Source: a virus. From it: a DNA stretch of 38,609 nucleotides. The stretch covers positions 1-38,609 of IMG/VR virus record IMGVR_UViG_3300034152_000467; one strand, given 5' to 3'. Positions 1-38,609 of this stretch are shown here, in pieces; the first letter of the stretch is position 1; every line of letters starts with the position of its first letter. The notes under the pieces were generated by a model, which worked only from the letters and a program-made list of their open reading frames with translations, did not search any database and was not told where the DNA came from. Both the position numbers and the translations under genes were made by a program.

Positions 1-1
1 A

Positions 2-832
2 TTGCCTAACCCTCCAGGAGCTACTGGGAACTATGGTGCTATGGCGTTCAATACTACGGCTGATAGACCTACGGTTTGGGTAACAGATGCTGACGGCAGC
101 GGAACAGATGGTTGGCTAACTTTTGCAACACTTGGCGATATTGATACAAACCTTGATGATGCATACAACAACTTTGGAGCAGCCGCGGCTCTTGTAACAA
201 TAGATGCGGCAGAATCACAAACGACAGGCCTTGAATGGAGATTAGCTGCTGATTCTGATACTATGTTTGTATCTGACGGAACTAATCCAATCGTTACATT
301 TACAAGAGATTCAACAGCTGGAGCAGCAGACGGTAGAGTTGATATTGGCGATACTGCTATATTAGGATTACCTAATTGGACAGCAGCACCCACAGCTAAT
401 CCAGCAGCTGGAGATACTTTTTACAACTCAGCAGATGGATTTACCTATGAATATGACGGAACAAGATCGAAATGGCTAACAGTTACAAGGCTTGTATTAC
501 AGTTCGGTGATAATAGAGCTGATGGACGTTATCTTGCTATCGGTGGAAAAGCTCAAGCTTCAACAACTGGTTTTAGGATGCCGAGAGATGGAACAATCAC
601 AGCAGTAACGGTTCAAACTTCGGGTGGTCTTGCAACAAAAGCATTTGAAGTCAGAAGAAACAACAACTCTACTACACCACTACTCAACTTTAATTTATCT
701 AGTGGAGTATATACTAACGCTTCGGCAAACGCTGACTTCGCTGCTGGCGATTATATCCAAGTATTTGCTTCTTCCTCTGGCCAAAAAGTTAATGACCCAG
801 TGGCTTTTGTTGAAATAGCTTACAGAGTATAA
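2..832 (+). CDS. Phage structural / fibre-type protein, C-terminal part (5' end outside window)
   Basis: The reading frame is open from the first bases, so the gene almost certainly begins upstream; the TTG at position 2 is not convincing as a start. About 276 residues are visible. The composition is rich in Ala, Thr, Gly, Asp and Asn with few Lys or Cys, as in tail fibres and virion decoration proteins. A segment GDTFYNSADGFTYEYDG (around residues 137-153) matches the short beta-hairpin repeats common in phage fibre shafts. The last ~110 residues look like an all-beta terminal domain. It is followed directly by a hairpin terminator and the next fibre-like gene lies nearby at 1397. Receptor binding is possible but not shown. 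Confidence 0.6.
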   Translation: MPNPPGATGNYGAMAFNTTADRPTVWVTDADGSGTDGWLTFATLGDIDTNLDDAYNNFGAAAALVTIDAAESQTTGLEWRLAADSDTMFVSDGTNPIVTFTRDSTAGAADGRVDIGDTAILGLPNWTAAPTANPAAGDTFYNSADGFTYEYDGTRSKWLTVTRLVLQFGDNRADGRYLAIGGKAQASTTGFRMPRDGTITAVTVQTSGGLATKAFEVRRNNNSTTPLLNFNLSSGVYTNASANADFAAGDYIQVFASSSGQKVNDPVAFVEIAYRV

Positions 833-842
833 TCGGTATTAG

Positions 843-868
843 ACTAAGGGAGCTACGGCTCCCTTAGT
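843..868 (+). terminator. Stem-loop with UACG tetraloop after the fibre gene
   Basis: Eleven-base-pair stem (843-853 with 858-868) closed by a C-UACG-G tetraloop, 10 bases after the stop at 832. The extra-stable UNCG loop is typical of phage T4-type terminators. The 3' tail (TTGCGCATATTTATT) is not a clean U-run, so it may be a weak terminator or an mRNA-end stabiliser. Confidence 0.65.
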
Positions 869-871
869 TGC

Positions 872-881
872 GCATATTTAT
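872..881 (+). promoter_or_regulatory. GCATATTTAT motif, possible promoter element
   Basis: The decamer GCATATTTAT follows the terminator at 843-868. The same decamer occurs at 14462-14471 (just before the thymidylate kinase start) and 24257-24266 (after the pstS terminator), each time between genes. A late-promoter-like role is inferred from position only. Confidence 0.3.
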
Positions 882-895
882 TAAAAATAGGCCAT

Positions 896-995
896 GGACT
901 GACCGAATTTAAGCCTGTGGAGATGAGGCAATCAGAATAAAAAGCAACCTAATCTATGAAACAGGGAGATCACAGCCTTTAGGCTGTGATTAGTT
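896..995 (+). mobile_element. Solo IS605/IS1341-type right end (TnpB 3' tail plus reRNA scaffold), copy 1
   Basis: This 100-base unit has the layout of the 3' end of IS200/IS605-family tnpB genes: the AAGCCTGTGGAGATGA block, then GAAACAGGGAG, then a perfect 9-bp terminal hairpin (969-977 with 982-990, loop TTTA) and the closing TTAGTT. Read in the tnpB frame it gives the TnpB tail signature ACGDE and YETGRS, but with an in-frame TAA just before ACGDE. A second copy is at 31087-31180; the ends are identical and the middles differ by 6 bases, which keeps the frame. No tnpB or tnpA is present. In TnpB systems the bases right after the hairpin are the guide; here they are 996-1015, which contain the ribosome site of the next gene. 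The TnpB-end identification is by pattern recognition. Confidence 0.72.
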
Positions 996-1015
996 AACTA
1001 ATAAAGGAGTCAAAT

Positions 1016-1372
1016 ATGGAAATAGCTCTAAATGAAATACTAAAGGCAAAAAAAGCGATTGAAAAACTTTTGAACTCAGATTTGCCCATAAAAACTTCAT
1101 ACAAGCTAAGTAAAGTCATTGACCAGCTAAATGACGAATACAATAAAATTGGCGAAGCGCAACGCAAAATAATGAAAAAGTATGGTGAAGAAAAAGAGGG
1201 TGATAACGTAATTGTCTCGCCAGATAAAAGAGATGAGTTTCAAAAAGAGTTAGACGACTTTCTAAAGGAAAAAACTGTAATCGACTTCCAACCTATAAGC
1301 ATAGAAGATTTAGGCGATGCTAAACTTTCAGCAATGGAAGTGAGAGCAATGGCGTCATTCTTCAAGGAATAA
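1016..1372 (+). CDS. DUF1617-like phage protein
   Basis: 118 residues, strongly charged, mostly helical. The N-terminal helix (ALNEILKAKKAIEKLL) followed by a helical Lys/Glu stretch, a spacer and the C-terminal EDLGDAKLSAMEVRAM segment resembles the DUF1617 family of small phage proteins of unknown function. The start is set by AAAGGAG at 1003-1009. This ribosome site lies immediately 3' of the solo TnpB right end, in the position that would be the guide segment. It lies between two fibre-type genes, so a virion or assembly role is possible. Confidence 0.5.
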   Translation: MEIALNEILKAKKAIEKLLNSDLPIKTSYKLSKVIDQLNDEYNKIGEAQRKIMKKYGEEKEGDNVIVSPDKRDEFQKELDDFLKEKTVIDFQPISIEDLGDAKLSAMEVRAMASFFKE

Positions 1373-1386
1373 ACGTGCCCGTCGAA

Positions 1387-1393
1387 AGATAAA
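1387..1393 (+). promoter_or_regulatory. AGATAAA motif directly before a start codon lacking an SD
   Basis: The sequence AAAGATAAACCCATG precedes the gene at 1397, and no purine-rich SD is visible. It closely resembles AAGATAAACATATG before 15151 and AAGATAAATACATATG before 5280. It may be a late promoter giving a very short or absent leader. Confidence 0.3.
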
Positions 1394-1396
1394 CCC

Positions 1397-3277
1397 ATGG
1401 CTATTTTGGAATACTTTGAGGGTCAAACACTTGCGACCATACGCATGACTGTACCTTCTACAGTCGATTTGAACGATGCAGCGTTAGTAAAAATAAAATA
1501 TAAGAAACCTAATGGTTTTGAAGGCGAGTGGAATGCCACTATAGAAGATACTGACGCTGGCACAATAGTTCATGAAGTCCAGTCAAGATATGAATTTGAT
1601 GATACTGGCTGGTGGTTTTTCTGGACATTTACTCGTTTGAATAACGGGCGAGAAATGCCTGGAGTTCCAATCACTGTTTATATATATGAACAAGGTAAAA
1701 GATATTTAGCATTTCCTTATGGCCGTCAGCCTGTTATAGGAGGAGAAGAAATGCCAACTAACGCATTTGAGATTGATTATGATAATGCTACTTCAGGTCT
1801 TAGCGCTGATGATGTACAGGAAGCAATAGATGAACTAAAGAACTTATTAGATGCAATCGAAGCTGGCGATATTGCTTACGATAATGTAGCATCGGGGCTG
1901 TCTTCAAATAATGTCCAAACTGTTATAGATGAGCTGCTAAATGTCATCAATGCTAAGACTGCTGAAGATTTTAGTTATGATCCTGAACATTCAGGATTGT
2001 ATTCTACTAAAGTTCAGACAGCTATCGATGAAATAGTTCAAGAATTCAATATCGATTTAGAGCATTGCACTTTTGTTTCAAAAAGTGGCCAAGATACGGA
2101 AAGTATGATGTCTTGGCAAGAATTCGGATTAGGTGTGTCAGGAGGAGACGACTCAGGATTAGCAGCATCTACTACTTATTATATAAACGTAAATGGGACA
2201 CAGTACAGTATAACGACTGGTGCAACCACGCCAATCACATATAATGACGTAGTCGGGCTTCTTGATGCCGCTCTTGATGCAGATGATTTTGCGTGCACTT
2301 TTGAGACGAACGATATAAGGATAACTAACGAAACTGTGGGCGTTGGCGAATACGTCCTTATAGAGTCTTCAACTACTGGGCCTAACCTAGAAACATCACT
2401 TACGGGATTCACAGAGTTTGATATTCCGTATTATGCCGAACTTGGAGTTACACGGGGAACTCTACAAAATCCTTTCTTGACTGTACAAGCCGCTATTGAT
2501 TCAGTTACGCCAACAGCTGGAACTTATGAAATGATTTTCGTTTTGCCGGGCATATATGAAGAAGATTTGATTTTAGAGCCATGGATTTCCATAGTTGGAT
2601 TAGATAAAAGCACAACAATTGTTGGTAAATCTACAACTGGAACAAACCACGCAATAGACTTTCCAACTGGAACCGGAAATATGGAAATTGCTATTAGGAA
2701 TATAGGCTGCTATATGGATGGGTTCGCAGTAACTCATGCTGCGGGCTCTAACGCGGCAATATTGAGACTGGAAAATGTAAATATAGGAGATGATTTTAGT
2801 GTCCAGTTCCTCGGCGGCGGACTAGACCATTTGTACATGAGTAATGTAATAGTTGCCGGTCTTACTACTTTAGATTCAGCTCCAATAGAGTATCCAAACA
2901 ATGTTGCTTTTATGGGTGGATTAGAAATTTCTGATACTAGCAATTTGAATGATGATGGTGATAGTAAAGCTTCTTCTACAATAATGAGAAATTGTGCTAT
3001 TTTTGACCACTTGAAGCAAGAGGGAGATACTTTACTAGAACTAAGAGCTACCCATGTACAAGTAACTGGAGTAGTAAAAGTAACTCTTGATGGCGCAGAT
3101 GTTGAATTCAGATATGATGCTGTCTCTGCTCCTTTAGCCCATTCGGATTTTATAGTTCAAAATGGTGCTACGAGGACGCCAATAACTCGAGCTAAAGATA
3201 TTTGGCTTGATACCAGCTCAATATCTGGAACTACAGCAGATAATATACAAGACGCTTTAGAAGAACTCCATCCATAA
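1397..3277 (+). CDS. Tail fibre / tailspike-like protein with beta-helix region
   Basis: 626 residues. The N-terminal ~115 residues look like an Ig-like virion-anchoring domain. Then come three copies of a ~20-residue shaft repeat of the form SGLSADDVQEAIDEL (about residues 119-215), and a fourth degenerate copy ends the protein (SGTTADNIQDALEEL). This repeat is widespread in phage fibres. Residues from about 350 onward contain a pectate-lyase-like right-handed beta-helix pattern (NPFLTVQAAIDSV, then short strand-turn units). No clear catalytic residues are seen, so glycan cleavage is not claimed. A strong internal ribosome site (AGGAGGA at about 1739-1745, ATG at 1751) could give a second product lacking the N-terminal domain. 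Confidence 0.75.
   Translation: MAILEYFEGQTLATIRMTVPSTVDLNDAALVKIKYKKPNGFEGEWNATIEDTDAGTIVHEVQSRYEFDDTGWWFFWTFTRLNNGREMPGVPITVYIYEQGKRYLAFPYGRQPVIGGEEMPTNAFEIDYDNATSGLSADDVQEAIDELKNLLDAIEAGDIAYDNVASGLSSNNVQTVIDELLNVINAKTAEDFSYDPEHSGLYSTKVQTAIDEIVQEFNIDLEHCTFVSKSGQDTESMMSWQEFGLGVSGGDDSGLAASTTYYINVNGTQYSITTGATTPITYNDVVGLLDAALDADDFACTFETNDIRITNETVGVGEYVLIESSTTGPNLETSLTGFTEFDIPYYAELGVTRGTLQNPFLTVQAAIDSVTPTAGTYEMIFVLPGIYEEDLILEPWISIVGLDKSTTIVGKSTTGTNHAIDFPTGTGNMEIAIRNIGCYMDGFAVTHAAGSNAAILRLENVNIGDDFSVQFLGGGLDHLYMSNVIVAGLTTLDSAPIEYPNNVAFMGGLEISDTSNLNDDGDSKASSTIMRNCAIFDHLKQEGDTLLELRATHVQVTGVVKVTLDGADVEFRYDAVSAPLAHSDFIVQNGATRTPITRAKDIWLDTSSISGTTADNIQDALEELHP
1751..2035 (+). repeat. Three tandem fibre-shaft repeats within the fibre gene
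   Basis: Protein-level repeats: SGLSADDVQEAIDEL, SGLSSNNVQTVIDEL and SGLYSTKVQTAIDEI, spaced about 34-37 residues apart. A fourth, SGTTADNIQDALEEL, is at the C-terminus (about 3225-3275). The family pattern is common in trimeric phage fibres, where each repeat likely ends in a short coiled-coil helix. Confidence 0.75.
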
Positions 3278-3317
3278 CATTCGATAGCATATATAATATA
3301 AATAAGGAATTGATGAA

Positions 3318-3539
3318 ATGGGTTTGGTGAAAGAAGCACAAATCTACGATGGTAAAGAGTTTTTCGCATATTACTTCGAAGTTCCAATGATGCATGAAGA
3401 TTGGCATAAAGCTGAACAAGAGGGTTTAGCTTTTGTCGGATATATGCAAATCGGACCTGATTATTGGAATGACAGAATGGTATTTTCAAAGCCTGAAGAT
3501 GAGAAACTCGCTAAAGACTGGTTTGTGAAGCAATACTAG
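3318..3539 (+). CDS. Hypothetical small protein
   Basis: 73 residues, rich in aromatic residues (YYFEVP, DYWNDRM, DWFVKQY). No family recognised. It starts 41 bases after the fibre gene with a weak ribosome site (AAGGAAT). It is soluble in appearance, without a signal peptide or membrane segment. Confidence 0.6.
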   Translation: MGLVKEAQIYDGKEFFAYYFEVPMMHEDWHKAEQEGLAFVGYMQIGPDYWNDRMVFSKPEDEKLAKDWFVKQY

Positions 3540-3583
3540 ATAGTTTCGACTACGCGATATAATAGAACCATAGGAGATTTTTA

Positions 3584-3775
3584 ATGAACGTTCCTATGGT
3601 CCAAAATAACCCTGAATACCTAAAAATCCAAGCTAACGTTATTTCTCACTACATCGAAAATCGCCACGAGTATGGCGACAATCGGACAGATAATGAAATA
3701 GTTATTGAGTGGATTCAGTATAACGCCAAAAAGTTCAGAGAAGATTGGATTTCTACAGGAGGAAACCTTGGCTAA
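3584..3775 (+). CDS. Hypothetical small protein
   Basis: 63 residues, with a clear ribosome site (ATAGGAGATT) before the ATG. Soluble, mixed alpha/beta in appearance, ending ISTGGNLG. Its 3' end contains the AGGAGG ribosome site of the next gene, whose TTG start overlaps its last codons; translation is probably coupled. No family recognised. Confidence 0.6.
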   Translation: MNVPMVQNNPEYLKIQANVISHYIENRHEYGDNRTDNEIVIEWIQYNAKKFREDWISTGGNLG

Positions 3776-4367
3776 AGAAAAGAAGAAGAAACGGCTTACA
3801 GATAGTGAAAGAATGGTAGCTGAAATAGCAAAAGGCGAAAAAGACGAGTTCAATACTGGGTCTGCATGGTTCAAGGACGAAGTAGATAAGAAAAAGGGAA
3901 AAATCAAAATAAATAACATCGATAAAAAGGAGAAAGAAGCTAAGAAAAGACCGGGAAAAGAAGGTATATTTCACCTCAAAGATATTTGTGAAATTCTTGA
4001 TTGGCAGTTTCCCAGAGACAAGGAAGAAAGGAATAGACTGGCTTGGTTTTCAAACTTTCTTCAAATAGCTCACGGAGCTGATGCTCCAAGGCTGCTTTGG
4101 AATGGTATGGTAGCTTGCATCAAAAGAGATGATATTATCAATCCTACTGATATGTTTCTCAGTAAGAAAGAGGCAAGAAAGGGCAAAGCTAGAAAAAAGA
4201 GAGAAAAGAAATATGGTGAAACAAGGAACATTTCGGTTCCCAAGACCGACGAAGAGAAGAAAGCTGCTCGGAAAGAAAGAAACAGGATAAGAAAGGAGGC
4301 AAAAAAGCTTGGAATAACTTCCGCCGAATACAAGGCGCGCCTTGTATTCAGCCGAATACAAGGCTAA
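3768..4367 (+). CDS. Hypothetical very basic protein; C-terminus altered by a palindromic duplication
   Basis: About 199 residues from the TTG at 3768, chosen because AGGAGG (3757-3762) sits 5 bases upstream; an ATG at 3705 would overlap the preceding gene by 71 bases and has no good SD. Lys/Arg/Glu-rich ends surround a more globular core (about residues 60-120, HLKDICEILDWQFPRDKEER and following) of unrecognised family. The last residues are read through a 28-base duplication that creates a 24-base perfect palindrome. Without the insertion the frame would continue past the present stop and run into the next gene. The basic tails suggest nucleic-acid contact, which is inference. Confidence 0.6.
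   Translation: MAKEKKKKRLTDSERMVAEIAKGEKDEFNTGSAWFKDEVDKKKGKIKINNIDKKEKEAKKRPGKEGIFHLKDICEILDWQFPRDKEERNRLAWFSNFLQIAHGADAPRLLWNGMVACIKRDDIINPTDMFLSKKEARKGKARKKREKKYGETRNISVPKTDEEKKAARKERNRIRKEAKKLGITSAEYKARLVFSRIQG
4323..4364 (+). repeat. Direct-inverted-direct triplication of a 14-mer, containing a 24-bp palindrome
   Basis: GCCGAATACAAGGC occurs at 4323-4336 and again at 4351-4364, with the inverted copy between them. Positions 4326-4349 are a perfect 24-base palindrome centred on GGCGCGCC. The 28-base offset is consistent with a template-switch insertion. It sits in the last codons of the upstream gene and could also form a strong hairpin just before the next ribosome site. Confidence 0.9.
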
Positions 4368-4381
4368 AATGGAGGAAAAGA

Positions 4382-4894
4382 ATGGCAAGAAAGAAGTCGA
4401 GTGAAATATACCAGAAAATAGCTGAAGACATAAAAATCATTCTCTCAAACAAAAACCACAGTGAAGAGGAAGTTAAAGCTCACAAACAGCTATACTATGA
4501 TTGTTTGCATAAAGCAACGAATATGTATAGTGGATTCATCAGCAAAGCTGCTTTAGAGCTAAGGAAGAGCAAGAAAAAACCAACTCTAGACCATGCTCTT
4601 GGTCGTTACAAGCTTTACAGTCACGGGGTCGATATGACTCTAGATGGCTGGAACGTAGGGCAAGTTAGAAACTTCTTTATGGACAAAAACTTCATCATAC
4701 TCGTAGCACCAGAAGAGAACAAGGCCCTCGAGAGATTCCAGAAGTCAAATCGAGATTGGATTACTTATGAAGAATATATCAGTGTAACAGGGGTCCTTTA
4801 TAAATTACCCAAAGGAGGTAGGTGGTGGAAAGCAAAGTTAGACGAAACCGGAGAAGCCAGGCAACTGTTCGACATGCATAGTTATTACAAATGA
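4382..4894 (+). CDS. Hypothetical protein
   Basis: 170 residues with an SD (GGAGG, 4371-4375). The N-terminal half is helical and Lys-rich; the C-terminal half contains a possible short beta domain (VTGVLYKLPKGGRWWKAKLDE). No family recognised. It overlaps the cREC gene by the ATGA at 4891, so the two are likely translated together. Confidence 0.65.
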   Translation: MARKKSSEIYQKIAEDIKIILSNKNHSEEEVKAHKQLYYDCLHKATNMYSGFISKAALELRKSKKKPTLDHALGRYKLYSHGVDMTLDGWNVGQVRNFFMDKNFIILVAPEENKALERFQKSNRDWITYEEYISVTGVLYKLPKGGRWWKAKLDETGEARQLFDMHSYYK

Positions 4895-5268
4895 AATGCA
4901 AAATATTTATATTAGAAGACAACATAAACAGGATGGCGACATTCTATCAACTTTTGCCAGTTAGATTCCCAGACTGTGAAATAGTCCATGCTACTACAGT
5001 AGAAGAGGCAAAGCGTCTTATTGATACTTCTAATTTTTGGGATATTGTTCTGCTCGACCACGATTTGGGCGGTAGAGCTTACGTAGATTCATCAGAAGAA
5101 GAAACTGGTTATCAGTTTTTGAAATACTTCAAAAGAAAGAAAATAAAGTTCAGCCAGCTTGTATTCCATTCACAAAACCCCGCTGGAGCTCAAAACATGT
5201 TTGACCTTATGCCAGAGGGTAAAATAATCCCTTTCCCACAACTGATTAGTTTTATACAGCCCAAGTAA
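4891..5268 (+). CDS. cREC-type receiver-like protein (cyclic-phosphate processing receiver domain)
   Basis: 125 residues spanning one CheY-like fold. The acidic pocket is visible as ILEDN (Glu9, Asp10), and the characteristic LDHDLGG is at residues 55-61. The family-specific loop TGYQFL (72-77) and the HSQNPAG..NM motif (93-103) replace the usual Thr/Lys region of response regulators. These are the hallmarks of the cREC family, which has been proposed to process cyclic phosphates and occurs in conflict-system contexts. No output domain is attached. The start overlaps the preceding stop (ATGA). A phage counter-defence or RNA/nucleotide-processing role is plausible but unproven. Confidence 0.75.
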   Translation: MKCKIFILEDNINRMATFYQLLPVRFPDCEIVHATTVEEAKRLIDTSNFWDIVLLDHDLGGRAYVDSSEEETGYQFLKYFKRKKIKFSQLVFHSQNPAGAQNMFDLMPEGKIIPFPQLISFIQPK

Positions 5269-5277
5269 GATAAATAC
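5269..5277 (+). promoter_or_regulatory. AGATAAATA motif before the gene at 5280
   Basis: AGATAAATA lies two bases before the ATG at 5280, which has no SD. The same nonamer is found at 20974-20982, downstream of a terminator. It resembles the T4 late consensus TATAAATA (7 of 8 in GATAAATA). Confidence 0.35.
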
Positions 5278-5279
5278 AT

Positions 5280-5750
5280 ATGAAATGGCTAGTATGTATT
5301 AACGACGAAGGTGTTCAATGCCAGGTTCCCGCTGGCAGAGACGTTGAGAAAGCTGCTAAGGAACAGAAATCTTTAAAGAACCATGCGAAGATCATATTCG
5401 TGTTTAAGTTTCCTGGTGCAAATCCAGACGGTGACTACGAAGAAGGTAGAAAGTTCGGAGAGTTCTTCAAAACTAAAACCCAAGAGCTGCACAAGAAGTA
5501 TGGTGCAGCAGATCCAGCTGAGTTCATGGGCTACAACATCAGAAAACGGGCTGCACTGGGCAACGGCATAGAAGTACTAGCTGAACTTGATGCTGATGAT
5601 TATAGTGAATTCAGAAAGAAATATGGTGGCATCGACGGTGCTATCGATATCCTCTTGAACACAAAGAAAGTAATGACAGGTGCTGGGAAAGATCCTGGAA
5701 AGGCAGTTAATAAACTAATACGAAAACTGGAAATAGAGAAAGAAGAATGA
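5280..5750 (+). CDS. Hypothetical protein
   Basis: 156 residues. The N-terminal part (MKWLVCINDEGVQCQVPAG) looks like a short beta unit; the rest is mixed, with a Lys/Glu-rich C-terminal helix. No family recognised. No ribosome site is present, but AGATAAATA precedes the ATG, so the message may be leaderless or the gene may be read from a very short leader. Confidence 0.65.
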   Translation: MKWLVCINDEGVQCQVPAGRDVEKAAKEQKSLKNHAKIIFVFKFPGANPDGDYEEGRKFGEFFKTKTQELHKKYGAADPAEFMGYNIRKRAALGNGIEVLAELDADDYSEFRKKYGGIDGAIDILLNTKKVMTGAGKDPGKAVNKLIRKLEIEKEE

Positions 5751-5769
5751 TATATTTAAGGGAGATAAT

Positions 5770-6285
5770 ATGCTGCAATTCTTAAAGACACATTTGAAAT
5801 ATCTTAGCTACGTAATCAGACACAAATTTTGGGTTACTTACTATTGTTTTAAAGATGGCCTTATTTGGCGCGGGCTTATGCATGATTTGTCTAAGTTTAG
5901 GCCGAGTGAGTGGTTTGCATACGCCAACTATTTCTACGGCCCAAAAGGTGAAGAACATGTGGCTATCAGGAAAGTTGGTGGGGGCTATTACAAACCATAT
6001 AAAACTGGAGACGAGAAATTTGATTTTGCTTGGCTTCTTCACCAAAAGAGAAATGATCATCACTGGCAGTGGTGGGTTTTACCAGAAGACGATGGTAGAG
6101 TGTTTGCTCTGCCAATGAAAGAGAATGCAATTCGAGAGATGATTTGCGATTGGCGCGGAGCGGCCAGAGCTCAAAGATACGGCGACAATACACCAGAATG
6201 GTACGCTAAAAATAAGTATCATCAGAAGATGCACCATTTTACGAGGCGCAGAGTAGAAATGATTCTCTGTGATGTTTTTAGATGA
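5770..6285 (+). CDS. DUF5662 family protein
   Basis: 171 residues. The pattern HLKYLSYVIRHKFWVTYY, then WRGLMHDLSKFRPSEW, then HQKRNDHHWQWW and a late NKYHQKMHH is characteristic of DUF5662, a family of phage and bacterial proteins. The ordered His/Asp residues (MHDLSK, HHWQWW, MICDWRG) recall HD-type metal sites, so a metal-dependent hydrolase is possible, but no activity is established. The start has a good SD (GGGAGATAATATG). Confidence 0.75.
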   Translation: MLQFLKTHLKYLSYVIRHKFWVTYYCFKDGLIWRGLMHDLSKFRPSEWFAYANYFYGPKGEEHVAIRKVGGGYYKPYKTGDEKFDFAWLLHQKRNDHHWQWWVLPEDDGRVFALPMKENAIREMICDWRGAARAQRYGDNTPEWYAKNKYHQKMHHFTRRRVEMILCDVFR

Positions 6286-6349
6286 GAGTCTATGCTAGAG
6301 GCACTAACACCTACAGTAGATAGTAACGATTTTAGTAAAGGTAAAATAA

Positions 6350-6646
6350 ATGAAAGGGAAATATGAAGCACCCGAACCAAGATTACTGTTTGGACAGTTT
6401 CTGTTAGAGAAAGGAAAAATTACTAGCGAAGTATTACAAAAAGCGCTGCAGAAACAGCAAGAAGAGGGCGAATCATCAACTGTCCGAGAAAGCCACAGAT
6501 ATCTTGGGCAAATACTATTAGACGATTTTCAAGTCTTTGAGAATCGAGTTGAACTAAACCATTATATCGTCAATTTCAAAAAATATAGAGACAAAATAGA
6601 AGAACAACATGCAGAACTAAAAAATCTCTCTGGAAAGCATATTTAG
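6350..6646 (+). CDS. MshEN-like domain protein
   Basis: 98 residues. Residues 10-35 (RLLFGQFLLEKGKITSEVLQ) followed by ALQKQ, and residues 49-58 (RYLGQILLDD), resemble the two half-motifs RLGxxLxxxGxI..LxxAL..Q and LGxIL of the MshEN domain found at the N-terminus of GspE/PilB-type ATPases, where it binds cyclic-di-GMP. Here the domain would be free-standing and followed only by a Lys/Glu helix. The second half-motif is incomplete, so ligand binding is uncertain. It may be a decoy, or the resemblance may be only structural. Confidence 0.45.
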   Translation: MKGKYEAPEPRLLFGQFLLEKGKITSEVLQKALQKQQEEGESSTVRESHRYLGQILLDDFQVFENRVELNHYIVNFKKYRDKIEEQHAELKNLSGKHI

Positions 6647-6662
6647 TATTGAGGTACTAAAT

Positions 6663-7154
6663 ATGGATTTGATGGTAGTCGGTGAAGCTCCAAGTCACAC
6701 GCGCCCAAAAGGTATGGAGAACGTAGCCTTTTCAGGTAAGACTTCTTATATACTTTGGGACGAGCTAAAAGAATACAATATAACACGCGAAGATTGCTAT
6801 GTGACAAATGTTGTAGCTGAACAACTGCTACGTGGAAAGAGACCAGATGAAAACTTAATAAACAAAAATCGACCACGTCTTGAAAAAGAAATAGAAGAGC
6901 AAGAGCCCCTTGTAATATTAGCAGTTGGCAAAATAGCTTCTAACACTTTACTAAACAAAGATGTGCGGCTACTAGCTAACGCTGGCAATATATTCAAAGA
7001 TAAAAAGCGAAATCTTTGGATAGTGCCATGTATTCACCCATCTGCAGTAGCTAGAAATAAAGTTTTGAAAAAACCATTCAAAGACTGTATATGGATCGCA
7101 GCTAAAGTTCTAGAGGAGATTAGAAATGCAAGGTCTGAAAGACATCAAAAATAA
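6663..7154 (+). CDS. Uracil-DNA glycosylase superfamily protein
   Basis: 163 residues covering the whole UDG fold. Motif 1 is VVGEAPS (residues 5-11) with a downstream SGKTSYILWDEL; the CYVTNVV strand follows; the terminal motif is HPSA (His125), the usual leucine-loop region. This matches family 4/5-like enzymes that remove uracil from DNA. The four iron-sulphur cysteines of family 4 are not evident, so it may be another branch of the superfamily. Alternatively it could act on a phage-specific modified base. The gene overlaps the following small gene by 29 bases. Confidence 0.75.
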   Translation: MDLMVVGEAPSHTRPKGMENVAFSGKTSYILWDELKEYNITREDCYVTNVVAEQLLRGKRPDENLINKNRPRLEKEIEEQEPLVILAVGKIASNTLLNKDVRLLANAGNIFKDKKRNLWIVPCIHPSAVARNKVLKKPFKDCIWIAAKVLEEIRNARSERHQK

Positions 7155-7329
7155 AATGAAAAATCATTATAACGGCTTGAAATCTAAAAATGTGCCACCA
7201 GCATTATATGATTTAGTTGATGATATAGTAGATGCAGTTTTAGAATCTGCTGCCGCTAATACGCTGTTTTTGCTTAAGAAAAATACAGAGTTAGAAACTA
7301 AGATAAAGGAGTTAGAAAAAGAAAGATAA
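7126..7329 (+). CDS. Hypothetical small helical protein
   Basis: 67 residues, a basic N-terminus and a C-terminal coiled-coil-like helix (KKNTELETKIKELEKE). The SD (GAGGAGA) lies inside the 3' end of the glycosylase gene. No family recognised. Confidence 0.55.
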   Translation: MQGLKDIKNKMKNHYNGLKSKNVPPALYDLVDDIVDAVLESAAANTLFLLKKNTELETKIKELEKER

Positions 7330-7357
7330 ACCAGACAAAAATAAAAAGGTAAAGAAA

Positions 7358-7522
7358 ATGAACCTACGTGACCTTTTATTACAAATGTCTGGAGAAGAAG
7401 AACTTGCTCTTCAAAAAGAGGAGGAAGAACTCGAGCGGAGAGAGGTAGTGTCTCCGGGGTTCCATATTGTAAAACAACTAGACGAAGAGCTTGATGATAA
7501 TACAGACAAAGAAACTGAATGA
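7358..7522 (+). CDS. Hypothetical small acidic protein
   Basis: 54 residues. It begins MNLRDLLLQMSGEEELALQ, a hydrophobic start followed by a Glu-rich helix, similar in style to other leader-like N-termini in this genome. AGATAAACC at 7324-7332 lies upstream, coincident with the stop of the preceding gene. The 3' end overlaps the HNH gene by 29 bases. No family recognised. Confidence 0.5.
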   Translation: MNLRDLLLQMSGEEELALQKEEEELERREVVSPGFHIVKQLDEELDDNTDKETE

Positions 7523-8099
7523 ACTCGGAATAAGCATTGCTTTAAAAGAATTAGATGAGGCTCTTCCCAGTGATTTAGTAAAAGATGTTATTAAATATTG
7601 CATCGGCGATATCATATACGACGAGATAGAAGAGAAAATAAAAAGTTACCGTTTCAGAAAAGAGATAGAAGACTTCCGAAAAGAAAACGATAAAAGCATA
7701 GACTTCTACATACAACACAAAAAAGAACTGGAAAAAGATAGAAAGAAATTAGTCATATTCTATAGTGAATTTTTGATAAGAGATACAGAAAAATTTGAGA
7801 AAGAACTGTTTGAAGAACTTAAGAGTTATCCTAAAGAGTTCTTCGACCATTCATTGCGTGAGTCTATTTTAGAAGAGCAAGAATATAAATGCTTCTTGTG
7901 TAAATGCGATTTAGATTTTGTATATCCTCATTTACACCATATAGATTACGATAAGATGAATTGTTTGAAAGATAATCTTGTATTCTTATGTCCCCGTTGT
8001 CATGGCAGAACTAACGGTAACAGGGGTTTTTGGAAAGTTTATCTAAAAGAGTATAAAGGAGAATCAAATGGTGCAAGACTTGAGACAACTTCTAAATAG
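7494..8099 (+). CDS. HNH endonuclease
   Basis: 201 residues. The N-terminal ~120 residues are helical and highly charged. The C-terminal domain has a zinc-binding pair CFLCKC, the HNH core LHHIDY, then NLVFLCPRCHGRTN, giving both CxxC knuckles and the His-Asn-His type active site. It is a free-standing HNH nuclease; it might be a homing enzyme or a phage nuclease. It has no NUMOD/IENR DNA-binding modules, which are usual in phage homing enzymes. The start at 7494 was chosen over the adjacent TTG. It overlaps the next gene by 32 bases. Confidence 0.75.
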   Translation: MIIQTKKLNELGISIALKELDEALPSDLVKDVIKYCIGDIIYDEIEEKIKSYRFRKEIEDFRKENDKSIDFYIQHKKELEKDRKKLVIFYSEFLIRDTEKFEKELFEELKSYPKEFFDHSLRESILEEQEYKCFLCKCDLDFVYPHLHHIDYDKMNCLKDNLVFLCPRCHGRTNGNRGFWKVYLKEYKGESNGARLETTSK

Positions 8100-8361
8100 A
8101 CTAAACGAAGAAGACGGAGAAGTATCGGGAGTTACTAAACAATCTATGGGGATTACCCGCTCAGAAGATTGGGAAAAAATTCCACCGGGAATGAAGCAAA
8201 TATTCAAACAGTATAAAGACGCAGGTGGAGAATGTGATAACATTTTCGAGTTTATGAGTGACATAGCTGGATTTTTAGACTTCAAGGGATTCACAGGAAG
8301 ACATATAGCAGATTGGGATAAAAAACACGGGCCAGAGTCAAACAGTAAAGAAAAAAGTTAA
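8068..8361 (+). CDS. Hypothetical protein
   Basis: 97 residues with a good SD (AAGGAGAATCAAATGG) inside the HNH gene. It starts MVQDLRQLLNRLNEEDGEV, another amphipathic leader-like N-terminus, followed by a soluble helical region. No family recognised. Confidence 0.6.
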   Translation: MVQDLRQLLNRLNEEDGEVSGVTKQSMGITRSEDWEKIPPGMKQIFKQYKDAGGECDNIFEFMSDIAGFLDFKGFTGRHIADWDKKHGPESNSKEKS

Positions 8362-8369
8362 AGCTAGTT

Positions 8370-8380
8370 AGATAATATAA
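8370..8380 (+). promoter_or_regulatory. AGATAATATAA motif upstream of 8397
   Basis: AGATAATATAA lies in the only gap of this stretch, 16 bases before the ATG at 8397, with the SD TTTTTGGAG between. It shares AGATAAT with the 15-mer at 25776 and 30685. Confidence 0.35.
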
Positions 8381-8396
8381 TTTTTGGAGTGTCAAT

Positions 8397-9332
8397 ATGA
8401 ACAACACTGGCGTCATCAATATAGATGAAGGTGTAAATTTCCCAAACGGATTTTGCATTTCAGATAATAGAATAGAAGATTATCTACAACGACTGATAAG
8501 CGCACAATCTTATGTCGTGTGGAGACAGTTTCTAAGGTTCTGGGGTAAAAACAAAACTACTGCATATCCAAGTCTTAAAACTCTTAGTGAAAGAACTGGA
8601 CTTAGTGAAAAGACTATACGCGAATGTGTCGAAGAGTTAGTTGATAAGTGTTTCATCACTAAAGATGGCGGAAATTCTATTTCTTCTAATAGATATAACT
8701 ACATTCCAATAGAAAATATACTACTCAATTATTACGGAACTACAGACCCACGCAAGAAAGAAAAGAATAGAATAGAAGATAGACGGAAAAAGACTACAAA
8801 TGTAAAGAAGCCGTTAGAAAAACTTAACGAAAAAAATAGGACATTTGTAGAATTTCTTCTCTTCCAATTCATGGAACATTACGAATCTAAGATGGGCCAA
8901 AATTATGACCCCGACAAAAAAGATATCGAATCACTACTGAACAATGTAGTAAAAATACGAAATCAGTTTGACTTTTTAGTTGAATTAGTCGGCATATTTT
9001 TTAAGACTAGAAATAAATATATTCAAGAATCATCTTATAACCTTTACTTTTTTCTTAGACCAAAAACGCAAAATTTACTTGTTGCTGAATATAACCAAAC
9101 TGACAAGGGTCGTTGGGATTCTCAAGCTAGAAAGATATTTGAAAAAATAAAACCAGAGATAAAGAAACTAAACAAAGAAGAAGGTTGGCCATTTATATTG
9201 TCCGACCTTAACTCAATTGAAAACTGGATAAGAGAGAATGTAAAGTTTAGCGGCGGAAATTCTGATAGAGATAATCATGTCTTCAACTATTTAGTGCGAG
9301 CAATCAAAGAACTTACGAGCTATAATAACTAA
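8397..9332 (+). CDS. Winged-helix (HTH_36-like) protein, possible replication or regulatory protein
   Basis: 311 residues. Residues ~58-95 (AYPSLKTLSERTGLSEKT, then IRECVEELVDKCFI) form a clear winged helix-turn-helix of the type found in plasmid/phage replication initiators and DnaD/GntR-like proteins. A Lys-rich linker with YGTTDPRKKEKNR follows, then a second helical domain (about residues 140-311). DNA binding is likely; whether it acts in replication initiation or transcription control cannot be decided from sequence. It is preceded by its own promoter-like motif and a good SD. Confidence 0.6.
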   Translation: MNNTGVINIDEGVNFPNGFCISDNRIEDYLQRLISAQSYVVWRQFLRFWGKNKTTAYPSLKTLSERTGLSEKTIRECVEELVDKCFITKDGGNSISSNRYNYIPIENILLNYYGTTDPRKKEKNRIEDRRKKTTNVKKPLEKLNEKNRTFVEFLLFQFMEHYESKMGQNYDPDKKDIESLLNNVVKIRNQFDFLVELVGIFFKTRNKYIQESSYNLYFFLRPKTQNLLVAEYNQTDKGRWDSQARKIFEKIKPEIKKLNKEEGWPFILSDLNSIENWIRENVKFSGGNSDRDNHVFNYLVRAIKELTSYNN

Positions 9333-9355
9333 GATAACTACGAAGGAGTAGTATC

Positions 9356-10387
9356 GTGATTATAGCCGAGAAAATCCAAGACAGAGTTGCCATTATTTAT
9401 GGCAGGTTCCAACCACCAACTAAAGGCCACTATGGTATGATAAAACAAGCTGTTGAAAAGTATCAACAAGTTTTTGTTTTGCCAGTTCAGGGCGAGGCTG
9501 CATTCAAGACTAAACTGAAAACTCAGGCTGGAAGAGGAAGAGATATAGCCAGAAAACTTGAGAGAAGCCCATTTCCAGTCGGTATAAGAACTCAACTTTT
9601 ACAGAAGGCGTTTCCAGAATTAGACGCTAAAAATATATTGAAAGCAAGTGCCGGCAGTATAACACACGTATATGAAACACTGAAAAGAATGTATCCCAAA
9701 AAAGATTTCTCCAAGCTTACAATATTTGCTGGCTCAGATGAAATAGATGCTTATAAAAGACAGGCTGAGTCTATGATAGGGAAAGACGAATACGAACATT
9801 TAGATATTGAGGTCAAAGAATACGACGCTGGAACAAGAGAAACTGTTTCTGCTACTAAATTGAGAGAAGCTATAGCTAATCCCGATAAAATGGCCGGATT
9901 TAATTCTTATAAAGAATTAGCTGCTCCGCCACTAGCTAATATGGAAACATTTGAAATGCTCAGATCTAAGCTTGCAAAAATAAGGAAACTGAATATAGAA
10001 GAAAGTATTCTAGCTGGTATCAACAAAATGACTGTCAAAAATAAAATAGATAACAAAGTCAAATCTGTGCTCATGAGAAGACTGAAAGATTGGTGGGCAC
10101 ATCAAGAACACGAAGATTATATAAAGAAGGGTCCCTTCAAAAATTACGATGATGCTTATCACAGAGATTCAGGAGTCTCTGCTTCTGATGAACCAGCTGA
10201 AGGTGATTATTCGATGATGGATAGTGCAACAACAGACGAAGTTGCTAGAACTTTGTGGAATAAATCGGATGTAGAAGATTTACATTATAAAATAAAAGCA
10301 AAAGACTGGAAAGAGTTCTGGAAGAAGTATTACAAACAACTTGGAGTAAAAGTAAAATTCCCGCCAAAGCCAGGAGTAGAAGAGTGA
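9356..10387 (+). CDS. NMN/cytidylyltransferase-like nucleotidyltransferase with extra C-terminal domain
   Basis: 343 residues from a GTG with SD AAGGAG. Residues 15-25 (YGRFQPPTKGH) are the (H/T)xGH ATP-binding motif of the nucleotidyltransferase superfamily to which nicotinamide-mononucleotide adenylyltransferase belongs; SATKLREA (about 165-172) is the second motif (ISSTxxR). FAGSDEID fits the central strand. The domain ends near residue 205. The remaining ~135 residues are of unknown family. The likely reaction is NMN plus ATP to NAD, but cytidylyl- or pantetheine-phosphate substrates cannot be excluded. Phages use such enzymes to rebuild NAD. The following gene starts within its stop codon (GTGA). 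Confidence 0.7.
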   Translation: MIIAEKIQDRVAIIYGRFQPPTKGHYGMIKQAVEKYQQVFVLPVQGEAAFKTKLKTQAGRGRDIARKLERSPFPVGIRTQLLQKAFPELDAKNILKASAGSITHVYETLKRMYPKKDFSKLTIFAGSDEIDAYKRQAESMIGKDEYEHLDIEVKEYDAGTRETVSATKLREAIANPDKMAGFNSYKELAAPPLANMETFEMLRSKLAKIRKLNIEESILAGINKMTVKNKIDNKVKSVLMRRLKDWWAHQEHEDYIKKGPFKNYDDAYHRDSGVSASDEPAEGDYSMMDSATTDEVARTLWNKSDVEDLHYKIKAKDWKEFWKKYYKQLGVKVKFPPKPGVEE

Positions 10388-10665
10388 AGTTTGAAGAAGC
10401 AATGATGCTGGAAAAGAAATCAGAATTCCAAAAACTTGAAGACAACAAAGTAAAGCTGTCTGATGAAGAACGTGCAGAAGTTATAAAGAAGAAAGCTGTT
10501 TGGCATCATGGACCACACGGCGAAGAAACTTCTGCTGTTTGGAAAAGCGTAAACAAAGATGGAAAAGTTACTTATGTGGCACATACACATAGAGCATATA
10601 ACACAGCTCCAACATTGAAAGGAGCTATAAGTAGATTTCATAAGTTTATAAAAGGTACGGCATGA
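10384..10665 (+). CDS. Hypothetical protein with leader-like N-terminus
   Basis: 93 residues from GTG overlapping the preceding stop. The N-terminus MKFEEAMMLEKKSE matches the recurring M-K/R-F/L-x-E/D-A pattern seen at 15603, 25808 and 27660. The body contains AVWHHGPHGEETSAVWKSV and YVAHTHRAYNTAPTLKGAISRFHKFI, the latter a small beta-helix unit similar to His-rich phage small proteins. No family recognised. Confidence 0.6.
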   Translation: MKFEEAMMLEKKSEFQKLEDNKVKLSDEERAEVIKKKAVWHHGPHGEETSAVWKSVNKDGKVTYVAHTHRAYNTAPTLKGAISRFHKFIKGTA

Positions 10666-10811
10666 AAGAGTTTACATCATCAAGAGTTGGAGAAGGCGAT
10701 GACGAAATGGCCTTCGAAAAACAAGCGATAGATAAAGGATGGCTCAAAATCTGGAAGAAATTAAGGAGAGAAGTCGATGGATCAAAGAAGAAGAAGTCAG
10801 CTAATAATTAA
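10662..10811 (+). CDS. Hypothetical small protein
   Basis: 49 residues (MKEFTSSRVGEGDDEMAFEKQ...), ATGA overlap with the preceding stop and a basic tail (SKKKKSANN). The next gene starts inside it at 10777. Its support is the coupled start and the absence of any other use of 10666-10776. Confidence 0.5.
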   Translation: MKEFTSSRVGEGDDEMAFEKQAIDKGWLKIWKKLRREVDGSKKKKSANN

Positions 10812-11151
10812 ATACATCTTCGACTTCGACATCGGGCCAGAACAGTGGCAAGATCCGAGCCCAGATAATTTCTGGAGGACTCTGTTTAGCAGAAATCCAA
10901 TAGATTTTCAGGAACTGGACGATATCGATATTCTGCCAGAGAAATGGGAATTTGATTTCTGGCCGCACAGAAGAAAACCATCGTTCAGAAAGTGGCACCA
11001 AATAAAAGCAGTAGATGCTGGTGAAGAAGGTGGTCCATCGGAAGAGAAATATACTTACTACATAGCCTTCGATAAAAAATATAAAGACGAAGTGATGGAG
11101 TTTTTAAAATTCGCCGACCATTACAATGAACATGTTTTTTACGAGGAATAG
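10777..11151 (+). CDS. Hypothetical protein
   Basis: 124 residues with SD AAGGAG. Rich in Asp, Trp and Phe (FDFDIGPEQW, EKWEFDFWPHRRK), acidic, with a C-terminal alpha/beta segment (YTYYIAFDKKYKDEVMEFL). No family recognised. Confidence 0.6.
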   Translation: MDQRRRSQLIIKYIFDFDIGPEQWQDPSPDNFWRTLFSRNPIDFQELDDIDILPEKWEFDFWPHRRKPSFRKWHQIKAVDAGEEGGPSEEKYTYYIAFDKKYKDEVMEFLKFADHYNEHVFYEE

Positions 11152-11153
11152 TG

Positions 11154-11341
11154 ATGGATTTATATACTACATTAGATGAAGCATTGAAAAGCGAAAGAGG
11201 TCGAGCGTGGTAGGTAAAGGAACAACAATAGATAAAATATATAAGACTGTTGGCAAACTATATGCTACCGGTGGATGGCCAAGTATGTTAGTTACAAGTG
11301 GAAGTTGGCAAGCACCAATGGTCGATGCGGAGGGGACATAA
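11154..11341 (+). pseudogene. Short leader-type ORF and downstream small ORF, possibly one frameshifted gene
   Basis: Positions 11154-11213 encode a 19-residue peptide MDLYTTLDEALKSERGRAW with SD GAGGA. A second ORF starts with GTG at 11207 in another frame and runs to 11341 (VVGKGTTIDKIYKTVGKLYA...; 44 residues). Joining them by one frameshift near 11207-11212 would give a ~60-residue protein with a leader like the other small genes here. They could equally be two tiny genes, the second coupled to the first. The following gene's ATG overlaps the TAA at 11339. Confidence 0.4.
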
Positions 11342-11616
11342 TGATACAGCCAATACTTTTTCACAGAATAATAGTAATGCATTTATTTCAAGAAGAGCTT
11401 GAGGGAGAATACGAAAAAAGGTTTTTCGATTGGCTTGATGAAGCTGCGTCTGAGTATAGAGCGTCAATCCAAGACTACAAGATAGAAAACATAGATGTAG
11501 AAGCAAACTCGATAATAATAAGAGTAGCTGGTGAAGATTTGCATTCTGGAGAAAGTATAAGAGCTTTTATATTTAGCAATCTTGATGGTAGAGAAGTTAA
11601 GCTCGAACCGTGGTAA
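11341..11616 (+). CDS. Hypothetical protein
   Basis: 91 residues from the ATG of TAATG, with GGAGGGG just upstream; an in-frame ATG at 11275 is longer but lies inside another ORF and lacks an SD. The protein has an acidic helix (EELEGEYEKRFFDWLDEAA) then a beta-rich end. No family recognised. Confidence 0.55.
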   Translation: MIQPILFHRIIVMHLFQEELEGEYEKRFFDWLDEAASEYRASIQDYKIENIDVEANSIIIRVAGEDLHSGESIRAFIFSNLDGREVKLEPW

Positions 11617-11633
11617 TAGATTAGGGGGATGTA

Positions 11634-13022
11634 ATGAAAAACAATTTGCTATCATCAATCATAGAAATTTTAGATAGTTCGCCAACGGGAGACCAAATAT
11701 ACTTAATGGCCGGGGGAGCTGCGGGACATATGCTCCATCCGTATGATAAATACACAGACCCCAAAGACTTTCTGAACTTCTTCAAAGATTTCTTGACAGG
11801 AAAGATTGAGGGGACTGAGAAAGTTGATGGATACAACCTCTTTGTTGGATATAACGAAAATGGTGAAGTAGTAGCATCAAGGAATAAGAATCAGCCGCCA
11901 ATAAAAAACATTGCAGGAAAGTTTGGAGTAAAGCACGGAGCTTTTGCCGGTTTCGTTTCTGGTTGGAAAGCGATAAAATCTAAACTTGAACAACTTTCTG
12001 AAAATGAAAAGAAAAAATATAATCTTATCGATGAAGAGGGAACTCCCAAGAATTTCATAAACCTAGAAATACTTTTCGGTTATATTCCAAATGTAGTGCC
12101 TTACTCACAAAGCACAAACTACATAGTCTTTCACGGATATACTGGGACTCCAGAAAATGATTGGGAACCACAAGATACAGAAAATGAAGAAGCAAAACTC
12201 AGAGCTCTTGCTAAGAAACTTGGAGAAGCTGCAGTATTTAGTTCTGAGGTAATATTCCATGGAGAGCCTGGTGATGTAAAACAGTCGCGGAAAAGTATAG
12301 AATCTTATTGGCAATTCAAAGGGCCAATAGGAATAAAGAAAGAAGACATAAAAAGTCAGCTTGAGAAAGTTGCTAAAGAGTGGAAAAACTATCCCGAGGT
12401 AAAACAGCTTGAGAAAACTACTGACCCAGGCAAGCAGTTCGATTTGATGAAGTCAGTAACTAAGAAGATAGGCTCTAAAGTATTGCAGACGATGGTGTCT
12501 AAACTTTCAGAGACGGGTAAAATAGTAGCAGGTCATCCAGGAATGGAGGGTATAGTCCTAAAACGTAATGGTGAAAAAGTAAAGATTACTGGTGACTTCT
12601 TAGATTACAGTAAGCCGGAAGATGTTCCAACAGTTGATGTAACTAGAAACTTGAGAGAGTTCATACAGAAAGAAATACTAGGGCTCACAACTATAACATT
12701 ATCACGTATTCCAGAAAAATCAATAAGCGGAGTCCATGATTACATTTTATCGAAAAGAAGAAAAGCATTTAAATACGACTTAGACCAAGAAATACCCGAT
12801 GAATACATAAACGAAATAAAAGAGACTATTGAAAAAGCACAACATAATCTAAAACAAGCTCTAAAGAAAGTAAGAGAAAAAGGTAGAGAATATGATGAAA
12901 GAGATTTACTTGTGCAGTCGTTTATGCTTAGTAAGTTCAAAGACGATCTGAAAAAAGCAGATACATACGAAGATGTAGTAGATTCATATGCAAGAACCTT
13001 CTTCAATATAAAGAGGGAATGA
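11634..13022 (+). CDS. Ligase-like nucleotidyltransferase (KxDG motif; DUF6267-like)
   Basis: 462 residues. GGAAGHMLHPYD (residues 27-38) and the following region match a family of T4-type phage proteins. GTEKVDGYNLF contains KxDG with Lys63, the nucleotidyltransferase motif I lysine that is adenylated in DNA/RNA ligases and capping enzymes. LEILFG resembles motif III (about residues 143-148), EGIVLK (305-310) is motif IV and VKITGDF is motif V. This is therefore probably an ATP-dependent ligase or mRNA-capping-type enzyme, or an inactive relative. The C-terminal ~120 residues are a separate helical domain. ATGA couples it to the nuclease-like gene at 13019, which suggests a joint DNA/RNA processing role. 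Confidence 0.65.
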   Translation: MKNNLLSSIIEILDSSPTGDQIYLMAGGAAGHMLHPYDKYTDPKDFLNFFKDFLTGKIEGTEKVDGYNLFVGYNENGEVVASRNKNQPPIKNIAGKFGVKHGAFAGFVSGWKAIKSKLEQLSENEKKKYNLIDEEGTPKNFINLEILFGYIPNVVPYSQSTNYIVFHGYTGTPENDWEPQDTENEEAKLRALAKKLGEAAVFSSEVIFHGEPGDVKQSRKSIESYWQFKGPIGIKKEDIKSQLEKVAKEWKNYPEVKQLEKTTDPGKQFDLMKSVTKKIGSKVLQTMVSKLSETGKIVAGHPGMEGIVLKRNGEKVKITGDFLDYSKPEDVPTVDVTRNLREFIQKEILGLTTITLSRIPEKSISGVHDYILSKRRKAFKYDLDQEIPDEYINEIKETIEKAQHNLKQALKKVREKGREYDERDLLVQSFMLSKFKDDLKKADTYEDVVDSYARTFFNIKRE

Positions 13023-14455
13023 TGACAAAAAAAGAAAAAGATATACTCAAGCTTTTGTCTAATGCCGGCAAACCACTTGATGAGGCTGCTAGTAAAGAAG
13101 AAAAGCAGGCGTGGAAAATACAGAAAACAAAGATAATAGACTTTCTGAAAAAATACGATTTGATTGTAGAAGTCGAGCCTAAGCAAATGCCCAACGTAGA
13201 GTTTGAAGTAAGAGCTAAGAAAGGCTCTGAACATAGGATAAAAGTTAGAGATAAGCTGTTTACTAAACTACCTCCCGAGTTGAAGAAGTGGAATCCAAAA
13301 AAAGGTTGGGGCGGAAAGAAAAGGTCGAAGAAAGCACCCAATATTGAGTTCGATAATGGCTGGAGGATAGTGTGGGCTCCGACTGAAGGCGAGAAAGAGA
13401 TAAGGCCAGAAGATTATGAAGATGCAATATGCGCAATGTGGAACGAAAAGCACGACTATAGTTATAATTTCGACTACAACCAAATGATTGAAGATCAAGC
13501 TATTGCTATAGTAGATAGACTTGAAAATAAAATAAGAGCTACCGCTAAAGCCCAGCCTTATGGAAGAGTTATTATGCCAGATGTAAGCGATTTTTGGCAT
13601 GAACATACAAACCGTCCAGATAGAACTCCAAAAACAGATTTGATTATAGGTGATTACAAAATATCACTGAAAATGGGTGAAAAAACTCAACTTGCTTCTC
13701 CAAAGGTAGTAAACGCAGAAGGGGAAGCTCTATTCTTTCATGCCGTTGAAAGGTCGAATCTTGAAGACGAAATAGTTCAAAAGTTTAGAGACTGGTTTAC
13801 GTTTGATGAGGAAGGTATAAGCAAACTGGGAGCAAGCACTAAAGAGATAGTAGCAAAAGGCGAAGAGTATTTCAAAGCAAACCAAAGAGAGCTCACTAAA
13901 GACATAAAAGAGATAATAAAGAACAACAAAGAGTTTGCGTTCCATTTCGTAGAAGAAACAATGTCTGGTGATAGGAAATTTGAAAATGTAGGTGGCGCCG
14001 AAGAAGGTGTAGCAGAGTATGTGCTCGTTTGTGAATATGATGGGTCTGCCATTGTAATGCATGATATAAGTAAAAGCTACGTAAATAAAATAGCTGACCA
14101 AGTTGAAATATACGTTGCGTGGAAATCTGCGGGTGGCTCAAAATATGCTACATTTAGAGTTGCACAAACTACTAAACTTAGCGAAAGAATGAATATGGCA
14201 GACGTTATCAATAACGCAAGCAACGATGAGCTCGGTGAAATTAACTTGAAACTTGAAGATATACTAGAATACGCAAAAGAAATAGGAGCAATAGAATATT
14301 ACGACTTGAATGAGGGACTGAAAGACGTAATAAAAACAATAGGCGATACTCTAAAGAAAATAGTGAAAAAGGGGGTAGACAAGCTTCTTGATTTATTTGG
14401 AGTAGAGATAGATAAAGTTGAAGTGAAAGGCGTAGAACACATCAGTTTTTGGTAA
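13019..14455 (+). CDS. PD-(D/E)XK-like phage protein
   Basis: 478 residues. PKTDLIIGDYKISLK (Asp207, Ser216-Leu-Lys218) is the core of a restriction-nuclease-like active site, D-(x)n-(S/E)xK. In T4-type phages the same PKTD...SLK segment is found in large uncharacterised proteins. The N-terminal ~110 residues are Lys-rich and the C-terminal ~70 residues are helical. The usual Glu before xK is Ser, so it may be inactive, or use another acidic residue. Start taken as the ATG overlapping the ligase-like gene stop; a second ATG follows directly. Confidence 0.5.
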   Translation: MMTKKEKDILKLLSNAGKPLDEAASKEEKQAWKIQKTKIIDFLKKYDLIVEVEPKQMPNVEFEVRAKKGSEHRIKVRDKLFTKLPPELKKWNPKKGWGGKKRSKKAPNIEFDNGWRIVWAPTEGEKEIRPEDYEDAICAMWNEKHDYSYNFDYNQMIEDQAIAIVDRLENKIRATAKAQPYGRVIMPDVSDFWHEHTNRPDRTPKTDLIIGDYKISLKMGEKTQLASPKVVNAEGEALFFHAVERSNLEDEIVQKFRDWFTFDEEGISKLGASTKEIVAKGEEYFKANQRELTKDIKEIIKNNKEFAFHFVEETMSGDRKFENVGGAEEGVAEYVLVCEYDGSAIVMHDISKSYVNKIADQVEIYVAWKSAGGSKYATFRVAQTTKLSERMNMADVINNASNDELGEINLKLEDILEYAKEIGAIEYYDLNEGLKDVIKTIGDTLKKIVKKGVDKLLDLFGVEIDKVEVKGVEHISFW

Positions 14456-14461
14456 TCTACA

Positions 14462-14471
14462 GCATATTTAT
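14462..14471 (+). promoter_or_regulatory. GCATATTTAT motif before thymidylate kinase
   Basis: Same decamer as at 872 and 24257, sitting in the 20-base gap between two genes and 4 bases before the ATG at 14476. No SD is visible for the downstream gene. Confidence 0.3.
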
Positions 14472-14475
14472 TTTC

Positions 14476-15126
14476 ATGGACTATGAAAAGTATAGAAATA
14501 AGCTCATGATATTCGAGGGAGCTGACCAGACTGGTAAAACCACAGTCGCAAAACTCTTGGTTCAACGTCTAAACGACAACGGCATTCCCACCTTATTTAC
14601 ATTTCAACCCGGCGATCCCGCTTACGGAGTTTCAGCTACATTTTTTAGATCTCTCTGCAAAGACAAGCGGTGGGACCTCCACCCGCTTTCTAACATGTAC
14701 GCTTTCTTCCTTGACAAAGTCGAACAGGTAACGAAAGTAGTCAAGCCTGCACTTGATGAAGGAAAAGCTGTGATATCTGACAGGTGGTGGCATTCAACTA
14801 CTGCATATCAGTTCTTTGGCAAAGAAATCATGAAAGAATATGGTCTAACGCCTGAAGTTGGCGACTGGCTTAACTCTACCTCTGAGCTTGGGGTAGAAGT
14901 AGATGTTGTATTCTACTTCCCTGAGAAGATTGAGAAAGTAAATGGAATCAGAGTTAGCGATCAAGGAAGCGCTGACTTATTTGAGAACGCTGGAAGTACG
15001 TTCATGGACAGAGTTAGAATAGGCTATGAAGTTATGGCCAGCGATCCACTTCTCAAATTCAAAAGAGTACCTCTTGGCACATCTGCCGAAGAAACATTAG
15101 AATACCTTTTAGATATAGATTTTTAA
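14476..15126 (+). CDS. tmk: Thymidylate kinase-like (dNMP kinase)
   Basis: 216 residues from ATG 14476; a longer in-frame ATG at 14449 overlaps the preceding gene and adds unrelated residues. P-loop FEGADQTGKTT (13-23), FQPGDPAYG at the usual substrate-binding loop, and DRWWHSTTAYQ are the hallmarks of thymidylate kinase (dTMP + ATP to dTDP). The length is close to the ~200-residue family norm. It would boost dTTP synthesis during infection. The usual LID-region arginines are less clear, so another dNMP (or a modified one) could be the substrate. Confidence 0.75.
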   Translation: MDYEKYRNKLMIFEGADQTGKTTVAKLLVQRLNDNGIPTLFTFQPGDPAYGVSATFFRSLCKDKRWDLHPLSNMYAFFLDKVEQVTKVVKPALDEGKAVISDRWWHSTTAYQFFGKEIMKEYGLTPEVGDWLNSTSELGVEVDVVFYFPEKIEKVNGIRVSDQGSADLFENAGSTFMDRVRIGYEVMASDPLLKFKRVPLGTSAEETLEYLLDIDF

Positions 15127-15140
15127 CCACTCCTCTCCAA

Positions 15141-15149
15141 AGATAAACA
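15141..15149 (+). promoter_or_regulatory. AGATAAACA motif before 15151
   Basis: AAAGATAAACATATG directly precedes the gene, with no SD. It is closely similar to the sites before 5280, 15603 and 1397, suggesting a promoter with leaderless or near-leaderless start. Confidence 0.35.
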
Positions 15150-15150
15150 T

Positions 15151-15570
15151 ATGAACAATATTGAGATGCACGCTATGATAAAGGGTGTGTTTGGAGACGA
15201 ATCTAAAGGCGTCCAACCAAAAGATTTGCCAGATTTTGAAACACCACTACTAAAAGTATGGTATCGGGCTTTCCCGAGTTGGAGAGATGCATTAGAAGAT
15301 CCAGAAAGTAATAATGTTCATCCACCCGGAAAGCTTCTTGATCAAGTAATAAAATTTCTTGCCTCGAACGACAAAAAGAAATACGCCGACCATTTAGGTG
15401 ATGCAGATGCTGATTGGAGTTTTGATTACGTAATGGGAGTATGGAGTGTATCATTTCTTAGCTTTCCGCCAGCGGCCGACGAAGATACTTATTATAATGT
15501 AACAATAGAATTGTTACCGAATGGAGAGCTAGACCCTGACAAGATCATTATAGAAGAGTTTACAGATTAG
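15151..15570 (+). CDS. Hypothetical protein
   Basis: 139 residues, acidic, with Trp-rich centre (FPSWRDALEDPESNNVHPPG, DADWSFDYVMGVWSVSF). C-terminal beta strands. No family recognised. It lacks an SD and is preceded by the AGATAAACATATG motif. Confidence 0.6.
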   Translation: MNNIEMHAMIKGVFGDESKGVQPKDLPDFETPLLKVWYRAFPSWRDALEDPESNNVHPPGKLLDQVIKFLASNDKKKYADHLGDADADWSFDYVMGVWSVSFLSFPPAADEDTYYNVTIELLPNGELDPDKIIIEEFTD

Positions 15571-15602
15571 ACTTTTACTCTGCATCCCATCAAGTTAAAC
15601 AT

Positions 15603-16004
15603 ATGAGGCTTGATGAGGCACTGAAATTAAGAAAAATATCTTATACTGGCACTAGAGATGATTATACTATTAGTGATAGTGACCCGAATATTCTAGTGTT
15701 AGACCCAGACTATAAACACGACGAGCATGGAAGGAGTATCCTTGCCTTTAACTTTAATTATTTAGATAGCCTTTCACGTTCTGAAAAGAAAAAATTCAAG
15801 TGGCGAGTAAATAAAGTAGATGGTAAATTACTAGACGACAACAATCTGAAAACTTGGGTGAAAGATAAATTAAATATAGGAGATTATGAAGATCTATCAA
15901 AAGAAGAAAAGATAAAGCGTTATAAAAAATTAATAAGAGAGTTTCCCGAACTAAAGAAAATAATAAGACGATATAAATATTCTGGAATAGGCAGGAAAGA
16001 ATAA
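15603..16004 (+). CDS. Hypothetical basic protein with leader-like N-terminus
   Basis: 133 residues. The N-terminus MRLDEALKLRKIS fits the recurring M-K/R-F/L-x-D/E-A leader; LDE followed by A also fits the T4 gp21 cleavage consensus (L/I-x-E then A/G/S). The C-terminal half is very basic (KRYKKLIREFPELKKIIRRYK), suggesting DNA contact. There is no SD; CAAGTTAAACATATG precedes it. It overlaps the next gene by one base (TAATG). Confidence 0.55.
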   Translation: MRLDEALKLRKISYTGTRDDYTISDSDPNILVLDPDYKHDEHGRSILAFNFNYLDSLSRSEKKKFKWRVNKVDGKLLDDNNLKTWVKDKLNIGDYEDLSKEEKIKRYKKLIREFPELKKIIRRYKYSGIGRKE

Positions 16005-16783
16005 TGGACTTTACTAGATTTTTGAATTGTATAGTTGGTGCTTTAACTGAGTCAGAAAACAAATGGAAACCACAAAAAAGAAAGTTTTCTCTAGATACTA
16101 ATTCAGATTTGTGGAATGAATTAAAACCGTGTGATTTAGTGTTCTACAGACTAAAGAAAAATGATTTTATTGGTGGTGTCATATCTTACATAACTTCTTC
16201 TCCTTACATTCATGTTGAATTTCACGCATTTGACGGCTACTCTATATCGGCGGGAACTGTTGGCGTCACTTATGCAGACACTATCTCTTACAGTAAGAGT
16301 GGGTATAATTTAGACCTCTATAGACTAAATAGAGAAATAACAAGAGAAGAAAGATTAATTATGGAAGCAAAAGCAGCTCAAGCATTACTAAAGCCATATG
16401 ATTACATTCATCTTTTCGTATTTCCATTTTTGAGTGAAAGAGCAGCCGCAAAGAAAGCTGGAAACGACGCTTATATTTGTTCTGAATTAGTTGCTTGGAT
16501 TTATAAAAATGCAGATATAGATTTGATTCCAAGCAAGCCAGAATCTGCAGAAGCTCCAGCAGATATTGCAATGTCTGATTCACTTGACTATATAGGCACA
16601 TTTGACAGCAACGGGAGACGGGTAATTGGAAATCTTCGAAACAAGTTTTGGAAAGAAGAATACAACAATTTGCAGAAAATTGTTGGTAATATAATGAACT
16701 TTTTCAGCGTGAAAGACGAATATTACAAAGGACTAATGTTGAACAAGCGAAAACTGAAAGAGGAAAGTAATGAATCGGAGTAG
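16004..16783 (+). CDS. Permuted papain-like (YiiX/NlpC-P60 superfamily) protein
   Basis: 259 residues. LKPCDLVFYRLKKN, then SYITSSPYIHVEFHAFDGYSI, places a catalytic-type His at residue 70. YDYIHLFVFPF and YICSELVAWIYK place a catalytic-type Cys at residue 159. This His-before-Cys order is the circularly permuted NlpC/P60 arrangement seen in YiiX/YaeF-type and lipid-modifying enzymes. Substrates in the family are peptidoglycan peptides, amides or lipids. It could act on the cell envelope or on a host protein. No signal peptide is present. It overlaps the next gene by 14 bases. Confidence 0.65.
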   Translation: MDFTRFLNCIVGALTESENKWKPQKRKFSLDTNSDLWNELKPCDLVFYRLKKNDFIGGVISYITSSPYIHVEFHAFDGYSISAGTVGVTYADTISYSKSGYNLDLYRLNREITREERLIMEAKAAQALLKPYDYIHLFVFPFLSERAAAKKAGNDAYICSELVAWIYKNADIDLIPSKPESAEAPADIAMSDSLDYIGTFDSNGRRVIGNLRNKFWKEEYNNLQKIVGNIMNFFSVKDEYYKGLMLNKRKLKEESNESE

Positions 16784-17669
16784 TGAATTAGAACATTTTA
16801 GAACAGTAAGAGTAAAAAGAGATAACTTGTCTAAAGAACTTAGAGGGTGGGTGTCTGAGTCTGTTCTAGACCCTATAAGAGATGAATTAGCAAAAGATGT
16901 CTGGAGCGACAGTCAAAAAGTAAAGCAAGCTCACAGAGAATATATACTAAACACTTTGAGCAACTGGTTAGAAAAGATGGGCGTGGAAGAAGAGGCAGAA
17001 CAAGTTACAATAATAGGCTCTATTACTACGTACCAATATGCAAAAGATAGTGACATAGACGTAAATGTAGTAATAGACATTCCTGAGAAAGAACTTAACG
17101 AACTTTTACCAATGCTCCCTAACGGAACGCTTTTGCCGGGCACAAACCATCCAGTAAATTATTATTTAGCAAAAGACGCTGGAGAAAATGTAAGCAAAAA
17201 AGATTCGGCTTACGATTTGCTAAACAATAAGTGGATAAAAAAGCCAAAACTTTCAGATGTAGAAGTACCGTATTCTTATATATTAGAAATAGCTAAATTC
17301 TTTATGGCTGGAATAGAGAATAGAATTTCTGAATATGAGCGAGACAAACACGAGCTTGATTTATATAAAGACTACTTGAAAGAAGCAGACACTAAAATAG
17401 ATATAGACGAGCTTGAGAATGTGATAGACCTAAAAGAGATGGAGATAAAAGCCGACTTAGATTCTTTATATGTCGCTCTAAAAATGGTCAAAGGCTTCAG
17501 GAAAGAAGCTTTTGAAGATGAATATGAGCCCAGCTTTCTAATAACAATAGAGACTAAAAAGCCAGATTTCCGCATCGAGAATTTAGTTTATAAAATGGTA
17601 GAAAGGTTTGGCTATCTTGACAAACTTCAAAAATATAAGAAAATCAGAAAAGAGCAAAAAGGCGAGTAA
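16770..17669 (+). CDS. DNA polymerase beta-type nucleotidyltransferase
   Basis: 299 residues with SD AAAGAGGAAAG. The region IIGSITTYQYAKDSDIDVNVV contains the GS motif (Gly83-Ser84) and DSDID (Asp93, Asp95, Asp97), the metal-binding core of the pol-beta nucleotidyltransferase fold. The remainder is helical, with a long coiled-coil-like segment (about residues 185-235). The family includes tRNA nucleotidyltransferases, antitoxin-type MNT enzymes, aminoglycoside NTases and CD-NTases. Sequence context suggests a phage accessory enzyme that adds a nucleotide to a protein, RNA or small molecule. No further assignment is possible. Confidence 0.65.
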   Translation: MNRSSELEHFRTVRVKRDNLSKELRGWVSESVLDPIRDELAKDVWSDSQKVKQAHREYILNTLSNWLEKMGVEEEAEQVTIIGSITTYQYAKDSDIDVNVVIDIPEKELNELLPMLPNGTLLPGTNHPVNYYLAKDAGENVSKKDSAYDLLNNKWIKKPKLSDVEVPYSYILEIAKFFMAGIENRISEYERDKHELDLYKDYLKEADTKIDIDELENVIDLKEMEIKADLDSLYVALKMVKGFRKEAFEDEYEPSFLITIETKKPDFRIENLVYKMVERFGYLDKLQKYKKIRKEQKGE

Positions 17670-17671
17670 GT

Positions 17672-17719
17672 ATGCTGCTAACCGTATATTATTTCACAGA
17701 CCCAGATTATGAAGATTGA
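17672..17719 (+). pseudogene. Tiny ORF resembling the start of the next gene
   Basis: 15 residues, MLLTVYYFTDPDYED. The next gene begins MMPIVWYLVDPDYEEEL. The shared YxxxDPDYE segment suggests a partial duplication or a leftover of a tandem copy. Confidence 0.35.
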
Positions 17720-17743
17720 TTTACGCGATGAGGATTTAGAATA

Positions 17744-17944
17744 ATGATGCCGATTGTTTGGTATTTAGTTGATCCTGATTATGAAGAAGAGCTTACATCT
17801 CAAGACTGGGATGCAGTCAATCTTTTTGTCGCTCCGTATGCTGATAAAGGTTGGGGGGTTGGAGAAGGAGATCAAGTAGTAGTTGTTTCATATTCTGGTG
17901 AAGGGTGGTTGGGACTTCAAGATGAGATGGAGTTTAAAGAGTAG
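17744..17944 (+). CDS. Hypothetical small acidic protein
   Basis: 66 residues, Asp/Glu/Trp-rich, beta-like (GEGDQVVVVSYSGEGWLG). The two adjacent ATGs make the exact start uncertain by one codon. No family recognised. The N-terminus is similar to the tiny ORF at 17672. Confidence 0.5.
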   Translation: MMPIVWYLVDPDYEEELTSQDWDAVNLFVAPYADKGWGVGEGDQVVVVSYSGEGWLGLQDEMEFKE

Positions 17945-18009
17945 CCGTATCCTGTGCCACAAAGATTTTGGCAACGGGTAATCAAAGGTATATTTTCTGG
18001 GGATTTATA

Positions 18010-18387
18010 ATGGCCGCAAGAGCAAGAGACTACACATTGCTTCAAATAGCACAATATAATGGATGGGACTGGGTGTATGGACCAGACATTGACAAGGGTC
18101 ATAGACATCAACTGCATCACGATGATTTACTTGCAAAAGGGGGAGTAACTAGGTCTAGAATTCCTTACGCTAGAGGCCCTATGCTTAATGCTGCAGCATT
18201 CGGAATTACATTAGAGGGTTTATTAAGATTAATGAAATTATATCCGGTAGATGAATACGTAAACAGAATGAAAGCCGAGCTTTTTGATGCTATATTCGGC
18301 CATAATCCTAAAATACTTAATTTTATAATAGAAAGAGAAAAAGGCATATACAGGTTTGGCCACCATTATAGTAGCGATATATTCTAA
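18010..18387 (+). CDS. Hypothetical protein
   Basis: 125 residues from ATG 18010 with SD TGGGGA; the longer frame from 17968 lacks an SD. Contains HRHQLHHDDLL and a Tyr/His-rich end (YRFGHHYSSDIF). Such paired His-Asp residues might bind metal, but no family is recognised. Confidence 0.5.
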   Translation: MAARARDYTLLQIAQYNGWDWVYGPDIDKGHRHQLHHDDLLAKGGVTRSRIPYARGPMLNAAAFGITLEGLLRLMKLYPVDEYVNRMKAELFDAIFGHNPKILNFIIEREKGIYRFGHHYSSDIF

Positions 18388-18416
18388 AAATAAATAACGA
18401 TATACGGAGATAAGCA

Positions 18417-18794
18417 ATGAAATTTGTAGATTTGCTGAATGAAATAATACTCGAAGAACCACCAGAGTGGGATATAGATAAAATTGCAGAAGCGCTGTCG
18501 TCTAATTTTCCAGAAAACGACTTATATGAAATAGTTGGTAGTAATTTTTTTCCTAAAATACAAAGATGGCTCAGAGCTAAGTTAGAGAATATAGAGCCAT
18601 ATTCAGAATGGAAAAAGAAAAAAGAAAGTGAGCTACAAGCAAAAATAAAGACCTACCTTGGTTCTGGAAAAGTCAGCACAGAGAGAAAGAAATCAAACGC
18701 AAGAATACTAGCTAGAGAAATCATAAACTCTTACGATGAGTGGGAAGAGTATGATGTAAAACCCGCAGATTTACCAAAAGATAGATTTGCATAA
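18417..18794 (+). CDS. Hypothetical protein with leader-like N-terminus
   Basis: 125 residues. MKFVDLLNEIILEE is a variant of the leader pattern, with E-rich end. The body is helical and basic (LRAKLENIEPYSEWKKKKE). SD is ACGGAGATAAG. No family recognised. Confidence 0.55.
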   Translation: MKFVDLLNEIILEEPPEWDIDKIAEALSSNFPENDLYEIVGSNFFPKIQRWLRAKLENIEPYSEWKKKKESELQAKIKTYLGSGKVSTERKKSNARILAREIINSYDEWEEYDVKPADLPKDRFA

Positions 18795-18805
18795 AGGAGG
18801 ACAAT

Positions 18806-18946
18806 ATGGCTAAAAATAAAGATAATGCTCAGAAGCAGCAAGACGAAATGAGCAAAGCGTTTCAGAAATCAACTGGAATGCCTGTTGTAAATCAGCCACA
18901 GCCTACACCAGGCGAAACAACTTTCGCTAAAGACGAAAAGAAATAA
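18806..18946 (+). CDS. Hypothetical small protein
   Basis: 46 residues (MAKNKDNAQKQQDEMSKAFQ...), hydrophilic, with excellent SD AAAGGAGG. Ends two bases before the next ATG. No family recognised; it may form a unit with the membrane protein at 18948. Confidence 0.6.
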   Translation: MAKNKDNAQKQQDEMSKAFQKSTGMPVVNQPQPTPGETTFAKDEKK

Positions 18947-18947
18947 T

Positions 18948-19793
18948 ATGGACCCAGTAACTTCTAGTCAAACAGTGCAAGCATTCGTAGAAGCAGTGAA
19001 AGTAGTTGGACCATGGAATGTTGTGCTTGTTATACTTATAGTTGGTGTAGTTATAAACTTACCCACAATAATAAAAAGTATAACAGATTTGTTTGGAAAG
19101 AAAAATGAGGTAGCAGAGTCTGAAAGGATGCAACAGAATATAGGGAATATCAAGCAATCTCTTTCAGACCTGCACACTGCCTCAGAAAGCGTAATAAACT
19201 GCACAATAGAAAACAAAAACAAAGTAGAGTCAATCAGCAAAGATGTCGATATAATCGGCAAAGACATGGTTACACTTGCAGAAGAAAGGCGGAGAGAAGC
19301 TGCTGGTATAATAGACGAAATGGAAGAGCTCAACACTGGACTAGAAATAATCCACAGAAACATGAAGAATGTAATGAGCGAGCAAGACACTGTGAATGTA
19401 TTAGAACACTATCTCGGAATAAAGAAAAGTCTAAAAGAAAATATCGTTGATAAAATAATGGTGGTTATAGAAGAGCTGAAAGATGAAAAATCTGGACAGC
19501 TTTCATATGATATAAGAAAAACGATAGATACAGTATGGCTTGAATTTTTGCGAGATGTTGCGCCTCTAAACACTCCAATAGGACTGAAAGAGCATTTCGA
19601 AAGTCTAACAGAAAATTTCTGGAAGCAAGATGGATTATTCTCGCAGATAGTAACTCTTGCACTAAACGATTACCCAATAGAACGAATAAGAAGTACAATA
19701 TCGCTAAATCTTGATAGCGAGCTAAGACTTTTGCACTCTAAAACTGCACAGTACTTGCAGAAGATAAAAGAAAGTAAAGAAAGAGGAGCATAA
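18948..19793 (+). CDS. Membrane-anchored coiled-coil protein
   Basis: 281 residues. One N-terminal membrane helix (about residues 24-42, VVLVILIVGVVINLP) is followed by a long coiled-coil region (about 55-170, with many SxS/heptad-like stretches resembling methyl-accepting chemotaxis protein helices) and a C-terminal helical domain. No catalytic motif is seen. Phage membrane proteins of this form could be superinfection-exclusion or lysis-control factors, which is speculative. Confidence 0.6.
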   Translation: MDPVTSSQTVQAFVEAVKVVGPWNVVLVILIVGVVINLPTIIKSITDLFGKKNEVAESERMQQNIGNIKQSLSDLHTASESVINCTIENKNKVESISKDVDIIGKDMVTLAEERRREAAGIIDEMEELNTGLEIIHRNMKNVMSEQDTVNVLEHYLGIKKSLKENIVDKIMVVIEELKDEKSGQLSYDIRKTIDTVWLEFLRDVAPLNTPIGLKEHFESLTENFWKQDGLFSQIVTLALNDYPIERIRSTISLNLDSELRLLHSKTAQYLQKIKESKERGA

Positions 19794-19795
19794 AC

Positions 19796-19990
19796 ATGGA
19801 CAGAGGCCCAATAGAACCTGCGCATAAAGACGCCGAACAAGTTAGCCATTCAGATGTAATGGAAAAGCTAAATAAGTTGCTAACTAAAAATAAAGTTTTA
19901 GTTACTAATTTACAAGTTGAGCCAAGATTTCAGAATGGCAAAAGAAATGTAAGAATAAACGGCGGGAATAAATCGCATATTTCTATATAA
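19796..19990 (+). CDS. Hypothetical small protein
   Basis: 64 residues, starting 2 bases after the preceding stop, with GAAAGAGGAG as ribosome site. Helical N-terminus (SDVMEKLNKLLTKNK) and basic C-terminal strand (RNVRINGGNKSHISI). No family recognised. Confidence 0.6.
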   Translation: MDRGPIEPAHKDAEQVSHSDVMEKLNKLLTKNKVLVTNLQVEPRFQNGKRNVRINGGNKSHISI

Positions 19991-20011
19991 AGATTGAAGG
20001 AGTGAGGTAAT

Positions 20012-20461
20012 ATGAAACTATCGATGGCGGAGCGCTTGCTTATAGGACAAATTGTAAATGTCAAATTGAATACAGCAACTTTGAAAGACCATATTATGCT
20101 TGAAAGCATATTCAAAGATGCTGACCCAGACAGTATAGAATATCCTATACCGCAGAATTTTGTGCCCGATGATAAACAGGAACTTTTCCAAAAATACGAA
20201 AACAAGCAAATCAAAGACATAGAAGATGAAGAAGACAAAAAAGTACTTCAGCAAGCTATGATTGAATCACGAGAGGCAGAAGCTAAAATTTGGGAAAATA
20301 AAGAATCAGAAGATGAACAAGTCAATGTAAAGTTTTCGCCAGACCAACTCAAAGTACTGAACGATTTTTATGAAACCGACAAGAGACCTTTTCCAAGACA
20401 GTACCACGACGCTATAGTCAGTTTGCATGACAAGATAGAATCTAAAAAGAAAAAGAAGTGA
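20012..20461 (+). CDS. Hypothetical protein
   Basis: 149 residues, acidic, helical. SD is AAGGAGTGAGG. The C-terminus is Lys-rich (IESKKKKK). It ends in the codon that overlaps the Hsp20 start, so the two are coupled. No family recognised. Confidence 0.6.
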   Translation: MKLSMAERLLIGQIVNVKLNTATLKDHIMLESIFKDADPDSIEYPIPQNFVPDDKQELFQKYENKQIKDIEDEEDKKVLQQAMIESREAEAKIWENKESEDEQVNVKFSPDQLKVLNDFYETDKRPFPRQYHDAIVSLHDKIESKKKKK

Positions 20462-20916
20462 TGAATGATAGAATTGTAAGAGACACAGCAATGTTTTTCG
20501 ACCATATTTTTAGAACTTTAGAAAACGTTGTTGAGTTTCCATGGCAAGATTTTAATGTAGAGATTGGCTATAATTGTCCCAATTTTCCGCCTGTTGATGT
20601 CATTATCAAGAATAACAAGGACATTATTTTCAAATTTGCTTTGGCCGGGTACGAAGAAGGCTGTATAGATTTACACTTTGAGGGCGATTATATGATTCTA
20701 ACATTAAACCCTAAAGAAGAGCTAAACGAGGACGAACATTACGTAAAGAGGGGAATAAAAAAGTCAAGAACAATGACTAAATATCATGTACCTGGTAGCT
20801 TGTTCAATCAGGAAAAAGCTGAAGCAATGTTCAGGAGAGGCCTTCTAATTGTAAAAATCCCCTCAGATGAAAAAATAAAAAGTAGGAAAATAAACATTGA
20901 GGTTGATGATGACTGA
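20461..20916 (+). CDS. hsp20: Small heat-shock protein (Hsp20/alpha-crystallin)
   Basis: 151 residues. Alpha-crystallin core: VDVIIKNNKDIIFKFALAGYEE, the strand IDLHFEGDYMILTL, KRGIKKSRTMTKYHVPG, and the GLLIVKIP strand that corresponds to the conserved (A/G)xLxVxxP. Hsp20 proteins hold unfolded proteins as oligomers; marine T4-type phages commonly carry one, probably for virion protein folding. It is immediately followed by a strong terminator, so it ends its operon. Confidence 0.85.
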   Translation: MNDRIVRDTAMFFDHIFRTLENVVEFPWQDFNVEIGYNCPNFPPVDVIIKNNKDIIFKFALAGYEEGCIDLHFEGDYMILTLNPKEELNEDEHYVKRGIKKSRTMTKYHVPGSLFNQEKAEAMFRRGLLIVKIPSDEKIKSRKINIEVDDD

Positions 20917-20935
20917 CGGCGGATTACAATAAATA

Positions 20936-20962
20936 GGGCTGGCAAAAGCCAGCCCTTTTTTT
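20936..20962 (+). terminator. Rho-independent terminator after hsp20
   Basis: Perfect 8-bp stem GGGCTGGC (20936-20943) with GCCAGCCC (20948-20955), AAAA loop, followed by T7 (20956-20962). Confidence 0.92.
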
Positions 20963-20973
20963 GTGTGTATGCA

Positions 20974-20982
20974 AGATAAATA
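20974..20982 (+). promoter_or_regulatory. AGATAAATA late-promoter-like motif
   Basis: It lies 12 bases after the hsp20 terminator and 14 bases before SD AAGGAG of the next gene. GATAAATA differs by one base from the T4 late consensus TATAAATA. Position between terminator and first gene of the next operon makes this the best-supported promoter here. Confidence 0.5.
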
Positions 20983-21007
20983 AAAATATAGTTTCAAGGA
21001 GAACAAG

Positions 21008-21364
21008 ATGACCAGAGAAGAGATAAAGTCTAAGCTTAGAGAACTTGAAGAGCAAGAAGTTAGTCTTGCTGTAAAAAGCAAAGCATATAAATGGTCAAAG
21101 TTATTCATTATCGGCGTCTTAGTTTTCATAGCTCTGATAGGTACATTAGGTTCTATGCATTGGGGCATCTTTTCTTCTTTCAGTATGTCTGATTTTGTAA
21201 GTTTTATAAACGCTTACAAAGCAATATTAATTACTTTCATAGGGAGCATTGGATTAGGCGGAATGGCTAAGAATGCCGTTGGAGCTATTGTAAGTAAAGA
21301 GAAGAAGAAAGAAGAAGAGAAGAAAGCCGAAGATACTGAATATATAGCAAAAAGTGGAGCATAA
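21008..21364 (+). CDS. Small integral membrane protein (possible holin-like)
   Basis: 118 residues. An N-terminal charged helix is followed by two membrane helices (about residues 33-50, LFIIGVLVFIALIG, and 72-88, AILITFIGSIGLGGM) and a Lys/Glu-rich cytoplasmic tail. Size and topology fit holin-like proteins, but no lysozyme is adjacent, so the role is uncertain. SD AAGGAG. Confidence 0.55.
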   Translation: MTREEIKSKLRELEEQEVSLAVKSKAYKWSKLFIIGVLVFIALIGTLGSMHWGIFSSFSMSDFVSFINAYKAILITFIGSIGLGGMAKNAVGAIVSKEKKKEEEKKAEDTEYIAKSGA

Positions 21365-21367
21365 TAA

Positions 21368-21568
21368 ATGAGTGACAATCAAGCTTATAACGACGCAAAA
21401 GCAAAAGAAGATGAGTGGAGAGATACTTTTTTTACTGCACCGGTTTATCCCGAACCAGAAGATAAAACGGTAAATAGTGTTGAAGCGCCAATGAAAAAAA
21501 AGAAGGCTAGAAATTCTGTATCTTTTGCATCAAAGCGAAGAAAAAATCAAATAGATATAGGAATATAA
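21368..21568 (+). CDS. Hypothetical small protein
   Basis: 66 residues, hydrophilic, with a Lys-rich centre (APMKKKKARNSVSFASKRRKNQ). Starts 3 bases after the preceding gene. No family recognised. Confidence 0.55.
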   Translation: MSDNQAYNDAKAKEDEWRDTFFTAPVYPEPEDKTVNSVEAPMKKKKARNSVSFASKRRKNQIDIGI

Positions 21569-21569
21569 T

Positions 21570-21806
21570 ATGTGGGGAGCAATAGCTGGAATAGTAGGAG
21601 CACTTTTAGCGGGAGCATTTGGTTCTTGGTTTTATTTTGTGAAAATTAGGGGCAGAATAGCAAGAGCTGAAGGGCAAGCATCCATAAAGAACAGTGAAGA
21701 CAGCGACAGTGATAGAGAAGATGTCCAATCGGCAATAGAAGAACAGATTAGGAAAAATAAAGAACTTCAAGACGAGCTGCGCAGAAAACTCGAAGATGGA
21801 GAATAA
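21570..21806 (+). CDS. Small membrane protein with coiled coil
   Basis: 78 residues. An N-terminal membrane helix rich in Gly/Ala (GAIAGIVGALLAGAFGSWFYFV) followed by a hydrophilic coiled coil. This topology resembles inner-membrane spanins (Rz-like) or stalk proteins. The following gene encodes a secreted coiled-coil protein, so the two may bridge the envelope; this is inference. Confidence 0.55.
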   Translation: MWGAIAGIVGALLAGAFGSWFYFVKIRGRIARAEGQASIKNSEDSDSDREDVQSAIEEQIRKNKELQDELRRKLEDGE

Positions 21807-21807
21807 T

Positions 21808-22350
21808 ATGAAACGCTTATTTTTAGTATTGATAATGCTGTTTGTATCGATGCTTACTTTTAGTAATGAAGATTTACTAAAAGCTTTGGAAGAAAGCAAC
21901 GCGTTATTAGAAGAAGCAAACCAAGAAATAATACGTCTTAGAAATATAATAAACGACAATGAAAAAACGAAAAAAATAAAAGAGCTAGAAGAAAAAATAA
22001 AAGAGCTAGAAGAGGGGATAGCATCTAGAAATGAACTGCTAAAAAAAGCTAACGCTGCGCTTGAATCAAGCAATGACGTGCTAGAAGATGCTAATGAAAG
22101 AATAGAAAAAGACCAAGTTGAGATAAAAGACCTTAGAGACAGAATAAAAGATTTGATGAATGCCGGTACAGAACTTGAAATTTATAAAATAAATTTCTTA
22201 CTTGGATATGGATACCCACATTCAATAGGATTTGACGTAGCAGTCAATTTTCCATTTTTTACCACTCTTGGACTATTTGGTGGAGTAGGGTATTTCTTTG
22301 AAAACGAATTTGTTTATGCTCGTGCTGGTATAAAGATAAATATCAAATAA
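21808..22350 (+). CDS. Secreted coiled-coil protein with beta-rich C-terminus
   Basis: 180 residues from ATG 21808 (an in-frame ATG at 21796 adds MENN; the shorter form gives a cleaner signal peptide). Signal peptide MKRLFLVLIMLFVSMLTFS, then a long coiled coil (about 20-115) that includes a tandem KIKELEE repeat, then a ~55-residue beta-rich C-terminus (FLLGYGYPHSIGFDVAVNF...) resembling part of an outer-membrane barrel. Periplasmic/outer-membrane placement is suggested, implying a diderm host. The role could be envelope modification or outer spanin-like function. Confidence 0.55.
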   Translation: MKRLFLVLIMLFVSMLTFSNEDLLKALEESNALLEEANQEIIRLRNIINDNEKTKKIKELEEKIKELEEGIASRNELLKKANAALESSNDVLEDANERIEKDQVEIKDLRDRIKDLMNAGTELEIYKINFLLGYGYPHSIGFDVAVNFPFFTTLGLFGGVGYFFENEFVYARAGIKINIK

Positions 22351-22366
22351 CATTTGAGGTACAATA

Positions 22367-22825
22367 ATGGCTAAAAAAGAAAAATTAGGCGATTTATTAC
22401 AGAAAGGTTTAGAAGCACCATTCTCGTATCCGCCAGTATACGATGTAAGAGATGAAGCAGATATGCTCGACGCACAAGAGCAAGCAGAACCAATGGATAA
22501 AGTTATGGTTCATATACAAAACTTACTAATCAGCGGCGACTATGAATCTGCTAGCGCTCTTATAAAGCAATTCAGAAGTGGGAGAAAGAAAGGGAGCTTC
22601 TTTTCTTATCATCATTTGAAACAACTTATAAACTGGGTAAGGCATATATATAAATATACTAATATGCGGGATTTGAGCTATAACTATTATGATTATAGTC
22701 TTACGAAAGAAATGGGTATTCCAGAGATGGAAGACTTGAAAAAGGTAAAAGTAAGAGATGACCATATAGAGAAGTTCATGAAAGACGTAGAAAGAGTGCT
22801 AAAGAAAAAATTCGCTCCCCGCTAA
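22367..22825 (+). CDS. Hypothetical protein
   Basis: 152 residues. Helical throughout, with MVHIQNLLISGDYESASALIKQF and a Tyr-rich stretch (SYNYYDYSL), C-terminus basic. No family recognised. TATAAATA at 22649 lies inside it and is coding. Weak ribosome site. Confidence 0.6.
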   Translation: MAKKEKLGDLLQKGLEAPFSYPPVYDVRDEADMLDAQEQAEPMDKVMVHIQNLLISGDYESASALIKQFRSGRKKGSFFSYHHLKQLINWVRHIYKYTNMRDLSYNYYDYSLTKEMGIPEMEDLKKVKVRDDHIEKFMKDVERVLKKKFAPR

Positions 22826-22845
22826 TATATTTGCTAGGAGATAAT

Positions 22846-23262
22846 ATGGCTATGTTTAGTATCAGGATGTCACCCCGGTTGTATTATGCAATAAAATACA
22901 ATCAATTTCCACCGTCGAAGAATGAAAAAATAAGCGAAGAAGATAGAAAAGAGTTCAATAAATATAAAAGACTGTGGGAAGAGCTTCAAAAGAAAATAGA
23001 CAACCATGACCAATCTGCATTTTCGCTTCTTTCAAGCATTATGGGGATGTGGGGATATAACAGGCGATACTGTGGTATGTGTGGGAAGCCTATTATAGGA
23101 AAACCACAACATATTTCAAATAGAATGGTATGCAATACATGTCACGACGGTTATATGATAGCAGAACAGCTACTTGTAAGAGAGGAAATGGCTAAAGAAG
23201 ACTCTGCTAATTCTGAACAAAAAGATAATCAAACAATAACAAAAGAATCTAACAAGCAATAA
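22846..23262 (+). CDS. Zinc-ribbon protein
   Basis: 138 residues from ATG 22846 with SD TAGGAG; the ATG at 22831 is upstream of the SD. The centre has a CxxC pair CGMCGKP and a second pair CNTCH, about 20 residues apart, which form a treble-clef/zinc-ribbon. The Lys/Glu-rich helix before it and acidic tail are otherwise uninformative. Nucleic-acid binding or a structural zinc site is possible. Confidence 0.6.
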   Translation: MAMFSIRMSPRLYYAIKYNQFPPSKNEKISEEDRKEFNKYKRLWEELQKKIDNHDQSAFSLLSSIMGMWGYNRRYCGMCGKPIIGKPQHISNRMVCNTCHDGYMIAEQLLVREEMAKEDSANSEQKDNQTITKESNKQ

Positions 23263-23308
23263 TGCATCTACATAGTTAATTACAACAATAATTACTTAGG
23301 GGGAACTT

Positions 23309-24160
23309 ATGAAGAGGTTTTTCACGTTGTTTGTGGCATGCGTTATGTTGTTAACCACTTTAGCATGCAGCAACAAAAAGGAAGAAGATGGTATTTCTGG
23401 AGAATACACATTCGGCGGTTCAACTACTGTCGAACCAATAGCTCTAGCCGCTATTGAAGCATTCATGGAAGAGAATGAAGGAGTTAGAATTAGTTATGAA
23501 GGGGTTGGCTCTAGTTCTGGTGTAAAAGGAGTGCTTGCTGGTACTTACGCACTTGGAGGAGCTTCACGAACATTGAAAGATTCTGAAACAGAAAAAGGCG
23601 CAGTGCCATATCAAATTGCTGCTGATGGTCTTGCAGTAGTTGTAAATGGAGATGTTAGTTTAGATAACCTATCAATGGAAGATATCGCTAAAATATTCTC
23701 TGGCGAAATTACTAATTGGAAAGACGTTGGTGGTCCAGAACAAGAAATAGTCGTAGTAAATAGAGATGAAGCATCTGGTACTAGAGGAGCTTTTCTCGAA
23801 CTAATACTAGACGCTTACTACGGTAAAAAAGAAGGAAAATTTATTGCAGATTCAATAATCACAGAATCAAACGGAGATATGGTTGTAAAAGTTGGAACTA
23901 CTCCATATTCTATCGGTTACTGTGGTTTTGGTTTTATTGACCAAGCAAAAAAGTTTGGAGCTAAACCAGTATCTTTAGATGGGTCAGACCCAACTGTGAA
24001 GAATGTAAAAAGCGGCAAGTACCCAGTACAAAGACCTCTAAATTTTGTCACAAATGGTAAAGTTGAAAAAGGTAGCATTCAAGAAGTTTTTATCAACTTT
24101 TTGCTTACACCTAAAGGTCAAGATATAGTAAAAGAAGAGGGTTTTTTAGCTGTGAAATAG
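23309..24160 (+). CDS. pstS: Phosphate-binding protein PstS (lipoprotein)
   Basis: 283 residues. The signal sequence MKRFFTLFVACVMLL ends in a lipobox TLACS with Cys20. GGSTTVEP, EGVGSSSG and NRDEASGTRG are the phosphate-coordinating loops of PstS-type binding proteins. As a host-derived metabolic gene it would increase high-affinity phosphate uptake of the infected cell, supplying phosphate for phage DNA. It has a strong ribosome site (TAGGGGGAAC) and is followed by its own terminator. No PstA/B/C genes are present, so it would work with the host permease. Confidence 0.9.
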   Translation: MKRFFTLFVACVMLLTTLACSNKKEEDGISGEYTFGGSTTVEPIALAAIEAFMEENEGVRISYEGVGSSSGVKGVLAGTYALGGASRTLKDSETEKGAVPYQIAADGLAVVVNGDVSLDNLSMEDIAKIFSGEITNWKDVGGPEQEIVVVNRDEASGTRGAFLELILDAYYGKKEGKFIADSIITESNGDMVVKVGTTPYSIGYCGFGFIDQAKKFGAKPVSLDGSDPTVKNVKSGKYPVQRPLNFVTNGKVEKGSIQEVFINFLLTPKGQDIVKEEGFLAVK

Positions 24161-24172
24161 TACTGATATAAA

Positions 24173-24195
24173 AGCTCCCATATGGGAGCTTTTTT
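24173..24195 (+). terminator. Rho-independent terminator after pstS
   Basis: Perfect palindrome AGCTCCCATATGGGAGCT (24173-24190) followed by T5, extended by AAA on the 5' side. Twelve bases after the pstS stop. Confidence 0.9.
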
Positions 24196-24227
24196 GTGTG
24201 AGGGCGCAAATTTGCTCAGTATGGAAC

Positions 24228-24251
24228 AATCTCACAGACAAATCTGAGATT
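24228..24251 (+). other. Small hairpin between pstS terminator and next promoter
   Basis: AATCTCA (24228-24234) pairs with TGAGATT (24245-24251) with a 10-base loop. It could be a weak second terminator or processing site; no U-run follows. Confidence 0.35.
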
Positions 24252-24256
24252 ATCGG

Positions 24257-24271
24257 GCATATTTATAAATA
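24257..24271 (+). promoter_or_regulatory. GCATATTTATAAATA late-promoter-like site
   Basis: Contains an exact match to the T4 late consensus TATAAATA (24264-24271) fused to the GCATATTTAT decamer. It lies after the pstS terminator and ~10 bases before SD CAGGAGG of the gene at 24297, which is the correct position. Confidence 0.5.
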
Positions 24272-24296
24272 ATAAATAAAACAGGAGGATTACATA

Positions 24297-25049
24297 ATGT
24301 CAAAAGTTGTGCGTTTATTTGATGCTTTAGAGAGTAATTTATATAATAAAAAACTAAAAGTTGAAGAAAAAGAAGAAAAGCAAGTAAATGAACAAGAAGG
24401 TGAAGAAAATGTAGAGGAAGAGCCACAAGCCCCTCCTCAACTTGATAGGCAAAGAAAGCCAAGAAAGAAGAAAAAGACGAAAGCAAGCAACGAACAAAAC
24501 CCCGAACAGGATGAACAAGAGAGGAAAGAAAAAGATATAGGCGACATAGAAAGAGATGATATGGTAGATGAGAAACCAGATGAAGGTGAAACTGTAGTAA
24601 GTATAAATTTAAATGGAAAAATAAAGTTTCTAGACGCTAGGGAGATAAGTGATATATTCAATGTTGAATCTATATTACAATTATATAAAATAGACGACCC
24701 AAGCAACATAGATGAAAAATATGGCAAGAAAATAGAAATAACTATGAATTCCCCACTTTCAGATTATAGAGATTATAAATATACCATAAAACTAATGGAA
24801 GCGATAGGCGAAATACAGGTTTTCCGACCTGGTTTTAGCCAGGCTTTCCAAGCAAAAGCACCATTACAGAATATGGCTGGCGCAGCTCAACAGCAGTTAC
24901 AACCTGGAGCTCAAGGAGCAGAAACTGGAGTAGAAGAAAAAAGAGGGTTAAATATCTCGGGCTACATTGATGAATTAAACGGACTATTCGCAACTTTAGT
25001 AAAGCAAGAATTCATTGATAGGATTCTCAAAGATTATGCCGGACAGTAA
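24297..25049 (+). CDS. Hypothetical charged protein upstream of late sigma factor
   Basis: 250 residues. Residues ~18-90 are a long disordered stretch rich in Glu and Lys; residues ~95-170 are a small alpha/beta domain (VVSINLNGKIKFLDAREISDIF...); the C-terminus is Gln/Ala-rich then helical. No family recognised. Its last codons overlap the sigma-factor start by 14 bases. It could be part of the late-transcription or assembly set. Confidence 0.6.
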   Translation: MSKVVRLFDALESNLYNKKLKVEEKEEKQVNEQEGEENVEEEPQAPPQLDRQRKPRKKKKTKASNEQNPEQDEQERKEKDIGDIERDDMVDEKPDEGETVVSINLNGKIKFLDAREISDIFNVESILQLYKIDDPSNIDEKYGKKIEITMNSPLSDYRDYKYTIKLMEAIGEIQVFRPGFSQAFQAKAPLQNMAGAAQQQLQPGAQGAETGVEEKRGLNISGYIDELNGLFATLVKQEFIDRILKDYAGQ

Positions 25050-25773
25050 AAAGAAAACGCCTAGTAACTATTACTTCATCGAGGGAGAGGTTGCTCCTAA
25101 AATACTCCAGTTACAAGAAATCAATAAACAGATTGAAGAAATAGAAGAATCTGACTCAGATTCTCGCGAAGCTCTAAAATATCTAGCTTTACTGAAAAAG
25201 CATTTCAAAGAATTGCAAGATGATGTTATGTCTCATGCTAGTGACGTTATAAAAGGTGTAATATTCAGAGCGAAGTTCCATAAAAGAGAAAAATTTGATG
25301 TATGCTACCAGATAGCTATAGAAGCGTGTCTGAAATCTTTACAGAGATTCACGCCAGAAAAAGGAACGGCTTTCAATTACTTGAGTTTGACAGCTAAAAA
25401 AGCAATACTCTATTATTTGATAAAGAAGAATAAAAAGAGGACACTATCTTTAGATTATGAGTATATGAGCGAAGAAAAGTTGAAGCTCAGTAATCTAATA
25501 AAACAGGAAGAGAAAATAGTAAGAAATCTTGAAATAGAGAATCTTATAGACACTATAATGAATTTGGTACAAGAAAATAAAGAAACAAAAAGCTTGAATA
25601 AAGTAGCAGACAAGATGAGAGACTATCTCTTCTACACTCAGGGAAAGTACGACAAGAAAGACTTCTTCAAATGGGCGAAAGCAGACGGGATAAGCTCAAA
25701 TCTACTGAGGAGGTATGTAAAATTTCTGAAAGAAAATAGAGACATACTTTACGAGAACGTAGGCGTTTATTAG
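25036..25773 (+). CDS. gp55-like late sigma factor
   Basis: 245 residues from ATG 25036, within the end of the preceding gene; a longer upstream start is possible but lies in another gene. The region FDVCYQIAIEACLKSLQRF followed by TPEKGTAFNYLSLTAKKAI (about residues 88-125) is sigma region 2, the helix set that contacts the -10 element, and is the core of T4 gp55-type late sigma factors. An N-terminal acidic helix precedes it. In T4 this protein directs host RNA polymerase to TATAAATA promoters, consistent with the TATAAATA/GATAAATA sites seen nearby. Its partner coactivators are not in the window. Confidence 0.75.
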   Translation: MPDSKKKTPSNYYFIEGEVAPKILQLQEINKQIEEIEESDSDSREALKYLALLKKHFKELQDDVMSHASDVIKGVIFRAKFHKREKFDVCYQIAIEACLKSLQRFTPEKGTAFNYLSLTAKKAILYYLIKKNKKRTLSLDYEYMSEEKLKLSNLIKQEEKIVRNLEIENLIDTIMNLVQENKETKSLNKVADKMRDYLFYTQGKYDKKDFFKWAKADGISSNLLRRYVKFLKENRDILYENVGVY

Positions 25774-25775
25774 AG

Positions 25776-25790
25776 AAAGATAATCTAAAA
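25776..25790 (+). promoter_or_regulatory. 15-mer AAAGATAATCTAAAA, copy 1
   Basis: Exact 15-base repeat of 30685-30699. Both copies sit in short gaps right after a long gene and 17-22 bases before a start codon, as expected for promoters. Confidence 0.45.
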
Positions 25791-25807
25791 AACATTTGGA
25801 GAAATAA

Positions 25808-26572
25808 ATGAAGTTCAATGATGCTATAGTATTACAAGAGGCTAGAGGAGCTGGAAGCTTCGACTACAAATATTGGTTTTGGGCAAAAAGAAATTCTACC
25901 TATGGTGTTGGTTATGCGAGGCAGGATATAACGCTAGAAATTTCCAAGAAAGGGAATGAAGCCCTTGACGCTCTTGAAAACATGAAAGATGTCTTAGACA
26001 CACTAGAAAAAGGAGATACTGAGAAATTAGAAGTTGTCGAAAAAAAGCTAAGAGCAAACACAAAAAGAATTACTGGAATAGTAGATCTATTTAGCTCACC
26101 TATCGTTATTAATTGGTTAACTGGTGATAAACCAACGATCGTGAAGGTCCCAAGATCAAGACCACAAGACGTAACCGACCTAGACGGGAAAACAATAAAC
26201 GTAGTTGAAATATTTAAAGATCAAGAAACAAGAGACTTTCTTACTGAGGTTATGGATTGGGAAAAGGTTATTATAAACGATAAAGAAGGAGACACTCTAA
26301 ATACAATATTAGCGAAATTTATTTCCTCTGTTTTCGGCGGTGGATCTGACAAAAAGACAGTCAGAAAAGTTGCAAGAGGTTCTGGACTAGAGGGTATCAT
26401 GAGATCGTTGAAATTTGAAGATAAGGGGATAGAGGTTGTTCCTTTCAAAAAGTCTGATTATAATATACTTCCACAAGAAGTTGTTGGATCTAAGAAAGCT
26501 CCAGCAGCGCTGCAAACAGCAATAAAAGAAAGGTTTCCTGAGATACTGAAGAAAGCAAGAGCGGCGTTCTAA
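25808..26572 (+). CDS. Hypothetical protein with capsid-targeting-like leader
   Basis: 254 residues. MKFNDAIVLQEARGAG begins with the recurring leader and contains LQE followed by AR, matching the T4 gp21 cleavage consensus (L/I-x-E before A/G/S). The mature part would be a mixed alpha/beta protein (IVINWLTGDKPTIVKVPR) of unrecognised family. It may be an internal head protein that is cleaved at Glu11. SD TTTGGAG. Confidence 0.6.
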   Translation: MKFNDAIVLQEARGAGSFDYKYWFWAKRNSTYGVGYARQDITLEISKKGNEALDALENMKDVLDTLEKGDTEKLEVVEKKLRANTKRITGIVDLFSSPIVINWLTGDKPTIVKVPRSRPQDVTDLDGKTINVVEIFKDQETRDFLTEVMDWEKVIINDKEGDTLNTILAKFISSVFGGGSDKKTVRKVARGSGLEGIMRSLKFEDKGIEVVPFKKSDYNILPQEVVGSKKAPAALQTAIKERFPEILKKARAAF

Positions 26573-26614
26573 ATGAGCTTACTACATAAGATCTTTAAGT
26601 TTGAAGGAGGATAA
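26573..26614 (+). CDS. Possible 13-residue ORF or leader peptide
   Basis: ATG directly after the preceding stop encodes MSLLHKIFKFEGG; its last codons form the GGAGG ribosome site of the next gene. It may only be a translated spacer. Confidence 0.2.
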   Translation: MSLLHKIFKFEGG

Positions 26615-26617
26615 TAT

Positions 26618-26773
26618 ATGGGTCGTAAAAAGACTGGCCGCTACGGAAAATATGGAGAAATCAAGAGGAAAGAAAGAGCAAAACAAGGCCGGACATTATC
26701 TGGCCGAGACAGAATTAAACTTGATGAGCATCGTAAAATAGCACCAGGTCGACCTAATAACGGCAGGAGATAA
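26618..26773 (+). CDS. Hypothetical small basic protein
   Basis: 51 residues, 35-40% Lys/Arg (MGRKKTGRYGKYGEIKRKER...). Excellent SD (GAAGGAGG). Strong charge suggests nucleic-acid or capsid-interior binding. No family recognised. Confidence 0.55.
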   Translation: MGRKKTGRYGKYGEIKRKERAKQGRTLSGRDRIKLDEHRKIAPGRPNNGRR

Positions 26774-26774
26774 T

Positions 26775-26978
26775 ATGAAAACTAAATATGATAGCCCACA
26801 TGACAAAGTGATGGTAAGTAGAGTTTTAGACAAGATAAAGTTAAATACAGCTGCATGGCGTGAATTTCAAAAAGATGTAGATGAAGGCTCGGGTGTAAAA
26901 AGCTTGAGCAGGAAATTTGGAATAAAACCGCATTATGTAAAGTGGCTGCTCCGATATCTAAGAGGAGAAGTAAAATGA
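26775..26978 (+). CDS. Small helix-turn-helix protein
   Basis: 67 residues. VKSLSRKFGIKPHYVKWLLRYL has the helix-turn-helix form (A/S-x3-G-I-x5-V) of a DNA-binding recognition unit. It may act as a regulator or a packaging/recombination accessory. ATGA overlap with the next gene. Confidence 0.5.
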   Translation: MKTKYDSPHDKVMVSRVLDKIKLNTAAWREFQKDVDEGSGVKSLSRKFGIKPHYVKWLLRYLRGEVK

Positions 26979-27289
26979 ACAATATATTAATTGTCAGAAA
27001 AACTGGTGATTTAAATTATATCCCTGTAAAATACAGAGTTGTAGAGATGACAGTTGGTAGCACAGCTGGAGCTACATACTGTGTTTTACAATGCATCGAC
27101 AGAGGTTGGGATACAGAAGCCCACTGGAATGATTGGAAAGCTGGAAAAAGTCCATCTGGAGATTATTCTAACCCAACTGGTAGAAAATCTGTGGGTGCGC
27201 AGGGAACTATAGGCGCTCTTGAAGTTGAAACTCTTGACAACTTGGCAGCATACAAACCATACACACCAAGTCATGACAGGCAAGGATAA
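26975..27289 (+). CDS. Hypothetical protein
   Basis: 104 residues from ATG 26975 (overlap with the preceding TGA). Beta-rich, Thr/Gly-rich. No family recognised. Ends in TAATG coupling to the next gene. Confidence 0.55.
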   Translation: MNNILIVRKTGDLNYIPVKYRVVEMTVGSTAGATYCVLQCIDRGWDTEAHWNDWKAGKSPSGDYSNPTGRKSVGAQGTIGALEVETLDNLAAYKPYTPSHDRQG

Positions 27290-27660
27290 TGGAGAATAGA
27301 GAAGTAGAACAAGTAAGTCCCCGTGAAATAGCGGAGATGGACAACGTAGCTAAAGAAGTTATAGCTTACTCAGAAGATGACCGAAGGAAATCTGACCAGC
27401 TATATGAGTATTACCAGAAACTTATAGACAGCGGAGATACTAAAGGTGAAACTAGAGAGTCACTTGCGAAAGCTCTTGAACTACGTGAAAAATCTGTTCT
27501 AAATCTTATAGAAATACTAAAACTAAAGACTAGGCTTATGGAAAAGAAAATGTCGTTAGAAAGTAGAAGAATGATGATGGAAGATTTTAGAAACGTAGGT
27601 AGTAAGAGGTCGGGCAGAGACCATACAGACCTAATAGCTAGACTTGAAGGAGAAGGATAA
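27289..27660 (+). CDS. Probable small terminase subunit (gp16-like)
   Basis: 123 residues, nearly all helical. The pattern DQLYEYYQKLIDSGDTKGE, then SLAKALELREKSVLNLIEILK, then KTRLMEKKM follows the T4-type gp16 central-domain layout (DYxxxRxxLxxLIxxG...LAxxxExPR...VLxxLIKxxxDxNxxLLxLxKK). In T4 this protein recognises DNA and stimulates the large terminase, and its gene lies close upstream of gene 17, as here. The identity is by pattern and position, so another helical protein cannot be excluded. Confidence 0.5.
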   Translation: MENREVEQVSPREIAEMDNVAKEVIAYSEDDRRKSDQLYEYYQKLIDSGDTKGETRESLAKALELREKSVLNLIEILKLKTRLMEKKMSLESRRMMMEDFRNVGSKRSGRDHTDLIARLEGEG

Positions 27661-28055
27661 TGAAACTCTCTGAAGCGTTCGAATATTACGCTGAACAAGT
27701 GGCTGTGATACAGCCACAGCAAGGAATAGGAGCAGAGATAAAAATAGACCCTAAGACTGCACAAAAAGATTTGAATTTTTACATTGTAAAGAACGGAAAG
27801 AAAACTCCCGTAGCTGAAGCTCAAGTTGTGAAAAGTAAAATTTACAATAAATTTGAAAGAGCTGTGCAAGCAATCAGTGATTCAAACAATAGAAGAAAGT
27901 TTGCCCCTGATGACCCAAGGATAGTCGATGTAGTTGCTACGCAGACTGCACCAAACAAATGGAATATGGTAGCAACATCTGATGATGGGCAACTCCAACT
28001 TTCTTGGGATTTTGCAACTAGTAAATGGAAGCCAACTAAAATACAGGGTAAATAA
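27660..28055 (+). CDS. Hypothetical protein with leader-like N-terminus
   Basis: 131 residues. MKLSEAFEYYAEQVAV carries the recurring leader; L-S-E then A fits the gp21 cleavage consensus. The rest is alpha/beta (FYIVKNGKKTPVAEAQVVKSK; NKWNMVATSDDGQLQLSWDF). ATGA overlap with the preceding gene. Possibly an internal head protein. Confidence 0.6.
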   Translation: MKLSEAFEYYAEQVAVIQPQQGIGAEIKIDPKTAQKDLNFYIVKNGKKTPVAEAQVVKSKIYNKFERAVQAISDSNNRRKFAPDDPRIVDVVATQTAPNKWNMVATSDDGQLQLSWDFATSKWKPTKIQGK

Positions 28056-28056
28056 C

Positions 28057-28428
28057 ATGAAAAGAAAAGAAGTTGATGAAATAAAGTGGGCTGGTTACGA
28101 AATAGATGCACCCATTGATAAATCTCTATTTGAAGAGTCTCTTGGAATATTTGATAACGTCGAGTCTAGAAAGCCGCAAAACGATTTAGTCAATTGGGAT
28201 GAAAGACGGGAGATGGACAAAGCTTCTAAAAGAAGCGGAAAATACATAGACGAGTCAATGCATAGCGCTGCTGATGCTTCAGATATGATGAGTATAAAAA
28301 AGAAATCTGCCGAGCCAAAGAAGCAGCAGATAAATGAAGCGCCCGAAAAGAAAGAGCAGCAAGAAGAAATTGATATTGTAGCTTATGGAGCTGAGCTTGT
28401 AGATTTTATGGAGAATAACAATGTTTAG
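28057..28428 (+). CDS. Hypothetical acidic protein
   Basis: 123 residues from ATG 28057, one base after the preceding stop; a longer frame from 27982 lies inside the previous gene. Low-complexity Lys/Glu stretches and a helical C-terminus (VAYGAELVDFMENNNV). Overlaps the next gene by 8 bases. No family recognised. Confidence 0.55.
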   Translation: MKRKEVDEIKWAGYEIDAPIDKSLFEESLGIFDNVESRKPQNDLVNWDERREMDKASKRSGKYIDESMHSAADASDMMSIKKKSAEPKKQQINEAPEKKEQQEEIDIVAYGAELVDFMENNNV

Positions 28429-28759
28429 ACGCGGACCAGATTACTTAGAGCAATTCGAGACAGAGCAAGAAGCAGTTGAAAAAATGGCAAATAGACTTTC
28501 TGAACAAGCTGAAGTGTCACAAGCTGAAGTAACTAGAAAGACTTCTCTGTTGTCGAAGATAACTCAAATAGATAAACAGATAACAAATTTACAGCAAAAA
28601 ATAGACGACAAGCAGGTGAAAATAGACGCTAAGAAAAAAGAACTAGAAGATTTACAAAGCGAAATAGCTCCCGAACAAGAACAGATTGCAGAACTAAGAC
28701 AACAAAAAGCAAGTCTCAATCAGCAGATGTCTGCAGTAGAAAGAAGAATGCGTACATAA
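28421..28759 (+). CDS. Coiled-coil protein upstream of large terminase
   Basis: 112 residues, almost entirely a coiled coil (heptads through DKQITNLQQKIDDKQVKIDAK and beyond). A T4-type packaging accessory role, or an alternative small-terminase candidate, is possible; the gp16-like pattern fits the gene at 27289 better. Confidence 0.55.
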   Translation: MFRRGPDYLEQFETEQEAVEKMANRLSEQAEVSQAEVTRKTSLLSKITQIDKQITNLQQKIDDKQVKIDAKKKELEDLQSEIAPEQEQIAELRQQKASLNQQMSAVERRMRT

Positions 28760-28762
28760 TGT

Positions 28763-30652
28763 ATGACAAAGAAAGAACATGTCGATAAAGTACTTCTCAG
28801 TAAAATCAATAGATTTGACTTACCCGAAACTTTAGAAACTATTCCACGCGTCGAAAGCGATAAACTATATGAGCAAGTAGAATACAATGATGGCTCTGAA
28901 GATGTAGTAGATCCGATAGCAGAATTTTACTTGTGTAAAAAGTACTTTATGTATTTCGCGGAGACTTATTGCTACATATTAGACGTAAGAAATAAAAAAA
29001 TATCTGGGATACATTTATATAACTTTCAACGAGAAATTATGGTTCCAGCATTTCTCGAAGAGAGGTTTATAATATTCAGAAAATCTAGACAAGTCGGTGC
29101 GTCAGTTGTGTCTGGTCTTTACGCTTTGTGGGTTGTCAATTTCAATGTTGCACAAGAAGTAATCATAATTTCTAAGACAAGAAAAGATGCACAAGATTTC
29201 AAAGCGAAAGCGATGGTGACTTATGAGAAGTTGCCAATGTTTCTAAAAACGAAGCCTACTTTAGATGGCCAGAATATGACCACTCTAAAACTTGTAAATA
29301 AGTCTAAAATAGAGGTAAGAGCTCAATCTGAGGACGCTGGCAGAGGTTTCACAGCAGCGCTTGTAATAATGGATGAAGCAGCATTCATGCCTTATGCTGA
29401 CGACATATGGGGTTCAGCATATCCATCTATTATGGACTCTAATGGCCAATGTATAGTCATTTCAACTTCTAATGGGGTCGGTAATTGGTATCACCAAACT
29501 TGGCTATCCGCTGAAGAAAATGAAAATGATTTTTATCCAATATACATACCATGGTGGATGTTTCCCGGTAGGGATAATCCGTGGTTAGAAAAAATAGAGA
29601 AAAGAGATGTAACTTTTTTCGAGAAAAAGCTTGGCGAAGAAAAAGTAAAAGAAATAAGAAAAACTAGAACTAAAAGATATGTAAATGGACATCTCGTAGA
29701 ATATTTCGATTTGCTAGTTGAAGAATTCATATCGCGAGAAGAAGAACGCCAACTTGAATATAAAGGGCCAAAAAAAAATAAGCCATGGCTACGTCGTCAG
29801 AGAGATCAACTGAAGACAAGAAAATTCAATCAAGAAATTCTATCTAGATTTCTCGGCTCTGGCAATACTGTAATTGATTACAAAGTTTTAGAAGCTATAG
29901 AAGAAGAGCTAGTTGAAGCTATCCAAGTAGATCAACTATATGATGGCCATTCTATAAAAGGTTTGCATATATTAGAAGAACCAATAGAAGATCTCGGCTA
30001 TACACTTCTCTCTGATGTGGCGTCTGGATCTGGAACTGACTACAGTACATTTAGTATTTTCCGCGATGATACATTGGAGCAAGTCGCTGAATACAAATCG
30101 CAACTTGATACTAAAAAGTTTGGTAAAATTATAAAAGAAATAGCTAAATATTATAACTACGCTTATGTAATCATAGAAACAAACCAAGGTCTTTCTGTTT
30201 TCAATGAAGTATTTTTACACGAGAAAGATCCGTACGAAAACTGCTATTATGAATTTAAAAATAAAGCATACCGAGGATTTCACACAGGCCCTGCAGAAAA
30301 GAGACTAATGCTAGACGAATTTATAACTGGCATAGAGGATAAGGTTATACAGATACGTGGGAAAAGGACTCTGGACGAATTGAAAGTCTTTATATGGCAT
30401 AATAAAAGACCACAAGCTTCAGTTGGCTATAATGACGACTTAGTTCTACCAATAATGATGTTAGCTTATGTCTTAAAATATGGAAATAGGCATACTGAAA
30501 ATTTGGGTTTCGCTTCAAGTAAGCATGGAACTGTAGATATAAAGAAAGACATCGAAGAAGAAAAAGAAATGATGAAAGAAACAGAAGCAAAAGAAGCAGT
30601 AAGAGATATGTATGGTCTAGAATGGCAAGATTATATAGAAATGATGAAATAG
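28763..30652 (+). CDS. Large terminase subunit (gp17-like packaging ATPase/nuclease)
   Basis: 629 residues. Walker A is RKSRQVGASV (about residues 106-115), Walker B VIMDEAAF (about 200-207); the nuclease domain begins SDVASGSGTDYS (about 417-428) and includes VIIETNQG, the acidic pair expected for an RNase H-like nuclease. It packages DNA through the portal, cleaving concatemers. Length and architecture match T4 gp17 (610 aa). The neighbours gp16-like and portal support it. Start is ATG 28763, three bases after the preceding stop. Confidence 0.93.
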   Translation: MTKKEHVDKVLLSKINRFDLPETLETIPRVESDKLYEQVEYNDGSEDVVDPIAEFYLCKKYFMYFAETYCYILDVRNKKISGIHLYNFQREIMVPAFLEERFIIFRKSRQVGASVVSGLYALWVVNFNVAQEVIIISKTRKDAQDFKAKAMVTYEKLPMFLKTKPTLDGQNMTTLKLVNKSKIEVRAQSEDAGRGFTAALVIMDEAAFMPYADDIWGSAYPSIMDSNGQCIVISTSNGVGNWYHQTWLSAEENENDFYPIYIPWWMFPGRDNPWLEKIEKRDVTFFEKKLGEEKVKEIRKTRTKRYVNGHLVEYFDLLVEEFISREEERQLEYKGPKKNKPWLRRQRDQLKTRKFNQEILSRFLGSGNTVIDYKVLEAIEEELVEAIQVDQLYDGHSIKGLHILEEPIEDLGYTLLSDVASGSGTDYSTFSIFRDDTLEQVAEYKSQLDTKKFGKIIKEIAKYYNYAYVIIETNQGLSVFNEVFLHEKDPYENCYYEFKNKAYRGFHTGPAEKRLMLDEFITGIEDKVIQIRGKRTLDELKVFIWHNKRPQASVGYNDDLVLPIMMLAYVLKYGNRHTENLGFASSKHGTVDIKKDIEEEKEMMKETEAKEAVRDMYGLEWQDYIEMMK

Positions 30653-30684
30653 CTATTTTTCGATAGTTTTGTAGCGAATGTGCT

Positions 30685-30699
30685 AAAGATAATCTAAAA
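30685..30699 (+). promoter_or_regulatory. 15-mer AAAGATAATCTAAAA, copy 2
   Basis: Exact copy of the site at 25776, in the gap after large terminase and before the gene at 30722, with SD TTGGGAGAG between. Confidence 0.45.
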
Positions 30700-30721
30700 C
30701 TTTATTGGGAGAGTATAAGAA

Positions 30722-31024
30722 ATGAACCTACACGACTTCTTCAAAAAGTTGAACTATACTCTAAACGAAGAGACTGCTGGCTATCTAAGCAGTTTGAGCG
30801 AAGTGAAACTAAAACTTCTCATCAAGAGAGTGTATGAAAATAACGAATTTATAAGAACTGAGCTGAACAAACAAGTAAAGCTTACTGAATATAAAAACAT
30901 ACAAGAAGTAGTTTCTTCTCTGAACAGAGACCAAACTGAAGAGTTCATCTACTGGATGGCTGAAAGTATTTTTGGTAGTGAAGAGTATGTTGAAAACGAA
31001 CTCGAAAAAATCTTAGTAGAATAA
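30722..31024 (+). CDS. Hypothetical protein
   Basis: 100 residues, helical. MNLHDFFKKLNYTLNEE is a leader-like start. No family recognised. It precedes the mobile region and ends two bases before the decayed homing endonuclease. Confidence 0.6.
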   Translation: MNLHDFFKKLNYTLNEETAGYLSSLSEVKLKLLIKRVYENNEFIRTELNKQVKLTEYKNIQEVVSSLNRDQTEEFIYWMAESIFGSEEYVENELEKILVE

Positions 31025-31026
31025 CT

Positions 31027-31372
31027 ATGCGCGGATTAGTTTACATTGCCGCTAATACGAATAACGGTAAAGTGTATGTAGGTCAGGGACTGACCGAATT
31101 TAAGCCTGTGGAGATGAAGGGCCTGGATGCAACCTAATCTATGAAACGGGAAGATCACAGCCTTTAGGCTGTGATTAGTTCACCTTTAACGCTATTTTTA
31201 GCATTTAGAGAACATGGAAAACAATTTTCGTTCTAAGAAAGTTAAATGTATAGAAACAGAGAAAATATTTATAAATATAACTGGAGCTGAAAAAGCTCTA
31301 GGCATTTGTCATGTCGGCAGAGCTTGCAGAAAAAATAGTAGTGCAGGGGGCTATCATTGGCAGTTTATATAA
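31027..31372 (+). pseudogene. Decayed GIY-YIG/NUMOD1 homing endonuclease gene
   Basis: Fragment 1 (31027-31086): MRGLVYIAANTNNGKVYVGQ, a perfect GIY-YIG N-terminus. It is then broken by the solo TnpB end (31087-31180). Fragment 2 (31183-31233): PLTLFLAFREHGKQFSF, the next GIY-YIG helix, in the same frame class. Fragment 3 (31235-31369), in another frame, is a NUMOD1-type DNA-binding repeat: KKVKCIETEKIFINITGAEK followed by ALGIC and AGGYHWQFI. About 20 residues between fragments 1 and 2, and the catalytic-domain rest between 2 and 3, are missing. No functional protein can be made. Confidence 0.85.
31087..31180 (+). mobile_element. Solo IS605/IS1341-type right end (TnpB 3' tail plus reRNA scaffold), copy 2
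   Basis: 94-base unit; 31087-31117 and the last 27 bases are identical to copy 1 at 896-995. Terminal hairpin 31154-31162 with 31167-31175, TTAGTT end. The tnpB frame reads ACGDEG...YETGRSQ, again preceded by an in-frame TAA. It sits exactly after the VYVGQ codons of the GIY-YIG relic. The bases 3' of the hairpin (31181-31200), where a TnpB guide would be, are homing-endonuclease sequence. Confidence 0.75.
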
Positions 31373-31382
31373 AGGTGGTAAT

Positions 31383-31886
31383 ATGGCAAATTCTAAAGCT
31401 AAAGGAAAACGTGGTGAACAAGGTTTAGTAATTATACTAAACGAAGCGTTTGGCGACAGACTCTTTAGAAGGACACCACACTCTGGTGCATTTGTTGGCG
31501 GTAAAAACAGAGAGATATCTGAAAATTTAGACTATAAAGAGGGATATGTTTCTGATATTATTACTCCTGCCAATTTTAATTTCATATTGGAGCACAAGTT
31601 CTATAATGACATTTCTTTCTGGGAGCTTTTTTCTGATAAATCTAATTGGAGCCAATGGATTAGACAAGCAGAAGAAGATGCGGCGTTTGTTGGCAAAGAG
31701 CCAATGGTTGTTATCAAATATAACAGGCACAAACGAATTGCTTTGGTTAAGAGTTCATACCTTATGAATTTCGTAACTTCTCTCTTTATTTGGAAACCAG
31801 AAAATTCAGACCACAGCTATTCTGTATCTTATTTAGAGAATTTATTGAAGCTTCCAAGAGCGTTTTGGTTTTCTGAGGACAACTAA
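31383..31886 (+). CDS. PD-(D/E)XK nuclease, Hjc/RecB-like
   Basis: 167 residues from ATG 31383, with AAAGGTGGTAATATGG; an ATG at 31311 lies in the NUMOD1 relic. KAKGKRGEQ with Glu12, SDI with Asp58, and ILEHK with Glu70 and Lys72 form the archaeal Hjc-type active site (E, D, ExK). A Holliday-junction resolvase or DNA end-processing nuclease for packaging is plausible, as T4 uses gp49 before packaging. It could instead be a free-standing homing partner. TAATG couples it to the GIY-YIG gene. Confidence 0.7.
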   Translation: MANSKAKGKRGEQGLVIILNEAFGDRLFRRTPHSGAFVGGKNREISENLDYKEGYVSDIITPANFNFILEHKFYNDISFWELFSDKSNWSQWIRQAEEDAAFVGKEPMVVIKYNRHKRIALVKSSYLMNFVTSLFIWKPENSDHSYSVSYLENLLKLPRAFWFSEDN

Positions 31887-32275
31887 TGTACGGAATTGTA
31901 TATAAAACTGTGAACACGATAAATGACAAAGTATACATCGGCCAAACTACGAAAACTTTGGGCGAAAGAAGAAATAAGCATTTTTCCGTATCTGTGTCAA
32001 AGCAATCTCGTTTTTACAACGCTTTGAAAAAATATACTCGAAATGACTTTGATTGGTTTGTATTAGCATACGCTAGAACAAAAAGAGAATTAGATGATTT
32101 AGAAGTAATGTACATCGCAGAAGCAAATTCTATGGATAGAACAGTTGGATACAATCTAAGGGACGGCGGCCAAGGAGGAAGATTATATTCGAGTAGTAGA
32201 AAATGTTGTAGACACAAACAAAATAACGCAGGCGGATATAAATGGAAGTTTGTAGCTGGAGAGCCTAATGGATAG
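31886..32275 (+). CDS. GIY-YIG nuclease with shortened C-terminus
   Basis: 129 residues. MYGIVYKTVNTINDKVYIGQ is the GIY-YIG motif; ALKKYTRNDFDWFV, ARTKRELDDLEVMYIAEA (the catalytic Glu) and GYNLRDGGQGG complete the nuclease domain. After about residue 96 it jumps to SSRKCCRHKQNNAGGYKWKFV, which is only the last part of a NUMOD1 repeat. The DNA-binding linker and most of the NUMOD region are missing, as if an internal deletion fused them. It overlaps the portal start by 8 bases. Catalytic residues look intact, so activity with poor targeting is possible. Confidence 0.75.
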   Translation: MYGIVYKTVNTINDKVYIGQTTKTLGERRNKHFSVSVSKQSRFYNALKKYTRNDFDWFVLAYARTKRELDDLEVMYIAEANSMDRTVGYNLRDGGQGGRLYSSSRKCCRHKQNNAGGYKWKFVAGEPNG

Positions 32276-35200
32276 AGATAGAGATGTAATAAAACGAGCG
32301 GAGACTATACAGAAGTTCTTCAATAAAATCAATTTATCTAGAGCTTATGATTTGTCTGCGCCTATGGCGGTAAGATCTGATGACGATTTTTACCAAGCAT
32401 TTGGTGCTTATAGAAGTTCAATTGAGAGTTTTACTGTAACAGACCAACAAAGAATACAAAGATATCGCGAATATGAGCAGATGTGCTACGTTCCTGAACT
32501 TCAAGGTGGTTTAGAGATTTATGCTGATGACGCAACTCTCTACAACGAAGAAGATAAAGTAATAAATAATCAAGCAGAAAATAACGATATAGAAGAAGCT
32601 CTTGAAGATTTGTGGTTTCGCTCTCTCGATATGAACTACTCACTTTGGCATATAGTTCTAAATATGTGCAAATACGGCGACGCTTTTTATGAAGTGATAC
32701 CCGATAATTATAAGTCTCCGAAAAGAATAAAATATATCCGATGGTTACCTCCTCAATTTGTTTTCAGGGTTGAGCAAGACGAGAATTTGATAGAGTTCAT
32801 AGTAAGAATACCCAAAGGCGACCCTTACAACAGTAGCCAAGTTACTGACACTCACACTGCTGGAGCTGGATTCAAGCTTGGCGGAGCAGGAGAAACAGAA
32901 GAAGTCCATCTAAAGCCTTGGCAAGTAGTTCATTTCAAAATCGACGATAAAGAATTTGACCCGTATGGAAAATCTGTATTAGAATCTGGACGTCTAGCAT
33001 TCAAACAAATGAAGCTTATTGAAGACGCAATGCTAATTTATAGAATAACAAGAGCTCCAGAAAGAAGAATATTCGGAATACCAGTTGGAACATTACCATA
33101 TAGGGAGGCGATGCAGAGAGTGCAAGATTTCCAACAAAGGTATAGGAAAACTCCATGGGTCGACCCTGGATCTGGTGAAATAAACTACAGAAACAACCCG
33201 CTTTGTATCGCTCTTGATACTAAAATTGATTTGCTTGATGGCAGACAAGAAACTCTTCAGACATTAATTGACGAGCACAAAGCAGGAAAGAAAAATTGGG
33301 TTTATTCTATTGATAGGAAAAACGCTAATCAGATCGTTCCTGGCGAAATCGAATGGGCCGGAGTAACTCGTAAAAATGCTGAGCTTGTTGAAGTTACAAT
33401 TGACAACGGCGAACGAGTTCGATGCACGCCCGATCATAAGTTCTTGCTTCGAAACGGCGAATATAAAGAGGCCCAGGATTTAGAAAAAGGCGATTCTTTG
33501 ATGCCAAAATATACCAAAGAATCTGAGAAGGGATATGAGTTAATCTTCAACCCTAAGAATAGAAAATATAGGCCAACTTATATGATGGTTGCACGATACA
33601 CTCAAGAAAAGGAGTGGAATCGCCGTTGGACTAAAAGAACTATCCACCACAAAGATTTCAAAAAAACCAACAACAATCCTGATAACCTTATAATTCTAGA
33701 GAACAAAGACCACGTAGGCTTACATGGCGATCTAACTCGTAGAAATTGGCAGGACCCCAGCTTCAGACAAAGACAGCTTGAATCAAGAAAAAAAGCTTGG
33801 GCAATTGCTTCTGATGAAAGAAGAAAGCAGCAGTCAGAGTTGATGGCTGAATACAATAAAAGTGATGCCCACAGAAAATCAGCCCGCAAAAGCAACAAGA
33901 ATCGTTGGAGAGACAATGGGTTCAGAACTAGAGCTTCTCAGAATATGAGGAAACCAAAATCAACAACTGAAGCAATGAAAATTAAGTTTGATGAAAAATT
34001 CTATCAGTTTGTTGATGCAGCTATTGTCAAGCACGATACACAAGATCAAGTTTTGTCTGATTTGAATTCTAATCCAGAATTTGTTTTGCACTTTGATTTG
34101 CTGACCCCGCTACAAAACACTAAACTTATCAAACAAACTTTGCGGGAAGCGTTTAGTCAAAAGGGCTACGATAACTTTGAGCAATACAGGTTTTCAATTG
34201 TTGATGACAACCGATTGACTTATGCCGACATCGAACAATATGTTGATATGGGTTGGTCTCAGAAAAAAATAGGTAACGAATTTGGCGTTAGTCGCTCTAA
34301 AATCCGAAATCTGCAAAGACGAAATCATAAGGTTGTTTCTGTTGTTTGGTTAAACGAAAGAGAAGACACTGGATGTATTACTGTTTCAAAATATCACAAC
34401 TTTGCAACTTCTGGTATCATCGTGAAAAATTCAATCAATGACGATTTCTTCCTGGCAAGAAGGCCTGATGGACAAGGCGTTACTATCGATACACTGCCAG
34501 GCGGAGCGCAGCTTGGAGAGATAGACGATGCTAGATATTTCAAAGAGAAAATCCTTAGGACTATGAGGATTCCTATTGCTTATCTAACAGGTGAAATGAC
34601 TGGAGATGTGGCAAAAACTTCATTATCGTCAATGGATGTAAGGTTTGCTAAAACAGTAGAAAGAGTGCAAAAACAAACTATAAAAGGCTTAGAGAAACTT
34701 GCTGTTGTCGAGCTTGCATTCAAAAGATTTTCAATAGAAGACATGCAAAACTTCCAACTTGGACTTACACCACCTTCGAAAATCTATGAGATGCAAGAGC
34801 TTGAAGTATTCAACCAGAAGTTGAACACAATTCAGTCAGCAACTCAAATAGCAGACCAAAATGGGAAACTATTTTTGCCAAAAGAGTGGTTATATAGACA
34901 GATAATGAAATTCAACGATGATGAGATTTCTAACATAAGGTTGATGCAACAAGCAGAACTAATGCAACAACAACAGGACAAAAATGCTATCGCCGCTGCA
35001 GAACAAGCCGCTACGATGGGAGCTCCTGAGGGAGTTGCTGGTGGAGTTGAAGCTGGCGCTCTTGGTGGCGAAGGACTTCCAGGAGCTGAAGCAGGAGCTG
35101 AAGCAGGAGCTGAAGCTGCACCACCAGAAGAAGCTGGTACAGAAGTTGCGACAGGCGGAGAAGCTGGGATAGAGTTAGCAAGTAAAATAATGAGAGTAGC

Positions 35201-35411
35201 AGGTCAAGAATTCTTAGTAGAAAACGAAGAAGACATTAGAGAGCTTATAAAATTTGTCAAACAGTATAAAGAAACCGAGAAAATCTCTCAAGATAAACCT
35301 AAAGCTAAACGTCGGCTTTTTGAGAATGGGTTCGAAGTGCTCTTCAAGAGAGGCGAACTCAGAGGTATTATCAAGAGGAATAAGAGTAAATCAAAAATAC
35401 TAAGTGACTAA
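32268..35411 (+). CDS. Portal protein (gp20-like) interrupted by an intein
   Basis: 1047 residues before splicing; 638 after removal of residues 313-721. Extein: N-terminal region with FGAYRSSIESFTVTDQQR; WHIVLNMCKYGDAFYEV; after the intein SINDDFFLARRPDGQGVTID, LPGGAQLGEIDDARYFKEKIL and MRIPIAYLTGE, which match T4 gp20. The portal dodecamer forms the DNA channel on which the prohead is built. The C-terminus carries an unusual Gly/Ala/Glu repeat (about residues 925-975). The intein sits just before the SINDDFF segment, a highly conserved part of the portal. Confidence 0.93.
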   Translation: MDRDRDVIKRAETIQKFFNKINLSRAYDLSAPMAVRSDDDFYQAFGAYRSSIESFTVTDQQRIQRYREYEQMCYVPELQGGLEIYADDATLYNEEDKVINNQAENNDIEEALEDLWFRSLDMNYSLWHIVLNMCKYGDAFYEVIPDNYKSPKRIKYIRWLPPQFVFRVEQDENLIEFIVRIPKGDPYNSSQVTDTHTAGAGFKLGGAGETEEVHLKPWQVVHFKIDDKEFDPYGKSVLESGRLAFKQMKLIEDAMLIYRITRAPERRIFGIPVGTLPYREAMQRVQDFQQRYRKTPWVDPGSGEINYRNNPLCIALDTKIDLLDGRQETLQTLIDEHKAGKKNWVYSIDRKNANQIVPGEIEWAGVTRKNAELVEVTIDNGERVRCTPDHKFLLRNGEYKEAQDLEKGDSLMPKYTKESEKGYELIFNPKNRKYRPTYMMVARYTQEKEWNRRWTKRTIHHKDFKKTNNNPDNLIILENKDHVGLHGDLTRRNWQDPSFRQRQLESRKKAWAIASDERRKQQSELMAEYNKSDAHRKSARKSNKNRWRDNGFRTRASQNMRKPKSTTEAMKIKFDEKFYQFVDAAIVKHDTQDQVLSDLNSNPEFVLHFDLLTPLQNTKLIKQTLREAFSQKGYDNFEQYRFSIVDDNRLTYADIEQYVDMGWSQKKIGNEFGVSRSKIRNLQRRNHKVVSVVWLNEREDTGCITVSKYHNFATSGIIVKNSINDDFFLARRPDGQGVTIDTLPGGAQLGEIDDARYFKEKILRTMRIPIAYLTGEMTGDVAKTSLSSMDVRFAKTVERVQKQTIKGLEKLAVVELAFKRFSIEDMQNFQLGLTPPSKIYEMQELEVFNQKLNTIQSATQIADQNGKLFLPKEWLYRQIMKFNDDEISNIRLMQQAELMQQQQDKNAIAAAEQAATMGAPEGVAGGVEAGALGGEGLPGAEAGAEAGAEAAPPEEAGTEVATGGEAGIELASKIMRVAGQEFLVENEEDIRELIKFVKQYKETEKISQDKPKAKRRLFENGFEVLFKRGELRGIIKRNKSKSKILSD
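33204..34430 (+). other. Intein with HNH homing endonuclease (residues 313-721 of the portal gene)
   Basis: Cys313 begins block A (CIALDTKIDLLDG). Block B is RVRCTPDHKFLL (TPDH in place of TxxH). The C-terminus is HNFATSGIIVKN with Asn721, then Ser722 as the first C-extein residue. Penultimate residue is Lys rather than the usual His. The middle carries an HNH nuclease (TIHHKDFKKTNNNPDNLIIL, DHVGLHG) and a helix-turn-helix (EFGVSRSKIRNLQRR). Arg codons CGN are frequent inside it and rare in the extein, as expected for imported DNA. Self-splicing is required for a working portal. Confidence 0.92.
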
Positions 35412-35445
35412 TTCTAATACAAATTCCACTTAGGAGGAATGATTC

Positions 35446-36753
35446 ATGGAATTAAAATACAGTCAATTATCGCATCTTTCACAGTTCAGCAACGACAGAC
35501 TTGTTAGAATGATTAGCGAAAAAGTTGCTGAATCCGAGAATGCAGCATTGGCTCTTGTTTTTGATGATAAGCTTGTTATAATCGACGAAGATACAAATGA
35601 TTTTTACTCCGTAGATTACAATATTAGAAATCGAGCTTTGAATCTTGAAAACTGGGAAAAAATAGACTTACTTCCTGATGACAAAACAAGAATTAACGAA
35701 TTATCAGGAAAACTATTTGACCCTACTAACAAAGAAGAAATAAGAGCTGGTGATTTAGCCGAAGCCTTCCGACTTGCAAATTCTGAAGGCCCCATCAAAC
35801 AGATAGTAAATGAATCAATCAGTAAAAAGAAAAGTATAACAGAGTCCAACGCAAAAATCAAAGCAGTTTCCGAACTTAGGAAAGTTAGAGGCTACTTCAA
35901 AGATGATATATCGGAAATAATGGAAGACTTAAAAGTTCAGACCATAAAAGAACAAATTTCCGAAAATAGTCCAACGCAGAGCATGATAAGTAGAATAGAT
36001 TTCAGGAGACCGCTTTCTGTTAGTCTTTTCGAAGAAGATTCTGACAAAGTAGTTAACTTATCCGAAAAGAAAAAGTATAAGAAAAAATCTAAAAACGCTA
36101 AGAAAAAGGTCCAAAACATGTGGACGTCAGAATCTTTCAAACAAGACTTCAAAGACATGTTAGACCTTGTAAAAGAAATGGACGACCCAACAGAGGTTAT
36201 GGAAAAGTTTCTTGAACAGCATAGAGAGCTTCTTATACTTAGCGAAACCGAGTTCGGCGACTTAATTCTAAAGACTGCTCTGATGATTGGTGAAGCTGAT
36301 ACTGCAGATTCTGTAGTAGAGGGTTTTACTGGTTTATACAATAGCGAAGAATATACTAAATTGAGAGAAGAGTATATTGAAAGAAACCAACTTGATGGCG
36401 AAACAATCATAGAGCAAGATGAAGAAGATGATGAAGAGGATGAAGAGGATATGCTAGACTATGAAGAGGGCGATGAGACTAAGAAAAAGACTAAGAAGAA
36501 AAAGAAAGAGTCTAAGGATGAAGACGAGACTACTATTGATGAAGACACTATCAATAAATTAATTAAAGTTTTCGGAAAAATACAAGAAAACTTGAAAGAA
36601 AAGACTCTAGAGAGAAGGTATGTAGAAAATCTAATAGAGACTCTAGAAGATGCAAAAGTTGGCTCGATTTCAGAAGGAAGATTGAAAGAAATCGTAGACT
36701 TCTTGGACTCTGTCTATTCTAAGTCTAAAGAACAAAAAGAGGAGGACCGATAA
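35446..36753 (+). CDS. Probable prohead core / assembly protein
   Basis: 435 residues with SD TAGGAGG. The N-terminal ~130 residues are globular; the middle has a Lys-rich block (KKKYKKKSKNAKKK); residues ~325-365 are a very acidic then basic tract (DEEDDEEDEEDMLDY..KKKTKKKKKES). The C-terminus is helical. It lies between portal and protease, where T4 has core proteins gp67/gp68. No family recognised; the role is from position and composition. Confidence 0.5.
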   Translation: MELKYSQLSHLSQFSNDRLVRMISEKVAESENAALALVFDDKLVIIDEDTNDFYSVDYNIRNRALNLENWEKIDLLPDDKTRINELSGKLFDPTNKEEIRAGDLAEAFRLANSEGPIKQIVNESISKKKSITESNAKIKAVSELRKVRGYFKDDISEIMEDLKVQTIKEQISENSPTQSMISRIDFRRPLSVSLFEEDSDKVVNLSEKKKYKKKSKNAKKKVQNMWTSESFKQDFKDMLDLVKEMDDPTEVMEKFLEQHRELLILSETEFGDLILKTALMIGEADTADSVVEGFTGLYNSEEYTKLREEYIERNQLDGETIIEQDEEDDEEDEEDMLDYEEGDETKKKTKKKKKESKDEDETTIDEDTINKLIKVFGKIQENLKEKTLERRYVENLIETLEDAKVGSISEGRLKEIVDFLDSVYSKSKEQKEEDR

Positions 36754-37115
36754 TGGCTGAAGATTATAATAAACTCCTTAAAGAAATGCTTGATTTAGCT
36801 GAAGTCCCTCTAACAGAACAAGACGAAGAAGCTAAGGCAGAGGAAACTCCTGCTGAAGAAGAGCCGGCAGAAGGCGATGAAGGAAAAGCTGCTGATGAAG
36901 GCGAACTCAGCGATGAGTGGGAAATCAAGATTGCGAACTTCACGCTAAAGATGAAGTGGCTAAACAACTATAGAAGACTTGGTATCAAATTCCGGGGTCC
37001 AACTAAATACATGAACGTTCCCAAGAAACTAGTTGTTCAAGAAGGTTACAGGGAGCCTTTTCTTAGATTTCTTAGGCAAGTGCTCGACTTTATGTCTACT
37101 GGAAACACCAATTAA
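36753..37115 (+). CDS. Hypothetical prohead-operon protein
   Basis: 120 residues, overlapping the preceding stop (TAATG). An acidic N-terminus (EEAKAEETPAEEEPAEG) followed by a basic alpha/beta half (WEIKIANFTLKMKWLNNYRR). May be an internal core protein; no family recognised. Confidence 0.55.
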   Translation: MAEDYNKLLKEMLDLAEVPLTEQDEEAKAEETPAEEEPAEGDEGKAADEGELSDEWEIKIANFTLKMKWLNNYRRLGIKFRGPTKYMNVPKKLVVQEGYREPFLRFLRQVLDFMSTGNTN

Positions 37116-37127
37116 GAGGTATAATTT

Positions 37128-37745
37128 ATGTCTAATGAGTTGACAGAAGCTCTCGATTTTGACTACAAATTAATACAAGAAGAAGGCTCTGAAGACGGTA
37201 GAAAGACAACTAGATTACGCGGATTGTTTCAGCAGGGCGGAGTCAAAAATGGAAATGGCAGAGTTTATCCCACTTCTATATTAGAAGCAGCTATAAGTTC
37301 TAATATGGACAAAGTCAAAAATCGCCACATGCTTGGCGAGCTCGACCACCCATCAGATGGAAAGATACACCTTGAGAAAGTTTCACATGTTGTAACAGAC
37401 TTGAATATGACATCTGACGGCAAAGTTGAAGGAGAGCTAGAAGTTTTTGATGGTCCAATAGAAGAAGGTGGAACACCAGCTGGACAAATACTTGGTAGTT
37501 TCATAAAAAGAGGCGTAAGGCTGGGGATATCCTCTAGGGGGTTTGGCTCAACTAAACAAGTAAATGGAACGAATGAAGTCCAAAACGACTATAAACTTAT
37601 AACATTTGATATAGTGTCTGACCCTTCAACACCAAATGCTTACCCATCACCAGTATTTGAGGGCCAAGAGAGTGACTCTTGGGAGCTAGAAAAAGAGAAT
37701 AAAACAAGATTCTCAGAACTATTAGAAGAAAACCTAGAAGACTAG
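37128..37745 (+). CDS. Prohead protease (gp21-like)
   Basis: 205 residues. NGRVYPTSILEAAI, the HMLGELDHPSDG motif (His74), and GVRLGISSRGFG (Ser135/Ser136) with later FDIVSDPSTPNAYP match the T4 gp21 serine protease family. It cleaves scaffold, itself and capsid proteins at L/I-x-E before A/G/S, and frees space for DNA. It lies between portal and scaffold, as in T4. SD AGAGG. Confidence 0.9.
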   Translation: MSNELTEALDFDYKLIQEEGSEDGRKTTRLRGLFQQGGVKNGNGRVYPTSILEAAISSNMDKVKNRHMLGELDHPSDGKIHLEKVSHVVTDLNMTSDGKVEGELEVFDGPIEEGGTPAGQILGSFIKRGVRLGISSRGFGSTKQVNGTNEVQNDYKLITFDIVSDPSTPNAYPSPVFEGQESDSWELEKENKTRFSELLEENLED

Positions 37746-37757
37746 GAGGTCTGGTTA

Positions 37758-38609
37758 ATGAAAAATATACTAGCTGAGATTGAAATGAACGATGCTCAGG
37801 TCAAGGCCTTTAATGAAGAGTTAAACTCTTGGAAAGAGAAGAAGAAGGCTGAGATTGAAGAAGCCGTAAGAAGCGATATTCAGACTGAGTTTGAAGTAAA
37901 AGAAAAACAGTTAGAAGAAGAGAAAGAAGCTATAAGGGAGCAGAATGAGCGCCTTGTAGAAGAAATAAAGAACAAGATGCAGAAAGTAATGGTAAAGAGA
38001 TTTACATCTGCTATCAAGAGTCTTTATGAAGAGCTTCTAGTTCAAGCAAGGAAAGAAGTTCTTAACGACCCAAGGCTACTTGCTCTCGAAGAAGTAAAGA
38101 ATGTAGTATATCCGCTGATGGATGAAACAGTAACTAAAGGTTATGTTGATGAGCTACAAAAAGCACTAAAAATGGTCGAAGAAAAAGAAAATGAAAGTGA
38201 CAAACTTAGAGCAAGAATTAAGTTGATGGAAATCACAAAGACATTGTCACCAGTAGTAGCAGAAGCTGTTGAAACTTATATTGGCGAAGCAGAATCAGAG
38301 GAAGAAGTTGTGCAAAAATATGCAAAACTGCAATCGCTAGTAAAAGAAAGCACTCTTGATGAAGAGGGCGAAGGCGATGCTGATGGTGGCGATTACGAAG
38401 ATGATTACGAAGAGAAGAAGAAAAAGAAGAAGAAGAAAAAGAAAGAGGAAGAGGAAGAGGATGAAGAAATAGATGAAGCTAAAGATGAAGATGACGAGGA
38501 TGAGGACGAGGACGAGGAAATGGACTATGATGAAGATGATGAAGATGAAGATGATGAAGATGGGAAGAAAAGGTCTAAGAAGAAGTCTAAGAAAAATGGC
38601 GACGAGGAC
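37758..38609 (+). CDS. Prohead scaffold protein (gp22-like), 3' end outside window
   Basis: 284 codons visible, no stop. The SD is AGGAGG at 37744-37749, spaced 8 bases from the ATG. MKNILAEIEMNDAQVKAF is the typical scaffold start; then a long coiled coil (about 20-90), a middle domain with NPDRL-like LNDPRLLALEEV, and a C-terminal low-complexity tract of a Lys run (K10) followed by Glu/Asp blocks and basic clusters. T4 gp22 forms the core around which the shell assembles and is degraded by gp21. The major capsid gene (gp23) would be expected downstream. Confidence 0.8.
   Translation, partial: MKNILAEIEMNDAQVKAFNEELNSWKEKKKAEIEEAVRSDIQTEFEVKEKQLEEEKEAIREQNERLVEEIKNKMQKVMVKRFTSAIKSLYEELLVQARKEVLNDPRLLALEEVKNVVYPLMDETVTKGYVDELQKALKMVEEKENESDKLRARIKLMEITKTLSPVVAEAVETYIGEAESEEEVVQKYAKLQSLVKESTLDEEGEGDADGGDYEDDYEEKKKKKKKKKKEEEEEDEEIDEAKDEDDEDEDEDEEMDYDEDDEDEDDEDGKKRSKKKSKKNGDED
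38402..38604 (+). repeat. Low-complexity Lys/Glu/Asp tract in the scaffold gene
   Basis: Alternating runs of AAG/AAA and GAG/GAT codons coding for a Lys run and then Glu/Asp runs. The purine-only strand could slip during replication. Confidence 0.8.

Follow-up and report, generated by a model that had tools for sequence, protein, structure and literature searches.

TnpB guide-RNA scaffolds in a T4-like phage fragment

The window analysed here, a virus record of 38,609 bases that forms a single fragment (38.6 kb), carries two sequences that are almost certainly complete scaffolds of the TnpB omegaRNA (reRNA), the right end of ISDra2-like IS200/IS605 elements, and that in their current state are most likely leftover DNA. 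Copy 1 (887-998, 112 nt, plus strand) is a partly decayed scaffold, and copy 2 (31078-31183, 106 nt, plus strand) is complete as an IS605-type right end; both are oriented with the transcription of neighboring genes. The terminase and portal genes of the window are T4-like, and the window is probably a piece of a larger myophage genome.

The identification was based on a covariance model of 13 other omegaRNAs, with the window sequences left out. Searched with cmsearch, the window was matched by this model only at copy 1 (66.1 bits, E=2.1e-16) and copy 2 (87.6 bits, E=2.8e-22). TnpB-linked members score about 75–105 bits with the same model; the score of copy 2 is normal by this measure, that of copy 1 falls short of it, and by these scores both copies have the conserved core and helices of an IS200/IS605 right-end omegaRNA. 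Exact or lightly degenerate patterns of the copies matched nothing in the viral and genome collections; the trail to the family ran through weak matches to a gut phage contig (L003) and a Thermovirga transposase gene (L004). A family consensus was derived (TAGGGCAGGGACTGCCCGAATTAACGCCTGTGGAGATAGTAGGTTACGAGGTCTGCGAAGCAGGAAGCCCATTGGCTTTAGACAATGGGTAGTTCAC), and only the looser family pattern succeeded, matching at least 120 genome loci (Lachnospiraceae, other Bacillota, Patescibacteria and Wukongarchaeum) and a few viral contigs. In L129, L130, L131, L132, L134, Thermovirga and others, the canonical consensus sits at the tnpB 3′ end or overlaps it; among these, L132 is a phage contig with an ISDra2-like TnpB (PDB 8h1j/8bf8, E about 1e-68).

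At the two copies the rest of the element is absent. No tnpB 3′ end lies beside either, the upstream sequence being GIY-YIG (copy 2) or intergenic, and the TnpB zinc-finger domain (PF07282) had no match in the 38.6-kb fragment or in two related phages. The copies have no left end in common, with nothing alike upstream of TAGG, and neither qualifies as a complete IS200/IS605 element, which would have tnpA and/or tnpB and a left-end hairpin with TAM. The preliminary description of this DNA had read them as orphan TnpB right ends with a preserved coding tail. Both were found at the places it named, and the orphan IS605-type right end stands; what it took for a coding tail is a structured guide RNA. 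It had also named membership in another RNA family as grounds for refutation, which applies by half: the sequence is indeed an RNA, but TnpB's own. No Rfam family was matched at its gathering cut-off, and for copy 2 RAGATH-18 (RF03064) gave no match at E≤5.

Outside one internal loop, the two copies differ at 6 of 93 positions (∼93% identity), and copy 2 matches copy 1 at E=4e-31, which is not chance. In copy 2 coordinates, the identical blocks span 31 nt (31087-31117), 19 nt (31129-31147) and 29 nt (31152-31180), the first two as previously described and the third longer than the 27 nt given. The length difference of 6 nt was also correct and falls within the loop of stem 2. On the left the likeness continues through TAGGYCA (to 31079), and on the right as far as TTCAC in copy 2 or TTAAC in copy 1, so that the unit is longer than the described core, as had been suspected. 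The motif TAGGYCAKGG is alike in both copies; however, it is the 5′ hairpin of the omegaRNA rather than flank. It is likewise true that a 6-nt gap keeps the frame of a TnpB tail, but this is meaningless, as that frame has stops in both copies. The frame argument fails because the internal difference is a loop that has no fixed size among family members and need not be a multiple of three long; a TnpB coding tail preserved by frame was rejected on these two grounds. The impression of a TnpB tail arose because some TnpBs (e.g. L132) have a coding frame that runs through the RNA.

Fold and covariation

Five helices are supported by strong covariation among 17 family members, the window copies included. 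Paired cells made up 89.5% of the total, versus 79.7% in column shuffles and 29–43% with slid partners, and double-change cells numbered 46 versus 18 in shuffles. Copy 2 folds at −35.4 kcal/mol (z=−3.6) and has no mispair, keeping every family base pair (30/30 tested). Its 5′ hairpin (31081-31095, plus strand; GGTCAG-GGA-CTGACC) differs from the family form GGGCAG-GGA-CTGCCC by one compensated pair; across the family, column pair 6/16 of this hairpin is GC, GU, AU or UA. On the same strand, GAATT (31096-31100) pairs with AGTTC (31177-31181) to form the closing stem, and CCTGT (31105-31109) pairs with ACGGG (31146-31150). The variable loop of stem 2 (31118-31128, plus strand) is the sole strongly different part between the copies, and the 3′ hairpin (31153-31176, plus strand; GATCACAGCC-TTTA-GGCTGTGATT) has the architecture of the canonical AGCCCATTG..CAATGGGT hairpin.

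In copy 1, three pairs are lost, two of them as mispairs in the 5′ hairpin. This copy reads AGTTAAC for AGTTCAC and lacks the C of TTCAC, a nearly universal base that also closes the GAATT/AGTTC stem. Copy 1 is thus decaying, while the modeled fold of copy 2 suggests that it could still form a working guide.

The GIY-YIG pseudogene around copy 2

Copy 2 lies inside a GIY-YIG homing endonuclease gene, as the preliminary description proposed. The 5′ fragment of this gene (31028-31087, plus strand; MRGLVYIAANTNNGKVYVGQ) matches Pfam PF01541 (E=0.019 for 20 aa), and its final codons overlap the omegaRNA 5′ end. Directly after the RNA, a GIY-YIG fragment of 16 residues (31184-31233, plus strand; ..PLTLFLAFREHGKQFSF) ends in a stop and is frameshifted relative to a C-terminal endonuclease fragment of about 47 residues (31229-31372, plus strand; RSKKVKCIETEKIF...GGYHWQFI), which matches phage endonucleases by tblastn (best E=3e-5) as well as related loci. 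Comparison with the apparently intact paralogue at 31886 supports the earlier estimate that about 20 residues (about 60 nt) are missing at the RNA; farther along the gene, the greater part of the GIY-YIG domain and linker is lost as well, in addition to the frameshift. What is left of the GIY...YIG motif and catalytic domain is the first 20 aa of the domain and fragments. The gene is therefore a multiply deleted, frameshifted pseudogene, and for more reasons than the insertion, given the downstream deletions and frameshift.

The left junction of copy 2 cannot be placed within 9 nt because GTA GGT CAG suits both sequences: GTAGGTCAG fits the VGQ codons as well as the omegaRNA 5′ foot. What had been described as an exact insertion after VYVGQ is better explained by this junction, the shared GTAGGTCAG suggesting microhomology. 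Nor was the insertion clean, since target sequence is gone and there is no left end. In the two related phages (terminase 58% and 64% identical) the entire GIY-YIG and omegaRNA segment is missing, with 21 nt between the neighboring genes at that site in one relative and unrelated genes in the other; the model search found no omegaRNA in either. An intact GIY-YIG allele near enough for base-level comparison of the junctions, as the preliminary description had proposed, was not found. Relatives of the gene 3′ of copy 1 were not found either, and thus no empty site could be compared there.

Several other features of this region were observed. A second GIY-YIG endonuclease gene, apparently intact, lies at 31886-32275, directly 5′ of the portal gene, and is missing in relative L005. 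The portal gene (32268-35411) contains an HNH-domain intein; L005 apparently has an intein in its portal gene too, and L006 apparently has one in its terminase gene. A stretch of 35 bases (35084-35118) is identical in OM869700.1, a 5.2-kb rodent-associated virus record, in a gene annotated as an internal scaffolding protein.

Origin of the copies

We consider it fairly probable that both copies are remnants of IS605 insertions that lost their left parts by deletion and kept the right end. An ancestral phage would have been hit by an ISDra2-like IS200/IS605 element at at least two places, with tnpA, tnpB and the left end removed by later deletions. The deletion at copy 2 would have extended from within the GIY-YIG gene to the omegaRNA 5′ end, probably via the short repeat GTAGGTCAG, and would have included about 60 nt of target, the homing endonuclease gene decaying further afterwards. 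Sequence comparisons that favor a leftover include the matches of the window-excluded model, the family covariation, the consensus at TnpB right ends, the frequency of solo copies (see below) and the missing segment in two relatives. Against it, both left boundaries fall at the omegaRNA 5′ foot within about 2 nt, which is unexpected for two independent neutral deletions, and copy 2 keeps all 30 tested pairs inside a wrecked gene. The boundary agreement or the intact copy 2 could reflect selection for the RNA.

The same junctions could in principle have been produced by partial copying during TnpB-driven repair, in which a copy bearing the element served as template for the repair of a cut in the endonuclease gene, and synthesis that began at the right flank ended past the omegaRNA and was rejoined at the GTAGGTCAG microhomology. 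The precise right junction, the left microhomology and the loss of target at copy 2 would all agree with such an event. However, the end structure is the same as that expected from deletion of a full insert and nothing separates the two; we rate partial copying as highly improbable.

Solo scaffolds in other genomes

Of the 76 database copies that had 1.2 kb or more of upstream sequence (window excluded), 24 had no TnpB nearby; the solo number came out slightly higher in a count that used fewer TnpB queries. The solo scaffolds comprise mini-elements with a left end plus omegaRNA (L035, L056, L061, L079 and L133 of Thermus phage TMA), right-end-only copies, copies with a TnpB remnant and copies with a conserved 200-nt leader. 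A general start of solo copies exactly at the RNA edge, which would argue for selection, did not emerge, since the sequence upstream of some (e.g. L009) may be the decayed tail of a TnpB. The genome of Lachnoanaerobaculum saburreum has 12 scaffolds versus 7 TnpB domain matches. Stages of loss can be seen in the Thermus phages: YS40_Isch (L134, L137 and L138) carries the full element as well as a mini-element and a right-end stub of 26 nt, and in the TMA mini-element (L133:2905-3096) tnpA and tnpB are cleanly excised, so that the left end, which has a TATAAT-like box, joins the scaffold without a gap. Similar decay has been published, including repeat-mediated core deletion of IS605 elements in Haloquadratum (PMC3119063) and reduction to ends-only sequence in Halanaerobium (PMC7290912); in addition, 36% of RAGATH-18 RNAs do not adjoin IS607 TnpB (PMC11061315). 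Given these published cases, the 24 solo copies and the Thermus phage series, a solo scaffold is an ordinary outcome. Solo TnpB guide scaffolds are a known kind, to which the window copies add a further case; they occur in phages, archaea and many gut bacteria, and an apparent “TnpB tail” can be a guide-RNA scaffold that has outlived its nuclease.

The existence of mini-elements in the same family raises the alternative that the window copies are themselves non-autonomous units of the PATE/MITE type, moved by TnpA in trans. We regard this as very unlikely, since the copies have no common left end and are unlike upstream of TAGG, and coding sequence abuts copy 2 right up to the RNA. Of the two subterminal palindromes of a PATE or MITE they have only the right one, and their left flanks differ.

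Two further groups of scaffolds were observed. A Wukongarchaeum MAG, to which loci L010, L022, L046, L050, L064 and L081 belong, contains 27 scaffolds of the family, several of them mini-elements with a common left end. Nine solo scaffolds (L013, L017, L019, L026, L040, L053, L104, L118 and L124) have in common the 200-nt leader (TTGATAACTGTATATA...GCGAAAACCAAGC...CACGTAAAATATACAAGG) and no adjoining TnpB wherever upstream sequence suffices to judge; from their sequences, they may be stand-alone guide RNA genes that form a class of their own. One of them, L017, had a weak RAGATH-18 match (22 bits, cut-off 44.9).

Guides and possible use in trans

The RNA from an IS200/IS605 right end carries the flanking sequence as its guide (Karvelis et al., PMC8612924). 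By analogy with the ISDra2 reRNA (PMC8612924), the guide position of copy 2 is 31184-31203 (plus strand; CTTTAACGCTATTTTTAGCA), which is GIY-YIG pseudogene sequence, and that of copy 1 is 999-1018 (plus strand; TAATAAAGGAGTCAAATATG), which is the ribosome site and start of the next gene. The copy 2 guide had no second match in the window at up to 1 mismatch in 12 nt, and across the window and the two relatives only the copies' own loci matched either guide fully, with no other convincing target. In a related phage, a methyltransferase gene contains a 21-nt match (G002:30996-31016; L008:1498-1518) in which 20 of 21 bases agree with the scaffold 3′ end and the start of the copy 2 guide (TGTGATTAGTT.ACCTTTAA). 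We take this match as chance, as it is ordinary protein coding sequence with the rest of the RNA absent. A promoter scan found no sigma-70-type promoter near copy 1. Boxes of the form TATAAATA are somewhat enriched in the window (9 versus 3.9 expected), and a scan of the window placed none immediately 5′ of copy 1 or copy 2.

These results bear on whether the copies act as guides in trans, with a TnpB or a nuclease-dead TldR from elsewhere in the phage or host loading the RNAs and cutting or repressing matching DNA, for example in a competing phage whose GIY-YIG allele is intact. Such use is conceivable because the phage genome is incomplete, and the intact fold of copy 2, the coincidence of both copies' boundaries with those of the RNA and their orientation with the neighboring genes are in keeping with it. 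Furthermore, Thermus phage TMA has a solo omegaRNA with TnpB elsewhere in its genome, and the use of gRNAs in trans has been proposed for TldR loci (PMC13418256). On the other side are the lack of a TnpB domain in 38.6 kb, of a well-matching target in the window or two relatives and of a promoter-like site near copy 1, along with the three pairs lost by copy 1, including the near-universal TTCAC end. We therefore view trans-acting guides as an unlikely alternative. It is decidedly doubtful that a T4-like lytic phage keeps nuclease-free TnpB guide RNAs that steer host- or phage-supplied TnpB/TldR against rival alleles, for example a homing endonuclease gene that is still intact. Under the preferred account of deletion leftovers, copy 2 might still be bound by TnpB in trans, carrying 16–20 nt of the pseudogene as guide. 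The loading of solo scaffolds by other TnpB or TldR proteins is a testable question, and copy 2, with its intact fold, is well suited to a clean test.

Comparison with known systems

The window copies resemble ISDra2-type reRNAs in having the 5′ hairpin, the GAATT/AGTTC and CCTGT/ACAGG stems, the 3′ hairpin and TTCAC, as in the TnpB-linked copies analysed; unlike these, they have no adjoining tnpB and no left end, and their internal loop is distinct in sequence and length. The link to ISDra2 itself runs through the L132 TnpB protein. RAGATH-18 (RF03064), the reRNA of IS607 TnpB, is also a guide scaffold, yet its model does not match the window copies even at E=5. Like PATEs and IS605-derived MITEs (PMC3119063), the copies are IS605-derived, too short for a transposase and have probably lost their core by deletion between short repeats; PATEs, however, keep both ends, whereas the window copies keep only the right. 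The mini-elements of Thermus phages TMA and YS40_Isch differ in keeping a left end with promoter-like sequence, but they belong to the same RNA family, reside in large myophages and, like the copies described here, have no TnpB at the locus.
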